Shown: positions 1 through 64,000 of the stretch, in pieces
Layout of the letters: each line of letters begins with the position of its first letter
Position numbering within the stretch: the stretch's first letter is position 1
NCBI RefSeq assembly: GCF_030068605.1
Contig: NZ_JASJOU010000003.1
Span: forward strand, 248,001-312,000
DNA: 64,000 nt
Origin: Xanthocytophaga agilis
GTDB lineage: Bacteria > Bacteroidota > Bacteroidia > Cytophagales > 172606-1
Direction: 5' to 3'
The notes under the pieces: model-generated
Database searches by the model: none
What the model was told of the DNA's origin: nothing
What the model saw: only the letters and a program-made list of their open reading frames with translations
Position numbers and translations under genes: made by a program

Positions 1-3000
1 AATTTTGTCTGTGGCAGCTCCTTCCGGAATTCGAATTACCAGTTCGGTTTCACTGGCCGAAATAATGTCTGCCTCCTTTCCATAAATAACTACACGATTA
101 TCAGAAGCAGTTGACTGGTAGTATTTTCCGGAAATGATAACCTGAGTTCCTACAAAGCCCGTAGCAGGATAAAAAGAAGTAATGACAGGTAAAAGCGGTA
201 CAAAATCTTTCTCGCTGATTGCTGTGCCCCCCTCCGTAGCAACACTTACCTTTCCTATTGTTACTCCTGTTGGTACAGTAATCACCAATTGCGTTTCGGC
301 TGCAGATACGATACTTACTACCATACCATTGATTTTCACAGTATTCTGATTGGATATTGGATTAAAATTCATCCCTGTAACCAGAATCTGCTCACCCACC
401 TGAGCCTCTTCCGGAGCGAAGGCTGTGATAACAGGCTTGAATAAAATAACCAATTCAGATGGACTTATAACACTACCACCACGTGTAGTCAACGAAACTT
501 TACCATCAGTTGCATTTTCAGGAGTCACCACAGTAAGCTGTGTAGCTGTTGCTGTCAATACCTGCATAGGAATATCATTAATCTTTACCAAATTATATTC
601 TGCAACACTTTCAAAGTGAATTCCAGTAAGTATAATCTGATCACCTCGATGTGCTTTCGCCGGGTTTATGCCTGTAATAACAGGAGGTTGGAATACTACC
701 AAATCGGTAGCACTCACAGCTGTTCCTGCAGGGGTAGTTACACTAATCCTGCCTGTTGTAACCTTTGATGGGAGAGCCACCACTAACTGAGTTTCAGAAG
801 CAGATATGACAACAACAGGTATTTCATTGACCTTAACAATATTATCAGTGGGAACAGTCTGATAATGGTTTCCGGTTAAGGTAATCTGTCCGCTCAACTT
901 CGCACCTTCAGGGGTAAAACTGCTGATGGTAGGCTTCTGCTGCACAATAGTCTTCTCATTTAGCTGATTTTGTTTGTCTATTACAGGTGGTACATCATAT
1001 ATGACGTTTACCGTTGTATTCGTACGCACAGGTTCATTATAGTCAAATATAATATCAGCAAAGTTCTCAATTCGGACCTTTTCAGGCAGGTATACTTTTG
1101 GCTTAATGGTAAATTGAATAAATCCGTTGCTGCCTGCTTGATCACGAGTGCTGTCGGGTAGATTAATTCCTGCAAATATCCAGGTAAGCACCGGACGACC
1201 TTTACCACTCACTTTAAGTGTATAGCGATGAGAATAAGCTCCCATCTGCAGAGTGGTTATATCCAGATGTTCAGATAATGTATCAATTACAGTAACGGCG
1301 TACGCTGTATCTGTTCCTGTGTTTTGAAAGCGAATCACATACTTCAGCTCAGAAGCTGAAGGCGTATAATTGTCTGAAGGTGTACCGGCAGGGCTTACCA
1401 ATTTGTCGTTTGGATCATAGGAATCTACAATTTGGAGGCATTCACTAGCTACTTCAGGTTCAGCATCATCCTGGGGCAATACAGCTACATATCCTTTGCT
1501 AATTACATCACTCACAGAGGCTACACAGCCTTCAATAGTCAGGTTAGTTTGAGATTTGCGCGGATGTCCGGGTCGCTGATCAGCCTCAAGACGAACCGTT
1601 TTACCATTGGCTGGTATACGTAATACCAGACTATCACCAATCGCAAGTTTGTAGTTTTTGCGGAAAGATAGCTGGGCATTTAATAGTATTCTGAACTCCG
1701 CACTATCAGCCATTGTTTTTCCTGTATTTTTAATCACCATCTGTACACGACCATTCTCTATACATTTACCAGTAAGTAAAATGTCTGACTGGTCCCAGGG
1801 TGAATTCTCAGGTAAGGTATAGCTATTGGCAGGGGTAATCCAGGCTTGGGTACAGGCTGTCATACCCCGAGCCTCGACAACACAAGCTATGGAATCCGTA
1901 ATCTGAATAGCACCGGTTTCCTTTGCTTTTAATGTTCCAATTGTAAAAACATAGTTCTTGTCTTTATCAATAGTATAGTCAACATTTGATGACTTGAGAA
2001 TAACATACTGAGGTAGCTTAACAGATACCTTTACATTCTGGGCATCCGCATAACCGCTATTAGAGTAGGTAATTGTAGTAGTATTAGTAAAACACCTGCG
2101 ACGCCGATTGGAAGCTACATGTACCGATAGGTAGGGCAGCGAGGTAGCCTGATCTGCAAAATCAATTCCATCTACCGACATACCCTCTTTAACCTGTACA
2201 GAATGATATTTACCATCAGCCGGACAGATCGGCTTCATCAGAATTGTTTTATCATGATTAGCAAACTGTTGTGTCACTGTATAGGTTCCAGTATCTACCT
2301 GCATACTATAATGGCCAGTAGCATCCGTCATAGTTAATATGGAACCTGGCTGAGCCTCTACTAGAACATCAGAAAGTCCTGGCTCATTAGTATCTTGTTT
2401 GCAATTTTGATTCAGATCGGAGAAGATAGTTCCACTAATAAAGTTTGTTTTGGCACTTCCGATAGTACTAAAAACAGAGATTCGGTCATTTCCAGAATCT
2501 ACTACATACAAGAAACCTTTTGAATTGATTGTTACTGCAAAAGGGTCATCAAATTCTTGTTCATTGCTTCCATATTTGCCAAAACTTATGATATTACCTG
2601 TTATAGCATCAATTTTATGTATAGCTTTATTATAGTAATCTGTAAGATAGACGTTATTATTTTCATCTGTAATTATTCCAATCTTGACCGCATAAGTATT
2701 ATATCCATATGGGTAGCCTGATTCATCTTTGATATTAAATGTCCTCATTAATCGCCCTGTAGAGCTACACTTATTTATAACAATCCCTGTATTAGTAGAA
2801 TAAGTAATGTATAATGATCCTAGTTTATCAACAGCCATAGACCTGAAGTATCCATTATTTACAGCAGGCAAGTTAATATCCTTAAGGTATCTTCCCTTTA
2901 GATCATATATTACAAAACGATTATTGCTCAATGCATACAGATTACCCTGATTGTCAGTAGTTACACTTTGCGAAAATGGACTACCAAACGTGCCATCAAA

Positions 3001-4191
3001 AGCACTGATCACCTTACCATTTATATCAAATTTCACCAACTTACCTAGTCGGTCTATTACATAGACGTTATTCCATTTGTCAATAGTTATAGATTCAGGA
3101 ACGTCAGATAAAATACCTTGTGTAGTAAACTTTAAGAGAAAATTGCCCTGGGCGTCAAACTTATGAATACCTTTCTGATCTGTTACATAAATATTATCCC
3201 CCAGGTCTCTGGCAATTCCACTTGGATATGTAAACAATCGGTTTTCTTTATCAAATTTGACTTGTGAAATTAGTTTACCTTGTGGAGTCAATTTCACAAG
3301 GCCGAAAAGTTCGAGGTCTTGCACACAGATATTACCACTTGGATCAATTGCAATATCGTTGGGAAACATAAGTATTCCATTATCTGTATCTGGAGTACCT
3401 GACTTCCAAAGAAATTTTCCGGTTGGATCAAACTTTTGAATACGTTTGTTTAAAGGATCAGCAGCATATATATTTCCTTGTTTATCAAGAGTAATTCCAG
3501 GACCATAGTAGAATTGTCCATCTTGAGATCCTTGGGAACCAAAAGAAAATAAAAAATTTCCACTGGAATCAAATTTCTGAATTCGAGCATTGCGTCCATC
3601 TCCCACATAAATGTTATACGAATTATCAATTGCAATATCTCCAGGAGCATTTAATTGACCGTTACCAGAACCGTAAGTTCCAAATTTCATTATAAATTTT
3701 CCATTAGAATCAAGTTTTTGTACCCTATTTGTATATGTATCTACAATGTAAATGTTTCCTCGATTGTCTATTTTTATGTCTTCAGGACCTTTATACATTC
3801 CATTTCCACTAACTGTAGATAAAAATCTTGCTATAATCTTACCTACGTTATCCATTTTTATAATCTCCCCACCATTCCAATTACCTACATAAATGTTATC
3901 ATTTTTATCTATTGTTATAGATATAGGATTCTGGTTTGCGTTATCCTCTCTTTTGGGCAATCTAAATTTAGTAATATATTTTCCTGATAGGTCAATTTTG
4001 TGAATAGAGTTATCATCAGAATCCAAAATCAGAAAGTTGCCCTGAGAATCACTGATTATTCCACGAAATGATTGCAAAGGAATTTTAGGTCCGATAAAAT
4101 GCTGAAATGCAAAATCTTTTTGTCCGTATGCAGGCAGAAAAACTATACATAAAATAACGCTGAAGAAAACAGCAATATATTTACAACACAT
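1..4191 (-). CDS. Giant secreted NHL-repeat / DPNDK-domain / TIG-repeat protein (3' end outside window)
   Basis: The reading frame is open from an ATG at 4191 to the window edge, 1397 codons with no stop; frame was checked at the start, at 1425 and at position 1. Residues 1-21 form a signal peptide ending in AYGQ. Residues ~25-580 are about a dozen NHL-type beta-propeller repeats of ~45 residues (pattern GNIYVxDxxNxRIQKFDSNG). A Cys-containing SdrD-B-like segment follows at ~584-680, then DUF11-like beta domains, then a DPNDK motif at 926-930 with the YTPSASELKYVIRFQNTGTD signature of the Bacteroidota DUF7619 family. From ~1085 on there are at least four IPT/TIG repeats of ~82 residues. I infer a very large cell-surface or secreted adhesin-like protein; a type IX secretion tail would lie beyond the edge. 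Substrate unknown. A TAnnTTTG-like TTACTTTG lies directly before the ATG. Confidence 0.85.
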   Translation of the reverse strand, partial: MCCKYIAVFFSVILCIVFLPAYGQKDFAFQHFIGPKIPLQSFRGIISDSQGNFLILDSDDNSIHKIDLSGKYITKFRLPKREDNANQNPISITIDKNDNIYVGNWNGGEIIKMDNVGKIIARFLSTVSGNGMYKGPEDIKIDNRGNIYIVDTYTNRVQKLDSNGKFIMKFGTYGSGNGQLNAPGDIAIDNSYNIYVGDGRNARIQKFDSSGNFLFSFGSQGSQDGQFYYGPGITLDKQGNIYAADPLNKRIQKFDPTGKFLWKSGTPDTDNGILMFPNDIAIDPSGNICVQDLELFGLVKLTPQGKLISQVKFDKENRLFTYPSGIARDLGDNIYVTDQKGIHKFDAQGNFLLKFTTQGILSDVPESITIDKWNNVYVIDRLGKLVKFDINGKVISAFDGTFGSPFSQSVTTDNQGNLYALSNNRFVIYDLKGRYLKDINLPAVNNGYFRSMAVDKLGSLYITYSTNTGIVINKCSSTGRLMRTFNIKDESGYPYGYNTYAVKIGIITDENNNVYLTDYYNKAIHKIDAITGNIISFGKYGSNEQEFDDPFAVTINSKGFLYVVDSGNDRISVFSTIGSAKTNFISGTIFSDLNQNCKQDTNEPGLSDVLVEAQPGSILTMTDATGHYSMQVDTGTYTVTQQFANHDKTILMKPICPADGKYHSVQVKEGMSVDGIDFADQATSLPYLSVHVASNRRRRCFTNTTTITYSNSGYADAQNVKVSVKLPQYVILKSSNVDYTIDKDKNYVFTIGTLKAKETGAIQITDSIACVVEARGMTACTQAWITPANSYTLPENSPWDQSDILLTGKCIENGRVQMVIKNTGKTMADSAEFRILLNAQLSFRKNYKLAIGDSLVLRIPANGKTVRLEADQRPGHPRKSQTNLTIEGCVASVSDVISKGYVAVLPQDDAEPEVASECLQIVDSYDPNDKLVSPAGTPSDNYTPSASELKYVIRFQNTGTDTAYAVTVIDTLSEHLDITTLQMGAYSHRYTLKVSGKGRPVLTWIFAGINLPDSTRDQAGSNGFIQFTIKPKVYLPEKVRIENFADIIFDYNEPVRTNTTVNVIYDVPPVIDKQNQLNEKTIVQQKPTISSFTPEGAKLSGQITLTGNHYQTVPTDNIVKVNEIPVVVISASETQLVVALPSKVTTGRISVTTPAGTAVSATDLVVFQPPVITGINPAKAHRGDQIILTGIHFESVAEYNLVKINDIPMQVLTATATQLTVVTPENATDGKVSLTTRGGSVISPSELVILFKPVITAFAPEEAQVGEQILVTGMNFNPISNQNTVKINGMVVSIVSAAETQLVITVPTGVTIGKVSVATEGGTAISEKDFVPLLPVITSFYPATGFVGTQVIISGKYYQSTASDNRVVIYGKEADIISASETELVIRIPEGAATDKI

Positions 4192-4697
4192 ACAAAGTAA
4201 ATGAATGTCTGATGAGTAATGTCTGAATGAGATAAGCAAGCCAAGATGTTAGCAGGCCGATTTCGGTTGTAACAAGCCTGAAAGATTAGAGATCAGAAAT
4301 TGACCAGAAGGAGGCATAATTTTTATCATAAAATAGATACAGAATGTTACGTAAAAATACATAAAGGCTAACATCTATTTTACCTCAAACTCATCAAATT
4401 TATTACATATTAATTCTATTATTTTATCTGTATAGCTTTTATAAAAGCCACTAATTGACAGTTTATACAGGTTTTATCAACAAATGAGTGCTGATAGTAG
4501 CAAACTCTGAAAATTACAATATATGAACTGCATATTTCATGCATTCACTCTGGTTTAATTAACAATAGCCCATTTATATCTTTACTGGCTATCTGCTAGT
4601 ATAGATACAGATTTGATCAAATTTTCGTTAATTGCTCAGAACCAACTTTTCATAGTATGTATCTACAGGATAGAGACATACTCATCAAAATAAACCA
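4192..4697. other. Divergent intergenic region, 506 bp
   Basis: AT-rich spacer between two divergently read units. I see no gene or RNA here. The only candidate site is TATCTTTA at 4577-4584, a near match to the Bacteroidota -7 element, which could drive the ABC genes about 115 bp downstream; no good TTG -33 box accompanies it. Confidence 0.4.
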
Positions 4698-5630
4698 ATG
4701 ATAACCTATTTTGAACTTCAGTATAAGCGATTAAACAGAAGCCTGAGTGCCTTTGGCCTGAATCCATATCTCGGCCTGTTACTACTTGGAGCGTTCTTTA
4801 TTCTATTTTCTAAATTATCCTATACAAAACTTCTGCAGCTATGGCCTCCCTATGCGCCATATCTGTATGCCTTATTGCCACTGGCAGCCGTATATACCCT
4901 GGGAAATAAAAGCAGAAATAACTTTCTCAAAAATATATTTACCAAAAAAAGATATCTGCAGCTCAGACTGCTGGAAAATAGTTTGATTGCCCTACCCTTC
5001 TATATCTTTCTAATGTGTATGCAACAATTTTTACCCTCATTGGTGGCAGTGGCAGGAAGTTTATCAGGAATCTTTATCCAATCCGTTTCTTTGCCAACCT
5101 ATGCTATCCCCACACCCTTTTCTAAACGCCCTTTTGAGTTTGCGATAGGATTTCGGAAAACCTATCTGCTGCTATTTGTGCTGTATACACTTGGCGTTAT
5201 TGGTATGGTTGTCGGGAATTATAATTTAGGATTGTTTTCTTTATTCTGTCTGTTTTTGCTCACTATGAATTATTATTCGACTCCAGAACCACCTTTCTAT
5301 GTATGGATACATTCGGTCAATGCCCATCAGTTTTTGCAGATGAAGGTCAAACAATCTATTCTACATAGTCTTATCCTTGTATCACCTCTTGCATTGCTCC
5401 TGATGATACTTAATCCAGTCAATGCATACATTGTAGCTATTATTCTGGTAACAGGCCTACTATATACTGTCACCTGGGTGCTGGGAAAATATGCCATTTA
5501 TCCTAAAGAAGCAGATCTTCCACAGATCATTAAGATGGCACTTGGAATTTTTATGCCTCCCCTGATCCTTATCTTAATTCCTCATTTCTATTTCAAATCA
5601 CTGGTACGACTTACTACCTATTTAAAATGA
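4698..5630 (+). CDS. ABC exporter membrane subunit
   Basis: A 310-residue protein with roughly eight hydrophobic segments spread over residues 22-300 and short polar loops, so an integral inner-membrane protein. It overlaps the next gene, an ABC ATPase, by four bases (ATGA), which indicates translational coupling and a two-subunit transporter. Permeases with this look are common in Bacteroidota beside short ATPases and are usually annotated as ABC transporter permease or hypothetical. No extracellular substrate-binding protein is nearby, so export is more likely than import. The substrate cannot be told from sequence. The start is ATG at 4698 with no evident Shine-Dalgarno, normal for this phylum. 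Confidence 0.75.
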   Translation: MITYFELQYKRLNRSLSAFGLNPYLGLLLLGAFFILFSKLSYTKLLQLWPPYAPYLYALLPLAAVYTLGNKSRNNFLKNIFTKKRYLQLRLLENSLIALPFYIFLMCMQQFLPSLVAVAGSLSGIFIQSVSLPTYAIPTPFSKRPFEFAIGFRKTYLLLFVLYTLGVIGMVVGNYNLGLFSLFCLFLLTMNYYSTPEPPFYVWIHSVNAHQFLQMKVKQSILHSLILVSPLALLLMILNPVNAYIVAIILVTGLLYTVTWVLGKYAIYPKEADLPQIIKMALGIFMPPLILILIPHFYFKSLVRLTTYLK

Positions 5631-6313
5631 TTACGATTCAGTCACTAAGTAAGTTCTATGGAACCCACCGGGTTTTGCATGAAATTTCTCTAACCTTTAA
5701 CCGGGGTGAAATTCATGGGATTGTAGGAGAAAATGGCGCGGGTAAGACAACACTCTTTCAATGCGTAGCAGGACTTACTTCCTACTCGGGACAGATACAC
5801 TATGATAGAGGCACCCTAAAAAATGAACTGGGTTATTTGCCCACTGACTTGTTCTTTTTCTCCAAGATAACAGGCATGGAATATCTGCAACTAGTATGTA
5901 ATGCCAGAGGAATAAAAAACAATCGAATCACAGAGGGTAATCTGTTCGATCTGCCACTTCATCAATATGCAGAAACGTATTCAACAGGCATGAAAAAGAA
6001 GCTGGCGATAACCGGCCTGTTACTACAAAAAAATGAGGTATTTATTCTCGATGAACCCTTTAATGGAGTAGATATTCATAGTAACAGTATTATTCAGGAA
6101 ATCCTCTTAAAGCTGAAAGAACTGAATAAAATTGTATTGATGTCTTCACACATCTTTTCCACTCTGAATGACGCCTGCGATTACCTCCATTATTTAAAAG
6201 GTGGCACCATCCAACAGAGTGCTAGAAAAGGTGACTTTACCAGCATCGAAGAGGACATGAAACAGAATGGAATCGGGATCAGGGTAGCTGATATAGTAAC
6301 TGGTATGCTATAG
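5627..6313 (+). CDS. ABC transporter ATP-binding protein
   Basis: A 228-residue nucleotide-binding subunit. Walker A is GENGAGKTT at residues 34-42, the signature region is YSTGMKKK at 118-125 (a degenerate LSGGQ of the kind seen in CcmA/NatA-like exporter ATPases), Walker B is VFILDEPF at 138-145, and the switch histidine is in SSHIF at ~176. The Q-loop position reads GYLPTD, with no glutamine, so the loop is non-canonical. It overlaps the upstream permease gene by four bases and so forms a two-gene exporter operon with it. The length suits a compact exporter ATPase with no accessory domain. Confidence 0.88.
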   Translation: MITIQSLSKFYGTHRVLHEISLTFNRGEIHGIVGENGAGKTTLFQCVAGLTSYSGQIHYDRGTLKNELGYLPTDLFFFSKITGMEYLQLVCNARGIKNNRITEGNLFDLPLHQYAETYSTGMKKKLAITGLLLQKNEVFILDEPFNGVDIHSNSIIQEILLKLKELNKIVLMSSHIFSTLNDACDYLHYLKGGTIQQSARKGDFTSIEEDMKQNGIGIRVADIVTGML

Positions 6314-6347
6314 TCTGGGCTTATAAACTGCACAGTATAAACCCAGA
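6314..6347 (+). terminator. Weak hairpin after the ABC operon
   Basis: Arms TCTGGGCTTATA and TATAAACCCAGA pair at 11 of 12 positions around a 10-nt loop, starting right at the stop codon of the ATPase gene. No T-run follows, so it is either a weak terminator or an mRNA 3'-end stabiliser. Confidence 0.35.
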
Positions 6348-6400
6348 ACGTTTGACAACTCTTCTCGTGAGATTATGCTTCATCCTGTCTAGTAGCGGTT

Positions 6401-6965
6401 TCATAGGGTATTATGACTAACGGACTGAGCTCTGGATTTTAGAGTCAGGTTATGTTCATCTGATGGAATCAAGGTAAATAACTGTCGGGTTATAGATGGA
6501 ATATCTCTTCCGTTGATACTAATAATCTCATCACCAGTTTCAATGGAAGATTGATCTGAATAATTTTTCACTACATAAGCCTTACCTCCACTAAAACATA
6601 CCTGTAATGGCAATAAATTGGGTTGTTGGTTTAGGTAGTCAACATGGTACTGAGGCAAAACGATTTCTGTAGCAGACAGTTAACTTTTGCAACAATCTGT
6701 TTCATTTTCAGAAAGCCTCTAACAAAGAAACGGAATCGGTTATGGTCGATTTTGTAGAGTCAATATAGGCATCAAACAATTCTTTGGATGTGTAGTGATA
6801 AAAACCAGGATGCGTTAACGCCAGTTCGGCAGTTAGTTCTGTAATAGCTTTTTTTACAGTATCTGAGGCAAACTTCTGCTGAACAAAATTGGTAGCTACG
6901 ATCTGTGATGTAACTATATGTATTATAAACAGTAGAAGTAGTAGTGGTAAAACATATTTGATCAT
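6401..6965 (-). pseudogene. Decayed S41-type (PDZ/C-terminal processing) peptidase remnant
   Basis: Three frames carry consecutive pieces of one protein. 6965-6708 encodes a signal peptide (residues 1-20) and an N-terminal helical segment ending LLEAF-stop. The next stretch reads on as FLKMKQIVAKVNC in another frame, and from about 6680 a third frame gives SATEIVLPQYHVDYLNQQ followed by a PDZ-like core, SGGKAYVVKNYSD and GDEIISINGRDIP, ending at 6401. This order (helical N-terminus, then PDZ-like) matches Bacteroidota S41 family peptidases, but the catalytic Ser/Lys domain is absent. So I call a gene broken by at least two frameshifts and 3' truncated. The alternative is two unrelated 85-residue proteins, which is less likely because the pieces join at the expected place. 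Confidence 0.6.
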
Positions 6966-7124
6966 GTTTCTGAAAATTAATTGGGAAGGGATAAATAACA
7001 GATGAAAATAAGCTGGCAGCTAACATCTGCTAAATGCAGTTAGTAAGGTTAGTGTTGCTTGGCTAGTATGAGAACTTCCAGATTCTGATTAAGCTGTTCT
7101 CTATTAAAAAAGCCAGCCTTAACA

Positions 7125-7155
7125 TAAAAAAAAGGTCTGAGCGAAACCCAGACCT
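7125..7155 (-). terminator. Rho-independent terminator of the DUF4153 gene
   Basis: AGGTCTG and CAGACCT form a 7-bp stem around a 9-nt loop; on the minus strand it is followed by a run of T (7125-7132 read as A on the plus strand). It lies about 100 nt past the stop codon at 7254. Confidence 0.75.
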
Positions 7156-7253
7156 GAGGACTATAGTTGTAGTAGTAGATATGTGAATAAAACTAGTAGA
7201 TCTGTATATCACCACAGAGTAGTATGTCTATAACCATTTCTTTTGGTCTCCCT

Positions 7254-8498
7254 CTATTTAAAACCAAATGCCAATGGGAAAATAAATGTCACAACCACTG
7301 TCCATACACAGTAAATAGGTAAGTAGAAGGCAATGGCTTTTCCAACTCCGGTTATATCCCCTTTCTTAGACATAGCTTTAAAAAGATTCACAGCTACCAA
7401 CAGAAGATTTACTAAGATCAGCACATTACCACCCAGAACTGCTGCTCTGTTGGGAGTAATTCCCCATTCTGAAATTCGAAACAGAATGGCGGACAATGCA
7501 ATGCCATTAACCACTATAGTCACCACAGACAATAATAGGAGAATCCATATTTCTACCTGATTTTTAGTTCTGGATGTTTCTGCAACAGAAAAGAAAATAA
7601 TTGCCATAACACCAATTAACAACGCATTAAAAACCAGCAAGAACTCCCGATCATTGTATGGATCTTTCCCCGAGTAGATCATAGCAATCAGGTAAATTAC
7701 CAGCATTACCAATACCAGAGGACTGAATATCTTAGCGATTACAGGAGAAACTTTACCTACCAGTTGCGGATTAGCCTGAATAAGGTAGGTACCTACAATA
7801 GGTGCAGCCGGAAGTCCAAAAACTACCACATACTCAAAATAAAACTTTTCAATCTTTAGACCAATCAGTGAGAAAAGACCGATAGTGATTCCAGTCATAA
7901 TAATACCAGCAATCACAATAAGCGTTGTAATAACGACCAGATCGCCATTGTACTTTAGATAGCGAAGTCGCTTCTCATCATCATTTTGTATTTGACCTAC
8001 AAAGGCAAAGCCTAAAATTGACCATAAAAATAAGCCTAAATGAATACAGGATAAAAGTAAGGTATCGCTTTCATCCACAATACCCGGAAGAGAGTTGATG
8101 AAGATCAAACCAGCTAGCATTGTCCCCACTATACCTAGAATTTTGCCAGCAGATAAGTTATTTTTCCATGCAAAGTAAGCTGACAATGCTGGAAAAATAA
8201 TAAAACCAATGTTTCGGGGATAAAACCATTCCTCATCAATCTGAAACATTGCCGGAACTTTTGCAATTATACCAGCCACCAGAGAAACCAGAATGACAAA
8301 TAGCAAGTCTTTAGAACTTCCCCAGGAAATTTCTTCGCTGGCAGGTGCCAGTCGCTCCTTCCAGAAGGTAATCAGGAGATTGTCTTTAAGCTCAGGATAC
8401 AAAGCGCTAAATTCACGCTTAAATGTTAGTTTGTCTTCCCTGTATAGCCTTTCAAGCTTTCCAGGATTGTCCAGATTTGATAGAATTTCATTTTTCAT
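7254..8498 (-). CDS. DUF4153 family membrane protein
   Basis: A 414-residue protein with a soluble N-terminus of ~65 residues followed by about ten hydrophobic segments. The N-terminal block (YPELKDNLLITFWKERL, then EEISWG and YPRNIGFIIFPALSAYF) matches the conserved start of Bacteroidota DUF4153 proteins. The function of this family is not established; it sits in the inner membrane. The gene is a single unit, with a terminator at 7125-7155 and 368 bp of spacer upstream. The ATG at 8498 gives the full family N-terminus. Confidence 0.8.
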   Translation of the reverse strand: MKNEILSNLDNPGKLERLYREDKLTFKREFSALYPELKDNLLITFWKERLAPASEEISWGSSKDLLFVILVSLVAGIIAKVPAMFQIDEEWFYPRNIGFIIFPALSAYFAWKNNLSAGKILGIVGTMLAGLIFINSLPGIVDESDTLLLSCIHLGLFLWSILGFAFVGQIQNDDEKRLRYLKYNGDLVVITTLIVIAGIIMTGITIGLFSLIGLKIEKFYFEYVVVFGLPAAPIVGTYLIQANPQLVGKVSPVIAKIFSPLVLVMLVIYLIAMIYSGKDPYNDREFLLVFNALLIGVMAIIFFSVAETSRTKNQVEIWILLLLSVVTIVVNGIALSAILFRISEWGITPNRAAVLGGNVLILVNLLLVAVNLFKAMSKKGDITGVGKAIAFYLPIYCVWTVVVTFIFPLAFGFK

Positions 8499-8866
8499 AA
8501 CACAGTGTAGTAAATTGAAATGGAGTAATAGTTGTTTTGTGAATATATAATCCTTATCACTTTCTTATAACAGATAAGTACCTGTGACCTACTCAGTTGC
8601 TGTAATAAACTGGTTTTACAATCACTTCTCCCTTACTATTGTCCAAACTACAATCAACAGAAATGAAAAAGTAAAATATCCTCTGGAAGCATACTTCAGC
8701 TTAATTAAACCAAACCATCAAAAGTACTTTGCATTTCAAAGTTAAATTAAAAATTATAGTCACGCAATAGATGAGTGAATAATTAATTTAAATTTCTGAT
8801 ATAGTTGACTTTTAGGGGTAAAGTGAAGGACAGAACTCAGATCACTGCCCTTCACAGGTACTTTTT
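8499..8866. other. Intergenic region, 368 bp
   Basis: AT-rich, with no gene seen. Near its right edge GTGAAGG (8823-8829) and CCTTCAC (8849-8855) can pair as a 7-bp stem just past the stop of the leftward gene ending at 8867; it is a possible weak terminator without a strong T-run. I could not identify a convincing promoter for the DUF4153 gene. Confidence 0.4.
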
Positions 8867-9526
8867 CTATTTAGAAAGTATTTCTGTCTTTTGTCTTTGT
8901 GCCAAAAACTCAACTTCAAGTTGCCAGGTTTTTCCTTTATCATAAGAGACTTCACCATACCAGCGGAATGTATCTGGTTTAATATCAGTAAACACCCAGC
9001 GAATCAGATTACCTTCTGCATTCTTACCATTCTGCACAATATCGTTTCCCTGCTTAGTGCCAACCAGTTGAGTATGGTTTCCATTTACAGGATTGAACCA
9101 GTTTATTTTCCAGCTTTTGTCAGCCTGATCATAAAACCGGATGGTAGATCCATATCTATTCTGATCATGAGAGAGAGAAGAACTCCTCTCTGACCGCCTG
9201 GGTGCAATCCAGAGATCCTGAATAGCCCGTCCTTCTAATACCCAGGCGAAATGCCATTCGCCTCTGATTGTTTTTCGGCTATGATCGGGCAGATAGTCAG
9301 TAGCCTCTACCTGCCAGCTACCAACTAACCATCCATATACAGAAGCAGCGTCACCTAACTCAGCGGAAGGTTGATTGAATATAAGTGCTTCTATAAAAGC
9401 ATTGGAATTAATCTTTGGTTGTTGTGCGGATACGACTTGCTTATTCATGGTTTGGGCGTTAATTGTAAGACATAGATTTAACAGGATTAAGAGCTGTAGT
9501 AAGCTTAGAATTATCTGTTTATTCAT
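8867..9526 (-). CDS. Secreted lipocalin-like (DUF1579-type) protein
   Basis: A 219-residue protein with a signal peptide at residues 1-25 (hydrophobic core LSLLQLLILLNLCL, cleavage near INAQ). The mature part contains YGWLVGSWQVEATDY, GEWHFAWVLEGRAIQDLW, a Trp-rich KINWFNPVNG segment and WYGEVSYDKGKTW, a pattern of alternating strands like the calycin/DUF1579 group that often binds small lipophilic ligands. The family match is by eye and not firm. It lies directly downstream of an AraC-type regulator read the same way, so it is a plausible regulated target. A hairpin sits just 5' of the ATG (9529-9561). Confidence 0.6.
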   Translation of the reverse strand: MNKQIILSLLQLLILLNLCLTINAQTMNKQVVSAQQPKINSNAFIEALIFNQPSAELGDAASVYGWLVGSWQVEATDYLPDHSRKTIRGEWHFAWVLEGRAIQDLWIAPRRSERSSSLSHDQNRYGSTIRFYDQADKSWKINWFNPVNGNHTQLVGTKQGNDIVQNGKNAEGNLIRWVFTDIKPDTFRWYGEVSYDKGKTWQLEVEFLAQRQKTEILSK

Positions 9527-9528
9527 AT

Positions 9529-9561
9529 AGTGTTAGTTTGAATTATTTCAAAACTAACACT
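9529..9561 (-). promoter_or_regulatory. Hairpin in the leader of the lipocalin-like gene
   Basis: AGTGTTAGTTTGAA (9529-9542) pairs with TTCAAAACTAACACT (9547-9561) over 14 bp with a single bulged A and a 4-nt loop. Its edge is 2 nt from the start codon at 9526. No T-run follows, so it looks like a translational control structure or a dyad operator for the neighbouring AraC protein rather than a terminator. Confidence 0.45.
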
Positions 9562-9584
9562 CATGGCTTCTACCCACTTTAGAA

Positions 9585-10430
9585 TTATTGCTCTCTTTTC
9601 CTTTGTCGAAAAAAAAGCGGAGCCATACTATATTTTGCTCTGAATGCAGTTGAAAAATGATCCGGTGTATTAAACCCTGACAAATATCCAATATCGGTTA
9701 TAGCAGTATGTGTTTTTTTCAGGAGTTGTTCGGCATGTTTAAGTCTGGCATCCAGCAAGTACTGATAAGGCGTCAGTTGGGTGATGTAATGAAAAATACG
9801 CACAAAATGAAAAGTACTCATGCAAGACACGGAAGCGATATCTGATAAGGTTATGTTCTCTGAAAAATGAGCAAGTATATAATCTTTCGCTCGTTCTACT
9901 TTCGACAAATAGTTTTCTTTATGTCGTATAGAAAGTCTTTTACCAGTTTCGTCGGTAAGGCTTAGATGAAATATCCGATCTATAAATTCAACCAACAGAC
10001 AATCTATTTCCATATTTGTGTTATTCCCGGAAGTAGTCAGCGTAAAAATGCGGTTGTGCAGATAATCTATTTCTACTGTAGATGGAATAAGTATTGATTG
10101 AAGATCCGGTTTGTGAAAAAAGCCATTCAGACTATTTTTATAAAAGGAGGTCAGATACGAATAGGCACTTTCCTGAAACCTAACAATAGTACACTCATCA
10201 GGAACAGTATGTTCATGCGCAACCCGATATTCATACTCCGGTTTATTAATCAGTATCTTCCCGGTATAGGTATCAAGCTCATCCCGGAATATATGGAACA
10301 CAAAATTTCCTTTTCGTAGAAAGCATATAGAAAGTGTATCCTGATATTCAAACTGAGAAAGAATACAATCGGTACAAGTACATATATAATTGATGATAGA
10401 GCAAAACTCGTTTTGATAGATGATTTTCAT
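9585..10430 (-). CDS. AraC family transcriptional regulator
   Basis: A 281-residue protein. The C-terminal ~100 residues carry the two helix-turn-helix motifs of the AraC/XylS family: NITLSDIASVSCMSTFHFVR for the first, then LDARLKHAEQLL and TDIGYLSGFNTPDHFSTAFR for the second. The N-terminal ~170 residues look like a cupin-type sensor domain (segment CFLRKGNFVFHIF and a conserved glycine turn) but no ligand can be named. It is read in the same direction as the secreted protein at 8867-9526, 58 bp away, and probably controls it. ATG at 10430. Confidence 0.85.
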   Translation of the reverse strand: MKIIYQNEFCSIINYICTCTDCILSQFEYQDTLSICFLRKGNFVFHIFRDELDTYTGKILINKPEYEYRVAHEHTVPDECTIVRFQESAYSYLTSFYKNSLNGFFHKPDLQSILIPSTVEIDYLHNRIFTLTTSGNNTNMEIDCLLVEFIDRIFHLSLTDETGKRLSIRHKENYLSKVERAKDYILAHFSENITLSDIASVSCMSTFHFVRIFHYITQLTPYQYLLDARLKHAEQLLKKTHTAITDIGYLSGFNTPDHFSTAFRAKYSMAPLFFRQRKREQ

Positions 10431-10490
10431 ACGAGGTTAAAATTGTATTCATTTTAGTATGTTAAGCCTACGGATAAATTCAATCAGGTC

Positions 10491-10907
10491 TTACTTTTCA
10501 AAATACACCCTGTCAACCTCCATCACTTCATACTCAAACCATCCTGGTTCATACTCAGGATCAGCATTCGTTTTTTCTTCTACATACTGTTCAGCTTCCT
10601 CTACAGAATCAAATATGCTGTCAATATTCTTTATAATTTGCCCAAAGCCTTCTTCCACCAGGCTTACTACATACACTGTTTTCAGAAATGTCTGAATAAC
10701 AGTTTTAACAAGTGCTGAAATATCCTCAATGGTCACATCTTCTTCCAGATTTACTTCATGGTAGGCTTGTTCTGCCCATTTATCCGCCGACTTGCATTCG
10801 TTTATATAGGCTACCCTTGCCTGGATGACCTTTTCTATTTCCTGAAATATACCGAGCAGCAAGTCGGTTCCCGTATAGGGTGAGATATGTCTTTTTAGCA
10901 GGAACAT
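10491..10907 (-). CDS. Hypothetical acidic protein
   Basis: I do not recognise a family. The frame is open from a TTG at 10985, but ATG at 10907 (MFLLKRHISPYTGTDLLLG) begins the compact, well-formed part of the protein, giving 138 residues; another ATG is at 10949. The product is cytoplasmic, rich in Glu, Asp and Tyr, and mostly helical in its centre, ending with an EPGWFEYEVMEVDRVYFEK tail. It lies 92 bp downstream of the LytTR regulator gene on the same strand and could be cotranscribed with it. No terminator was found on either side. Confidence 0.55.
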   Translation of the reverse strand: MFLLKRHISPYTGTDLLLGIFQEIEKVIQARVAYINECKSADKWAEQAYHEVNLEEDVTIEDISALVKTVIQTFLKTVYVVSLVEEGFGQIIKNIDSIFDSVEEAEQYVEEKTNADPEYEPGWFEYEVMEVDRVYFEK

Positions 10908-10999
10908 TTTGGTTACTTTTATCACAAATATGTCTCTTTGGCTATTCATAACAGCAATAGACCTCAAGACCAAATGAATGTTCAATCAACAACTACTTA

Positions 11000-11761
11000 T
11001 TATCGGTCTTCCATCCAGGTCAGAAAAGCATGCGACTTTTCCTTATTTATCAATAACTTATCAGGAGTTTCAAGTACTAGTTTGACATACAGCTTTCGCA
11101 AAAAATAATGCTCTACTTCTTTGATAGCTTTGAAGTTAACCAAATACTGTCTATTCACACGAAAAAATTGTTTTGAAGATACAGCATTGGTAATCTGATC
11201 AAGTGATTGAGTAAGCACAAATTCCTGTTTGTCAAAGCATATTATATAAGTAGAATCATTTCGGATACAAAAGAAGGCAATTGTATCTGTTTGTACAGTA
11301 GTATACTTCTGATTTTTGAATACCAGAAAGCTTGTTTTACCACTCGAAGGATTCAATTTTGTTAGAAGTTCTTCCAGATTGGGTACAGTTTTCTGCTGAA
11401 AGAAATTTTTGAGTTGGTCAACTTTCTTCAATGCTTCAGCAATATCGTCTTTCGAAAAAGGCTTAAGCACATAATCTACGCCATTACTTTTAAACGCTTC
11501 CAGTGAATATTCATCATACGCTGTACAAAACACTACCGGACAGGTTACCTGCACAGATTTAAATATTTCAAAACAAAGCCCATCGGCCAGTTGAACATCC
11601 ATAAAAATAAGATCAGGCTGGACACCATCTGACAACGCTTCTACCGAACTTTCTACACTTTGATACTGACCAATTATTTTTGCACCCGGTTTACTTTTCA
11701 AGATAAGATTCTCCAGTGACTTGGCGGTCCGGAGTTCATCTTCAATAATGATTATGTTCAT
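11000..11761 (-). CDS. LytTR-family response regulator
   Basis: A 253-residue two-component regulator. The receiver domain is residues 1-115 with the acidic pocket EDE at 7-9, phospho-acceptor Asp55 (LIFMDVQLADG), Thr80 and Lys100 in VLKPF. The LytTR DNA-binding domain is about 145-250 (FFRVNRQYLVNFKAIKEVEHY). The gene overlaps the upstream kinase gene by 20 bp, so the two are a coupled pair. Such pairs in Bacteroidota sense membrane or surface signals; target genes are not visible here. Confidence 0.9.
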   Translation of the reverse strand: MNIIIIEDELRTAKSLENLILKSKPGAKIIGQYQSVESSVEALSDGVQPDLIFMDVQLADGLCFEIFKSVQVTCPVVFCTAYDEYSLEAFKSNGVDYVLKPFSKDDIAEALKKVDQLKNFFQQKTVPNLEELLTKLNPSSGKTSFLVFKNQKYTTVQTDTIAFFCIRNDSTYIICFDKQEFVLTQSLDQITNAVSSKQFFRVNRQYLVNFKAIKEVEHYFLRKLYVKLVLETPDKLLINKEKSHAFLTWMEDR

Positions 11762-12761
11762 AGATAAGCGGTAGTTTTATTCTAAATACTTTCTGGTCAT
11801 TACTAATTTCTACATGTTTATCAAGCAGATGGTTATAACGTAAATCAATGTTTTTCAGTCCAACTCCAAGCGAATTATTCTCACCTTTTTTCAATTGAAT
11901 CTGATTTTCCACAACGAGATAATCTGTATCCCGATATACTTTGATATGCAAGGGTTTCTGTAGTGAAACGATGTTATGTTTGAGGCAATTCTCAACAAGC
12001 AGCTGTAGGGTAAAAGGTGGAATAAGGGTGGTTAGTACATTACTGTCCAGAGTATTGGTAAAAGTAAATCCGTTATCAAACCGCGCTTTCTGAAGAAACA
12101 GATAAGCATTGAGTATCTCCATTTCTTCATGTACATGAATCAGATCCAGCTTGCGACTTTCCAATGTATAGCGATAAAAGTTGGAGAGCTTGATAATAAA
12201 GTCAATCGCTTCTTCATCTCCACTCTCCACCATAGCTTTTAAGGTATTCAGGCTGTTGAACAGAAAATGTGGATTAACCTGTTGCTTCAATAACTCATAC
12301 TGCGCTCCCAGATTATCATTCTTGATACGCTCCAGCTCCATGTTGACATACTGGTTTTCATAGTTTTGCTGAAGCAGGTTCAGAAACATATAAAATACCA
12401 GGTTGATCAGAATACCCCGCACTTCTACCATCAGCATAGTAGGGCCAAAATTAATATGTGACAGAATCAGTTGCTGTATCCAGGCAAGTCCCAGCATCAA
12501 TACAAGTCCGACCAGCAATGAACTCACTAGTTTGGAATAGGATATACTTTGCTGACGAGATTTCTCAGGCTGACGGGACAACATAAAAATATTAAAATAC
12601 CACATCAGCAAAGCAAAAGTAGCTGTTAATGCCGCATTGACAGCAGCCTCCGCCAGATTGAAGGTATGTGAGGCCATCTGTGGCACAGAGGATAGCAGTC
12701 CCAGAAAAATGGAACTGATCCAGATGGTTACCTGAGATATTTTAAATTGGGGTTTTGCCAT
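11742..12761 (-). CDS. LytS-type sensor histidine kinase
   Basis: A 339-residue membrane kinase. Four hydrophobic segments occupy residues ~12-130, followed by a short coiled linker and the His_kinase domain with phospho-acceptor His165 in QVNPHFLFNSLN, an N-box LLVENCLKHN at ~254-263 and a G-box LGVGLKN at ~298-304. ATG at 12761 was chosen over an in-frame TTG six bases upstream. It overlaps the LytTR regulator gene, its obvious partner. A TACCTTCG -7-like element is at 12792-12799. Confidence 0.9.
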   Translation of the reverse strand: MAKPQFKISQVTIWISSIFLGLLSSVPQMASHTFNLAEAAVNAALTATFALLMWYFNIFMLSRQPEKSRQQSISYSKLVSSLLVGLVLMLGLAWIQQLILSHINFGPTMLMVEVRGILINLVFYMFLNLLQQNYENQYVNMELERIKNDNLGAQYELLKQQVNPHFLFNSLNTLKAMVESGDEEAIDFIIKLSNFYRYTLESRKLDLIHVHEEMEILNAYLFLQKARFDNGFTFTNTLDSNVLTTLIPPFTLQLLVENCLKHNIVSLQKPLHIKVYRDTDYLVVENQIQLKKGENNSLGVGLKNIDLRYNHLLDKHVEISNDQKVFRIKLPLIYEHNHY

Positions 12762-12791
12762 AAACAAACATAATCGCTTTGGACACTATAG

Positions 12792-12799
12792 CGAAGGTA
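12792..12799 (-). promoter_or_regulatory. Candidate -7 element for the LytS/LytTR operon
   Basis: On the minus strand this is TACCTTCG, one base from the Bacteroidota consensus TAnnTTTG, about 30 bp upstream of the kinase ATG. No clear TTG -33 box. Confidence 0.4.
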
Positions 12800-12840
12800 T
12801 AGTTCCTACCTCAGATAAATATATGTTATTTTCCAGACTA

Positions 12841-13893
12841 TCATTTTGTAAAGCTATCTGCTTCCAGGATTGCATCCACAAAAGCAACTGGAGCCTCTTG
12901 GGGAAGGTTATGTCCTATACCTCCCATAAGTGTATGGTGAGCATATTTGCCTTTAAATTTAGCAGCATACACTGAAGGGTCTGGATGTGGAGCGCCATTG
13001 GCATCGCCTTCCAGTGTAACCGCAGGTACTGTAATCACAGGACCTGTAGCCAGCTTTTTCTCCAACTCATCATATTGTTTCTCACCAGTCACCAGTCCCA
13101 AACGCCAGCGATAATTATGAATTACAATGTCTACATGGTCAGGATTATCAAATGCCGTTGCTGACTGTGCAAAGGTAGGCTCATCAAACTGCCATTTAGG
13201 TGAAGCAGTTTGCCAGATAAGCTTTGCAAAATCACGTCGATTGGCCTGGTAACCCATTTGACCACGTTCCGTAGCAAAATAAAATTGGTACCACCAGGAC
13301 AATTCTGCTTTAGGCGACAGCGGTGTCTGATTTGCTTGCTGGCTACCAATCAGATAACCACTTACAGCTACCATAGCTTTGCACCGTTCCGGCCATAAGG
13401 CTGCCACAATATTTGCAGTACGTGCCCCCCAGTCAAAACCACCAATAATAGCTTTTTCGATCTTCAATGCATCCATTAGTGCAATTACATCTGTTGCTAA
13501 AGCAGATTGCTGTCCATTGCGAGGTGTTTGAGCAGATAGAAAATGTGTAGTTCCATATCCACGCAGGTAGGGTACAATAACCCTATATCCCTTTGCTGCA
13601 AGTAATGAGGCTACCTCTGTATAACTATGAATATCATAAGGCCAGCCATGCAGAAGAATTACAGGTTGCCCATGTGATGGTCCTGCCTCTGCATACCCAA
13701 CATCAAGTACGCCAGCTTTAATCTGTTTGATCTGTTCAAAAGATGTCTGTTTTGTACTAATAGGATTATATCTATCTGCCTGTGTGCGACTTTCTGCATT
13801 TAGCAGATTTATACTGCTCAGTTCTGCTATTGTCACAGCAAAGGAAGCCATACTCAGAAAGTGACGACGATTTATATTTTTAGTGGTGTTCAT
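12841..13893 (-). CDS. Exported epoxide-hydrolase-like alpha/beta hydrolase
   Basis: A 350-residue enzyme from ATG 13893; the frame extends further to a GTG, but the ATG starts a twin-arginine signal (INRRHFLSMASF, Arg9-Arg10). The alpha/beta fold is clear: oxyanion-hole HGWP at 82-85, nucleophile elbow GGFDWGAR with Asp154, an acidic residue near Asp297 and catalytic His328 in GIGHNLPQEAP. An Asp rather than Ser nucleophile places it with epoxide hydrolases and haloalkane dehalogenases; I cannot separate these two by eye. Export by Tat suggests it acts in the periplasm. It is upstream of the LytS/LytTR pair on the same strand, 79 bp away, but has its own -7 element. Confidence 0.83.
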   Translation of the reverse strand: MNTTKNINRRHFLSMASFAVTIAELSSINLLNAESRTQADRYNPISTKQTSFEQIKQIKAGVLDVGYAEAGPSHGQPVILLHGWPYDIHSYTEVASLLAAKGYRVIVPYLRGYGTTHFLSAQTPRNGQQSALATDVIALMDALKIEKAIIGGFDWGARTANIVAALWPERCKAMVAVSGYLIGSQQANQTPLSPKAELSWWYQFYFATERGQMGYQANRRDFAKLIWQTASPKWQFDEPTFAQSATAFDNPDHVDIVIHNYRWRLGLVTGEKQYDELEKKLATGPVITVPAVTLEGDANGAPHPDPSVYAAKFKGKYAHHTLMGGIGHNLPQEAPVAFVDAILEADSFTK

Positions 13894-13949
13894 ATTCTTT
13901 TCAGTTAAACGTTTGATTTTTCCAACCGACACTTGTCAGTCAGGTAGAT

Positions 13950-13957
13950 CAAAAGTA
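13950..13957 (-). promoter_or_regulatory. -7 promoter element of the Tat-exported hydrolase
   Basis: The minus strand reads TACTTTTG, an exact TAnnTTTG, 57 bp upstream of the ATG at 13893. No TTG at the expected -33 spacing, so strength is uncertain. Confidence 0.5.
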
Positions 13958-14067
13958 TAGCTGATTATTTACTATGAATACCATTATTACTGCGAGTTAG
14001 ACACTATGAATGCTGAGTTAGACATTTCTTACCTGAAACAGACAAAACATATTCAAATCCTATCCCA

Positions 14068-14460
14068 TCAAAGTTCAGAAGATAAATCTTTCTTGATCCG
14101 CTCCCGATGTTCTTTGCCCCATTTAATCATCTCCAGTATAATATCTCCAAAAGTATAGCAGTATTCTGTAGGTGAATACTCAACTACAACCGGAATGGTA
14201 TCTGTTACAGTCCTTTTAATTATCAGATTGGCCTCCATCTCTCTCAGTTCTCTGGAAAGCATACGGGTAGTAATGCCTGGAATACTGCGTTCAATCTCGC
14301 GGAAGCGTTTGTTTCCATTACATATAGAATTGATAATGGGCAATTTCCATTTGCCTCCAATGGCATATATAGTATCCTGAAGTGCCTGTACTTCCTCCTT
14401 GGGATTACGTGGATCAGAAAGTACTTCTTTTGCCAGTTTAAGCCTCTTTTTATTTTCCAT
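14068..14460 (-). CDS. HxlR-family winged-helix regulator
   Basis: A 130-residue protein with the HxlR signature: GGKWKLPIINSICNGNKRFREI, followed by IPGITTRMLSRELREMEANLI and the wing VVVEYSPTEY. These regulators commonly sense electrophiles or oxidants and control a divergent enzyme gene. Here the divergent neighbour is an SDR oxidoreductase whose ATG lies 78 bp away, and an inverted repeat in that gap is a ready-made operator. ATG at 14460 gives the usual family length. Confidence 0.9.
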   Translation of the reverse strand: MENKKRLKLAKEVLSDPRNPKEEVQALQDTIYAIGGKWKLPIINSICNGNKRFREIERSIPGITTRMLSRELREMEANLIIKRTVTDTIPVVVEYSPTEYCYTFGDIILEMIKWGKEHRERIKKDLSSEL

Positions 14461-14461
14461 G

Positions 14462-14515
14462 TTGGTATACTCTGTTATACTGGTTACAAAGTTATACCAA
14501 TTTAAAATAGCTTTG
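14462..14515. promoter_or_regulatory. Operator and promoter between hxlR-type gene and SDR
   Basis: TTGGTATA (14462-14469) and TATACCAA (14493-14500) form a perfect 8-bp dyad spaced by 23 bp, with an extra GTTATAC half-site at 14474-14480. An exact -7 element TAGCTTTG follows at 14508-14515, about 24 bp before the SDR ATG. The dyad covers the -33 region of the SDR promoter and touches the HxlR start codon, so binding would repress both genes. Confidence 0.6.
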
Positions 14516-14538
14516 CAAGAAATTTAAATTCAAATACA

Positions 14539-15279
14539 ATGGAAAATCTAAAAGGAAAAATAGCAGTGATTACTGGTGGTAACAGTGGCATTGGCTATGC
14601 TACAGCTAAAGAATTCAAAGCACAAGGTGCAGACGTAATCATAACCGGACGTCGTCAGCAGGCCGTAGAAATTGCAGCACAGGAACTGGGAGTAACGGGT
14701 TTAGTAGCAGACCAGGGCAATCTGTCTGCCATTGAGAAGTTGGCAACAACAATTAAAGACAAATTTGGCAAGATTGATATTCTGTTTATTAATGCAGGAG
14801 TATTAGGTGGAGCAGAAATTGAAACTGCGACTGAGGAAGTATTTGATTATGTGATGGATGTCAATTTCAAAGGAGCATATTTTACACTAAGTCGCTTCAT
14901 TCCTATTTTACATGAAGGCGCTTCTGTAGTATTTCTTTCGTCCAATACCGCTAGTATGAACGGCGCGAATTCATCTATTTATTCATCCAGCAAAGCTGCA
15001 CTTAATGCTATTATGAAAATTGCAGCTGTTGAACTTGCCCCTCGCAAAATTCGGGTAAACGCAGTCAGTCCAGGTCCTATTGAAACCGAGATACTTAGCA
15101 AAGCAGGCTATAGCGATGAGGAATTAGCAGGTGTAAAATCCTGGATCATTGACCAGATACCATTACGACACATGGGTAAAGCCGACGATGTAGCCAAACT
15201 AGTTGCTCACTTAAGCCAAACAGAGGCATCATTTATTACAGGTTCCGAATTTCTTATAGATGGAGGGATGAGCCTCTAG
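14539..15279 (+). CDS. Short-chain dehydrogenase/reductase
   Basis: A 246-residue classical SDR. The cofactor-binding motif TGGNSGIG is at 12-19, NAG at 85-87, and the catalytic triad is Ser134/135, Tyr148 and Lys152 (IYSSSKAAL), with the PG motif at 178-179. An Arg pair (TGRR, 36-39) after the second strand suggests NADP(H). Proteins of this type beside an HxlR regulator typically reduce reactive carbonyl or quinone compounds; the substrate is not determined. It is divergent from the HxlR gene and shares its operator region. Confidence 0.9.
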   Translation: MENLKGKIAVITGGNSGIGYATAKEFKAQGADVIITGRRQQAVEIAAQELGVTGLVADQGNLSAIEKLATTIKDKFGKIDILFINAGVLGGAEIETATEEVFDYVMDVNFKGAYFTLSRFIPILHEGASVVFLSSNTASMNGANSSIYSSSKAALNAIMKIAAVELAPRKIRVNAVSPGPIETEILSKAGYSDEELAGVKSWIIDQIPLRHMGKADDVAKLVAHLSQTEASFITGSEFLIDGGMSL

Positions 15280-15449
15280 ATTGATTCCTATCTCTGATCA
15301 ACGACAGAAGACTTACTTGCTGAAAGCAGGTTATGGGAGACGTGAAATTATTTTATCTGATAAGAATGAAAGTCTTCTTCACACCTCATAATTCCTGACT
15401 GGCAGCCCAATGTGTCTAACTGAGCCTTTTTCCACTCAGCTACGATGCC

Positions 15450-15496
15450 CATGGCGGATAATTTTGACTCGAAATCAATTAAAATTATCCGCCATG
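15450..15496 (+). promoter_or_regulatory. Perfect 16-bp inverted repeat covering the DUF1223 start codon
   Basis: CATGGCGGATAATTTT at 15450-15465 is the exact reverse complement of 15481-15496, with a 15-nt loop between. The last three bases of the right arm are the ATG of the DUF1223 gene, so in the mRNA the start codon and the ribosome-contact region would be base-paired. No T-run follows, so it is not a terminator. The left arm also holds an ATG (15451) that opens a 45-codon frame overlapping the gene start. Confidence 0.7.
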
Positions 15497-16288
15497 AAAC
15501 TAGTAAAATTATCTGCTGTATGTGTTGTACTTGTCCTTCTGCTATCTGCAACAACCCTGGTCAATCAACATACTTTATTATCTTCTAAAGCTGCAGGCAA
15601 TGGATTCGCAGTACTGGAGCTTTTTACTTCAGAAGGATGTTCCAGTTGTCCACCTGCAGATGAACTCCTGGCTCGCATTCAAAAACAGGCAGGTAACAAA
15701 CCCATTTATTTACTTGCCTATCATGTTGATTACTGGGATCGCCTAGGCTGGAAAGATTCATTCAGTAAGCCTGAGTATTCCAAACGACAGTATACTTACA
15801 GTCGCCAGTTTGCAGGTCAGGTATATACACCTCAACTGATTATTAATGGAAATAAAGAATTTGTAGGCTCTGATGAATCTGCTATCAATGATGCGTTAAT
15901 GAGTGCACTTAAAATACAAACATCCACCTCTTTAGTCTTTCAGGCGCAGACCTTTCAAACACAGTATGCAGGCAATACCCGCTTCAATTATCAGGTCACA
16001 GGAGAAGATAATACCAGTCAGTTGGTGGTTGCACTTGTGCAGAAGCAGGGTATGAGCAAAGTAGAACGGGGAGAAAATAAAGGGCGCACTTTGTCTCATG
16101 TCCAGATTGTGCGTGCCCTCTACAATTTTGATCGTAAAACAGAGAAAGAAGGTATTGTCACCCTCAACCTTCCAGCTCCTTTTTACACAAAGGATTGGGA
16201 AATTATTGCGATGCTGCAAAATCCCAAAACTGGTATAATCCATGCAGCTACTCGTGCCATACTGACTCCGCCTATGAAAGGCACCTAA
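15494..16288 (+). CDS. DUF1223 family secreted thioredoxin-fold protein
   Basis: 264 residues from ATG 15494; the frame runs further upstream to 15410, but the ATG starts a clean signal peptide (MKLVKLSAVCVVLVLLLSAT). Mature protein begins near residue 34. It has LELFTSEGCSSCPPADELLA with Cys49-x-x-Cys52, then AYHVDYWDRLGWKD and QVYTPQLIINGNKEFVGSD, which is the DUF1223 pattern: a thioredoxin-like fold with a redox CxxC. The role of the family is not settled; a periplasmic thiol function is likely. Its start codon lies in a strong palindrome, suggesting translational control. It may be cotranscribed with the SDR gene 214 bp upstream. Confidence 0.85.
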   Translation: MKLVKLSAVCVVLVLLLSATTLVNQHTLLSSKAAGNGFAVLELFTSEGCSSCPPADELLARIQKQAGNKPIYLLAYHVDYWDRLGWKDSFSKPEYSKRQYTYSRQFAGQVYTPQLIINGNKEFVGSDESAINDALMSALKIQTSTSLVFQAQTFQTQYAGNTRFNYQVTGEDNTSQLVVALVQKQGMSKVERGENKGRTLSHVQIVRALYNFDRKTEKEGIVTLNLPAPFYTKDWEIIAMLQNPKTGIIHAATRAILTPPMKGT

Positions 16289-16364
16289 TGAGCAGACTGT
16301 CACCTCTATAAGCAATTACAACCGTGTATCATCTGTATTCTTTCACATTCAATTTTATAAATCC

Positions 16365-17150
16365 ATGAAAACCAAATTCTGTTTTGTAACTAGCCGCCAA
16401 CTATTTCTCATTATCACATTAGTAGTAAATCTATTGTATATAGCTTCAGGGAATGTCAATGCACAAACTACCCAAGTAAAGAATATTATATTGGTGCATG
16501 GAGCATTTGCCGATGGCTCTGGCTGGAAAGCAGTGTATGATATTCTCACAAAAAAGGGATACAATGTCAGCATTGTACAAAATCCGTTGACCTCCCTGAC
16601 AGATGATGTCAATGCTACCAATAGTGTAATCAATGCACAGGAGGGTCCGGTTATTCTGGTTGGTCATTCCTGGGGAGGTACAGTGATTACTCAGGCAGGT
16701 ATCAACCCCAAAGTAGCAGGCTTAGTGTATGTATCAGCATTCATACCTGATAGTGGTGAATCAACTGCTCAATGGGTATCAGCAACTCCGCCTTCTCCAG
16801 AGGCGGGCTTTACCAAACCTGACCAGTTTGGATTTGTATACTTTGAGCCCGCTAAATTTCATGGTGGTTTTGCAGGAGATCTACCTAAAGCTCAAAGTGA
16901 TTTTATGTGTGCATCACAGGTACCTATTATTGGCAAATGTTTTGGAGAAGTAGTTGAACAGGCAGCTTGGAAGACCAAACCCAGCTATGGCATTGTCTCA
17001 ACAGAAGATAAAGCTCTTAATCCTGATACACAACGTACCATGTACAAACGTGCTCATGCAAAAATTACAGAACTCAAAGGCAGTCATGTTATATTTATAT
17101 CTCAAGCCCAGGCTGTAGTAAATGTAATCATGGCCGCAGCTGGAAATTAA
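16365..17150 (+). CDS. Secreted alpha/beta hydrolase
   Basis: A 261-residue protein with a signal peptide cleaved near NVNAQ (residues 30-34). The fold motifs are LVHGAFADGSGW (HG at 45-46), nucleophile elbow GHSWGG with Ser102, acid near Glu213/Asp214 and His241 in GSHVIFIS. This is the AB_hydrolase_6 type seen in many annotated salicylate-esterase-like proteins of bacteria. Substrate unknown; a periplasmic esterase is likely. It lies 76 bp after the DUF1223 gene and is closed by a strong terminator at 17183-17218. Confidence 0.85.
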   Translation: MKTKFCFVTSRQLFLIITLVVNLLYIASGNVNAQTTQVKNIILVHGAFADGSGWKAVYDILTKKGYNVSIVQNPLTSLTDDVNATNSVINAQEGPVILVGHSWGGTVITQAGINPKVAGLVYVSAFIPDSGESTAQWVSATPPSPEAGFTKPDQFGFVYFEPAKFHGGFAGDLPKAQSDFMCASQVPIIGKCFGEVVEQAAWKTKPSYGIVSTEDKALNPDTQRTMYKRAHAKITELKGSHVIFISQAQAVVNVIMAAAGN

Positions 17151-17182
17151 CCAACTGCTCTATAATTTAAATCATTGTGTAC

Positions 17183-17218
17183 ATACTCTACCTTTCATGA
17201 GGTAGAGTATATTTTTTT
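17183..17218 (+). terminator. Rho-independent terminator
   Basis: ATACTCTACC and GGTAGAGTAT form a perfect 10-bp stem with an 8-nt loop, followed by seven T. It ends the unit of the secreted hydrolase, 33 nt after its stop. Confidence 0.85.
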
Positions 17219-17738
17219 AACACCAAACAGTCTGGTACTATATAGTAGAGATTTATTACTCCCAATACACCTCCATCTAACTCATTTCATTGAATTTAGA
17301 ATTTTCAAGCTCTTATTTGTCAGAGGGAACATCTCCCCCATACCTCCCCCTGGTTATATTAATGAGATTGTAATAACCTTTGTATCTGGAGGTAACTGCA
17401 CATGAAACAAAGATTACTCTATCTGTTACAGGATACTTTCAGGAGGACAAAAAATCAATAAGCATAGAAAAACTTTCTTAAGTTCTTTGTCACTGTTCAG
17501 GTTGGTGATAAAACACAATCTGGGGACGAGAAGTTGCTGGTACAAAAGAGATCTCATCTCCTAAAATGCTTACCTTGACTACGCTGAGCGGACACTGTTT
17601 TCAATTTGGCCACGAATAAACGATCGAACTCGCGGAGCCCAGAGACTTTTATTCTCACATCTGTTCTTTTTTCTTGATCTTCTGTCTCATATAATAAACT
17701 CTTATTTACCTCCCCTCTCCTTCCATAAAGCAAAAAGC
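17219..17738. other. Gene-free stretch of 520 bp
   Basis: No gene is convincing. A short leftward frame at 17554-17760 lacks any recognisable domain and runs through a terminator. The patch 17570-17650 is less AT-rich than its surroundings and could be a gene remnant, but I cannot name its source. Confidence 0.35.
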
Positions 17739-17769
17739 AAAATACCTGTGAATGATTCACAGGTATTTT
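17739..17769 (-). terminator. Terminator of the DoxX-like gene
   Basis: AAAATACCTGTGAAT and ATTCACAGGTATTTT are perfect reverse complements separated by one base; the working hairpin is about 13 bp with a small loop. It lies 33 nt past the stop at 17802 and has T-rich flanks on both strands. Confidence 0.75.
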
Positions 17770-17801
17770 ACTTTTAAGAAAATATATAGAAAGATAAACC
17801 T

Positions 17802-18215
17802 TTACACTGACGCAGAAATCGGATCCTTTCTCAAATCAGTGTTACTACTATAGGTTACAGGATACAGGCTCCGAAACATGACATAGGTAACAGTTATAAT
17901 CGTAAACGCAATCATAGCATCCACTGTAGCAGGTAGACCCAGTACACTTATTTTGGAGAAGAAAGCAAAAATGATATCGAAAAAGATGCCGGCAAATACC
18001 CATTCTTTTAGTCTAAGTAGCTTGCCAGGAATCAGGAGAACCGCTACTCCCAAAAGTTTGGCAACTCCAAGAATGTAAATGAAGTGTGCCGGATAACCTA
18101 GTTGCACAGTGATATCCCAGACAATAGGATTTTTTGTAAGTTCAAAAAAACCACTTGCTCCAAACCATAAGGATATAAGTATAGTGCCGATCCAATAAAT
18201 TGTTTTTGTGTTCAT
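17802..18215 (-). CDS. DoxX-like small membrane protein
   Basis: A 137-residue protein with four transmembrane segments (about residues 8-24, 45-64, 71-91 and 97-115). The segments LWFGASGFFELTKNP and FIYILGVAKLLGVAVLLIP match the DoxX-like group (PF13564 type). Members are inner-membrane proteins of poorly defined function, often beside redox or stress genes. ATG 18215; single-gene unit with terminator at 17739-17769. The upstream gap of 296 bp holds no other gene. Confidence 0.8.
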   Translation of the reverse strand: MNTKTIYWIGTILISLWFGASGFFELTKNPIVWDITVQLGYPAHFIYILGVAKLLGVAVLLIPGKLLRLKEWVFAGIFFDIIFAFFSKISVLGLPATVDAMIAFTIITVTYVMFRSLYPVTYSSNTDLRKDPISASV

Positions 18216-18474
18216 GATCTTGTTGGTTAATGTTATTTACTGACCCAAAAATGGCAGATACTCAACAAGTATCTGAGCAAAATACAGGTCAAGTGGACAT
18301 ATTGAAATGCTGGTTAGACATTTAAGGTCTGAGTTATACATTAACCAGTAAAGCTGTGAACCATCAAACCAACCTGAGATATCGGTCGTCAGGAATACAA
18401 TAAGCCTCTTCAATTATACTACAAATAATTAAAAAATTGGAGCTTTGAATACTAACAGGAATCATAGATACAAC

Positions 18475-18482
18475 TATCTTTA
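18475..18482 (+). promoter_or_regulatory. -7-like element of the cupin gene
   Basis: TATCTTTA matches TAnnTTTG at all but the last base, 30 bp before the ATG at 18512. No TTG at ideal spacing. Confidence 0.4.
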
Positions 18483-18511
18483 GAGCTGCAAACTTTATAG
18501 ACAATAAGTGC

Positions 18512-18874
18512 ATGTTAAAAGCATATAAACTATTCACCGGCCCGGATGGGCACTCTCATTTTACAGAAGGTACTGTTTCTCCTAATGTGCTTACCACAGC
18601 CGTTGCACTTCAGTTTAAAGAAACGCCAGGTCACTCTACCTATGACTGGCACACGGCCCCCACTACTCAGTATGTAGTTACATTAAGTGGTACATTGGAA
18701 TTTGTTATGAACAGTGGCAAATCATTCATTCTGAAACCAGGCGATGTGTTGATTGCTATGGATACAACTGGTTCAGGCCACAAATGGCAAATCCTTGATG
18801 AGGCGCCCTGGAAACGATTGTATGTTGTTTTTAAAGAAGGTTCGGAGATTAACTTTGTTCCTAACCCTGTCTAA
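18512..18874 (+). CDS. Small cupin-domain protein
   Basis: A 120-residue single-domain cupin. The first motif region is HTAPTTQYVVTLSGTLEFVM and the second is FILKPGDVLIAMDTTGSGHKWQIL, with GHSTYDWHTAP in front supplying His residues usable for metal binding. The ligand cannot be deduced. It forms its own transcription unit, with a -7-like element 30 bp upstream and a 16-bp terminator stem downstream. Confidence 0.8.
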   Translation: MLKAYKLFTGPDGHSHFTEGTVSPNVLTTAVALQFKETPGHSTYDWHTAPTTQYVVTLSGTLEFVMNSGKSFILKPGDVLIAMDTTGSGHKWQILDEAPWKRLYVVFKEGSEINFVPNPV

Positions 18875-18912
18875 ATAACTACACCAATCTGTCAAACCAT
18901 CAGCAATGTGAC

Positions 18913-18968
18913 TCCTATACAATCTTAGTTTATCCGATTTTGTGATCTAAGATTGTATAGGATTGTTT
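18913..18968 (+). terminator. Long hairpin terminator after the cupin gene
   Basis: TCCTATACAATCTTAG (18913-18928) is the exact reverse complement of 18947-18962, a 16-bp stem with an 18-nt loop, followed by TTGTTTTA. From here to 19202 I see no gene; a rightward 90-codon frame (18963-19235) has no recognisable feature. Confidence 0.75.
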
Positions 18969-19202
18969 TATCAGCCTTCTCTTCACTTTTACAAGGTAGA
19001 GCTCTCTCTTATTCATCTATCTATTTTTATACAGTTCCTGGTCTATATCCGGAACCAAGACCTCTACTTTGCGGGAATTAACCATAGGCGGCATTCTGCC
19101 CTATTGAGTTCTCTTATCTTAACTAGTCAGTTAGATAGAAAATGTCACAATTATGCCTTTATTATGTCGTTTTCTCCCTCCTATTTACAAAAGACAGTTC
19201 TA

Positions 19203-19210
19203 TATCTTTG
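19203..19210 (+). promoter_or_regulatory. -7 element of the reductase gene
   Basis: TATCTTTG is an exact TAnnTTTG, 60 bp before the ATG at 19270. No clear -33 box. Confidence 0.5.
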
Positions 19211-19269
19211 CCTTCATGAAAGTAAATCAGAATAATACATCATATCTATATCATTAACACTTTGCTAAC

Positions 19270-19833
19270 ATGAGAAAGCTAAAATTACAGGTACAAATAT
19301 CTATAGATGGTTATATTGCTGGTCCAAATGGGGAAATGGACTGGATGATCTGGAATTGGGATGATGAGTTAAATCAATATGTGACTCAACTAACAGAACC
19401 AGTTGATCTGATTTTATTGGGAAGAAAACTGGCAGAAGGATTTATTGACGCCTGGGCGTCAATGGCCTCAAATCCTGACACTGCAGATGCAGGTGCCCAT
19501 AAGATGAATGATACACCTAAAGTAGTCTTTTCTCATACACTCAAAGAAGTCCAATGGCCCCGCACCAGGCTGGCACAAGAAGATCTGGTAACTGAAATCA
19601 CTAAGCTGAAAAGTCAGGAAGGCAAAGATATCATTGCTTATGGAGGGGCTACTTTTGTATCATCCCTTATAGAAAATGATTTAATTGATGAATATCACCT
19701 TCTTCTCAACCCGTCAGCGTTGGGGGCAGGGTTACCTATATTTAAGGATAAAAGCAACTTCCGTCTCATTCATTCCACTGCTTTTCCATGTGGTATTGTA
19801 GCACTGAAATATCAGCGAATACCCAACTCTTAA
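19270..19833 (+). CDS. RibD C-terminal / DHFR-fold reductase
   Basis: A 187-residue protein of the dihydrofolate reductase fold as found in the RibD C-terminal family. Visible markers are LQVQISIDGYIAGPNGEMDW at the N-terminus, LILLGRKLAEGF, KVVFSHTLKEVQWPRT, and the nucleotide-binding DIIAYGGATFVSSLIENDLIDEY. Such stand-alone proteins are NADPH-dependent reductases of unknown substrate and are unlikely to be the housekeeping folate enzyme. The gene has its own promoter element at 19203 and terminator at 19870-19898. Confidence 0.87.
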   Translation: MRKLKLQVQISIDGYIAGPNGEMDWMIWNWDDELNQYVTQLTEPVDLILLGRKLAEGFIDAWASMASNPDTADAGAHKMNDTPKVVFSHTLKEVQWPRTRLAQEDLVTEITKLKSQEGKDIIAYGGATFVSSLIENDLIDEYHLLLNPSALGAGLPIFKDKSNFRLIHSTAFPCGIVALKYQRIPNS

Positions 19834-19869
19834 CAATCTAATCTTCAACACAATATACCTTAAAAAGAA

Positions 19870-19898
19870 AAAAGCCATAAGCAATGCTTATGGCTTTT
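19870..19898 (+). terminator. Rho-independent terminator
   Basis: AAAAGCCATAAGCA and TGCTTATGGCTTTT are exact reverse complements around a single base; A-run on one side and T-run on the other make it usable from both strands. It lies 36 nt after the reductase stop. Confidence 0.85.
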
Positions 19899-20642
19899 CA
19901 ACAAGTCTTTTGACTTACATAAAGTGATTTAATCAGTGATTCAAAATTACAAGTCAGCCGGAAACTAACCACAAGATTTACAGCTCATTTCTTACAAGGC
20001 AAGGTTCGCTTTTCAAATTATATAAATACTATAGTTGATAACCTCATTTCCAAAAAACACATACAACTATTCTTCCCACAATAAAAAATAAGCTAACTGG
20101 AAAATAGTAGCGAAATTTTACAACCTGGGTACTATCTTCGCGTGAAAAGGCAATGTTGCTAAGTCTGGCAATCTTCTTATTCTCTTCTCCTTACCTATTT
20201 CCTACTAAGATATCAAACAAGCTCTATATAAAACGCAGTACAAACCGTACTGAGTAATATTCTGATTCAGAAGTGTATAAGAAAACAGGCATATAATAGC
20301 ATCTGACAAATGCATTATACGCCTGTTTGATTAAAATGTACCATAGTACCCAAATGAAGCAAGCAAAAGTGTACTAAAACGTAAAAAATAATTGCCCTTA
20401 CGGCAATGCCACTAATGGAATTACTTTCAGGCAATTGACAAACAAACAACAAAAATAATACCTGGAAAACAAGCAGTTACATTGATTTATTTTTATATGA
20501 GAACTAGTATATACATACCAGATCTATCAGATTTTCGAATTATTGCATTTTGGTAAAATGACAGAAAATAAATAGACTTATAGCTTAGTAGAGAATAAAT
20601 CAATTACTATTTGATCAGTTTGAACGTTAAAATAAAGTTACC
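19899..20642. other. Gene-poor 744-bp spacer
   Basis: No established gene. It contains a possible small transcription unit (20133-20328, listed separately) and, from 20500 to 20642, AT-rich leader for the DUF6000 gene with TTTG near 20613 and no exact -7 element. Confidence 0.4.
20133..20328 (+). ncRNA. Candidate small transcript (sRNA or 34-codon peptide)
   Basis: TATCTTCG at 20133-20140 is one base from the -7 consensus. A terminator-like hairpin ends at 20328: AAACAGGC (20283-20290) and GCCTGTTT (20321-20328), with further pairing inside (ATAATAGCAT with ATGCATTAT). Between them is an ATG frame at 20153-20257 coding a hydrophobic 34-residue peptide (MLLSLAIFLFSSPYLF start). There is no gene on either strand that the hairpin would otherwise serve. 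The upstream unit already has its own terminator at 19870. Speculative, as the -33 box is missing. Confidence 0.25.
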
Positions 20643-21398
20643 ATGGAGAATATGAACGAGATGGCGAACTTACATTTGGCAGGTGCTACTGTCAGACACA
20701 TATCTCCTTTTAAGGATTTACCAGTTCATAGAAATAATCAGGAGTTATCTGCTGATTTCTATAAAAAGTGGGTAAACCCTTACTATATGGATATAGTGTC
20801 TTATTACTCTGTAGATTGGATCGAATCCGTTAAGGCAATAAAACATGAAATAACACCAGATCTCTGCCTTTTATTATTGGGTGATTTTAACTGGAGAACT
20901 AGACTGGTAGGATCTTACTTCGCAGCTGTAAAAGGATACACAGACCTTATTGAATGCATCGGGACTCATCTCATAAAAAGTGAAGTGTGTTGTGTGGGAC
21001 ATATATATGCGTTAACTCTGGCTTTCTTTAATACCAATCAGTGTATACAATACTTGCATCAATACCTTGACTACTATCTGACAAAACCTTCTTTATATTT
21101 TGATCAGAAAGTAGTCATCGAGGCAATGGTGTTCATAGATAGGCAAAATCAATCAAACCACATTACTCAGCATATGGATTCATGGAAGGCATTCGTGAAT
21201 GAGCAAACAAAAATCGAAAAACAGCAAGCACAGGCCTTAGCTAAATTTATTAAAGACTCAAAAGGTGAAAACACATTAAAAAATTATCAAGATTTTCAAG
21301 AAAATGAACAATCAAAAGCAGCTCTGTTATCTACAGACTTTTTTGATAAGCAAATACCAATCATTCAAGAACTATCTCAGTACAATAACTCCCATTGA
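20643..21398 (+). CDS. DUF6000 family protein
   Basis: A 251-residue cytoplasmic protein. The central block LLLGDFNWRTRLVGSYFAAV, THLIKSEVCCVGHIYALTLA and QYLDYYLTKPSLYFDQ matches my recollection of the DUF6000 family, whose function is not known; members often occur near polymorphic-toxin immunity genes. The C-terminal 50 residues are charged and helical and look like an addition. ATG at 20643. The next gene, a SUKH-like protein, begins 44 bp downstream on the same strand, and the pair shares a terminator at 22065-22097, so they form one operon. Confidence 0.75.
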   Translation: MENMNEMANLHLAGATVRHISPFKDLPVHRNNQELSADFYKKWVNPYYMDIVSYYSVDWIESVKAIKHEITPDLCLLLLGDFNWRTRLVGSYFAAVKGYTDLIECIGTHLIKSEVCCVGHIYALTLAFFNTNQCIQYLHQYLDYYLTKPSLYFDQKVVIEAMVFIDRQNQSNHITQHMDSWKAFVNEQTKIEKQQAQALAKFIKDSKGENTLKNYQDFQENEQSKAALLSTDFFDKQIPIIQELSQYNNSH

Positions 21399-21442
21399 TA
21401 GGAAGCAAAATAGAATCTATCATTTTTTCTAAAAGCTACTTT

Positions 21443-22006
21443 ATGCCAACAAACTTTTACCTACCTGTTCAAAAAATCGGAGAGCCGGACTGGATACAAA
21501 AACTTACCACATATCTTGAGAACTATGATATTGAGTGTGAAGGTCTTGACTCGGGTGGGCTTCAGGAAACGGAAGCCAGACTTGAAATAAAGATGCCTGA
21601 AGCTATGTGGGAGTACTATCTCTATTTTGGAGGAATCCAAAGTTCTGATTTTATGTATAACCTAAAGAAGCCCGATGAGTGGATGTTTCTTGCTGATACA
21701 AACTGGAGCTTTGTAAAATTATATTTCACATTACCAGAAATCAGCTCAATGATCGTTTTTTCAGAAAGTCCGGGCAACGATCCAGTATGTTTTGATAAAG
21801 TAAGTGGTGAGATATACTTATTTTCACATGACCCGTTGCAGAAAGGAAAAATATTTCAGGACTTTACTCAATATCTGATCTATGAGATTATGGAGACAGA
21901 AAAACTAGTAGGTGATTCTGATTTTGCAGAAAAAGAAGAAGAAATTACAGAACAATTCCTGTCTGCAGATACTATTGATTATGCATTGAGACATATAAAA
22001 ATGTAG
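21443..22006 (+). CDS. SUKH-like (SMI1/KNR4-type) protein
   Basis: 187 residues from ATG 21443; an in-frame TTG at 21395 would overlap the previous gene but looks less likely. Features typical of the SUKH superfamily are EARLEIKMPEAMWEYYLYFGGI near the N-terminus (the P-x-x-x-x-x-Y-Y...GG signature) and NDPVCFDKVSGEIYLFSHDP near the C-terminus. SUKH proteins are best known as immunity proteins against secreted nuclease toxins, though many have unknown roles. No toxin gene is visible in this window, so the immunity role is an inference. The C-terminus is acidic. Confidence 0.65.
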   Translation: MPTNFYLPVQKIGEPDWIQKLTTYLENYDIECEGLDSGGLQETEARLEIKMPEAMWEYYLYFGGIQSSDFMYNLKKPDEWMFLADTNWSFVKLYFTLPEISSMIVFSESPGNDPVCFDKVSGEIYLFSHDPLQKGKIFQDFTQYLIYEIMETEKLVGDSDFAEKEEEITEQFLSADTIDYALRHIKM

Positions 22007-22064
22007 TCTCTTAATGCTTTTTTGAAATACAGGATTTAATCCCATCAAAATACATTAGGATAAG

Positions 22065-22097
22065 AAAGCTATAAAAGAGGTCTTTTATGGCTTTCTC
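22065..22097 (+). terminator. Terminator of the DUF6000/SUKH operon
   Basis: AAAGCTATAAAAGA pairs with TCTTTTATGGCTTT through 14 positions, including one G-U, around a 2-nt centre, with T-rich 3' side; 58 nt after the SUKH-like stop. Confidence 0.65.
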
Positions 22098-22227
22098 ACG
22101 ATTTATTCATCCTCGTCTTCTTCACAGAAACCATTCCGTCAATAAAGTGAGTAAACCCATCATCCTCTGATTGGATTAACAGCTTCTATTGTAATTACAA
22201 CTGACAAAACAAATAGGCCGTAAACAA

Positions 22228-22259
22228 AAAAGGCTTTCAGAGAATTCTGAAAGCCTTTT
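22228..22259 (-). terminator. Terminator of tRNA-Asp copy 1
   Basis: AAAAGGCTTTCAGA and TCTGAAAGCCTTTT form a perfect 14-bp stem with a 4-nt loop directly past the 3' end of the tRNA. Confidence 0.85.
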
Positions 22260-22260
22260 G

Positions 22261-22334
22261 CGGTGCGGACGGGACTCGAACCCGCGACCCCCGCCGTGAC
22301 AGGGCGGTATTCTAACCAACTGAACTACCGCACC
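22261..22334 (-). tRNA. tRNA-Asp (GTC), copy 1
   Basis: A 74-nt cloverleaf read on the minus strand: acceptor stem GGTGCGG with CCGCACC, discriminator G, D-arm with GTTGGTTA, anticodon loop CTGTCAC (anticodon GTC, Asp), T-arm GCGGG-TTCGAGT-CCCGT. CCA is not encoded. Its promoter and terminator are both recognisable. Confidence 0.97.
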
Positions 22335-22372
22335 GTTTTTCTTTTCCGTCTTGCGTTTCGCTTAACGTGGTG

Positions 22373-22402
22373 CAAAAGTAGGCAAATTATTTTATGACGC
22401 AA
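22373..22402 (-). promoter_or_regulatory. Promoter of tRNA-Asp copy 1
   Basis: Minus strand reads TTG, 19-nt spacer, TACTTTTG: an exact Bacteroidota -33/-7 promoter. About 38 nt of leader separate it from the mature tRNA 5' end. Confidence 0.85.
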
Positions 22403-22545
22403 TACCCTTCCAATCATTTTATAAAAAAAATATATAAAAAGCCTGGACGGAATCTGTTTTATCTATTTCTACGAAAGAAGGAATCACTTTACAACTCTTA
22501 GATACAGCTTTGCTAATAAATTTAGAGCAATCCAGGCTTAACAAT

Positions 22546-22950
22546 TTATAGTGCACCTCCTGCTCTCCATTCTGAGAGAGTAATAACCTTCCCACTAACA
22601 GTATCTAATACTTTGATATGCATATTTTTGGGGTACACATAAAAAGTATAGTATACGATTAGCCGATCTGGATTATTATATCCAACCTGAATAACATAAA
22701 AAGGCTCCTGTAATGTAGGTTTTGCCCGGACAAGAAGTGTCACACCCTGTTTTCCATCTGTTATTTTTTGAATATACTTCTCCTTCGCCCTCACCTCTGG
22801 AAGCATGTAAACATTCTCTGTAGCCCTATCTGCTAAACTATCATTTGCTAACTGAATGTTTATCAGACAACTGGTATGATTCAGTGGCTGTCTTAACGCT
22901 TCAGTAAGGAAAGGAGCTATCCATAATAGAGGTAGTATGACCTGTGGCAT
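22546..22950 (-). CDS. Hypothetical protein between the tRNA-Asp copies
   Basis: 134 residues, not recognised. A hydrophobic N-terminus (MPQVILPLLWIAPFLTEALR) could be a signal anchor, but it is short. The rest is a mixed beta-rich chain with VYYTFYVYPKNMHIKVLDT near the C-terminus, the kind of pattern seen in small secreted beta proteins. It is enclosed by the two tRNA-Asp units and read in the same direction, so transcription leaking through from copy 2 could reach it. Its own promoter is not evident. It may be real, but coding evidence rests only on an intact frame and plausible composition. Confidence 0.5.
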   Translation of the reverse strand: MPQVILPLLWIAPFLTEALRQPLNHTSCLINIQLANDSLADRATENVYMLPEVRAKEKYIQKITDGKQGVTLLVRAKPTLQEPFYVIQVGYNNPDRLIVYYTFYVYPKNMHIKVLDTVSGKVITLSEWRAGGAL

Positions 22951-23079
22951 TGAAAACGTTAGCTATTGGTTGTGTAGAAGAGATTGTTTAAAGTACAAAA
23001 GAGGCTTTTTTACTTCCTATTAGGAGGTTAACCTACAAATTTTGTTAGTGCTCCGGAAGCAATTAACTGATAAACAAAA

Positions 23080-23107
23080 AAGGCTTTCAGCGTGAACTGA
23101 AAGCCTT
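23080..23107 (-). terminator. Terminator of tRNA-Asp copy 2
   Basis: AAGGCTTTCAG and CTGAAAGCCTT form an 11-bp stem with a 6-nt loop, with an A-run on the plus strand that reads as T on the minus strand. Confidence 0.85.
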
Positions 23108-23111
23108 CTTG

Positions 23112-23185
23112 CGGTGCGGACGGGACTCGAACCCGCGACCCCCGCCGTGACAGGGCGGTATTCTAACCAACTGAACTACCGCACC
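23112..23185 (-). tRNA. tRNA-Asp (GTC), copy 2
   Basis: Identical over all 74 nt to the copy at 22261-22334, with the same anticodon GTC and no encoded CCA. Confidence 0.97.
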
Positions 23186-23223
23186 GTTTTTCTTTTCCGT
23201 CTTGCGTTTCGCTTAACGTGGTG

Positions 23224-23253
23224 CAAAAGTAGATAAATTATTTTACAACGCAA
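23224..23253 (-). promoter_or_regulatory. Promoter of tRNA-Asp copy 2
   Basis: TTG, 19-nt spacer and TACTTTTG on the minus strand, as in copy 1; the spacer sequence differs at several bases while both boxes are identical. Confidence 0.85.
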
Positions 23254-23334
23254 TAGCTCCGATCCAAAAATATTACAACTTTCTCATAACAAACACATAA
23301 CACACTGACTGACAGGTAGAAAATTTTTGTATTT

Positions 23335-24381
23335 TTATTGAACAGGCAATCGTACTTCGGCACGTACTACTTCATCGGTTTCCTGATTGATCCGAAATGA
23401 GGCGCCTGTTCCGTAGATTAGTACCAAGCGTTGAGAAGTATTAAGTAAGCCAACGCCATCTGAATTTTCGGCACGTTCCAGTTTACCTGTATTCCGAATA
23501 ATCAGGTTTAGGAAGTTTCTTTCCAGTTGAGCTTGTATGGAAATAAAGCCCCCCTTTAGTGGTTTGGAAATGCCATGTTTTACTGCATTCTCAACCAACG
23601 TCTGTACCATCATAGGAGGCACCTGTACATTCAATGTATCAGGGCTGATATTGGTCTGTACCTCAAGACGATCTTCATAGCGGATTTTTTCCAGTGACAA
23701 ATAATCCTGGACTGTTTTCAACTCTTCATTCAGACTAACAGTTTTCTGTCTGTCACTAAGTAAAGAGTTACGTAAAAGACTTGAGAGTTGTGTGAGGGCT
23801 TCTTTGGCTTTATTAGGATCTTCATAGATCAAAGCCCGAATGCTGTTTAACGCATTAAACATAAAGTGTGGATTGAGCTGTGCCCGCAGGATCTTTGCCT
23901 CAAAATCTTTCACAGATGATTCGAGCTGTACCCGTTCTATTTCATTGCGTTTGCTCAGCGAGAAATACTGATATACGTGATAGATCACAGACCATAACAG
24001 CAGATTTTTTGTCCAGTTCAAAAATCCCCATGCAAGGTAAATCACAGGTATCCCTCCTATCTCATCAAAACGTTTTTGTACACGTGGGATAGTAAAATAT
24101 TCGAGAGGTACACTTAATACTACCATGGTGACTGCCATAATGAGTACAGCCATCAAAGTACGTGGAATAATCTGGCTTAATGGCAACTCCAGCCAATGTA
24201 ACCTCTTTAAAATTAACCTATAAAGATGTGTAATACCAATTCCTAAACCTATGCTAATAATCACATTGACAACCTGTCCATAACTATAGCCATCCCGTAA
24301 AATGTATATAATGAGGTCACTCAGCGAATACCCTGTCCAGCCAATAATCTGACACAGCCAATATATCTTTCTTCGATTCAT
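23335..24381 (-). CDS. LytS-type sensor histidine kinase (orphan)
   Basis: 348 residues from ATG 24381; a GTG six codons upstream is less likely. Four hydrophobic segments fall in residues 5-140, then a coiled linker and the His_kinase domain: His172 in QLNPHFMFNALNSIRAL, N-box LVENAVKHG at 262-270 and G-box DGVGLLN at 308-314. No LytTR regulator gene adjoins it, so its partner is elsewhere or is shared with the pair at 11000-12761. It follows the tRNA-Asp region but is read toward it, with 82 bp between its stop and the tRNA promoter. Confidence 0.88.
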   Translation of the reverse strand: MNRRKIYWLCQIIGWTGYSLSDLIIYILRDGYSYGQVVNVIISIGLGIGITHLYRLILKRLHWLELPLSQIIPRTLMAVLIMAVTMVVLSVPLEYFTIPRVQKRFDEIGGIPVIYLAWGFLNWTKNLLLWSVIYHVYQYFSLSKRNEIERVQLESSVKDFEAKILRAQLNPHFMFNALNSIRALIYEDPNKAKEALTQLSSLLRNSLLSDRQKTVSLNEELKTVQDYLSLEKIRYEDRLEVQTNISPDTLNVQVPPMMVQTLVENAVKHGISKPLKGGFISIQAQLERNFLNLIIRNTGKLERAENSDGVGLLNTSQRLVLIYGTGASFRINQETDEVVRAEVRLPVQ

Positions 24382-24644
24382 ACAGTTCTTACAATCCACA
24401 CTTTACCCTCTCTCAGGGTAAAATAAATATCTCCCAATTATTAATTTTTAACAATTAACACTCATTTTATCAGTGTTTCATTAGTTGTAGTCTGTATGTA
24501 TTAATCAAAATATGCACCAATATGTGCCAGTTTTCAATCTATTTTACAGGAACGGAAAAAATACCTCATTAAAGGCAAATCAAACCAAATACCCGTGTTT
24601 CTGGTTTACCAATAACTTTACCGATTCAAACCATTTTGTACAAA

Positions 24645-25547
24645 ATGCTTAAGATTGCCTGGGCTCCTGAATATGCACATCCTCTGCCTGAGGGTCATCG
24701 CTTCCCCATGGAGAAATACACATTGCTTCCCGAACAACTTCTGTATGAAGGGACTGTCTCCTCTGAAAACTTTTTTAGACCTACGCCATTGGAAGAAAAA
24801 TGGATTTTAACCACCCATGAAAAATCCTATTGGGAAAAGCTTAAAAATCAGACATTGACTCCGGCAGAGATTCGGAGAACAGGCTTTCCGCTATCCGAGT
24901 CTCTGGTAAGGCGCGAAATTATCATTGCTCAGGGAACAATCCAAGCTGTACACTTTGCCTTGCAATATGGTGTGGCCATGAATATTGCTGGCGGTACTCA
25001 CCATGCCTTCACCAACAGAGGTGAAGGCTTTTGTCTCCTTAATGACATCGCAATCGGTGCAAACTACCTGCTGGAGACGAAATTAGCTCAAAAAATTCTG
25101 GTGATAGATCTGGATGTCCATCAGGGAGACGGCACTGCCCAGATTTTTCAGAATGAATCACGTGTATTTACCTTTAGTATGCATGGGGCAAATAATTATC
25201 CTCTGCATAAAGAACAATCGGATCTGGACATACCTTTACCGGATTCTACAGATGATAAACATTATCTTTCGCTACTGAGTACTAATCTGCCTCAGTTGAT
25301 AGATATCCACCAACCTGAGTTTATATTTTTTCAGTCAGGAGTGGATGTGTTGGCTACCGACAAACTGGGAAAACTCTCCCTCACACCTGACGGCTGCCGT
25401 GAGCGAGATCGCATAGTATGGACGCTATGCAAACAACACCGAATTCCGGTGGTAGCCAGTATGGGAGGTGGATATTCCACTCGGATAGCAGATATTGTAG
25501 ATGCCCATGCCAATACTTACAGACTAGCTCAGGAAATATTTTTCTAA
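24645..25547 (+). CDS. Histone-deacetylase-family hydrolase
   Basis: 300 residues from ATG 24645, preferred over a TTG nine bases upstream. It has the arginase/deacetylase fold markers: GGTHHAF with the His119-His120 pair, IDLDVHQGDGTA supplying zinc ligands Asp157 and His159, and the third Asp at ~234 in SGVDVLATDKLG, then SMGGGYS at 272-278. Bacterial members deacetylate acetylpolyamines, acetoin-related or protein substrates; the exact substrate is not known. TAACTTTA at 24613-24620 is a near -7 element. The nitrilase gene follows but has its own promoter. Confidence 0.9.
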   Translation: MLKIAWAPEYAHPLPEGHRFPMEKYTLLPEQLLYEGTVSSENFFRPTPLEEKWILTTHEKSYWEKLKNQTLTPAEIRRTGFPLSESLVRREIIIAQGTIQAVHFALQYGVAMNIAGGTHHAFTNRGEGFCLLNDIAIGANYLLETKLAQKILVIDLDVHQGDGTAQIFQNESRVFTFSMHGANNYPLHKEQSDLDIPLPDSTDDKHYLSLLSTNLPQLIDIHQPEFIFFQSGVDVLATDKLGKLSLTPDGCRERDRIVWTLCKQHRIPVVASMGGGYSTRIADIVDAHANTYRLAQEIFF

Positions 25548-25607
25548 GTCTATGGTTATAAACCTCATGCTGTTGTTTTCTAAAGGTATCATAAGTCAAA
25601 CCAAAAC

Positions 25608-25637
25608 TTGAAAAATATCCTTTTACACATACTTTTG
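25608..25637 (+). promoter_or_regulatory. Consensus Bacteroidota promoter
   Basis: TTG at 25608-25610, a 19-nt spacer, and TACTTTTG at 25630-25637: both boxes and spacing are exact. It lies 29 bp before the nitrilase ATG. Confidence 0.75.
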
Positions 25638-25666
25638 TAAATCTACCTATTGTTTCAAATCTCATT

Positions 25667-26575
25667 ATGCGAGTAAAAGTAGCTGTAGTACAGGAAACCC
25701 CTGTATTTTTTAATCTGGAAGCAACGATTCAGAAAATGGAAAATACAATTGCCGAATATGCCTCCCAGGGTTGCCAGCTACTTGTGTTTCCAGAGTCATT
25801 CATTCCGGGCTACCCTCGAAAGTTTACGTTCGGCTCTACAATTGGACAACGTAGTAATCAGGGAAGGCAACTGTATCAGCAATATTGGGAAAATAGTCTT
25901 GAACTGCCTGGAAAACACTTAGCACAGTTAGAACAAATTGCCAAAACCCATCAGATATTTCTGGTAACAGGTATTACAGAAAGAGATAGTATAAATGGTA
26001 GTTTGTATTGTACCATGATCTATATCTCTCCTAATCAGGGCTATATGGGTAAGCATCGCAAAATCAAGCCTACCGGAGTTGAGCGACTTGTGTGGGCAGA
26101 AGGCCATGGAGCTGACGTACTTACTACTGTACAGACAGAGTTTGGAAAACTGGGCGGTTTGATCTGCTGGGAAAACTATATGCCATTGGCACGTATGGCT
26201 TTATATCAGCAAGGTGTTCAACTCTATATAGCTCCTACCGCAGATGCTCGTGAAACCTGGACAGCAACTATGCAACATGTTGCCTGTGAAGGCAGATGCT
26301 TTGTAATAGGTTGTAACCAGTATTTTCATAAAGATGATTACCCAACAGAATTTCAGGTACAACTTGCAGAAGATGACTCAGTCCTTTGTCGGGGAGGAAG
26401 TGTAATTGTCTCTCCTCAGGGAAAATGTATAGCAGGTCCGCTTTGGGATAAAAAAGGTGTACTGGTAGCAGAGCTGGATATGGATGAAGTTATTCAAAGT
26501 AAACTGGACTTTGATGTAATCGGTCATTATTCACGTCCTGATTTGTTTACATTTACAGTGAAGAATAGCCAATAA
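25667..26575 (+). CDS. Carbon-nitrogen hydrolase (nitrilase family)
   Basis: A 302-residue enzyme with the complete Glu-Lys-Cys triad: Glu43 in FPESFIPGYP, Lys132 in KHRKIKPTGVER and Cys167 in GGLICWENYMPLAR. The FIPGYPR and VERLVWAEGHG segments are those of true nitrilases rather than amidases or N-carbamoylases, so nitrile hydrolysis to acid and ammonia is the likely reaction, perhaps of cyanoalanine or aromatic nitriles. It is cytoplasmic. The gene has a consensus promoter 29 bp upstream. Confidence 0.9.
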   Translation: MRVKVAVVQETPVFFNLEATIQKMENTIAEYASQGCQLLVFPESFIPGYPRKFTFGSTIGQRSNQGRQLYQQYWENSLELPGKHLAQLEQIAKTHQIFLVTGITERDSINGSLYCTMIYISPNQGYMGKHRKIKPTGVERLVWAEGHGADVLTTVQTEFGKLGGLICWENYMPLARMALYQQGVQLYIAPTADARETWTATMQHVACEGRCFVIGCNQYFHKDDYPTEFQVQLAEDDSVLCRGGSVIVSPQGKCIAGPLWDKKGVLVAELDMDEVIQSKLDFDVIGHYSRPDLFTFTVKNSQ

Positions 26576-26638
26576 TTCTTTTATGAGCTTTTTGTAGCAA
26601 AACAATTATCTCATCTTTATTCCAGCAATATCTTTGTA

Positions 26639-26833
26639 CTGCATATAGTTCGCTGCAAGCAGTGAATTGTGGTGAATTCTATGCAAAAACATTTTTGCGG
26701 TTTATTCAACGCATCGGCAATTTTGCGGTGAACTCTAGGCAAAAGCACTTTTGACCCGAACATACCATAGACTTATCTGCCATCATGTTTTCATGCATTG
26801 AATTCACCGCAAGAGTCATTCTGCATATAGTTC
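26639..26833. repeat. Cluster of short direct and inverted repeats
   Basis: CTGCATATAGTTC occurs at 26639-26651 and again at 26821-26833, bracketing the cluster. Inside, a unit GTGGTGAATTCTATGCAAAAACATTTTTG near 26660 is repeated with changes as GCGGTGAACTCTAGGCAAAAGCACTTTTG near 26726, and an inverted copy, GAATTCACCGCAA, is at about 26800. The first unit and the inverted copy could pair over 13 bp (TTGTGGTGAATTC with GAATTCACCGCAA, one G-U). A TATCTTTG -7 element sits just before it at 26629-26636. The spacer has no gene. It may be a small RNA or a mobile palindromic repeat. Confidence 0.55.
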
Positions 26834-26894
26834 AGTTTAAGCAACCACATGAGCATAATTATGGTCATAAAACTCAAAGTTTAGCTTCCTGTTT

Positions 26895-27386
26895 TTAGAC
26901 TTCTTTTATAAGTATACTGATCTTCCCATTTCCTTCAATGTATATTTTATCAATTTTCGTTAAATCCTCAGTATGGATAGCCTGCCGGATTCCCTGCATA
27001 ATATCTTCTTTTCGAACTAGCGCCTTTTTCATATTCTCTTCTATAAACCGGGCATCCTGATACAAAATAATTTTCCGGCTTTCTATCCATCTACCCAAAC
27101 GGGTATTATGTGCCATAAACCATCCAAAAATCCGGTGCAATAATACCAGTGTCAGACTGGCACAAACTACAGGTATAAAAGGAGAAGCACCAACCACCGC
27201 ACGGCTCAGAATAGCACCCAGCAATATGACCACAATATTATCAACAGGCGTATGAATGGCGAAGGATCTTCTTCCGGATACACGGATTAAGCCATATGCA
27301 ATCAGAAATACAATAATAGCCCGACAACTCATCTGCACTACACTCAGGTCTTTTCCTTCCCCAAATACAGCATAAAACATTTTCAT
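26895..27386 (-). CDS. DUF421 (YetF-type) membrane protein
   Basis: 163 residues from ATG 27386, with an alternative ATG at 27380; the frame extends to a TTG at 27413. Three hydrophobic segments (about residues 20-37, 52-72, 76-95) precede a soluble C-terminal domain with RKIILYQDARFIEENMKKAL. The block GRRSFAIHTPVDNIVVILLG is the hallmark of the DUF421 family, small inner-membrane proteins whose function is unclear. It is a lone gene, separated from the neighbours by the repeat cluster and by a terminator. Confidence 0.87.
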   Translation of the reverse strand: MKMFYAVFGEGKDLSVVQMSCRAIIVFLIAYGLIRVSGRRSFAIHTPVDNIVVILLGAILSRAVVGASPFIPVVCASLTLVLLHRIFGWFMAHNTRLGRWIESRKIILYQDARFIEENMKKALVRKEDIMQGIRQAIHTEDLTKIDKIYIEGNGKISILIKEV

Positions 27387-27502
27387 ACTTGTTGAATCTT
27401 TCGTTACAATCAAAGGGTTTGTTAGCTACCAAAGTGACCGCATGTTTTGTTTATCCTGACTTGTCTCAAAATTTCTTTACTAAAGGAGCAAAATTGGTAG
27501 TA

Positions 27503-27551
27503 TCAAAAAAAATAGTGTCTGGCACATGGATGATCCAAAGTGCCAGACACT
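27503..27551 (-). terminator. Terminator of the DUF748 gene
   Basis: AGTGTCTGGCAC and GTGCCAGACACT form a perfect 12-bp stem with a 14-nt loop, followed on the minus strand by a T-run (27505-27512 in plus as A). It lies 24 nt past the stop at 27575. Confidence 0.85.
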
Positions 27552-27574
27552 TGTTAGTAAACATTGCAAGCACT

Positions 27575-28807
27575 TTATTCACTCACACTATTTTGTTCTT
27601 TATTTCGTTCACGTTTTGCTTTTCGTTCTTCTTTTCTCTCCTCTCTTTTTTCTTTACGCTCTTCCTTCTTCTTGGCTCTCTCCTCTTTTTTGTTATCCTT
27701 CTCACTTTCTTTATCTCCCTTTACCATCTGTTCCCGATAAGCAGCAATGGCATCAGCGAAGGTTACCGTGCCATCGGTTTCCATAGGCAATGCTTTAATA
27801 AATGCATTGTGAAGTATATTCACCACGGTTTTCCATGTATTAATATCAGTTTTGGAGAGAGTACCTGAAACAGGCACTACCGTTGCCAATTGATCATTGG
27901 GATGGTTCTTGAAGATTGTTGCTACCAAGCCGGCGATACCTTCCCAAAGCAGATGGCCCACATTTTTGGTCTCCTCTTTGTCTTTCCAGTCAATAAACTT
28001 CAGGTCGCGAGCTATGGGTTTCACATATCCGGTGATAGCACCTTCCCGTAAAGCCAGTTCACTATAAAGATTAAAGTTGCCCCTTTCCAGATCCACTTTT
28101 GCATATGCTTTGAAAAAATCATTTAAAGCTGGAATATTGACATCTTCAAATTTCAAATTCATATCAAAGTCAGGCATTGGCTTCAGTACATCAATCTTCA
28201 TTAAGATGTTAAGCTTTCCATTCCCAATCGAATTAGCTGTCAGCTTTACATCTGAAGGCAGTGTTTCAGACTTATGCTGAGCATTACTTAAGTTAGTAGC
28301 TGTCATATTTACATCTTTCATAGACAGATCTACCTTAGGTCGGGTGGTGAAATCATTGAAGGTGATGGCTCCCTTCCGTACAATCAACTGATCTATTTGC
28401 AAAGGCATTAGTTCTTTTAATGGTTTGGTCCAGTCAATATCCTTACCACTCTGATTTTTTTCTTCACTGCTACCTCCAATAAAGTTGATTACGGGTTTGT
28501 CAAATGCCACCTTTCCGGCAATCTCTCCTTTGAATATAGCATCCCAGTATACTGATAGATCTACAACCGGAAAATCCAGAAATGGAACCCGTTGATTTCC
28601 TTCCACTTTAAAAAGTTTCATTCCCTGTACCTGATAGGCACCTCTGTAAAGATGTATATCTACATCATCAATTTTTCCCCAGTAGCCGGGAATATCCGCC
28701 AGGACCTTGTTTACATATCGGGTCACAAAATAAGGCAATAATAACCTTGCCACTATCAATACTCCCACTATGGAAAGTAGTATGATATATTTCTTTTTCA
28801 CTTTCAT
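27575..28807 (-). CDS. DUF748 (AsmA-like) envelope protein with charged tail
   Basis: A 410-residue protein. Residues 6-26 form a single N-terminal transmembrane anchor; the bulk is a long beta-rich domain with GKIDDVDIHLYRGAYQVQG, WDAIFKGEIAGKVAFDKPVI and a repeated pattern of DUF748, related to AsmA and TamB proteins thought to span the envelope and carry lipids. The last ~45 residues are an extreme Lys/Glu/Arg tail (KKEERKEKREERKEERKAKR) expected to be a charged helix or disordered. It has its own terminator and no partner genes alongside. Confidence 0.8.
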   Translation of the reverse strand: MKVKKKYIILLSIVGVLIVARLLLPYFVTRYVNKVLADIPGYWGKIDDVDIHLYRGAYQVQGMKLFKVEGNQRVPFLDFPVVDLSVYWDAIFKGEIAGKVAFDKPVINFIGGSSEEKNQSGKDIDWTKPLKELMPLQIDQLIVRKGAITFNDFTTRPKVDLSMKDVNMTATNLSNAQHKSETLPSDVKLTANSIGNGKLNILMKIDVLKPMPDFDMNLKFEDVNIPALNDFFKAYAKVDLERGNFNLYSELALREGAITGYVKPIARDLKFIDWKDKEETKNVGHLLWEGIAGLVATIFKNHPNDQLATVVPVSGTLSKTDINTWKTVVNILHNAFIKALPMETDGTVTFADAIAAYREQMVKGDKESEKDNKKEERAKKKEERKEKREERKEERKAKRERNKEQNSVSE

Positions 28808-29318
28808 AACATTAGTTAATAATGCATCATATTTAACCTGTCACATTAAAAGGAAAAAAGCATGCCTGTATAAATATCCCCTCCCATAGTTTCATTCTGA
28901 AAGTGCAGACAAGTCTTATGTTGATGCTTAACTCTGTAAATCAGCATTCTATCATACATGCTGTATATTTCTTAAAATCATGTAAGTAAAAAACTGTTTT
29001 ACTTGCTGTATAGGTTTGCTACTTTTCAAAAAACATCCCTTATCTCTATCAATTATTCGTATTTTATTTATCAATGAAATATCTTTTTTTTCTAACTTTA
29101 GCTGCACACACTTACATAGTCTGACAATAACGCTTAGTATCGATGTAACTAAATTCCCAAACTTTCTTCTTTCATCGGATTTTGTGTGACTTGCATTTTT
29201 ATATTACCTCGCACCTGGCAATATAGCCTGGCAGGAATTAATTAATTGAACAATATTTAGTATTGTTAAGATCAAAGATAGTATTACCAGCTAACCTCAA
29301 TCTATTATACCCAATCTT
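28808..29318. other. Divergent intergenic region, 511 bp
   Basis: AT-rich sequence between divergent DUF748 and VWA genes. No gene, RNA or strong hairpin was seen. Promoters for both genes should be here but no exact TAnnTTTG with spaced TTG is visible. Confidence 0.4.
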
Positions 29319-31166
29319 ATGCTCAAACCCAGCTACAGTTTTTCTCAAACCATTTTACCGGAAGGCATTAGCCAGCCCACTGACTTGCTCATCCGTTTTC
29401 AATCTGATCTGCCACAGGCAGCGCGCCGCAATCTAAATCTTTCACTGGTTATAGATCGGTCAGGATCTATGGCTGGTGCTCCTTTGCAACATGCTCTCAA
29501 AGCCGCTGAAGCAGTTGTCAACAAACTGGAACCCGGCGATATTATTTCCATCGTGGTATATGACGACAATGTAAATACCATTTTTGGACCGCAGCCAGTC
29601 ACAGACAAAGAAGCTGTTAAAACGCTGATTCATAAAGTACGTGCCGGCGGTATCACCAATCTGTCTGGCGGCTGGTTACAAGGCTGCGAACACATAAAGG
29701 CTAATTACGATCCTCAGAAAGTAAACCGTGTTCTGCTTCTTACAGACGGGCATGCCAATATGGGTATTACTGATCCCAAAAGTTTGATGGCAACAGCCGG
29801 CAAGAAAGCATCAGAAGGTATTACTACCACCACCCTTGGTTTTGGACGGGGATTCAATGAAGATTTACTTATAGGCATGGCTCAGGCAGCTACAGGTAAC
29901 TTCTACTTTATTCAGAGTATGGATGAGGCCTCAGATGTATTTACCTTTGAGCTGGATAGCTTAAAATCGGTTGTAGCACAAAATCTTTCTGCTACACTGG
30001 AACTGGCCTCCGGAATACAATTGTCTGATGTGCTCAGTATTGCCAAAACCCAAACCTCTGCCAATGGACAAACCATTCTGACCTTAGGTGATATTTATAC
30101 AGGGGAAGACAAATTACTAGGTCTAACACTTACCTTACCAGAAGTTTCCAAAGGAACATTGCCAATTGGTAAGCTAACATTTACAGCAGAAGTTGTGCAG
30201 AATGGAGCTATCCAGCAAATAAATGGACAAATAGACATTACAGCACAGGTAGGAACTCAGGAAGAATCTGCTCTGGCTCCTTCTAGTGGCATTCTCATTG
30301 AGATAAACAGACTGAAAATTGCCAAAGCCAAAGAATCTGCCTTGGAGCTACTGGAATCTGGACACAATGCGGATGCAGAACAGATATTACGTACATTGAT
30401 TCGTGAGTTACAGGAAAAAGGCCTCCATGAGCATTTTGAAATTGCAGAGGAAATAGAGCAGCTCGAATACTTTGCCAGCCGGATGGCGCAAAAAGCACTA
30501 GGCAATGAAGGCCGTAAGGAACTACTGGATCAGTCATACCAGGCACGTAACCGTAACCGGGCAGATCTGGGTAGCCGGGGTGTATCTGCAGGAGAAGAGG
30601 TGAAGGCACTGAAAGTAGTAACAGAAGTAGGCACAGGCGTGGAACTGCAATGTGTGCGTGAAGGTGGCAAATTACGTATCAAAGTATTGTCTGATGCATA
30701 TGATCAGGACAAGAATGTACAGTTTCCAAGAGCTATTCGTGCAGAAAACGCCCGCTACGTAGTAGAAGGACTCGAACTGTCCAGTGATGGTTCTTTTTAT
30801 CGGGTGAAAGGAGAAATTAACCGCTATGCCAAAGCAGGTGAAGTAGATACTTTTGCTTCTGCAACACGTACACGTAAGAGCAGTAATGGCAAAGCATCAG
30901 CCGGGGCTCCTACAGCTGCGGATCTGGAAACAACTGATCAGGTAGGAGATGGTGTACTGGTGCAATGTGTAAAAGATGGTAGCAAACTACGGGCACGGGT
31001 AGTATCGGACGGCTACGAATCTACCTGGAATATGCGTTTCCCCCGTTCCATTCGAGAAGAAGGAACCTTATATGTAGTAGACGAAGTAAATACCGCTTCG
31101 GATGGCAAATCCTATATTGCCTGTGGTGATATCAAGCGATTTGTACAGGCAACTGTAACAACTTAA
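29319..31166 (+). CDS. VWA-domain protein with duplicated C-terminal module
   Basis: A 615-residue protein with no signal peptide, so probably cytoplasmic. The von Willebrand A domain occupies about 38-215 with an intact MIDAS: DRSGS at 46-50, Thr113, and Asp143 in LLLTDGHANMG. A middle beta region (220-310) and a helical stretch (325-410) follow. The C-terminus carries two copies of a ~70-residue module, 436-504 and 541-610, sharing G-x-Q-C-V-(R/K)-(E/D)-G, KLR, V-SD-Y, (Q/R)FPR-IR and a DG-SY ending; an unstructured Ser/Ala/Lys linker joins them. I do not recognise this module. The VWA part suggests divalent-metal-dependent protein binding. It is a monocistronic unit. Confidence 0.8.
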   Translation: MLKPSYSFSQTILPEGISQPTDLLIRFQSDLPQAARRNLNLSLVIDRSGSMAGAPLQHALKAAEAVVNKLEPGDIISIVVYDDNVNTIFGPQPVTDKEAVKTLIHKVRAGGITNLSGGWLQGCEHIKANYDPQKVNRVLLLTDGHANMGITDPKSLMATAGKKASEGITTTTLGFGRGFNEDLLIGMAQAATGNFYFIQSMDEASDVFTFELDSLKSVVAQNLSATLELASGIQLSDVLSIAKTQTSANGQTILTLGDIYTGEDKLLGLTLTLPEVSKGTLPIGKLTFTAEVVQNGAIQQINGQIDITAQVGTQEESALAPSSGILIEINRLKIAKAKESALELLESGHNADAEQILRTLIRELQEKGLHEHFEIAEEIEQLEYFASRMAQKALGNEGRKELLDQSYQARNRNRADLGSRGVSAGEEVKALKVVTEVGTGVELQCVREGGKLRIKVLSDAYDQDKNVQFPRAIRAENARYVVEGLELSSDGSFYRVKGEINRYAKAGEVDTFASATRTRKSSNGKASAGAPTAADLETTDQVGDGVLVQCVKDGSKLRARVVSDGYESTWNMRFPRSIREEGTLYVVDEVNTASDGKSYIACGDIKRFVQATVTT

Positions 31167-31189
31167 CTTCTTGTCAGCAGAGAGATACG

Positions 31190-31222
31190 AAGTCCTTACC
31201 CTCATAGGTAGGGACTTTTTTT
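31190..31222 (+). terminator. Terminator of the VWA gene
   Basis: AAGTCCTTACC pairs with GGTAGGGACTT over 11 positions (one G-U), 6-nt loop, then a run of T. Confidence 0.85.
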
Positions 31223-31327
31223 ATACCTTATTTTACCTGGTACTATTGTCGTAAATCGAAAAATGGCCTATAACTTTGTCCACAAATTACTGTAAATTAG
31301 TATTTTGCAGAAACTCCGTCCCTTTAT

Positions 31328-33151
31328 ATGAAATTTAGTATCTGGCTTATTCTGTTTTGGTATACCCTAGAAATTGTACATGCTCAATCAACGGCCATAC
31401 TAAAAGACAAAAAAGACTTCTTTGACATTAGCCCTTCCATTGAAGTGTATGAAGATATTACAACCCAACTAACTATTGATGAGGTACAAAAGAAGCGATT
31501 TATAGTAAACACACAGAAGATTGTCAACTTTGGTGTAAGCAAGTCTGTGATATGGTTACGATTCACCTTACAAAATCAAACTCCTGACAACCTTTTCCTG
31601 GAAATTTCAGAGCCAGTTATAGACAGTATCACTTTATATAAAACCGTTAATACAGCCGAACCCTATTCTATACTTACCCGATCCGGCATTTATACTCCCT
31701 TTCTCAATCGTGTATTTCATACCAATTTCTTTCTGTTTGACCTGAACCTACCTCCTCAGCAAACCAATACTTACTATCTGCGTGTTCAAAACTCCTTACC
31801 CTTAGTAATTCCAGTTAAAGTAGCTTCTTTGCATACTTTCTTTGAATACAATCATACCAATGATCTCATTCAGGGTATGTATTTTGGACTTATGCTTGCA
31901 GTTGCAATTTTCAACTTCTATATCTCTTATCTTTTTGGCAGCCGTACCTATGTGTATTATTTCCTATATGTGCTGTTTTTTACTGCTTTTTTCAGTTATC
32001 AAAAAGGATTGGCTCATGAATATCTCTGGCCTGATGCTGTTTGGTTTAACCGATATACTTCCTTTTTTATAACAGGGACCTTTGTGTTTGCCATTTTATT
32101 TGTCAATGGCTTCCTGTATGCTGAATATCGATTACCTGTTACAAGATGGATCAAATGGGCCTTATTAACTCCTGTCGTGGCAGGTTTTATCCTGACGCTA
32201 ACGCCTTTACGAAGTGAAGGCATTACACTATTACATGGAGCGGCTCTAGCTATTACGATCTATCTGTTCTTTTTAGGCATTATCATCGGGTATAAAGGTT
32301 ATAAGCTTGGAATTTTCTTTACAGCGATCTGGGCATTACTCCTTATCAGCGCCGCGATATTTGTATTACAATTATCCAATATCCTGCCCAGCAATCACAT
32401 TACCCGTAATGCCATGCAGATTGGATCTGCCCTTGAAGTAATTCTGTTATCGTTCGCGATAGCGTTTCAGATTAATAAATACCGTAGAGAAAATGAAGCA
32501 GCCCAAAACGAAGTCATCAAACACCTAAAAATGAATGAGCAGATGCGGAGTCGCATTGCCCGTGACCTGCATGACGACATTGGCTCTACTCTAAGTAGTA
32601 TTGCTATTCTGAGTCAGGTAGCACAGGATCGGTTACAACAACGACCAGAAACAGTAAAGGAACTGATCGAAAAAATCAGTAGTAGCTCTATAAAAGTACA
32701 GGATGCTATGAGTGACATAGTCTGGACTACCCGTCCAGATAAGAACTCTTTTGCCAGCATTACCTTGCGGATGCAGGAGTTTACAGCACAAGTATTCGAA
32801 ACTCAGGAGATTGAATATTCCTTTCATATTGACTCTACTCTCGCTAATTTTACCTTTTCGCCAGAATATCAATATGACTTTTACCTTATATTCAAAGAAG
32901 CTGTGAATAATGTTGCCAAATATGCCAAAGCACAGCAAGTAACCATCAGTATTCAGCACATGAATGAAGAACTTATTTTAAGTGTCAGTGATAACGGAAT
33001 AGGCTTTGATATACAGAATATACGCAAGGGAAATGGGCTGGATAACATGCAGCGCAGAGCCCGGAATCTGGGAGGAGATTTGCATATTGAAACATATCCG
33101 GCCAAAGGGACTACAATAAAGCTTATTATTCCATTTTCTATGCCTGATTAA
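31328..33151 (+). CDS. 7TMR-DISM sensor histidine kinase
   Basis: A 607-residue membrane kinase. A signal peptide (1-20) leads into a periplasmic 7TMR-DISMED2-type beta-sandwich (about 30-175), seven hydrophobic segments (about 182-380), and a cytoplasmic HisKA_3 dimerisation domain with phospho-acceptor His415 in RIARDLHDDIGSTLSS. The ATPase domain has IFKEAVNNVAKYA and the GIGFD and GNGLDNM boxes. The layout is that of Bacteroidota sensors for extracellular carbohydrate or cell-envelope signals. No response regulator lies beside it; a NarL/LuxR-type partner elsewhere is expected from the HisKA_3 type. Confidence 0.9.
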   Translation: MKFSIWLILFWYTLEIVHAQSTAILKDKKDFFDISPSIEVYEDITTQLTIDEVQKKRFIVNTQKIVNFGVSKSVIWLRFTLQNQTPDNLFLEISEPVIDSITLYKTVNTAEPYSILTRSGIYTPFLNRVFHTNFFLFDLNLPPQQTNTYYLRVQNSLPLVIPVKVASLHTFFEYNHTNDLIQGMYFGLMLAVAIFNFYISYLFGSRTYVYYFLYVLFFTAFFSYQKGLAHEYLWPDAVWFNRYTSFFITGTFVFAILFVNGFLYAEYRLPVTRWIKWALLTPVVAGFILTLTPLRSEGITLLHGAALAITIYLFFLGIIIGYKGYKLGIFFTAIWALLLISAAIFVLQLSNILPSNHITRNAMQIGSALEVILLSFAIAFQINKYRRENEAAQNEVIKHLKMNEQMRSRIARDLHDDIGSTLSSIAILSQVAQDRLQQRPETVKELIEKISSSSIKVQDAMSDIVWTTRPDKNSFASITLRMQEFTAQVFETQEIEYSFHIDSTLANFTFSPEYQYDFYLIFKEAVNNVAKYAKAQQVTISIQHMNEELILSVSDNGIGFDIQNIRKGNGLDNMQRRARNLGGDLHIETYPAKGTTIKLIIPFSMPD

Positions 33152-33175
33152 CTTTCAATTCTGGGGTGTATCTTC

Positions 33176-33183
33176 TATTTTTG
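33176..33183 (+). promoter_or_regulatory. -7 element before the small membrane protein
   Basis: TATTTTTG, an exact TAnnTTTG, 29 bp before the ATG at 33212. Confidence 0.5.
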
Positions 33184-33211
33184 CGGTTCATTTTTCGGCA
33201 TTTGAAACCTT

Positions 33212-33565
33212 ATGTATTTACCAGAGAAAAAAGCTCCCTATAAGCAGCAGAAATGGTCATTATATAAACGCTGGCAAGTGTTTGCTCCACTTGGACTGGC
33301 CTTATGTGGCTTTGGTTTGTGCCTGGTAAGCGAAACTTCACACCTGATGCATAGTGGATCACCAACTATCCGATGGGTAGTAATGGGAACGATAAGTCTG
33401 GTTATCTTCTGTTCAGGACTTGCCTTTTTTGGAGAAGCGGTGAAGTGCAGAGCTTTGTATGAAATGCGGAGAGCATTGAAAAAACAACAGAAAAAACGTT
33501 TGAAAGATCTAAAAGCCAAAGGTAAATCCAGCAAATCCGGAACAAAATCAGAGCCTAATACATAA
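33212..33565 (+). CDS. Hypothetical two-helix membrane protein
   Basis: 117 residues. Two hydrophobic segments (about 24-42 and 54-76) with a His/Ser loop between them, and a strongly basic C-terminal tail (KKQQKKRLKDLKAKG) from about residue 88. Not recognised beyond this. The positive-inside rule puts the N- and C-termini in the cytoplasm; the tail could bind nucleic acid or acidic lipids, but this is only an inference. It has its own -7 element and a strong terminator at 33620-33648, which supports it being a real gene. Confidence 0.65.
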   Translation: MYLPEKKAPYKQQKWSLYKRWQVFAPLGLALCGFGLCLVSETSHLMHSGSPTIRWVVMGTISLVIFCSGLAFFGEAVKCRALYEMRRALKKQQKKRLKDLKAKGKSSKSGTKSEPNT

Positions 33566-33619
33566 TAGCATTGCGGACTTCTGATTTATTTTATAGTCAG
33601 GAAACTCTATTTTTCTACT

Positions 33620-33648
33620 CCACAGGATTTATTTCCTGTGGTTTTTTT
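33620..33648 (+). terminator. Rho-independent terminator
   Basis: CCACAGGA and TCCTGTGG, 8-bp stem with a 6-nt loop, followed by seven T. It ends the unit of the small membrane protein. Confidence 0.9.
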
Positions 33649-33679
33649 GTTAAAAAGGGATCTTCAAAAGAAAAGATAC

Positions 33680-33687
33680 TATTTTTG
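33680..33687 (+). promoter_or_regulatory. -7 element of thrC
   Basis: TATTTTTG, exact TAnnTTTG, 83 bp before the threonine synthase ATG. No spaced TTG. Confidence 0.5.
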
Positions 33688-33770
33688 CGGACTGATCATC
33701 AACAACACACTACAGTTTCTTTCAAAGAAATATTTATGCATTTATCCTTATTTTCTCTTGCCCATTGATC

Positions 33771-35078
33771 ATGAAATATTTTAGTACCAACCGTCAGGTC
33801 CCTGCTACATCGTTTGCCCATGCGGTTATTGAAGGATTAGCTGCTGACAAGGGATTGTTTATGCCTGAGACAATACCTGCATTATCCCCTGACTTTTTCA
33901 CAAAACTTCCTTCTTTATCTCTTCCGGAAATAGGCTTCGAAATAGCCAGAAACTTTGTTGGTGACGAAATTACCGAATCAGACTTACGCCAGATTTGTGA
34001 AGAAGCGCTGAACTTTGAAATCCCTCTGAATGAGCTTGATGCACAAACCCATATACTGGAGTTGTTTCATGGTCCTACTCTGGCATTTAAAGATGTAGGA
34101 GCCCGCTTTATGTCACGTATTATGTCTCACTTACTCAAGAATGAGACCAAGAAAGTAATTGTCCTGGCTGCTACTTCAGGAGATACCGGAAGTGCTGTAG
34201 CACAAGGTTTCTATCAGGTGCCTGGTGTAGAAGTAGTGGTGTTGTACCCATCCGGTAAGGTAAGTCAGGTACAGGAAGCCCAATTCTGTACACTAGGCAA
34301 GAATATTACCGCTCTGGAAGTTACCGGAACATTTGATGACTGTCAGCGCCTTGTTAAAACGGCCTTTGCAGATACGGCCCTACGGGAAAAATTATATCTG
34401 ACCTCGGCCAACTCTATTAATATTGCCCGTTTACTGCCTCAAAGCTTTTATTATTTCTATGCATACCAGCAGTTTACTAAAAAATACAAAGGACCATTTG
34501 TATTTTCTATTCCTAGTGGAAACTATGGCAACCTAACGGCTGGTTTATTTTCATGGAAAATGGGCTTACCTATTCATCACTTTGTGGCAGCATCTAATGC
34601 TAACGATACAGTACCTGTATATCTTGAAACGGCACACTATACTGCCAAACCGTCTGTATCTACCCTTTCCAGTGCGATGGATGTAGGCGATCCAAGTAAT
34701 TTTGCCCGTATGCGTGAAATTTTCGGAGATTCCTGGGAAACCATGAAACAGCGCATTACAGGCTTTCGATTCTCGGATGCAGAAACCCGCAAAGCCATTG
34801 AAGAAGTATATAAGACCTATAACTATCTGATAGATCCTCATGGAGCAGTAGGTTATCTGGCATTAAAAAAATACCAGAAAGAAGCAGAAAATGTACCAGG
34901 TGTAGTATTGGCAACAGCTCATCCCGTTAAATTCTCGGAATCTGTCACAGAAGTAACAGGACAACAACCGCCTGTTCCGGAATCTCTGGCAGTGTTGCTT
35001 GACAAACCGAAGAAATCGATTCCTTTGCCTGATGACTATCAACTGTTTAAGGAATTTCTGCTAAGCAAAAACAGCTAG
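33771..35078 (+). CDS. thrC: Threonine synthase
   Basis: 435 residues from ATG 33771; a TTG six bases upstream also opens the frame. It converts O-phosphohomoserine to threonine with PLP, the last step of threonine synthesis. The N-terminus MKYFSTNRQVPATSFAHAVI, the PLP lysine Lys107 in HGPTLAFKDVGARF, the AATSGDTGSAVA phosphate loop and TSANSINIARLLPQ are all family hallmarks, and the length is normal for the short bacterial type. proC follows 96 bp downstream, but a hairpin between them makes a shared transcript uncertain. Confidence 0.95.
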   Translation: MKYFSTNRQVPATSFAHAVIEGLAADKGLFMPETIPALSPDFFTKLPSLSLPEIGFEIARNFVGDEITESDLRQICEEALNFEIPLNELDAQTHILELFHGPTLAFKDVGARFMSRIMSHLLKNETKKVIVLAATSGDTGSAVAQGFYQVPGVEVVVLYPSGKVSQVQEAQFCTLGKNITALEVTGTFDDCQRLVKTAFADTALREKLYLTSANSINIARLLPQSFYYFYAYQQFTKKYKGPFVFSIPSGNYGNLTAGLFSWKMGLPIHHFVAASNANDTVPVYLETAHYTAKPSVSTLSSAMDVGDPSNFARMREIFGDSWETMKQRITGFRFSDAETRKAIEEVYKTYNYLIDPHGAVGYLALKKYQKEAENVPGVVLATAHPVKFSESVTEVTGQQPPVPESLAVLLDKPKKSIPLPDDYQLFKEFLLSKNS

Positions 35079-35089
35079 TACCCAACAAT

Positions 35090-35124
35090 AGAACCAGATT
35101 CCCTTCATTAACGAGTCTGGTTCT
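35090..35124 (+). terminator. Possible terminator after thrC
   Basis: AGAACCAGA and TCTGGTTCT pair over 9 bp around a 17-nt loop; followed only by GTTTAG, so the T-run is weak. Confidence 0.45.
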
Positions 35125-35174
35125 GTTTAGCAACTATCTACCTCCTACTCAATCTATCTGTCCTACTTTATACC

Positions 35175-35975
35175 ATGAATATCCTTATCATTGGTGCCGG
35201 AAACATGGGAACCACCTATGCCAAGAGTCTGCTTGCATCCCACTTTGCCACCCCAGATCAAATGCAGTTACTCATTCGTAGCGATGCTGGTCGTACCCGA
35301 TTACCAGAAATTCCGGATTATAATATCTTTCGTTCAGCAGGTGATTTCATCCGGCAGGCTGATATCATTATTGTTTCTGTAAAGCCTCAAGATTATAGTA
35401 CTGTAGCACCAACCATACGTCCTTTTTTGAATTCCGAGCAAATTGTACTCTCTGTGATGGCAGGCGTAAGCATTCAAACACTACATACTTCGCTGGGCAT
35501 TCCCAAACTAGTACGTGCTATGCCTAATCTACCCTCTCAGATTGGAATGGGAATGACTGTATTTAGCTGTAGTCCGGAACTGGATCGGAAAGAATTGTTT
35601 ATCATTCAAAACCTGCTCAACACCACAGGTAAAGCTATGTATGTAGAAGATGAAGGACTCCTTGACTCTGCAACAGCTGTTTCCGGAAGTGGCCCTGCCT
35701 ACGTATACTATTTCATGAATGCCATGATTAAGGCAGGTATTGAGTTAGGCTTTACCCCAGCTCAGGCAGAACTATTGGTAAATCAAACTTTCATGGGATC
35801 AGTACACCTTCAGAACCGGAACACAATTTCCTGTGAGGACTGGATCAAAAAGGTTGCATCCAAAGGAGGTACTACCGAAGCGGCACTAAAAGTATTTCTG
35901 GAAAACCGGGTAGAAGAAGATGTAAAGGAAGCCATTAACAGTGCATTCAAACGCTCCCAAGAACTAGGCAAATAA
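35175..35975 (+). CDS. proC: Pyrroline-5-carboxylate reductase
   Basis: A 266-residue enzyme that reduces 1-pyrroline-5-carboxylate to proline with NAD(P)H. The N-terminal Rossmann motif GAGNMG is at 7-12, VKPQ at ~79, RAMPNLPSQIGMGMT in the middle, and the C-terminal catalytic signature TAVSGSGPAYVYYFMNAM followed by VASKGGTTEAAL is intact. Length is standard. ATG 35175. A small membrane-protein gene follows 40 bp later. Confidence 0.95.
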   Translation: MNILIIGAGNMGTTYAKSLLASHFATPDQMQLLIRSDAGRTRLPEIPDYNIFRSAGDFIRQADIIIVSVKPQDYSTVAPTIRPFLNSEQIVLSVMAGVSIQTLHTSLGIPKLVRAMPNLPSQIGMGMTVFSCSPELDRKELFIIQNLLNTTGKAMYVEDEGLLDSATAVSGSGPAYVYYFMNAMIKAGIELGFTPAQAELLVNQTFMGSVHLQNRNTISCEDWIKKVASKGGTTEAALKVFLENRVEEDVKEAINSAFKRSQELGK

Positions 35976-36015
35976 TCTGTCGTGGGTATACCAAACAATG
36001 GAATAGATTTTTATC

Positions 36016-36201
36016 ATGAATAAGAACAAGAAGATATTTTTGATAGTGAGTGGCCTGTTTGTACTGGCTGTCATTGGCTTTACCATTCATATCTTTTCAG
36101 TAACTACATTGCCTGGACGAAAAGGGCAATTACAGGAACGGATTGAAGATCGGCTCAAAAGTGATTCGACTCAAACAGACACTCTACAACCTGTTCACTA
36201 A
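36016..36201 (+). CDS. Small single-helix membrane protein
   Basis: 61 residues: a basic start (MNKNKKIF), one hydrophobic segment at about 7-30 and a polar tail rich in Arg, Asp and Thr. No family recognised. It lies between proC and a cytochrome c gene, 40 bp after proC, so it may belong to that transcript. It could be a small membrane subunit or accessory factor; the evidence for coding is the well-placed ATG, the clean transmembrane segment and spacing. Confidence 0.5.
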   Translation: MNKNKKIFLIVSGLFVLAVIGFTIHIFSVTTLPGRKGQLQERIEDRLKSDSTQTDTLQPVH

Positions 36202-36298
36202 ATAAATTCTGGTTGTTTTATACAGGCATGTTTATTATTGGAAAGAATAAATTATTTTCGCGCTAGCTAACTATACTATTACCAACCATACCTTTTTT

Positions 36299-36772
36299 AT
36301 GGAAGAGACCATTAAACGATTACAAATTGCCTTAGGAGTGCTCTTGATTGCATTGCTTGTGGTGTTTATTACTGGAGCAGCTTTGATTATCAGCTATAAA
36401 CCTGAAGCGCCAGTAGCAGCAAAACCAGCACCAGGTACTTCTGGAACTGAAACAACTGCTCCTGCTCCAGCAGCATTAGATGCTGTAGCGCAAAAGGGCG
36501 AATCTCTATTTAAGAATAACTGTGCAGCTTGTCATAGTGCAGGTGACGATGTAGTGGTAGGTCCGGGACTAAAAGGTATTTCCAAACGAGCGCCAAGTAA
36601 AGATTGGTTATACAAGTGGATTCATAACTCTTCAGCTGTTGTTGCTTCCGGAGATGCTTATGGAAATCAGATTTTCAATAAATTCAATAAGATTCCTATG
36701 CAGTCATTTCCTGATCTGGCGAATGAAGATATTGATGCTATTCTAAAATATCTTGACGCACAAGGCGGATAA
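36299..36772 (+). CDS. Membrane-anchored c-type cytochrome
   Basis: 157 residues. An uncleaved N-terminal membrane anchor covers 10-32, followed by a Pro/Ala/Thr linker (35-60) and one cytochrome c domain with heme motif CAACH at 75-79 and the axial Met134 in NKIPMQSFP. The electron-transfer domain is periplasmic. The length and single heme fit the class I type found as small electron carriers in Bacteroidota. No oxidase or reductase genes are close by. ATG 36299; TATTTTCG, a near -7 element, is at 36253-36260; the terminator downstream is shared with the opposing cysK gene. Confidence 0.9.
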   Translation: MEETIKRLQIALGVLLIALLVVFITGAALIISYKPEAPVAAKPAPGTSGTETTAPAPAALDAVAQKGESLFKNNCAACHSAGDDVVVGPGLKGISKRAPSKDWLYKWIHNSSAVVASGDAYGNQIFNKFNKIPMQSFPDLANEDIDAILKYLDAQGG

Positions 36773-36794
36773 TACATTTCTACCCGATGAAAAG

Positions 36795-36827
36795 AAAACC
36801 CTGTCAGAATGAGATTGACAGGGTTTT
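36795..36827. terminator. Bidirectional terminator between cytochrome c and cysK
   Basis: AAAACCCTGTCA and TGACAGGGTTTT form a perfect 12-bp stem with a 9-nt loop; T-run on the plus side and A-run on the other, between convergent genes. Confidence 0.9.
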
Positions 36828-36853
36828 CTTTTGAAGTTTTGTCAACAATACAT

Positions 36854-37771
36854 TTATACAAACAAGCCTTCAATAGACAAATATCGTTCGCCAGTATCAT
36901 AGCAGAACGTCAATACACGTGATCCATCCGGAATATCTGGCAACTTCTTAGCTACAGCCGCCAGAGAGGCTCCGGACGAAATACCAATAAATATCCCTTC
37001 TTCTTTTGCAGCCCGAATTGTATAGTCAAAAGCATCTTCTTTAGATACCTGGATTACCCCATTCAGATTTTCTTTGTGAAGGTTTTTAGGAATAAAGCCA
37101 GCTCCAATACCCTGAATAGGGTGTGGACTTGGCTGACCACCACTAATTACAGGAGAAGCAGAAGGCTCAACTGCATAGGATTTTAATTTAGGAAAGTGCG
37201 CTTTAAGTACTTCATCGCACCCTGTGATATGCCCTCCAGTTCCTACACCTGAGATCAGGAAGTCAATACCTTCCGGAAAGTCCTTTACTATCTCCTGAGC
37301 AGTAGTCTGCTTATGAATCTCGATGTTAGCAGGATTTTCAAACTGACTAGGCATCCATGCCTTCGGATTTGAGTTTACAATTTCCTGAGCCTTTTCGATT
37401 GCTCCTCTCATTCCTTTCTCACGAGGCGTCAATTCAAACAATGCCCCATATGCTGACATCAGTCGTCTGCGTTCTACAGACATTGATTCAGGCATAACCA
37501 GAATCAGTTTATATCCTTTTACAGCTGCCACCATTGCCAGCCCTACACCTGTATTACCAGAGGTAGGTTCTACAATTACACTATCAGGCTCAAGAATTCC
37601 ACGTCGCTCAGCATCTTCTATCATGGAAAGAGCAATTCTATCTTTAATACTTCCCCCCGGATTGGAACGTTCCAACTTCATCCATACCTCCACATTCCGG
37701 TGAGCAAACAATCGATTAATGCGTACATGAGGAGTTCCGCCAATCGTTTCTAAAATGTTCTGAGCTTTCAT
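36854..37771 (-). CDS. cysK: Cysteine synthase (O-acetylserine sulfhydrylase)
   Basis: A 305-residue PLP enzyme that makes cysteine from O-acetylserine and sulfide. Lys43 in [12 protein letters not shown] binds [15 protein letters not shown] (68-79) and [11 protein letters not shown] hold the cofactor, and SSGAS is present near the C-terminus. The sequence fits the CysK/CysM group; the C-terminal [12 protein letters not shown] points to CysK, but the two are not separated with certainty here. The -7 element TAACTTTG lies almost on top of the ATG at 37771, suggesting a leaderless transcript. Confidence 0.93.
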
Positions 37772-37772
37772 A

Positions 37773-37780
37773 CAAAGTTA
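37773..37780 (-). promoter_or_regulatory. -7 element abutting the cysK start
   Basis: Minus strand TAACTTTG, exact TAnnTTTG, one base before the ATG. Transcription would then start at or near the start codon. Confidence 0.5.
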
Positions 37781-38248
37781 GTTGGTTATAAGAATCTGTG
37801 TAGTTCGGGAAATTAGTACTTTCTAATCGAACCCGGTAAAAATAGTATATCTTTTTTAATTAAGACCTATGCAGCCAGTTCAGGTGTTATCTTTATCAGA
37901 TTAGTAATTAATCAAGTCTTTCAGCAAACAGAGATTCCGAAAATATATTTCGATTCAGCTATCCTATAAGACTAATATAGCTTTTGTTACTTTCTGTTTA
38001 TACCTGATTGTCAGCAAATTCGTTTATATAGAAGAGTAAGAAACCTGTAAATCAATTTATTATATTCCTTTACGTTTACTTGTCCTAACAAAAAAAGAAG
38101 AAAGAACCATTTTTCAAAAATCAACAACACGCTTTCTAAAAAACTTTTTCGTCTCTGGTTAAACCTTTATATTGAAAGTATTTCTAAGTAGTAGGTTTAC
38201 AAATTTTAAACTCCTCATTTATATAACACGTTAACTATTTTCCCAACT
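37781..38248. other. Divergent intergenic region, 468 bp
   Basis: AT-rich spacer between cysK and the lipoprotein gene. Nothing beyond poly-A/T tracts and no exact promoter element for the rightward gene. Confidence 0.4.
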
Positions 38249-39091
38249 ATGAGAAAGTTTCTATTTCAAATTCTGTTTGCAGCCCTTTTGGCATGCACTT
38301 TTGTAATTACATCCTGTAAAAAAGATGATGAAGTTCAGGCGGAAGAACCGGTGGTTGAAGATAATAATACCGGATTCAATGAATCGGAAGATCTTGTGAC
38401 TATTTCAGACGAAGTAATGCAAACCAATAGCAGCAGCCTGCGCCAGACAGAAACAGGACAAAACTACTATGGAGCTACTGTAACCATTACTCCCAAAGGA
38501 CAAAATACAACAGGGACAATTGTAGTTGATTTTGGAACAACTGGTATCAAGGGACGCGATGGAAGAACCCGAACAGGCAAAATCATCATTACCTATACAG
38601 CTATTGCCCCTATAAAAGGAGCTACCCGTGTCATCACATTTGATAACTATTATGTAAATGGTAATAAGATCGAAGGAACGAAAACAATTACTTTCAGCAA
38701 CGATCCATCCAATGGGGTTTATACGGCTAATATTATCAGTTCCCTAGTAATAACCAAATCTTCTGGAAAGATCATTACCTGGTCCTGCAACCGTACTCGT
38801 GCCTACAGTACCAACAATACTCCTCTCAACTTTACAGATGATGAGATCTCAATAACAGGTACTGCTTCTGGTACTACTCAAAATAATATTGATTTTAATG
38901 TTGTAGTGAGTAGTCCACTGGTGTTTAAAGCCTCCTGTCTGCCTACAAGTGGCTGGGTGCCTGTAAGTGGTGTTCTGGAAGTAATTCCTGTCGATGTAGC
39001 CACTCGTATCGTTAATTATGGCAATGGTGATTGCGACCGTAAAGTAACCGTTACTGTTGAAGAAAAAAGTTATACAATTACTATTCGGTAA
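38249..39091 (+). CDS. Surface-type lipoprotein, unknown function
   Basis: A 280-residue protein with a lipoprotein signal peptide ending at Cys23 in VITSCKKDDE. The acidic/basic CKKDDE start resembles the Bacteroidota lipoprotein export signal, so the product may be displayed on the cell surface. The mature part is Thr/Asn/Gly-rich and beta-strand-like, with GYxx-free repeats such as GTIVVDFGTTGIKGRDGRTR and a Cys pair near residues 231 and 261. No family was recognised. It is a lone gene closed by a 25-bp hairpin. Confidence 0.75.
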   Translation: MRKFLFQILFAALLACTFVITSCKKDDEVQAEEPVVEDNNTGFNESEDLVTISDEVMQTNSSSLRQTETGQNYYGATVTITPKGQNTTGTIVVDFGTTGIKGRDGRTRTGKIIITYTAIAPIKGATRVITFDNYYVNGNKIEGTKTITFSNDPSNGVYTANIISSLVITKSSGKIITWSCNRTRAYSTNNTPLNFTDDEISITGTASGTTQNNIDFNVVVSSPLVFKASCLPTSGWVPVSGVLEVIPVDVATRIVNYGNGDCDRKVTVTVEEKSYTITIR

Positions 39092-39124
39092 TTATCTCCA
39101 ACAACCGATTTAACTAAATAGATA

Positions 39125-39180
39125 CTTATATAACAACAAACCCTTTACTATAACCAGTAAAGGGTTTGTTGTTATATAAG
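39125..39180. terminator. Perfect 25-bp hairpin between convergent genes
   Basis: Arms 39125-39149 and 39156-39180 are exact reverse complements with a 6-nt loop. The right arm ends one base before the stop codon of the leftward gene at 39182 and the hairpin starts 33 bp past the rightward stop. It is unusually long; T/A-rich outer ends suit bidirectional termination. Confidence 0.8.
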
Positions 39181-39181
39181 C

Positions 39182-40921
39182 CTAATCCAAAGTAGCTTCG
39201 GTTCTTTTTGCCAGAGGTCTCTCTTTCCCAGGAGCAGAGATTACAGATCCAATAGGCCTGCCTAATGTCTTCTTCTTATACACGTGAACAATCCTATTAT
39301 CAGACTCATAGATCAGATCGAATTCTTCCTCCAACTCTGTCATAACATCTTTGTGCAAAGATTTATCTGTAGCATGGACACCCACCAGCGTTACATAGTC
39401 GACAGGCTGTCCGATCATTTCTTCATGAAATTCAATAGAGCGTACATGCTCTTTTTCATACATTACATCATTCAGGTGATTTAACTGTACAGGATCTGCA
39501 ATCTTATCCAGATTCCAGTTCAATGGGAAATATCCAGTGCGTGCCTCATAGTTATCCAAAGAGATTCCTTTCTTTCCTAATAACAGATAATTACTGTAAT
39601 GCTTTAGCGGATAGTAGTCTATTGGAAAATTACGTTCCAATGTAGAATCTATCGGATAGAAACAATATGGCAACGTAACAGCATGTGCAGGTATATGTTC
39701 TTGTGCTGTCATAATCTCATCAAAAACAGATTGTAAACGAAGAAGCTCTTTTGTACGAACAATCATCAAGGTAATGGAAATCAAAGCTACCAGCATATAG
39801 ACAATTCGCTGAGTAGATAACTTCCAGGCATAAAAAGCGGCAAAAATAACCACATAGATATAAAAGAACAATCCGATGCGAGGGTGCATTCCACTTCCGC
39901 CAGCAGCACCATCCGGCCCGAAAATGTAATATAACGCCAAGCCGGCCAGTAAGCCAAACAATACTACATAATGCAGAATGCTCATTCGCTGATACCGGAT
40001 TACACATACAATGAGTAAACAAAACAACACATGATATAGAATACCCAGCAGAAGAGTCTCATCCTGTGCAAGAAACTGAAGCGGCATCAGTTGTGTTAGT
40101 TGAAATACCTGTGTAAGCTTACTGCTTGGATAGTAATAGGCAGATGCACCAATGCGCAAAACATACACTAGCAGTAAAATACCTGTAACCCCATAGATCA
40201 GCACAGACATACCAGTCTGCCGGAATAAGAACGTCCAGTCAGGCTTTGGAATCTGCAAAAGAAATACCCGCTTCCAATACCCTGTATGTGTATAATCTGC
40301 AGGCTTGTTTCTCCGGAATGCATCCATAACAATCCATAGCCCCAGAAAAAGAATAGAAAAGACATAGGAAACAGGATGCGAAAAATACATACATAAAGTC
40401 AAGAATATCAATACAATAGTACGCTTAAGAGTAAAATTATATTGAGTACGCAACCAATACCCAACAAATAGGAAGAAAAAGATAAGGGAGAAACAAAAAT
40501 TATAAAATCCATACCAGAAAGACAGATTATAGACAAGTGGAAACGCAAATACAGATAAGAAGGTAGCCTTATAATTTATATTTCGTATCAGATAGCGAAA
40601 AGAAACAGCAAACAGAATCACGTATGTTGCCAGAAGTATCTTTTCAGCAATATAATCCGGAAAAACGAGCAGCAATGTGGTTAAGAATACATGGGAAAAC
40701 CGATTGGGGTCAGGATATATATTCCATTCCAAAAACTCAACATGTATAGGAGATGTTCCCATCAACATGTCTTTCATCAGTTCAGCATTGTACAAGTGCG
40801 CAGCTCCATCTGAAGTAGGAAAGAACTTTCCTGTAAAAAGCGGAATCAGATGAATAAGAAGTAATACACAAAAGGCAATAGTTTCGTAGGTGATAGATGT
40901 TGTTGATCTAAGCAGTTTCAT
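39182..40921 (-). CDS. Large polytopic membrane protein (glycosyltransferase-C-like)
   Basis: A 579-residue protein with about eleven hydrophobic segments between residues 12 and 400, and a soluble C-terminal part of ~170 residues. After the first segment comes FFPTSDGAAHLYNAELM, an Asp/His-containing first loop that resembles the catalytic loop of GT-C glycosyltransferases (PMT/AglB type) and related DUF families. No catalytic proof is available, so I call it GT-C-like. TACTTTTA, a near -7 element, is just upstream of the ATG (about 40930). Alone between the long hairpin and the methyltransferase gene. Confidence 0.7.
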   Translation of the reverse strand: MKLLRSTTSITYETIAFCVLLLIHLIPLFTGKFFPTSDGAAHLYNAELMKDMLMGTSPIHVEFLEWNIYPDPNRFSHVFLTTLLLVFPDYIAEKILLATYVILFAVSFRYLIRNINYKATFLSVFAFPLVYNLSFWYGFYNFCFSLIFFFLFVGYWLRTQYNFTLKRTIVLIFLTLCMYFSHPVSYVFSILFLGLWIVMDAFRRNKPADYTHTGYWKRVFLLQIPKPDWTFLFRQTGMSVLIYGVTGILLLVYVLRIGASAYYYPSSKLTQVFQLTQLMPLQFLAQDETLLLGILYHVLFCLLIVCVIRYQRMSILHYVVLFGLLAGLALYYIFGPDGAAGGSGMHPRIGLFFYIYVVIFAAFYAWKLSTQRIVYMLVALISITLMIVRTKELLRLQSVFDEIMTAQEHIPAHAVTLPYCFYPIDSTLERNFPIDYYPLKHYSNYLLLGKKGISLDNYEARTGYFPLNWNLDKIADPVQLNHLNDVMYEKEHVRSIEFHEEMIGQPVDYVTLVGVHATDKSLHKDVMTELEEEFDLIYESDNRIVHVYKKKTLGRPIGSVISAPGKERPLAKRTEATLD

Positions 40922-41010
40922 AAGATTTTAAAAGTAGCGGGGTGAGGCAGAAGTTCTTTTAATAATTAGATTTACAGGCTGGTAAACATAAATATAAAAA
41001 AAATACATAA

Positions 41011-41048
41011 AGCTTCATGCAATTTCAGAAAAATAATCACATGAAGCT
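41011..41048 (-). terminator. Possible terminator of the methyltransferase gene
   Basis: AGCTTCATG and CATGAAGCT form a 9-bp stem with a 20-nt loop; on the minus strand a T-run follows (plus 40996-41004 as A). It lies 55 nt past the stop at 41103. Confidence 0.45.
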
Positions 41049-41102
41049 CCTCAATAAGAATGTCTTATGAAACAGAAAAATTTCCTAGACTAGTTAGTAA
41101 AT

Positions 41103-42284
41103 TTACTCAACCTGCAATACAAGCCCTTTCAGGTACTCACCTTCCGGATGAAAAATATTCACCGGATGATCCAGAGGTTGAGTTAACTGGTGTAAAATAC
41201 GAACGTTTCGATGAGCATCTGCCGCAGCCGAAAAGATAATCTTGCGAAATAAATCCCGATCTATATTTTGAGAACAAGAGAATGTAAACAAAATTCCTCC
41301 TGGTTTAATCTTTTTTATTCCTTTTAGATTTAGTTCTTTATACCCCCGTGATGCATTGGGAACAGCTTTCGCATTTTTAGCAAATGCGGGAGGGTCCAGT
41401 ACAATCACATCATATTCTTCTTGTGTGTTTTTCAAATATTCAAAACAATCCTCTGCAATGGCTTTATGGATTACATCCTTTCCAAAATTCAAGGTACTGT
41501 TTTCATCTGCCAGTTGGACTGCATCCTTTGAAATATCTACAGAGTGCACCTCAGAAGCTCCACCTGCTAATGCATATATACTGAATCCACCTGTATAACT
41601 GAACGCATTCAGCACTTTTTTTCCCTGACTGTAGTTCTGTAACAGAGCCCGATTGTCTCGTTGATCAAGAAAGAAACCTGTTTTCTGACCTTTTTCAAAA
41701 TCAATAGCAAATTTTACCCCATTTTCAAGGACAACTTTTGAATCCTGAAGTGTATTAGAAGTAAGAAATCCATTTTCAAGAACTACCTCCTCTCGAAAAC
41801 CTGGGTTATGTTTATTTTTCAGGTAAATATACCTGACACCTATTTTTTGTAGTCCACCTATAATATGAGGAGCAATCTTCTCACTACCCTTAATTAACAA
41901 CTGCAGTACGACCAGATCATCATATAAATCGGCGATTACTCCCGGAAGAAAATCTCCTTCTGCATGCAATAGCCGACAACAGTTGGTTTGGGCAGTAAGT
42001 ACATACTTTTTGCGAATCTCATAGGCCGATTGAATTTTCTGATGCCAGTAATCCGGCTGACTAAAATCAATGGGTAAACTTGAGAATTCAAACAAACGAC
42101 AAATAATCTGACTCTGGGGAGAGTAAAATCCATAAGCCAGGCGATTTCCCTGGTTATCCAGTACTTCCACAATATCACCATTCTCAGCCTTAGGCAGTTG
42201 CTTTACTCCTCCTGAAAATATCCAGGGATGACGATTATTAACCGACCGATCTCGGCCAGATTTTAAAACTAAACTAGGATACAT
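41103..42284 (-). CDS. rlmI: RlmI-family 23S rRNA (cytosine-C5) methyltransferase
   Basis: A 393-residue SAM-dependent methyltransferase. An N-terminal PUA-like RNA-binding domain (~1-75) with NRHPWIFSGGV is followed by the Methyltrans_SAM domain: SAM motif VLNAFSYTGGFSIYAL at ~224-239, acidic loop VDIS at 249-252, and DPPAFAKN at 297-304 with CSQN at 337-340. In E. coli the homologue RlmI modifies C1962 of 23S rRNA; the same target is expected but untested here. A TACCTTTG -7 element lies 5 nt before the ATG. Confidence 0.9.
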   Translation of the reverse strand: MYPSLVLKSGRDRSVNNRHPWIFSGGVKQLPKAENGDIVEVLDNQGNRLAYGFYSPQSQIICRLFEFSSLPIDFSQPDYWHQKIQSAYEIRKKYVLTAQTNCCRLLHAEGDFLPGVIADLYDDLVVLQLLIKGSEKIAPHIIGGLQKIGVRYIYLKNKHNPGFREEVVLENGFLTSNTLQDSKVVLENGVKFAIDFEKGQKTGFFLDQRDNRALLQNYSQGKKVLNAFSYTGGFSIYALAGGASEVHSVDISKDAVQLADENSTLNFGKDVIHKAIAEDCFEYLKNTQEEYDVIVLDPPAFAKNAKAVPNASRGYKELNLKGIKKIKPGGILFTFSCSQNIDRDLFRKIIFSAAADAHRNVRILHQLTQPLDHPVNIFHPEGEYLKGLVLQVE

Positions 42285-42289
42285 ACCAG

Positions 42290-42297
42290 CAAAGGTA
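42290..42297 (-). promoter_or_regulatory. -7 element just upstream of the methyltransferase start
   Basis: Minus strand TACCTTTG, exact TAnnTTTG, 5 nt before the ATG; implies a leader of only a few bases, or none. Confidence 0.5.
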
Positions 42298-42918
42298 TTT
42301 CAAAATAATCGCTTTTAAAATTTACTGACTTGTATAATCTCTTCTGTCATTCTCAACTCACCAATATGTTGAATATTTCCTTAGCTACTTATTCTGATTA
42401 ATACATCTCTTCTCTTTGCCAAAAAGAAAGAAATGTAGAAAATATTACATAAAGATTTACGCCCAAACACTTAAAATAAAAAACCAAAAGTAACATTAAA
42501 AATAAGACATATAGCATAATCGAGCTAATAAACTCATTTACAACCTATAAAAACAAAAAATAAATATATATATAATATTTTTTATACCTCAACAAGAAAA
42601 TAGATAGTATATATTTAGGTAAAACAGACTTAAACAAAATTATTTCTCCCAACTATCATGGGTGAAATATCTTATTTTTTGTCGTATATTTTATAATAAA
42701 AACACAATACATAACATAAAACAGAATATTTTTTAGTTAAAAACCATATTATTAAAATTTTTTAAACCAAAACAACACAATTACATCAATACTAATTTAG
42801 TAACGTACAAAAAATAAAATTTTACACTATTAATTTTTAAGAATGAACATATTCAGGTACTTTTACTTACACATTTTCTTCATTTTATTACATAACAAAC
42901 TTCTAAACCTTATTTTTT
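42298..42918. other. Long AT-rich leader region of the first SusC gene
   Basis: 621 bp of very AT-rich DNA with poly-A and TA tracts (about 42560-42580) and no gene. The 21 nt at 42882-42902 are identical to 48421-48441 in front of the second SusC gene, and the sequence stays alike into the coding region. A promoter is expected but no spaced TTG/TAnnTTTG pair was found. Confidence 0.5.
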
Positions 42919-45900
42919 ATGAAGAAACTTTTATCCTTTCTTATGTTATTCCTGCTGTCGATTGGAGCACTCTTTGCCCAAGACCGAACCATTACAGGAA
43001 AAGTTACAGATGCCACAGATGGCACACCTCTGCCAGGAGTAAGTGTAATAGTCAAAGGCACGACTACAGGCACAACCTCCAATGCAAATGGAGACTTTCA
43101 GATAAGTGCTCCTTCAGATGCCACATTAACATTCAGCTTCATAGGATTTGCCACGCAAGAAGTACAAGTTGGCGGCCGCACAACCGTTAACGTACAGATG
43201 CAAACAGATGTAAGACAACTGAATGAAGTTGTAGTCAATGCGATCGGAGTAGAAACCTCTAAAGACAAACTTGGTACTACGGTATCTACCGTCAAAGGAA
43301 ACAATGTTGTTCAGTCAGGTGAAACATCATTGTTAAATGGTCTGGCAGGTAAAGCAACAGGTGTAAGTATTACCCGTAATGGTAGTGATCCCGGAGCAGG
43401 AACCTATATTCAGTTAAGGGGACAAAATTCAATTACAGGTAGTAACCAACCTCTGATTGTAATAGATGGCATTCCTATATTCAACAGTTATATATCCAGT
43501 AATGATGGCAACCAAGCAGGTAGTGGTAATCAAACAGATGGAGTACAGCAACAATCACGATTAAATGATTTAAATCCATCAGATATAGCTTCTGTTGAAG
43601 TACTTCCTAGTGCTTCAGCTGCAGCCTTGTGGGGAAGCCGTGCTGCAAATGGTGTTATTGTAATCACAACCAAAAAAGGCCAGAATAGCAATGGAAAAAT
43701 CAATATTGGTTATAAAGGAACAGTATCATTAGATGAAGTAAATAAAGTTCCTGAATTACAGAGAGATTTCGGACAAGGCCTTAATGGTAAGTTTTCATAT
43801 AATAATGCCCGCAGTTGGGGTGATCGTATTGCAGATAGAACAGGAGGTAATGACACCTACAATACAGGAGAAGGTGTTCCATTTGTTACATTCCCGGATG
43901 GAACTACACGTTATGCAGTAGCAGGAGGAAATAACACTAATCCGCATGGAGGAAAGAATTCTAAAGATACTTATGATCATGGAAAAGAAGTATTTCGTAC
44001 TGGATATTATGTAGACAACTCCATAAATCTTAGTGGAGGCAACAATAAAGCCAGCTTTTTCGCAAGCTATTCCAATCTAACACAAAAAGGTATTGTTAAA
44101 CGAAATAGCGACTATAATCGCAACACGGCACGTATCAATGTAGTCACTCAGCTTACAGACAAAGTAAAAGCAACGGCCAATGTAAGCTATTCCAATGTCC
44201 GTTCAAACCGAACTCAACAAGGTTCTAATCTTGGAGGTATATTTCTGGGAGGTTTACGTACGGCTCCTGACTATAACAATAATTATACAACAGGTACTTA
44301 CCAGGATGCAGAAGGAGCTATCTTCCCCAATCAGCAGATCTCATATAGAAATCCATTAGGCAATGTAAACAATCTCAGCTACTTTGATAACCCTCTATGG
44401 ACAATAGATCATAACAAAAGCTTTACAGTTGTAAACCGTATTTTGGGAAATATTGAACTAAGCTATGATGTTTTGAGCTGGTTAAATCTACGTGCCAATG
44501 TTGGTGTAGATACTTATACAGACCGACGCACAGACTTTGTTAATGCTCAGTCTGCAATCTCTATTGGAGGAGCGTACACAGAGCAAACTATTAGCGAAAG
44601 TCAGTGGAATGCTAATTTGTTTGCACGAGCAAACCATAAATTCTCAGATAACTTTACAGGTGCTCTCCTTTTAGGTTTTAATTACAATAGCCGTCAATAC
44701 AATAATGTAGGTGCAACGGCCCGTAACTTTATTGTTCCAGATGCACCACCTAATTTATCCAACACTTCTCCATCAAACAGAGATCCCTTTAATTATGCTA
44801 ACACTGTTAAAACCAACGCGGGATTTGCACAAGTAGATTTGGAAATTCTTAATCAGGTATTTGTTACTGCAACTGCAAGAGCAGAGGCAGCTTCTACTTT
44901 TGGCAGAGAAGCACAAAGTTTGTTCTTTTATCCCTCTATCAACTCGTCATGGCAGTTCACTAAGTTATTAGGTGATAATCATATATTAAGCTTTGGAAAG
45001 ATAAGAGCAGGCTTTGGTATAGTAGGAAATGAACCACCTCCATACTATAACTTAACCAAATACTTCCCAACATCTTTCACAGAGACCTGGGGAGGTTCCT
45101 TAAATGGAGCCCAATATGGTGTAGGAGGCTATCAACGGTCAGCTACAGCAGGTAATCCCAAATTAAAACCGGAAAAAAAGAAAGAAGTTGAAGTAGGGTT
45201 CGATTTACGATTCTTTAACAATAAAGTACAAGTAAGTGGTACAGCTTATTATAATCGTAACACTGATGTAATTTTACCTGTTGATCTTGCTCCGACATCT
45301 GGATTTAGCTCTCAATATAAGAATGCAGCAACTATGGAAAATAAAGGACTGGAGTTCTCCATTCAACCCGAGTGGGTTAACAAAGGAGGATTTATCTGGT
45401 CATCTAACTTTCTATGGTCATTGTATCGCAATAAAGTTGTGGATCTAAGTGGGGTAGAGTATGTGTTCCTACCGGGAGGTGGTTTTACGGATGGTTCCTC
45501 TGTTGCTGTAAAAGGCCAACCTGTAGGCGTAATATGGGGAACTTACTACGCTAGGAATGAAAACGGTGGCTATCAGTTAGACAACAATGGATATCCAACC
45601 ATTGCACTTAGCTCTGGCGTTATTGGCAATCCCAATCCCAACTACAGAGCCAGCATTGGGAACACATTCAGCTTCAAAGGACTAAACCTATATGCGTTAT
45701 TCGATTTCAGTATTGGTAATCAGACGTGGAATGGAACCCGTGGTGCTCTGATGAATTATGGTACTGCCAAAGCCACTGCAATAGAAACTACAGTTTCAGC
45801 TACTGAAGCAGCACAAATTAAAACATTTGATGGAGCAACAATTGCGAATGGTATCCATCCATCTAACAATCGCATTATTGCGCGCCAAAATTCAGACGGT

Positions 45901-46263
45901 AGTTACACATTCAGAGGTACTGTCGGGGACTTTGGAGGAGGCCCAGTGGCCCTTGATGAAGCATGGTATCGCAATTCTGGAGGAGGATTTGGCGTAAATG
46001 CACCATTTGTTGAAGATGCCAGTTGGGCTCGTCTCCGTGAAATCACGTTGAACTACACAATAAACACTGAAGGGTTCCGGAGAAAATCTAAACTCTCTTC
46101 TATCACATTGGGATTTACAGGTAGAAATTTAGCACTATGGACAGACTATAATGGCATTGACCCTGAAACAAATTTAACAGGAGCTAATAATGGTCGTGGT
46201 ATTGACTATTTCCAGAATCCCAATACCCGTTCATTCATATTTAGCTTATCTATTAACTATTAA
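42919..46263 (+). CDS. SusC/RagA-family TonB-linked outer-membrane transporter 1
   Basis: An 1114-residue outer-membrane receptor. Signal peptide 1-21 (ends LFAQ), then a CarboxypepD_reg-like beta-sandwich (about 24-105, with DRTITGKVTDATDGTPLPG and FSFIGF), a TonB plug (about 118-225, with YIQLRGQNSI, IVIDGIPI and AALWGSRAANGVIVITTKKG), and a 22-strand barrel ending in the aromatic SLSINY. It should work with the SusD-type lipoprotein encoded 51 bp downstream to take up an oligomeric nutrient. No degradative enzyme is near, so the substrate cannot be inferred. Close paralogue of the gene at 48458. Confidence 0.95.
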   Translation: MKKLLSFLMLFLLSIGALFAQDRTITGKVTDATDGTPLPGVSVIVKGTTTGTTSNANGDFQISAPSDATLTFSFIGFATQEVQVGGRTTVNVQMQTDVRQLNEVVVNAIGVETSKDKLGTTVSTVKGNNVVQSGETSLLNGLAGKATGVSITRNGSDPGAGTYIQLRGQNSITGSNQPLIVIDGIPIFNSYISSNDGNQAGSGNQTDGVQQQSRLNDLNPSDIASVEVLPSASAAALWGSRAANGVIVITTKKGQNSNGKINIGYKGTVSLDEVNKVPELQRDFGQGLNGKFSYNNARSWGDRIADRTGGNDTYNTGEGVPFVTFPDGTTRYAVAGGNNTNPHGGKNSKDTYDHGKEVFRTGYYVDNSINLSGGNNKASFFASYSNLTQKGIVKRNSDYNRNTARINVVTQLTDKVKATANVSYSNVRSNRTQQGSNLGGIFLGGLRTAPDYNNNYTTGTYQDAEGAIFPNQQISYRNPLGNVNNLSYFDNPLWTIDHNKSFTVVNRILGNIELSYDVLSWLNLRANVGVDTYTDRRTDFVNAQSAISIGGAYTEQTISESQWNANLFARANHKFSDNFTGALLLGFNYNSRQYNNVGATARNFIVPDAPPNLSNTSPSNRDPFNYANTVKTNAGFAQVDLEILNQVFVTATARAEAASTFGREAQSLFFYPSINSSWQFTKLLGDNHILSFGKIRAGFGIVGNEPPPYYNLTKYFPTSFTETWGGSLNGAQYGVGGYQRSATAGNPKLKPEKKKEVEVGFDLRFFNNKVQVSGTAYYNRNTDVILPVDLAPTSGFSSQYKNAATMENKGLEFSIQPEWVNKGGFIWSSNFLWSLYRNKVVDLSGVEYVFLPGGGFTDGSSVAVKGQPVGVIWGTYYARNENGGYQLDNNGYPTIALSSGVIGNPNPNYRASIGNTFSFKGLNLYALFDFSIGNQTWNGTRGALMNYGTAKATAIETTVSATEAAQIKTFDGATIANGIHPSNNRIIARQNSDGSYTFRGTVGDFGGGPVALDEAWYRNSGGGFGVNAPFVEDASWARLREITLNYTINTEGFRRKSKLSSITLGFTGRNLALWTDYNGIDPETNLTGANNGRGIDYFQNPNTRSFIFSLSINY

Positions 46264-46314
46264 TGTGTCTCACACTTCCATTTATCTATCTACTAGCACT
46301 TACTATTTAATTAT

Positions 46315-47784
46315 ATGAAAAAACTATATGCCTTTCTGGGAGTCATGAGCCTTGTATTGATGCTTAATGGTTGTAAAGGATTAATCAATGGCTATGATAT
46401 AGATCCTGTCAACATTACAGATCCTAGTGTTATTGATATTAAACAATATCTGAGTGGAGCGCAGGTAAACCTCATCGGAGTATATGAAGGAGATATGAAT
46501 CGACTTACAGGAATGTGGACAGGTCACTTTAGTGGAGAAGACCGCCAGTATGTCCCTCTTTCCAATTATGTAGTTACAGCCCGTGATTTCAATAACCAGT
46601 GGACTACAATGTATACTAATGTACTTGCCAATCTGAATCTTATAAAAGAAAAATCTATAGCAGTAAATAATATGAGGGCGTTAGGCATTGCCCAGGTAAT
46701 GCAAGCTATGACACTAGGTTTAGCCGCAGATTTATTTGGGGATGTTCCTTATAGTGAAGCTTTACAATATCCTATCATTACTACACCTAAATACGATACA
46801 CAGGCAACAGTATATGCTGGTGTACAAGCTATTTTGGATTCAGCAATTATCAACCTCGCAAAGGAAGTGGCAAATGCGGCGGATCCTAAAAACGCAGACA
46901 TCTTTTTTAATGGAGATGGACAAAAATGGATACAAGTAGCCAATACCTTAAAAGCACGTTATTATCTTCATACTAAAGACTATGCCAATGCAGTAAAATA
47001 TAGTGATCCAGCTCTTGCAATTTCTTCTGCAAGTGACAACATGCTAGCTCCACATGGTGATGGCTATCAACAAACTTTTAACTTGTTTTACTCATTCCTT
47101 GTGTATGACCGTTCAGGCTACATGGCAGGCAATGGCTTTGCAGCCCAACTATTAGATGCTAATACAGATATTAGCCGTAATAATGCAAAAACAAATGAAG
47201 AAGCACGTCTAAATTACTATTATTTGCCAGATGATGGTTTTTATGATGTGAACTATTTATGGAGTTCAGATTTTGGCAATGCTCCTGATGAAGATGGTTT
47301 TTTTGGAGCAGTAACATCTTTCCCAATGGTAACCTTTGAGGAAAATATGCTTATTCGTGCGGAAGCCTATGCAAAACAAAACGAGTTTGCCAATGCGTTA
47401 GATGCACTTAATACCTTACGAGCCTACTATAATACAGGAGCTAATCTTAATGCATCTTATCCAGAAGATTATGGATTATTGTATGCGCCATATATAGCAA
47501 CCGACTTTGCACCAGGAGGGATTGAGAATACAGATAATATCACAGCAAATGCAGCATTACTTCGTGAAATTATTGAAGAAAGATATATTTCACTAACAGG
47601 TCAGCTCGAAGTTTTTAATGATGTACGACGTACAGATAATCTACTTGGGGTACCTATAAAATCAGGAGCTTCTGAATTACCTCAACGATTATTGTATCCT
47701 CAGGCTGAGATTAATGCCAATTCGGCAAATGTACCTTCTGTAACACTATATACAGCTACTACTACTAATTCCAGTCCCTACTAA
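46315..47784 (+). CDS. SusD/RagB-family surface lipoprotein 1
   Basis: 489 residues. Lipoprotein signal ends at Cys20 in MLNGCKG. The mature protein is helical with tetratricopeptide-like repeats, and carries the SusD marks LGIAQVMQAMTLGLAADLFGDVPYSEAL, KWIQVANTLKARYYLHTKDY and MLIRAEAYAKQNEFANALDALN, and an Asp-Arg-Arg near FNDVRRT. It caps the SusC barrel and binds the ligand outside the cell. It is cotranscribed with the SusC gene ending 51 bp upstream and is followed directly by a terminator at 47802. Confidence 0.93.
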   Translation: MKKLYAFLGVMSLVLMLNGCKGLINGYDIDPVNITDPSVIDIKQYLSGAQVNLIGVYEGDMNRLTGMWTGHFSGEDRQYVPLSNYVVTARDFNNQWTTMYTNVLANLNLIKEKSIAVNNMRALGIAQVMQAMTLGLAADLFGDVPYSEALQYPIITTPKYDTQATVYAGVQAILDSAIINLAKEVANAADPKNADIFFNGDGQKWIQVANTLKARYYLHTKDYANAVKYSDPALAISSASDNMLAPHGDGYQQTFNLFYSFLVYDRSGYMAGNGFAAQLLDANTDISRNNAKTNEEARLNYYYLPDDGFYDVNYLWSSDFGNAPDEDGFFGAVTSFPMVTFEENMLIRAEAYAKQNEFANALDALNTLRAYYNTGANLNASYPEDYGLLYAPYIATDFAPGGIENTDNITANAALLREIIEERYISLTGQLEVFNDVRRTDNLLGVPIKSGASELPQRLLYPQAEINANSANVPSVTLYTATTTNSSPY

Positions 47785-47801
47785 TAATTAAAATATATTT
47801 C

Positions 47802-47840
47802 AAGAAAAGCTGTCCGTTTCCTTATGGACGGCTTTTCTTT
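47802..47840 (+). terminator. Terminator of SusCD operon 1
   Basis: AAGAAAAGCTGTCC pairs with GGACGGCTTTTCTT (one G-U) around a 9-nt loop, then a T-run; 18 nt past the stop of the SusD-type gene. Confidence 0.9.
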
Positions 47841-48247
47841 TTTCCTCCTACCTAAACTTTATTCTCTAACCAATACTTTTTACAATTATTCCTATCTAAC
47901 AAGCTTACATAGAATACATATTTCACGGTTTTCTTACATCACAGTTTGGTTCCTTCCAATTACAACTAAAACAGCTTTTTCCCTTCAATAGTAACTTAGC
48001 TAGGCATATACTTAACAACAAAAACTACTATTGGTAACAAACACAGCTCTGTAAATGATTAACAGTATAAAAAAGACATCAAAAACCAGTAAACAAAATA
48101 ATATACTTAAAACTCTAACAACACAACCTCATTAAATAAAATTAAAACATATAAACCCAATTATATACTTTACTGCATCAACTATCCCTCATCTGACCGA
48201 TATATTCTCTATCATCGCTCATTAAAGGATAAAGTTCCAGCAATAGA
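47841..48247. other. Gap of 407 bp between the SusCD operons
   Basis: AT-rich with no gene seen on either strand. The long hairpin that follows at 48248-48286 has no known gene upstream of it, so an unrecognised short transcript cannot be excluded. The stretch 48287-48457 beyond it is the second SusC leader. Confidence 0.35.
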
Positions 48248-48286
48248 CAAAAAAGGTTCCAAAATATATTTTGGAGCCTTTTTTAT
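48248..48286. terminator. Terminator-like hairpin in a gene-free gap
   Basis: AAAAAAGGTTCCAAAATAT pairs with ATATTTTGGAGCCTTTTTT over nearly 18 positions with one G-U, and has a T-run on the right and an A-run on the left. No gene ends nearby; operon 1 already terminates at 47840. Confidence 0.6.
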
Positions 48287-48457
48287 TATACAAAATATTT
48301 ATCGGCAAATAGAGAAAAAACAATACATATATTCAACAGTAACACATATAAAGCTCAATTTACATAAATTTATTTCCTAAAGTCAAATTCTTCCAATATT
48401 TTTGTCTATACTTTTTCTCCATTTTATTACATAACAAACTTTTAAACCCTAATTATT

Positions 48458-51400
48458 ATGAAGAAACTTTTATTCCTTTGTGCATTACTCCTGATGTCGG
48501 TCGGGACGCTTGTTGCACAAGACCGAACCATTACAGGAAAGATAACCGATGAGAAGGATGGCTCGGCTATTCCAGGTGTCAACATCACTGTAAAAGGTAC
48601 TACACGTGGTACTGTAACAGACGTGAATGGTGCCTATACACTATCGATCCCTTCAGGGAATCAAACCATTGTTGTTTCTTTTATTGGCTATGCAACGATA
48701 GAAAGACCTATAGGTGCAGAAAGCGTTATCAACATCAGCTTACAAGGTGATACTAAACAGCTTAATGAAGTAATTGTTACAGCTCAGGGAATTGAGAGAA
48801 CAAAAAATGAACTTTCCTATGCTGCACAAAAAGTAGATGGTGATGCAATCAACCGCACACGGGATGCAAACTTTGTTAATTCTCTATCCGGAAAAGTATC
48901 AGGGGTGCAGATTACACGTCCTAATACATTAGGTGGTTCAACCAATGTTGTTATCAGAGGTACAAAATCTCTGGGGTATAACAACCAGGCTTTGTTTGTC
49001 ATTGATGGGGTTCCGATTGATAATTCCAATACCAACTCAGCAGATCAAAGAACAGCACGGGGTGGATATGATTATGGTAACGCAGCAGCAGATATCAACT
49101 CGGATGATATAGAAAGTTTAACCGTATTAAAAGGTGCAGCAGCTACAGCATTATATGGCTCAAGAGCCTCGAATGGTGTAGTACTTATCACAACTAAGAA
49201 AGGAAGCAGAAAAGGCTTGGGTCTAACTGTAAACTCGGGAATCAACTTTGGTGTGGTTGATAAGTCTACTTTACCTAAATATCAGAAGCAATATGGGGGG
49301 GGATATGGTAAATATTATGGTCCTGATCCTGACAATGACCCTCGGTTCTTCAACGAATCAGATCTGAACGGAGATGGAGTAATAGACTATATTGTACCTA
49401 CTTCTGAAGACGCTTCTTATGGAGCAGCTTTTGATCCTACACTAAATGTATATCAATGGGATGCATTCTACCGGGATTCGCCTAATTATGGTAAAGCCAC
49501 TCCCTGGGTAGGAGCCAAAAATGATCCTACAACATTTTTCCAGAATCCAGTTTCAAACAATCATAATATCATGCTTGATGGTGGAGGGGACAAAGGCTTT
49601 TATAAGTTAGGTTATACACGAAACGACGAAAAAGGTATTCTACCTAATAGCCGTATTCTCAAAGACTTTGTCAATTTCAGTGCATCCTACAACATCAGCC
49701 CTAAGTTCACAGCTACAGCTGCTGTAAACTTTTCTGATGTTCAGGGTAAGGGTCGTTATGGAACAGGGTATGATTCCAAAAACATTATGACAAATTTCCG
49801 TCAATGGTGGCAAACTAATGTGGATATCAAAGAGCAGAAAGCTGCCTATGAGAGATCCAGAGAGAATCAATCATGGAATCTCAGTAACCCACTATCCGGT
49901 ACAGTACCTATCTACTGGGATAATCCTTACTGGGTCCGAAACGAAAACTATGAAACAGATGAACGTTTACGCTATTTCGGGTACGGACGTCTGGATTACA
50001 AAGTTAACAGCTGGTTAAGTTTAATGGGAAGAGTATCGCTGGATACATATAATGAAACACAGGAAGAGCGCATTGCAGTAGGTAGTGTACCTTCTTCCCT
50101 CTATGATCCAAGTACATCTATCTCTGCATTGACCATCGAAGGGCAGCCATCAGGGTATAGTAGATTTACCCGTAGCTATAAAGAATACAATTATGATTTG
50201 ATGGCTACAATTAATAAAAATCTTTCGGAAGACTTTAACCTGAAAGCTGTACTTGGGAGCAATGTACGTCGTACTACAATGGAGTCTGTATTCAATTCAA
50301 CAAATGGTGGCCTTGTTATTCCGCGTTTGTATGCAATCTCTAATTCAGTAAACCAGCCATTCCTTCCTATTGAATCGTTCTCCGATCTACAAGTGAATGG
50401 GTTTTATGCCAATGTAACTCTAGGTTATAAAAACTTACTATTTTTAGATCTTGCAGGCAGACGTGACAGAGCAACATCGCTTCCTCGAAACAATGATACC
50501 TATTATTACCCATCGGTATCTACCAGCTTTGTTTTTTCTGAATTATTAAAAGAACTGACTTTCCTGACAGGTGGCAAATTGCGTGTTAACTACGCAGAGG
50601 TGGGAAACCTTGCTCCGACCAGCAAAACTACTGATTATTATTCAAAGGTTACGTCTTTTGGAGAAGTTCCATTGTACTCTGTATATATCAATAAAAACAA
50701 TGCGAACCTGAAGCCTGAACGTACCCGAAGCTTTGAAGCTGGAGTAGAAATGTCATTCCTGGCAGATCGTGTAGGATTTGATTTCACATATTACAAACAA
50801 AACAGTGTCGATCAGATTATTGCAGTAGATGTATCCAGAACAACCGGATATGATCGCAAATTTGTCAACGCTGGAAATGTACAGAACCAAGGTATCGAAT
50901 TAAGTGTGTTTGGTAAACCTGTACAGACCAAAGATTTTTCCTGGACTATTAACGTTAACTTCACCAGAAACCGTAATAAAGTACTTCGCCTGTTTGAGGA
51001 TGCAGAGAACTTGCTGATTGGTTCATTACAGGGAGGAGTTGGTATTAATGCCCGTATCGGCCAACCTTATGGTACAATTACAGGATCAGGTTTCAAATAT
51101 ATGAACGGTCAGAAGATAGTAGGTAGTAATGGGTATTACCTACAAACTACAGATACTATTATTGGAAATGTGAACCCGGATTGGATTGGAGGTATTAGTA
51201 ATACATTCCGTTACAAAAATCTATCTCTGGGCTTCCTGGTTGATGTTAAAAAAGGAGGTGATGTATTTTCACTGGATATGTATTATGGTCTGGCAACAGG
51301 TCTGTATCCTGAGACAGTAGGCTTGAATGACAAAGGTAATCCTTCCCGTAATCCAGTGACTCAGGGTGAAGATACAGGTGGCATTATTCTGGGAGGAGTA

Positions 51401-51742
51401 AAAGAAGATGGTACTCGCAACGACATTCGGGTAAGTAATACCAATTATGGTGTATATGGCTATCGTCGAAATCCAGCAGCAGCATTTATCTATGATGGTA
51501 GTTATATAAAATTGCGTGAGGTTAGTGTTTCGTACTCCTTCCCTCAGGCAATCATCTCTAAGTTAGGACCAGTTAAAGGTATTGATCTGTCATTCATTGG
51601 ACGTAACCTATGGATTATTCACAAAAACCTGCCATATGCAGATCCTGAAGATCAGGTAAGTGCAGGAAATATCCAGGGCTATCAGACAGGTGCCTATCCC
51701 AATGTGAGAAACTTTGGCTTTAATGTTAAACTGAGATTCTAA
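48458..51742 (+). CDS. SusC/RagA-family TonB-linked outer-membrane transporter 2
   Basis: A 1094-residue receptor with the same plan as the first: signal peptide 1-21 (LVAQ), CarboxypepD_reg-like domain (DRTITGKITDEKDGSAIPG, VVSFIGYA), plug domain (VVIRGTKSLG, LFVIDGVPI, ALYGSRASNGVVLITTKKG) and barrel ending in NVKLRF. The barrel has diverged strongly from transporter 1, while the first ~60 codons and the 5' leader are very alike, which fits a duplicated promoter-proximal part with different cargo. Partner SusD-type gene follows 14 bp downstream. Confidence 0.95.
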   Translation: MKKLLFLCALLLMSVGTLVAQDRTITGKITDEKDGSAIPGVNITVKGTTRGTVTDVNGAYTLSIPSGNQTIVVSFIGYATIERPIGAESVINISLQGDTKQLNEVIVTAQGIERTKNELSYAAQKVDGDAINRTRDANFVNSLSGKVSGVQITRPNTLGGSTNVVIRGTKSLGYNNQALFVIDGVPIDNSNTNSADQRTARGGYDYGNAAADINSDDIESLTVLKGAAATALYGSRASNGVVLITTKKGSRKGLGLTVNSGINFGVVDKSTLPKYQKQYGGGYGKYYGPDPDNDPRFFNESDLNGDGVIDYIVPTSEDASYGAAFDPTLNVYQWDAFYRDSPNYGKATPWVGAKNDPTTFFQNPVSNNHNIMLDGGGDKGFYKLGYTRNDEKGILPNSRILKDFVNFSASYNISPKFTATAAVNFSDVQGKGRYGTGYDSKNIMTNFRQWWQTNVDIKEQKAAYERSRENQSWNLSNPLSGTVPIYWDNPYWVRNENYETDERLRYFGYGRLDYKVNSWLSLMGRVSLDTYNETQEERIAVGSVPSSLYDPSTSISALTIEGQPSGYSRFTRSYKEYNYDLMATINKNLSEDFNLKAVLGSNVRRTTMESVFNSTNGGLVIPRLYAISNSVNQPFLPIESFSDLQVNGFYANVTLGYKNLLFLDLAGRRDRATSLPRNNDTYYYPSVSTSFVFSELLKELTFLTGGKLRVNYAEVGNLAPTSKTTDYYSKVTSFGEVPLYSVYINKNNANLKPERTRSFEAGVEMSFLADRVGFDFTYYKQNSVDQIIAVDVSRTTGYDRKFVNAGNVQNQGIELSVFGKPVQTKDFSWTINVNFTRNRNKVLRLFEDAENLLIGSLQGGVGINARIGQPYGTITGSGFKYMNGQKIVGSNGYYLQTTDTIIGNVNPDWIGGISNTFRYKNLSLGFLVDVKKGGDVFSLDMYYGLATGLYPETVGLNDKGNPSRNPVTQGEDTGGIILGGVKEDGTRNDIRVSNTNYGVYGYRRNPAAAFIYDGSYIKLREVSVSYSFPQAIISKLGPVKGIDLSFIGRNLWIIHKNLPYADPEDQVSAGNIQGYQTGAYPNVRNFGFNVKLRF

Positions 51743-51756
51743 AAAATACCGAAAAT

Positions 51757-53193
51757 ATGAAAAAGATTATAGCAATATATATAGCGATACTTGCTTTCAC
51801 CGCTTGTACAAAGGATTTTGACACCATCAATGATGATCCTAAAAATGCACCGGAAGTTCCGGCAGCAACGTTATTCTCCAATGCAGAACGAAATCTTGTC
51901 GATAATGTAAACACACCAGAGGTTAATACAAATGTATTTCGTTTGATGGCTCAGTATTGGGCCCAAACGACGTATGCAGACGAATCTCAGTACAATATTG
52001 ATACACGTAACATACCACGTAACTTCTGGAATGCAATGTATACAGATGTACTCAGGAACTTTAGTGAGGCAGATAGTTTAATTAAAGCAGATACTACATT
52101 TCTGGACCCTCAGCAGAAAATCAATCAACTGGCAGTTAATGAAATATTGACAGTTTATTCATGGTCTGTATTGGTAAATATTTATGGTAACATTCCTTAT
52201 TCACAGGCATTGGACTATAGAGAAATTACACCTAAATATGACGACGCAGCAACTATTTATGCAGATCTGCTTACCCGTTTGGATGAAGCGTTAACTTCTC
52301 TGGATACCGATAGCGAGAGCTTCGGGTCTGCCGATTTAATATATGGAGGAAATGTATCGAAATGGATTAAGTTTGGCAATTCATTAAAACTAAGACTAGC
52401 CATGACAGTAGCTGATGTAGAGTCCTTCTCATCTACAGTAAAAACAGCTGTTGAATCGGCAGCACCCAATGTCTTTACATCGAATGATGATAATGCGCTT
52501 TTAAACTATCTGCAATCACCACCTAATACCAATCCGGTATGGGTGCAATTGATTCAAAGTGGCCGAACAGATTATGTTGCTTCGAATACGATTCTGAATA
52601 TTATGAAGCCTCTGGCTGATCCTCGTTTGCCTTCCTACTTTAATCCGGAAACAGAAACCGGACAATTTCTTGCTGGTACTTATGGCAATGTGAACAGCAC
52701 TTCAGGATTTTCACTACCAAGTGATAAATTAACCAGCCAGACATTTCCAGGCGTTCTGCTGGATTATTCAGAAGTTGAATTCTATCTGGCTGAAGCTGTA
52801 GAAAGAGGATATACTGTGGGAGGTACAGCTGCAGAACATTACAATAAGGCAGTGACAGCATCTATTACTTATTGGGGGGGTACTTCAGAACAAGCAACAG
52901 CCTATCTGGCAAAACCACAGGTAAATTATGCCACTGCATCAGGAGACTACAAACAAAAAATTGGTACTCAAAAATGGTTGGCGTTATACAATCGAGGTAT
53001 TGAAGGCTGGACAGAATATAGAAGATTGGATGCACCTACTTTTAATGAAGTAGAAGAGCCACAAGGCGATTTTCCATTGCGTTTTACCTATTCTGATCAG
53101 GAGCGTAACCTAAACAGAGCCAATTACTCAGAAGCTGCTCAAGCAATTGGCGGTGATGAAGTAACTACCCGGATTTTCTGGGATAAATTCTAA
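51757..53193 (+). CDS. SusD/RagB-family surface lipoprotein 2 (SusD-like_2 type)
   Basis: 478 residues. Lipoprotein signal ends at Cys17 in AFTACTKDFD; the CTKDFDTINDDP start resembles a surface-export signal. The segment INDDPKNAPEVPAATLFSNA and LMAQYWAQTTYADESQY place it in the SusD-like_2 subfamily, often linked to uptake of peptides or other non-sugar ligands, though this is not proven here. KWIKFGNSLKLRLAM and EVEFYLAEAVERGY are conserved SusD sites. It starts 14 bp after the SusC stop, so the pair is one operon, closed at 53208-53240. Confidence 0.92.
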   Translation: MKKIIAIYIAILAFTACTKDFDTINDDPKNAPEVPAATLFSNAERNLVDNVNTPEVNTNVFRLMAQYWAQTTYADESQYNIDTRNIPRNFWNAMYTDVLRNFSEADSLIKADTTFLDPQQKINQLAVNEILTVYSWSVLVNIYGNIPYSQALDYREITPKYDDAATIYADLLTRLDEALTSLDTDSESFGSADLIYGGNVSKWIKFGNSLKLRLAMTVADVESFSSTVKTAVESAAPNVFTSNDDNALLNYLQSPPNTNPVWVQLIQSGRTDYVASNTILNIMKPLADPRLPSYFNPETETGQFLAGTYGNVNSTSGFSLPSDKLTSQTFPGVLLDYSEVEFYLAEAVERGYTVGGTAAEHYNKAVTASITYWGGTSEQATAYLAKPQVNYATASGDYKQKIGTQKWLALYNRGIEGWTEYRRLDAPTFNEVEEPQGDFPLRFTYSDQERNLNRANYSEAAQAIGGDEVTTRIFWDKF

Positions 53194-53207
53194 AAAATCA
53201 ATTTAAC

Positions 53208-53240
53208 AGAAAAGGCTGTCTATTTAGGACAGCCTTTTCT
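53208..53240 (+). terminator. Terminator of SusCD operon 2
   Basis: AGAAAAGGCTGTC and GACAGCCTTTTCT form a 13-bp perfect stem with a 7-nt loop, 15 nt after the stop. Confidence 0.9.
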
Positions 53241-53972
53241 GTTCTTATACTAATCAACAATTGATTGTAAGGATTAATTAATTGCTGCATTTCAGCATCA
53301 TAGCTTATGATGTTCCAGCATTACCCATAAAGCCATCTCCTATATACGATAAACTACAATTTGATCACCTGTTTTATCGACCTGTAGAAAGACATATCAA
53401 GTAATATTTTTAGCTAAAAAGTAGATTTTTTTATTAATCATTCAGACAGGTAAAAGACTTAGCTCAATAAACTTAAAGTTTTCACTCCTATCACCACTAT
53501 TTGGTTATTTAAAGTATGAAGAAACGTTTTGATTCACATCAGACAGGTATTCACTAGATAACAGACAAGAACCTGACAGACAAAAAATATTTTCTTTGCT
53601 ATAAAATCAAATAAAATGTAGAAGATTCTCAGGTATTTACACAAAAGATTCTTAGACCATTTGTCTACGGACGAAAGTGTTTAGAAATGTCATTAATCTT
53701 GTAAACGCCTTGTATAACATTCTATATATCAACATCTTATTATTATATCACATCTATTTCCTAATATTTTGCAAGTGTGGTATGTATCCTTTGTGAGATC
53801 TGGGCTTTATCCATCTGCAAAATAATTCTCGTCTTAATTCAGGAATTGATACATCTATCCACCTACGAAATTTCTCTATTTAATTACATCTGTATTGAAT
53901 GCACTATTAGCTGTTATGCAATGAGCAATAGCTTGAATTTCTTTGTATTACAAAAATTCAACTAGCTTATTC
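53241..53972. other. Gene-free stretch of about 730 bp
   Basis: AT-rich DNA with no coding frame I trust; a rightward frame at 53777-53965 has no recognisable feature. A small dyad CATCATA...TATGATG lies near 53300. TTTCTTTG at about 53937 resembles a weak -7 element for the next gene. Confidence 0.4.
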
Positions 53973-54347
53973 ATGAAATTTCTACAAAATCTATTATTGG
54001 CTGTGTGCATTGGAATGTGTTGTAGTTGTGTGGTAATGCATAAAAATTATGAAGCAGAGGCAGCAGCCAAACGAACCGAAGGCATCATTCCTGTTTATAC
54101 AGCAGAGCCAGAGTTACGTAATTATGAAGAAGTGGCACACTATGAAGCAGTAGGTAGTAATGTTACCTCATTCAAGAAAGTACTTGCACGAGTCAGACGT
54201 CAGGCTCGCAAGGATGGTTGTGAGGCATTGGTTAAGGTTAAATTCTATCGTCAACCAATCGGAGCTGGTCGCAAACCTGCCACATTTCCTAAAGTAGAAG
54301 CAACAGGAGTCCGTTTCACAGACCGGAATGGGCTAGCCAACAATTAA
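53973..54347 (+). CDS. Small lipoprotein, unknown function
   Basis: 124 residues from ATG 53973; the frame continues back to 53943 but only the ATG gives a lipoprotein signal. The signal ends in a Cys-rich run (IGMCCSCVVMH) so Cys17 or Cys19 is the lipidated residue. The mature part has a compact mixed fold ending FPKVEATGVRFTDRNG and contains VAHYEAVGSNVTSFKKVL, which recalls small conserved envelope lipoproteins of the phylum. No family is assigned. The stop is close to the bidirectional terminator at 54412, shared with the M48 gene. Confidence 0.7.
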   Translation: MKFLQNLLLAVCIGMCCSCVVMHKNYEAEAAAKRTEGIIPVYTAEPELRNYEEVAHYEAVGSNVTSFKKVLARVRRQARKDGCEALVKVKFYRQPIGAGRKPATFPKVEATGVRFTDRNGLANN

Positions 54348-54411
54348 GTAAGTCGCTTACTATCGTTATACAGATCAGATTTCTTTCAGTAACTTTTGAT
54401 AGCCTTAAAAG

Positions 54412-54449
54412 AAAAAAGCCCCATACAATTTTGTAACTGGGGCTTTTCT
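54412..54449. terminator. Bidirectional terminator
   Basis: AAAAGCCCCA and TGGGGCTTTT form a 10-bp stem with a 14-nt loop, flanked by A-run on the left and T on the right, between convergent genes. Confidence 0.85.
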
Positions 54450-54465
54450 CTAATCAGGTACTATG

Positions 54466-55275
54466 TTATTTTTTACTTTGGTTATAGTATTGTAACGCCT
54501 TGGGCATCAGCTTCTGCAAACGACTGATACGTGTTGCATCTGAAGGGTGTGTGGAAAGAAATTCTGGTGGTTTTTGAGATCCCTTGCTGGCTTCTGCCAT
54601 ACGCTGCCATAATTTAACAGACTCCTGAGGATCATATCCAGCCAGTGCTGCTACATATAACCCGATTTCATCTGCTTCTGACTCCTGACTACGGGAGTGT
54701 GAAAGCAACCCAAGCTGTGTTCCAGCTCCAGCTGCCTGCAAAACGATCTGATTTACCAGTGTAGGATTTTGGCCTACTACAACCCCTCCAGCCTGTAATA
54801 ATCCATTAGTTACCATCTGCTGACTGGACCTTTCACTTCCATGGCGAGCCACAGCATGAGCAATTTCGTGACCCATTACCACCGCCAGACCTGCTTCATT
54901 CTGCGTTACAGGCAATAATCCGGTATAAACCACCACTTTACCACCTGGCATACACCAAGCATTCAGTTCTTTGCTATCAACCAGATTGTATTCCCATTTA
55001 AAACCAGAGATAGCATTTGATTGATTTCTTTCTTTCAAAAGCTTCTCCAGTGCAGCTTGCACCCTTGCCCCTACCCTCTTCACCATATCAGCCTGACTGT
55101 TACTTACAGGCTTATTCTCTGTTAAAAATTGTGTATAGGCTTGCAGAGCCATTGCATTCATCTCAGAATCAGGTATAAAGTTTAACTGGCTTCGTCCAGT
55201 TATAGGTACCTTCTGACAACTTATAATACCTCCGACGATTGCAAGGCTTAGTAAAAATTTTGACAGTTTTCTCAT
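54466..55275 (-). CDS. M48-family metalloprotease lipoprotein (Oma1/LoiP-like)
   Basis: 269 residues. A lipoprotein signal ends at Cys20 (GGIISCQKVPITGR). The M48 catalytic motif HEIAH is at 136-140 and the third zinc ligand is Glu200 in ESEADEIG. VPITGRSQLNFI, NAWCMPGGKVVVYTGLLP and STHPSDATRISRL are standard for the LoiP/BepA-like periplasmic group that degrades misfolded outer-membrane or envelope proteins. It lies close to the two SusCD operons, which handle many outer-membrane proteins, but is not in the same operon. Confidence 0.92.
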   Translation of the reverse strand: MRKLSKFLLSLAIVGGIISCQKVPITGRSQLNFIPDSEMNAMALQAYTQFLTENKPVSNSQADMVKRVGARVQAALEKLLKERNQSNAISGFKWEYNLVDSKELNAWCMPGGKVVVYTGLLPVTQNEAGLAVVMGHEIAHAVARHGSERSSQQMVTNGLLQAGGVVVGQNPTLVNQIVLQAAGAGTQLGLLSHSRSQESEADEIGLYVAALAGYDPQESVKLWQRMAEASKGSQKPPEFLSTHPSDATRISRLQKLMPKALQYYNQSKK

Positions 55276-55510
55276 GTGTTCTATTGTTATGTGTAAACTA
55301 ATGAAAGTTTTACGTTAAAATTGAAGCAAAAAGTTTGCCTGAAATTTATATTTTTGTCAATTAAACAGTTTTTAGATTTAACTACTCTTCTCTTTACACT
55401 GCTTATACTTATTGTTATTGCATTGCATAAAGAAATTTAAAGTTTCTGTTTATTCGTTATATTCTGTTATCTGTTCCTAATTCCACTTCCTACTTTATAC
55501 AATCAGATTC

Positions 55511-56122
55511 ATGAAAATCATTGCTATCGGCCGAAATTATGTTGAACATATCGAAGAACTAAAAAACGAAAAACCTTCTGAACCTGTAGTTTTTTTAAAA
55601 CCTGATACAGCCTTACTCAAAGATAATGCCCCTTTTTACTACCCTGATTTTTCACAAGATGTACATCATGAAGTAGAAATTTTAGTAAAGATCAGTAAAG
55701 AGGGCAAATATATTGAGGAAAAATTTGCGCACAAATATTATGACGAGATTGGTGTAGGAATAGACTTTACAGCCCGAGATATACAACAAAAATGCAAGGA
55801 GAAAGGATTACCCTGGGAAATAGCCAAAGCATTTAACGGTTCAGCTCCTGTTTCAGAATTTGTACCCAAAACAAACTTTGCTAATATCCGGGACATAAAT
55901 TTTAGCCTTCAGATCAACGGAGAAACCCGTCAGCAAGGGAATACAGGTCTGACATTATTCAATTTTGATTATATTATCTCCTATGTTTCAAAATTCTTTA
56001 CCTTAAAGAAAGGAGATATCATCTTTACAGGAACTCCCAAAGGCGTAGGCCCTGTAAAAATCGGAGATAAACTAACCGCTTTTATAGAAGGAGAAAAAAT
56101 GCTTGAATTTGAAGTAAAATGA
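55511..56122 (+). CDS. Fumarylacetoacetate-hydrolase-family enzyme
   Basis: A 203-residue single-domain FAH-fold protein. Metal-binding Glu54, Glu56 (HHEVEI) and Asp85 (GIDFTARD) are present, with the catalytic region WEIAKAFNGSAPVS and the end motif GDIIFTGTPKGVGPVKIGD. The short length matches the bacterial YcgM/FAHD1 type, which act as acylpyruvase or oxaloacetate decarboxylase enzymes. The true substrate is unknown. ATG 55511, monocistronic or the first gene of a loose cluster with the M23 gene 88 bp downstream. Confidence 0.9.
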   Translation: MKIIAIGRNYVEHIEELKNEKPSEPVVFLKPDTALLKDNAPFYYPDFSQDVHHEVEILVKISKEGKYIEEKFAHKYYDEIGVGIDFTARDIQQKCKEKGLPWEIAKAFNGSAPVSEFVPKTNFANIRDINFSLQINGETRQQGNTGLTLFNFDYIISYVSKFFTLKKGDIIFTGTPKGVGPVKIGDKLTAFIEGEKMLEFEVK

Positions 56123-56210
56123 GTCTACCATCACTACTCATTCAATAGTACAAACGCTACAACACCAAAATCTAAAACTACAACAATGATCAATTGGTAA
56201 ATATGTTTCC

Positions 56211-58202
56211 ATGCTGAATCAGTCTGATTCATTCAAACCATACCACTGTATGCTGACATTTTTGAATACGTTAAAAAACAGGATTTTTGTAAAAAAAACG
56301 CTTTACACTCCCCTCTCATATCTCTTTTCAGGCATTTTATGTCTGACAGTATTATCCCCTACGCAGGCACAGACATCTTACCCTAAAGGGTATTTTATGT
56401 TTCCTATAAAGCCTGGTCAGAAAAATCTGCTGGCAGGAAATATGGGAGAACTTAGACCTGATCATTTTCATGCTGGATTGGATATCAAAACGGATGGTAA
56501 AGAAGGGCTTCCTGTATATGCAGCAGCAGACGGATATATTTCCCGCATTAAGGTTACACGCAAGGGATATGGCAATGGTTTATATATCACTCATCCCAAT
56601 GGATATGTTACTGTATATGGTCACCTCAAACAATACAACGCGATAATTGGTCAATACCTGAAAACACACCAGTATGATCAGCAGAGCTTTGAGATTGACC
56701 TATTGCTTGATAGTACTCAGATTCGGGTAAAAAGAGGAGAAGTAGTTGCCCTTTCCGGCAATACAGGTGGTTCAGGGGGCCCTCACCTTCATTTCGAAAT
56801 CCGGGATGCAAAAGATAATGTGCTGAACCCGTTAAACTTTGGTTTTTCTGAAATTAAAGATAATATTTCGCCTATTATATCCCGTTTAGCCCTACGCACA
56901 CTTTCTATACAAGGCAGAGTAGATGGAGAATATGGTCGTCTGGAATATATACCACAACGTCAACCCAATGGCAATTATATCATTCATAAACCTGTTTATG
57001 GTTTTGGAGATCTCGGTCTGGAGTTGTTAGCCAACGATCTGTCAGATGGTACATCCAATCGAAATGGCATAAGTTGTATTGAAGTACAACTGGATAATCA
57101 AGTGATTTTCTCACACCATCTGGAGTCTTTCTCTTTTGATCAGACACAATATATTAATACCCATATTGCTTACGAAAAATACCGTCTTTCAGGAGAAAGA
57201 TATCAACGTTGTTATCTCACAGATGGAAATGCACTGACAACGTATAAAACAGATGAAAACAAAGGCCGTATCCATATTATGGATACCCAACCACATCTGG
57301 TTAAAGTTAGTGTATGGGATGCTTATCAGAATGTAACTCGTCTGAATTTCACCATACAGGGAAATCCTTATAATCCTTCCATACCTGCATTCAAATCTGC
57401 AACCAATGTGGCTCAGGTTCAACAACAATTATTTGAGAACACGCTTTGTCTGTGGGTAAACAACCCATTAGCAGGAGCACAGAAAGCAACATTCTATACA
57501 GGCAAAGATAGTGTACAGGTTCCTTCTGCCTATATAAAGAAAGGTGAAGTAGTTTATCTGTGGGATGTACGCAAAGCACTACCAGACTCAGTACAAATTG
57601 GCAATCACACCGAACCTTTCTATTTCAAATCACTGGTTCCTTCCAATGTGAACCATTTGTATGAAGGTGATTCAATAAGCATTCTCTTTAATGAGAGTTC
57701 CCTGTTTGATACATTATACCTGGAAACTCGCCAACAAGGCAACATTTACCAGATAGGTCGTATGGTTGTGCCTCTGCGTGATTATATTGACGTTCGTTTG
57801 AAAGCAAATGTGCCTGTAACCCAAAAGACAAAGACATCTGTGTATCTCTTACGTGGCAGAACTCCCAGCTACCAGGGAGGTATATGGATTGACAATAGCC
57901 TTAGCTTCCGCACCAAAGATCTGGGAACATTTACAATACTGGCAGATACAATTGCTCCTGTTGCCAAATGCATTATAAAAAACAGAGAACAAATTGTATG
58001 CAAAGTATCTGATAACCTTTCAGGTATAGGCAACTACAGAGCCTACATCAATGGACGCTGGTTGCTGATGCAATACGACTACAAAACAGGCCTTTTATGG
58101 TCTGACAGACCTCAGGATATGCCTATATTACAGGGCGATTTTATACTTGAAGTAGAGGATAATGTACAAAATACAATAAAATTGGAAATGAAAATTCCAT
58201 AA
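56211..58202 (+). CDS. M23-family murein/peptidoglycan endopeptidase-like protein
   Basis: 663 residues from ATG 56211; an alternative ATG at 56250 would leave a better-sized signal peptide, with cleavage near TQAQ (about residue 53). The N-terminal half contains the LytM/M23 fold: zinc ligands His87 and Asp91 in DHFHAGLD, catalytic His192 and His194 in GGPHLHFE, plus the GNTGGSGG turn. The C-terminal ~430 residues are beta-rich Ig-like repeats of unknown role. It probably cuts peptidoglycan cross-links or acts as an envelope regulator. Confidence 0.87.
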   Translation: MLNQSDSFKPYHCMLTFLNTLKNRIFVKKTLYTPLSYLFSGILCLTVLSPTQAQTSYPKGYFMFPIKPGQKNLLAGNMGELRPDHFHAGLDIKTDGKEGLPVYAAADGYISRIKVTRKGYGNGLYITHPNGYVTVYGHLKQYNAIIGQYLKTHQYDQQSFEIDLLLDSTQIRVKRGEVVALSGNTGGSGGPHLHFEIRDAKDNVLNPLNFGFSEIKDNISPIISRLALRTLSIQGRVDGEYGRLEYIPQRQPNGNYIIHKPVYGFGDLGLELLANDLSDGTSNRNGISCIEVQLDNQVIFSHHLESFSFDQTQYINTHIAYEKYRLSGERYQRCYLTDGNALTTYKTDENKGRIHIMDTQPHLVKVSVWDAYQNVTRLNFTIQGNPYNPSIPAFKSATNVAQVQQQLFENTLCLWVNNPLAGAQKATFYTGKDSVQVPSAYIKKGEVVYLWDVRKALPDSVQIGNHTEPFYFKSLVPSNVNHLYEGDSISILFNESSLFDTLYLETRQQGNIYQIGRMVVPLRDYIDVRLKANVPVTQKTKTSVYLLRGRTPSYQGGIWIDNSLSFRTKDLGTFTILADTIAPVAKCIIKNREQIVCKVSDNLSGIGNYRAYINGRWLLMQYDYKTGLLWSDRPQDMPILQGDFILEVEDNVQNTIKLEMKIP

Positions 58203-58247
58203 GAATTGTAATTGTGACAGATTTACACAAACTTTGCCACAGTGTCC

Positions 58248-58291
58248 AGACCTTGTAAGGTATTTGATGCCTGACAAGGTCTGTTCTTTTA
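58248..58291 (+). terminator. Terminator of the M23 gene
   Basis: CAGACCTTGT and ACAAGGTCTG form a 10-bp stem with a 17-nt loop, then TTCTTTT; 46 nt past the stop. Confidence 0.8.
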
Positions 58292-58312
58292 CCTCTTACA
58301 ATTCAATCTTTC

Positions 58313-58762
58313 ATGAAACTGAACATTGGAGACGAAGCTCCTGACTTCGTGAGCAAAGACCAGAATGGCAATCCTTTCAAGCTTTCTGATTATCGGGGCA
58401 AGAAGGTAGTCCTGTACTTTTACCCCAAAGACGATACTTCAGGCTGTACAGCTCAGGCTTGTAATCTGAATGAAAATCTATCTGCACTGGAAGCAGCAGG
58501 TTATCAGGTAATTGGAGTAAGTGTAGACAACGAAAAATCACATAAAAAATTTATCACCAAATATGAGCTCAAATTTCCATTGGTAGCCGACACTGACAAA
58601 CAGGTAGTTGAGCAATATGATGTATGGAAAGAAAAGAGCATGTATGGTCGCAAATATATGGGAACAATGCGTACTACCTTTTTAATTGATGAAAAAGGAA
58701 TTATTAGTGATATCATTGAAAAAGTAGATACTAAGAACCACTCGGCTCAGATATTGAAGTAA
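58313..58762 (+). CDS. bcp: Thioredoxin-dependent thiol peroxidase (Bcp/PrxQ)
   Basis: A 149-residue peroxiredoxin that reduces hydrogen peroxide and organic hydroperoxides, recycled by thioredoxin. The peroxidatic Cys45 is in DTSGCTAQAC and the resolving Cys50 is five residues on, the Bcp spacing. FYPKDDTSG and VDNEKSHKKFITKY are typical. Start ATG 58313. Followed by the split transketolase genes, 89 bp away on the same strand, but no shared regulation is evident. Confidence 0.94.
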   Translation: MKLNIGDEAPDFVSKDQNGNPFKLSDYRGKKVVLYFYPKDDTSGCTAQACNLNENLSALEAAGYQVIGVSVDNEKSHKKFITKYELKFPLVADTDKQVVEQYDVWKEKSMYGRKYMGTMRTTFLIDEKGIISDIIEKVDTKNHSAQILK

Positions 58763-58851
58763 CAGATCATCAACAGACTAAGCTTCTGAATACCTTAGCT
58801 TTTGAAAATCAAGTTTAATTATTTATCTTTTTCTAATCCGCAGATTTACTT

Positions 58852-59724
58852 ATGGAATCCGTGATTCAAGACTCAACACCCAAAACCCTAGAAGAATTAA
58901 AAGACATCAGCTCTCAAGTACGTCGTGATATTGTACGCATGGTACATGGAGTGGGTAATGGTCACCCAGGTGGTGCACTAGGTTGTACAGAATATTTTGT
59001 AGCGCTGTATTTCCACCTTATGAAACATAACCCTGACTTCCAGATGGATGGTATTGGAGAAGATTTATGTTTCTTATCTAATGGACATATTTCAGCTGTG
59101 TGGTATTCGGTACTGGCTCGCAGTGGATATTTCCCAGTAGCAGAATTAAGCACTCACCGCAAAATCAATTCCCGTCTGCAGGGACACCCAACTACCCACG
59201 AAGGATTACCAGGCATTCGTATGGCATCCGGATCACTGGGTCAGGGCCTGTCTGTAGCTGTAGGAGCTGCTCAGGCAAAAAAGCTAAATGGAGATAACCA
59301 CCTGGTATATGTGCTGATGGGAGACGGAGAACAGGATGAAGGTCAGATCTGGGAAGCAGCCATGTATGCAGCACACCATAAAGTTGACAATCTTATTGCA
59401 ACAGTTGACTGGAATGGGCAGCAAATTGACGGACCTACTGTAAAAGTAATGGATTTGAAAGATCTTCCGGCAAAATACCGTGCATTCGGATGGGAAGTAA
59501 TCATTCTGGAAAACGGAAACGACATGGCAGAACTGATCAAAACATATGAGCATGCGAAAACATTAACCGGAAAAGGTTCTCCTGTGGCAATCATGATGAA
59601 AACAGGTATGGGTTATGGTGTAGACTTTATGATGGGAAGTCACAAATGGCATGGTGTTGCGCCTAATGATGACCAATTGGCTCAGGCATTGGCACAATTA
59701 CCAGAAACACTGGGTGATTTTTAA
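58852..59724 (+). CDS. Transketolase, N-terminal subunit
   Basis: 290 residues covering the thiamine-diphosphate-binding half of transketolase. The Mg/ThDP motif is GDGEQDEGQIWEA at 157-169 with Asn188 in DWNGQ, and GHPGG at 38-42 plus MASGSLGQGLS confirm the family. Its C-terminal half is a separate gene at 59794-60762, 69 bp downstream, the split arrangement common in Bacteroidota and other groups. Together they transfer two-carbon units in the pentose phosphate pathway. An alternative is the 1-deoxyxylulose-phosphate synthase relatives, but the split form points to transketolase. Confidence 0.93.
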   Translation: MESVIQDSTPKTLEELKDISSQVRRDIVRMVHGVGNGHPGGALGCTEYFVALYFHLMKHNPDFQMDGIGEDLCFLSNGHISAVWYSVLARSGYFPVAELSTHRKINSRLQGHPTTHEGLPGIRMASGSLGQGLSVAVGAAQAKKLNGDNHLVYVLMGDGEQDEGQIWEAAMYAAHHKVDNLIATVDWNGQQIDGPTVKVMDLKDLPAKYRAFGWEVIILENGNDMAELIKTYEHAKTLTGKGSPVAIMMKTGMGYGVDFMMGSHKWHGVAPNDDQLAQALAQLPETLGDF

Positions 59725-59793
59725 TGCATAATGCTATCTCATACAACTCTTATTTGAAATCGTATTTCTTCAAAAGAAAATCCTGACCTTAAA

Positions 59794-60762
59794 ATGAAAC
59801 AATTCACTATTCTAGATAAAAAAGATACCCGCAGTGGTTTTGGTGTAGGTTTACTGGAAGCTGGCCGGAAAAACCCAAATGTTGTTGCGTTGTGTGCTGA
59901 CCTGGTTGGCTCACTAAAGATGGATGCTTTTATTAAAGAGTTTCCTGAGCGTTTTTTCCAGGTAGGTATTGCCGAGGCTAACATGATGGGTGTAGCTGCA
60001 GGGTTGACTATTGGAGGTAAAATTCCTTTTACAGGAACATTTGCCAACTTCTCTACAGGCCGTGTATATGACCAGATCCGCCAGTCTATTGCCTATTCTG
60101 ACAAGAATGTAAAAATATGTGCATCTCACGCAGGTCTTACACTGGGTGAAGATGGTGCTACCCACCAGATTCTGGAAGATCTGGGCATGATGCGTATGCT
60201 ACCAGGCATGACCGTAATCAACCCATGCGATTTTAACCAGACTAAGGCTGCTACAATGGCGATTGCTGAACATCATGGACCAGTTTATCTGCGTTTCGGA
60301 CGTCCAGTAGTCCCTGTATTCATCTCAGAAGATACGCCATTTATCATTGGTAAAGCACTTATGCTGAACGAAGGTGCAGATGTAAGTATATTTGCCACAG
60401 GTCATATGGTATGGAAAGCAATTGAAGCAGGCCATATCCTGGCAGAACGTGGAATTGATGCCGAGATTATCAATATCCATACGATTAAGCCACTAGATAA
60501 AGAAGCGATTCTGGAATCTGTGAAGAAAACAGGTTGTGCTGTTTCAGCAGAAGAGCACCAGTTGAATGGAGGTTTGGGAGATGCAATTGCACATGTATTA
60601 AGCAGCAACTATCCTTCTCCTCTGGAAATGGTAGCCGTACAGGATACATTTGGTGAAAGTGGAACACCAGATGAACTGATGGTAAAATATGGTCTTACTT
60701 CTACAGCCATTGTAGATGCAGCAGAACGTGCTATCAAACGGAAAAAAGAAGTTCTTGCCTAA
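59794..60762 (+). CDS. Transketolase, C-terminal subunit
   Basis: 322 residues with the pyrimidine-binding and C-terminal domains: [38 protein letters not shown] (the Glu that activates ThDP) and [20 protein letters not shown], then the C-terminal [15 protein letters not shown]. It works as a heteromer with the N-terminal subunit just upstream and is cotranscribed with it; the operon ends in a clear terminator at 60788-60820. Confidence 0.93.
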
Positions 60763-60787
60763 AAGAATCTTTTCTTCAAATAGCTAT

Positions 60788-60820
60788 AACTCCCGGATAT
60801 ACCTTATTCGGGAGTTTTTT
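60788..60820 (+). terminator. Terminator of the transketolase operon
   Basis: AACTCCCG and CGGGAGTT form an 8-bp stem with a 13-nt loop, followed by TTTTT; 25 nt past the stop. Confidence 0.85.
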
Positions 60821-60896
60821 ATTTATAGTGTTTTTTATACATTCGGAGTAATACAAAGTAGTTCTATTTAAATCTACCCAACAAGCCAAACAATCT

Positions 60897-62579
60897 ATGA
60901 AGAAAGGTTACTTTATTGTTCTCTTACTTATTCTGCAACAGAGCGCCCTCTTTGCCCAACATCCCAAAGGAGTAACAGCTAAACACGCTATGGTAGTATC
61001 TGCCCATCCGGAAGCCTCACGAGTAGGTGTAGAAATTCTGAAAAAAGGTGGTAATGCGGTAGATGCAGCTATTGCAGTACAGTTTGCCCTGGCAGTGGTA
61101 TATCCAGTAGCAGGTAATATTGGTGGAGGTGGATTTATGGTCTATCGTCTCAAGGATGGTTCTACAGGAACATTGGATTATCGGGAGAAAGCCCCAGCAG
61201 CAGCCTTTGAAAAAATGTATCAGGATTCAGCAGGCAACGTTATTCAAGGGTTAAGCATTAATGGACACCTGGCAGCTGGTGTTCCAGGTGCAGTAGATGG
61301 AATGGCAGAAGCGCACAAGAAACTGGGCACACTTCCATGGAAAGACCTCGTTCAACCCTCTGTTGACCTGGCCCGCAATGGTGTAATTCTTACCGAAAAG
61401 GAAGCCAATAGTTTGAATAATGCAAAAGAAAACTTTATCAAGTATAATACGCACACTCCCTATCTGGTCAGAGAAAAGCCCTGGCAGAAAGGAGATACTT
61501 TATTTCATGCGGCTCTGGCATTAACACTGGAACGTATTCGGGACTTGGGCAGAGAAGGATTTTATAGTGGTGAAACTGCCGATATGATTGTACGGGAAAT
61601 GCAGACTACGAATGGAATTATTTCTCTTGAAGATCTCAGGAACTATCATGCTGTATGGCGAGCCCCCATGATTGGCGATTACAAAGGATATAAAATTATC
61701 TCTATGCCACCTCCTTCCAGTGGCGGAGTTGCACTGCTGCAATTGCTGAAAATGATGGAAAACGCAAAATTACGTAAATGGGGATGGCAACAGCCTAATA
61801 CAGTTCACTGGATGGCAGAATGTGAACGACGTGTGTATGCAGATCGAGCCTCACATTTGGGTGATCCGGACTTTTACAAAGTTCCTGTCGCCGATTTGTT
61901 AAATGCCAACTATCTCCAGGAACGATTGCAAACTATACAGATGGACCATGCGACACCTTCCAATGAAGTAAAAGCAGGTATTTTTGCCAGAAATGAAAGT
62001 GATCAAACCACCCATTTTTCCATTGTAGATGCTCAGGGCAATGCTGTTTCCATTACTACTACACTTAATGGAGGATTCGGCTCCAAAGTAGTAGTAAAAG
62101 AAGCCGGCTTTCTACTGAATAATGAAATGGATGACTTCAGTGCTAAACCGGGTGTACCTAACCTATATGGAGTAGTGGGTGGTGTTGCAAATGCCGTGCA
62201 ACCGGGCAAACGGATGCTGTCTTCTATGACACCTACCATCATTGAGAAAAAAGGAAAGTTATATATGGTAGTAGGTACACCAGGAGGGTCTACTATTATC
62301 ACCTCTGTATTCCAGAATATTATGAATGTGCTCGAACACAAAATGGGGATGCAGGAATCCGTGAGTGCGAAACGTTTTCACCATCAATGGTTACCCGATG
62401 CAATCATGGCCGAAAAAGGAGCGTTTAGTGAAGAGACCCGTAAAGTACTGGAAGCGAAAGGACATAAAATCACTGAAGTAAATGGTATTGGTCGTGTAGA
62501 TGCGATATTAATACGAAAAAAACGCAAAATGGAAGGAGGCGCAGACCCACGCGGGGATGATACAGCTATAGGATACTAG
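60897..62579 (+). CDS. ggt: Gamma-glutamyltransferase
   Basis: A 560-residue periplasmic enzyme that hydrolyses glutathione and transfers the gamma-glutamyl group. Signal peptide 1-20 (LFAQ). It self-cleaves before catalytic Thr371 in SDQTTHFSIVDAQGNAVSIT, making large and small subunits. GNAVDAAIA, GNIGGGGFMVYR, DYREKAP and KRMLSSMTPTI are all present. Length is normal. The glutathione-like substrate may include peptides taken up from outside. Its terminator is at 62620. Confidence 0.94.
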   Translation: MKKGYFIVLLLILQQSALFAQHPKGVTAKHAMVVSAHPEASRVGVEILKKGGNAVDAAIAVQFALAVVYPVAGNIGGGGFMVYRLKDGSTGTLDYREKAPAAAFEKMYQDSAGNVIQGLSINGHLAAGVPGAVDGMAEAHKKLGTLPWKDLVQPSVDLARNGVILTEKEANSLNNAKENFIKYNTHTPYLVREKPWQKGDTLFHAALALTLERIRDLGREGFYSGETADMIVREMQTTNGIISLEDLRNYHAVWRAPMIGDYKGYKIISMPPPSSGGVALLQLLKMMENAKLRKWGWQQPNTVHWMAECERRVYADRASHLGDPDFYKVPVADLLNANYLQERLQTIQMDHATPSNEVKAGIFARNESDQTTHFSIVDAQGNAVSITTTLNGGFGSKVVVKEAGFLLNNEMDDFSAKPGVPNLYGVVGGVANAVQPGKRMLSSMTPTIIEKKGKLYMVVGTPGGSTIITSVFQNIMNVLEHKMGMQESVSAKRFHHQWLPDAIMAEKGAFSEETRKVLEAKGHKITEVNGIGRVDAILIRKKRKMEGGADPRGDDTAIGY

Positions 62580-62619
62580 CTTTCCAAACAATTTTCTAAT
62601 AAAACATTTACCAAAAGAG

Positions 62620-62648
62620 AAAGGCGTCATCGATACGTTGACGCCTTT
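62620..62648 (+). terminator. Terminator of ggt
   Basis: AAAGGCGTCA and TGACGCCTTT form a perfect 10-bp stem with a 9-nt loop; 40 nt past the stop. Confidence 0.85.
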
Positions 62649-62873
62649 ACTGTTATTTCTGAGCAGAAGTTATTGAAATTGATTCAATAATATTTTTATA
62701 TAACTATCTATATATCAATACCTAAATGAAATAAAAAACATTTTGTTTTATCACTACTGAAAATATTTTATTTGTTAGTGTATGGAATCTGAGAAAGGAA
62801 AACATCTTTTTAAGAAAAAAAGATAATTATTTTTTCGCACTATTTTCTTTACTCACTATAGTTACTTACCACT

Positions 62874-63749
62874 ATGAAAAAATACGTATTTTTGGCATTC
62901 CCAATTCTCCTTCTTTCGTGTAGTAATGGAGAAGGCAGTCACTTTGAAGGTGGGCTTTCAAAAACTGAAGAACAGACTGCGGATCTTATGATGTTACCTG
63001 CTCCTCCAGAAGGTAATGTTAGTACTGTTAACTTCAAGGAGATGGAAGTCGTATCTGATAATACAGAGCTAGCTGTCATCCAAAAGCAAATTATTAAGAC
63101 TGCACAGGTCCGTATACAGGTAGAAAAGGTAAAAGAGAGCAAAACAATTGTCAGCCAGTTAGTACAAAAAGCAGGCGGCTATCTGGCTACCTCAAACGAA
63201 TCACGAGACAATGCGTCCTATACTGCTACATTTGTCATCCGGGTACCGGCGGCTAAATTTGAAGGACTGCTGGAAGAATTACTTAAGCAGGGCATTTTTG
63301 TAGAGCAGAACAATGTAACGGCTCAGGATGTAACAGAAGAGTTCATAGATATACAAACCCGGCTGAAAACCAAACGGGCACTGGAAACACGTTATCTGGA
63401 GTTATTGAAACAAGCCAAGACTATGAAAGATATTCTTGAACTAGAAAAAGCCCTGCAAACAGTACGTGAAGAAATTGAATCCAAGGAAGGCCGGCTTAAG
63501 TATCTCACCAATCAAGTAGGCTACAGCACAATTAATCTGGATATTTACGAGCAGGTACCTTATGCAGCGGCACCTGAGATTGGCTTCTGGAGTAAACTCT
63601 TTGCGGGTGCAGGCAATGGCTGGGGTATTCTGCTGCAACTGATCATTGGTATAGTTACATTATGGCCTCTGTGGATTATATTGGCTCTTGGAGTGTGGAT
63701 CTCACGTCGCTTGTATATAAAACGTAAACTTCGCAAAGAAGCGCTATAG
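62874..63749 (+). CDS. DUF4349 family lipoprotein
   Basis: 291 residues. A lipoprotein signal ends at Cys16 in LLLSCSNGEG. The mature part has QIIKTAQVRIQVEKV, GGYLATSNESRD, FVIRVPAAKFEGLLEEL and a long coiled coil (about 160-215, rich in Glu/Lys/Leu) with a C-terminal transmembrane helix near residues 250-275 and a basic tail. This matches DUF4349, which is widespread in bacteria and of unknown function, probably an inner-membrane sensor or anchoring protein facing the periplasm. ATG 62874. Confidence 0.85.
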   Translation: MKKYVFLAFPILLLSCSNGEGSHFEGGLSKTEEQTADLMMLPAPPEGNVSTVNFKEMEVVSDNTELAVIQKQIIKTAQVRIQVEKVKESKTIVSQLVQKAGGYLATSNESRDNASYTATFVIRVPAAKFEGLLEELLKQGIFVEQNNVTAQDVTEEFIDIQTRLKTKRALETRYLELLKQAKTMKDILELEKALQTVREEIESKEGRLKYLTNQVGYSTINLDIYEQVPYAAAPEIGFWSKLFAGAGNGWGILLQLIIGIVTLWPLWIILALGVWISRRLYIKRKLRKEAL

Positions 63750-63805
63750 TACAATCCTATTTAAGAAAACCAGAAATAATCTATTTATTAATAGTGTTAT
63801 AAAAT

Positions 63806-63877
63806 TATCAAAGTTCTGATAGTACTGAGAAAATATCAGAATTTTGATATTGTTAAAAAAGTATCAAAGCCCTGATA
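63806..63877. repeat. Three 16-bp palindromes on an exact 28-bp period
   Basis: TATCAAAGTTCTGATA (63806-63821), TATCAGAATTTTGATA (63834-63849) and TATCAAAGCCCTGATA (63862-63877). Each has outer TATCA/TGATA arms; starts are 28 bp apart each time with 12-bp spacers of unrelated sequence. This looks like an operator array for a dimeric regulator. It is just after the DUF4349 stop and before an unseen gene to the right. The 123 bp that follow show no complete gene. Confidence 0.7.
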
Positions 63878-64000
63878 GCCTTCTATGGCCATTTTTCTTA
63901 TTTTAGAAAACAAACCATTGTACCAGAACCAGACTTATACCAAATGGCATGTGGGATTTACTGATTGTACACTTTACCCAAAGAAATATTCAACTCAATG

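Follow-up and report, generated by a model that had tools for sequence, protein, structure and literature searches.

Arrays of 18-bp palindromes in a 28-bp register form a dispersed extragenic family near gene 3' ends in Xanthocytophaga agilis

Results

Array 1 and its neighbouring genes

The window, that is, the whole stretch of 64,000 nucleotides that was analysed, covers C3:248001-312000 of the X. agilis genome (G000; 9.77 Mb, 66 contigs). It was compared with the genome of a relative of the same genus, taken as X. flavus (G001), in which the ortholog of the array 1 locus lies on a contig of 696,258 bases. Near the right end of the window the following features were found:

62874..63749, + strand: ORF, DUF4349 gene upstream of array 1, which begins 55 bp past the gene end
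63777..63794, no strand: degenerate unit of array 1, one 28-bp step upstream of unit 1, two mismatches to the pair pattern
63805..63822, no strand: unit 1 of array 1, an 18-bp dyad, identical in X. flavus
63833..63850, no strand: unit 2 of array 1, two transitions in X. flavus
63861..63878, no strand: unit 3 of array 1, three transitions in X. flavus, one of which turns TATCA into TGTCA
63949..64000, + strand, leaving the window: Crp/Fnr-like regulator gene downstream of array 1 (199 aa; L037:1450-2049)

The preliminary description of this DNA had reported three palindromes spaced by 28 bp with differing spacers, and this was reproduced exactly: TATCA-N6-TGATA occurs three times in the window (63806-63821, 63834-63849 and 63862-63877), with a step of 28 bp and non-identical spacers between the units, whereas 100 shufflings of the window gave a mean of 0.16 and at most two occurrences. 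Scored as a chain of 18-bp units, array 1 reached 33.2 bits, whereas none of 20 Markov resamplings of the window exceeded 19.5. Compared with X. flavus, five of 54 arm positions were changed and none of the 20 positions in the two inter-unit spacers, all changes being transitions; the degenerate unit reads TTAATAG in the window and TTGATAG in X. flavus.

The DUF4349 assignment relies on the single match to this family among 94 flanking proteins, which was assumed to be the product of the upstream gene. The product of the downstream gene matched cNMP_binding with 56.4 bits (cut-off 27.5), its match to HTH_Crp_2 (23.6 bits) lying under the cut-off of 27. In the gap of 70 bp between the end of array 1 and this gene no sigma-70-like match was detected on the strand of the gene, in a scan blind to other promoter types, and a search for terminator-like sites near array 1 gave none. 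To the right of the window, period-33 signals of 0.40 and 0.44 were observed over coding regions (L037:6519-7270).

Size, unit and register of the family

Array 1 is a short member of a dispersed extragenic array family. The exact motif occurs 54 times in the X. agilis genome against 25 times in the backward control, an about two-fold enrichment. The genome-wide search for pairs at 28 bp that had been proposed earlier was far more telling: unit pairs in this register with at most two mismatches numbered 53 against 6 backward in X. agilis and 55 against 6 in X. flavus. A similarity search with one stretch of 391 bp returned 55 and 59 matches, respectively, some of them being the same place matched on both strands or piecewise. 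By matrix scan of the fetched stretches at least 56 arrays with 404 units were found in X. agilis and 48 arrays with 376 units in X. flavus, counts that are not comparable because the fetched places differ between the genomes. The X. agilis arrays contain two to 14 units. In an unselected 464 kb (400 kb of C1 and the window) at least six arrays were present: array 1, C1:289100 (mixed) and C1:368469 as arrays of the first kind or mixed, and array 2 of the window, C1:228618 and C1:278452 as copies of a sister subfamily. Extrapolation from these 464 kb gives, very roughly, a genome total in the order of a hundred arrays. Array density seems uneven across contigs, with eight of the 56 on C6 (413 kb), two on C3 (684 kb) and one on C7 (400 kb).

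Two half-sites make up each 18-bp dyad unit, with TG(A/C) or TATC at the outside and about RAATTY at the centre; the unit is repeated every 28 bp. An A at position 2 is restricted to the TGA/TATC subfamily; its near-invariance in the first matrix arose because that matrix was built from units of this type. Among 348 spacings in X. agilis, 305 were 28 bp, 23 were 27 or 29 bp, three were 56 bp and 17 were 39/40, 66-68 or 94/95 bp, the last group corresponding to 28k+11 give or take one. A scan with free spacing of 345 successive strong units likewise gave 28 (266), 29 (14), 27 (3) and 56-57 (14), besides 39 (4), 65-68 (32), 94-95 (5) and seven other distances. The larger jumps often fall at the identical place in related copies and are not independent events, since many share their position. 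Successive dimers had been suggested to sit on different faces of the helix, which is arithmetically right for a single step; at 10.5 bp per turn, however, three steps (84 bp) amount to 8.0 turns, and 11 bp to about one turn. Copies at different loci share unit order and even spacer letters, so that they descend from one another and their counts are not independent. Of the earlier argument against simple tandem duplication it holds that plain tandem duplication is an inadequate account, but the copies are nonetheless related by descent.

Array 2 and the TGC-type sister subfamily

A second array in the window was detected by an unsupervised period scan (period-28 autocorrelation 0.469) and lies between convergent genes:

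25667..26575, + strand: ORF left of array 2, its end facing the array
26640..26867, no strand: array 2, TGC-type sister subfamily, units at 26640, 26668, 26696, 26724, 26794, 26822 and 26850, a further one at 26753 being doubtful
26895..27413, - strand: ORF right of array 2, its end facing the array

One step of array 2 (26724 to 26794) measures 70 bp, which is not of the form 28k+11. Compared with X. flavus, 15 of 126 arm positions and 15 of 70 spacer positions differ, and one unit seems to have been gained and another lost without disturbing the register. A similarity search for the sister subfamily returned 30 matches in each of the two genomes, some being parts of one place. Set in rows of 28, the copies at 15 X. 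agilis loci share the same modules, three to six in number; a slip of one or two bases occurs in some rows, and the 28-bp step is lost after a few modules. Single units can mix TGC-type and TGA/TATC-type half-sites.

Placement relative to genes

Gene orientation around the arrays was determined with crude longest-ORF gene calls (minimum 270 bases) and compared with that around gaps of 30 bp or more in a 400-kb control, called with the same minimum. Of the 56 arrays 54 could be classified, 28 lying in convergent, 24 in tandem (two of these in one gap on C18) and only two in divergent gaps, against 41 convergent, 163 tandem and 47 divergent control gaps (n = 251). Fisher tests against these 251 gaps, with the two C18 arrays counted once, gave p = 9e-8 for the convergent excess and p = 0.006 for the divergent deficit. 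The contrast persisted when only control gaps of 150 bp or more were counted (12 convergent and 33 divergent of 118). The median distance was 83 bp to 3' ends (n = 80) and 143.5 bp to 5' ends (n = 28). Sister-subfamily loci were arranged similarly (seven convergent, four tandem and no divergent, n = 11), four of the 15 being without a called neighbour. The family is thus placed near gene 3' ends, enriched in convergent gaps and rare in divergent ones.

No common gene type was found beside the arrays: 94 of 106 distinct flanking ORFs were scanned, the 12 omitted being mostly short, and gave 197 Pfam families, the commonest of which occurred in three proteins. The preliminary description had offered the array as an operator for the gene to its right or as a set of iterons. 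The first proposal fails as a general account, as array 1 is one of at least 56 arrays that are enriched in convergent gaps, rare in divergent ones and flanked by no common gene type; the second is contradicted by the same number of dispersed copies with no common neighbouring gene. The refutation test suggested there, when applied to the family as a whole, likewise argues against the operator.

Divergence and turnover between the two species

For the comparison of arms and spacers 30 ortholog pairs with 215 units were available, namely those with a fetched X. flavus stretch, mostly fetched because an array had been found there; units with gaps or more than ten differences were excluded (24 in one direction, 18 in the opposite one). 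Arms differed at 266 of 3870 positions (6.9%) and spacers at 238 of 2147 (11.1%; p = 3e-8). Whichever of the four bases was considered, arms diverged less than spacers, the comparison in the reverse direction agreed, and by array the arms were lower in 24, higher in five and tied in one (n = 30). Positions A2 and T15 differed in 10 of 430 cases against 130 of 1540 for A and T spacer sites. By these figures the arms of the TGA/TATC subfamily are moderately constrained. Hence the earlier notion of conserved arms and variable spacers applies to the family as a whole, whereas at array 1 itself the relation is reversed.

Units were gained, lost and swapped between the species, and in several pairs unit numbers shifted by whole steps. 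For 38 of the 56 X. agilis arrays, an X. flavus stretch matching at least one flank also carries an array, most of these stretches having been fetched for having one. Twelve of the remaining 18 were sought by their flanks, and ten stretches (one of them a weak match) could be compared, seven of which showed a chain at a lower threshold. At the three stretches without an array (opposite G000:C5:426603, C9:196881 and C11:39880) the alignment stops near the array and the left flank is unaligned within about 1 kb; as the left flank also fails to align, they do not represent empty sites and probably reflect rearrangement rather than an empty site. A clean empty site was therefore not seen among the array-less loci examined in X. 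flavus. The upstream edges of six long copies, inspected for the defined ends of an insertion element or MITE, showed no sharp boundary, and an all-against-all blast of masked flanks yielded ten short stretches in common between different array loci. The flanks of G000:C17:111906 (L064) match two separate X. flavus arrays about 45 kb apart, C63:51035 and C63:96606, with an unclean junction. A Y1 transposase (PF01797, RAYT) had no match in the X. agilis genome, while five of 14 control genomes were positive. Vertical inheritance is the best reading of the family.

Signals of DNA and RNA

In 422 units from 54 arrays the half-sites pair at 5.09 of nine positions against 5.06 after shuffling, that is, with no covariation in sum, although single positions deviate: pairing is in excess at two outer ones (z 5.4 and 3.3) and in deficit at two central ones (z -3.0 and -5.3). 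GT mismatches within units (384) are similar in number to AC mismatches (419). The lack of summed pairing together with the similarity of GT and AC therefore points to duplex DNA, and the earlier comparison of the dyad with a binding site of a protein dimer is supported in so far as the halves of a unit appear to be independent overall.

Adjacent units are reverse-complementary above chance (in X. agilis at 10.97 of 18 positions against 10.46, z 6.2; in X. flavus z 5.0), while units at lag 3 are so below chance; the excess is perhaps a trace of array growth, perhaps by inverted copying. Compensatory double changes between the species were found in seven of 2898 site pairs of neighbours and in 7/2700, 4/2214 and 5/1836 at lags 2, 3 and 4. 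In ten stretches strong folds were predicted for either strand, with z between -2.3 and -6.8. RNAalifold, run on one alignment of 15 sister-subfamily copies, found double changes in none of 17 pairs. Searches of Rfam gave nothing at the gathering score for six loci and, for five sister loci, only two sub-threshold matches to a microRNA family, both outside the array.

Taxonomic range

In 56 genomes outside the genus the pair pattern was found 112 times against 81 backward, and singly at most 9 against 5; without one genome (5 against 20) the sum is 107 against 61, a slight excess far below the 53 and 55 against 6 of the two Xanthocytophaga genomes. A third Xanthocytophaga genome, 72% complete, gave 1 against 0. 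Among the 59 genomes to which this pattern was applied, the repeat family is thus confined to X. agilis and X. flavus. A stricter pattern, which is insensitive with four matches in X. agilis, matched these two only among 39 genomes. In a 400-kb sample of G004, a member of the same taxonomic family, neither a chain above 20 bits nor a period-28 match was found, and a plasmid collection searched with one array gave no match. Among the titles and abstract openings returned by searches of an open-access library, none described 28-bp dyad arrays.

Discussion

Fixed registers of tandem dyads are familiar from plasmid centromere and iteron arrays (e.g., sopC of F), which can seed a nucleoprotein complex. 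The Xanthocytophaga arrays share this layout, yet they occur as dozens of dispersed copies with no common partner gene. They also share repeated, dimer-like dyads at fixed spacing with the operator arrays of transcription factors, but are dispersed at gene ends beside no common gene type, and neither placement (two of 54 in divergent gaps) nor flanking proteins (no Pfam family in more than three of 94) showed the feature of a single-gene or regulon operator. The closest likeness is to REP sequences and BIMEs, which are described as palindromic extragenic units that are dispersed and regularly arrayed, for the most part in convergent or co-directional gaps and downstream of genes, with a proposed action via DNA-binding proteins and gyrase (PMC3733652, PMC2817692); one end of a REP unit is said to bear a tag, GTAG or CGTC (PMC3733652). 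Binding of gyrase, IHF or Pol I is a further trait of such elements. The Xanthocytophaga arrays are likewise dispersed, extragenic, palindromic and near gene 3' ends, and 52 of the 54 classified arrays lie in extragenic gaps of the convergent or co-directional type, two of the 56 being unclassified. They differ, however, in the 28-bp register with 11-bp jumps, in mixed half-site types, in unit halves free of overall covariation and GT bias with single positions deviating both ways, and in the lack of a Y1 transposase match in the X. agilis genome, on which ground REP/RAYT membership was rejected. A GTAG or CGTC tag was absent from unit ends in the base counts of the units and likewise in the sister-subfamily rows. 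The family is BIME-like, yet by the features tested it is not BIME.

For its role we give an even chance to the reading that it is a BIME-like extragenic repeat family whose units are dimer sites of one protein that acts at gene 3' ends on the architecture of the chromosome; the protein, its cooperativity and the function of the arrays are what we infer. A single abundant DNA-binding protein would occupy each dyad as a dimer, and dimers on successive dyads would touch along the DNA and build a nucleoprotein stretch, a contact suggested by three steps making eight helical turns and by larger jumps mostly adding one whole turn. Such a stretch, placed most often at convergent gene ends, might then shape chromosome architecture, e.g., as an insulator, a barrier to transcription or a sink for supercoils, and would in this resemble the proposed action of BIMEs rather than a switch of a single promoter. 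Evidence to the contrary comes from the arm changes at array 1, the moderate constraint, the turnover of units, the common descent of the copies, the single positions within units that deviate from chance pairing, the restriction of A2 to the TGA/TATC subfamily, the 70-bp step of array 2 and the slippage in sister rows; the reverse complementarity of adjacent units also counts against this reading, because the model does not predict it. A bolder version, which we consider unlikely, takes the two sister dyad sets with their interchangeable half-sites as sites of one protein or two paralogues that would polymerise with three dimers per eight turns and mark or insulate gene ends, convergent ones above all, so that the arrays would represent a new class of chromosome element.

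A serious rival, if a somewhat doubtful one, is a selfish or relic repeat, i.e., an old duplicated non-coding element that spread before the split of both species, was tolerated away from promoters and is now functionless. Unit order and spacer letters common to unrelated loci, units that come and go in whole steps, the avoidance of divergent gaps, which harmless insertion predicts, and a constraint that is moderate and reversed at array 1 would all suit such an element. It does not sit well with arms that diverge less than spacers for all four bases or with the retained 28-bp register; moreover, no clean empty site was seen (the three array-less X. flavus loci lacking a left-flank alignment as well), no Y1 transposase was matched, and masked flanks had ten short stretches and no gene type in common. 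Recombination sites, with the arrays as crossover points of a site-specific recombinase, are very improbable. The X. flavus alignment does end at or near the array in several loci, breaks having been viewed at array loci only, but these suggestive loci proved unclean: no clean hybrid array was found, at the C17 locus about 880 bp of additional sequence separate the array from the flank that matches, and in a case on C6 one array lies inside the inverted piece.

That the arrays act as structured RNA, as hairpins or terminators at transcript 3' ends, would agree with their location, the strong folds, the reverse-complementary neighbours and the outer unit positions pairing above chance. We judge it improbable, for arrays of dyads fold well on either strand and covariation tests failed: compensatory changes between neighbours are no commoner than at longer lags, a GT bias is lacking and RNAalifold, Rfam and the search for terminator-like sites near array 1 were negative. 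There is only a slim chance that the array is an operator of the Crp/Fnr-like gene, which begins 70 bp beyond dyads resembling dimer sites, given that the same arrays occur at 56 places mostly away from promoters, that a cNMP_binding domain was found in three of the 94 flanking proteins, and that array 1 shows five arm changes against X. flavus and, in a scan limited to this promoter type, no sigma-70-like match between array and gene; a local effect of array 1 on this gene is possible. Iterons of a replication origin, which the regular tandem dimer sites recall, have a practically negligible chance with at least 56 dispersed copies and no common neighbouring gene. As general explanations, operator and iterons were both rejected in view of the placement at gene ends and the absence of a common flanking gene type.

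The case also advises caution, as a genome-wide survey is needed before palindrome arrays seen in a single window are labelled operators. If the arrays are indeed bound by an architectural or filament-forming protein, they would constitute an extragenic repeat family with a testable geometric rule, 28 bp plus whole turns, and would offer a handle on how bacteria treat convergent gene ends.
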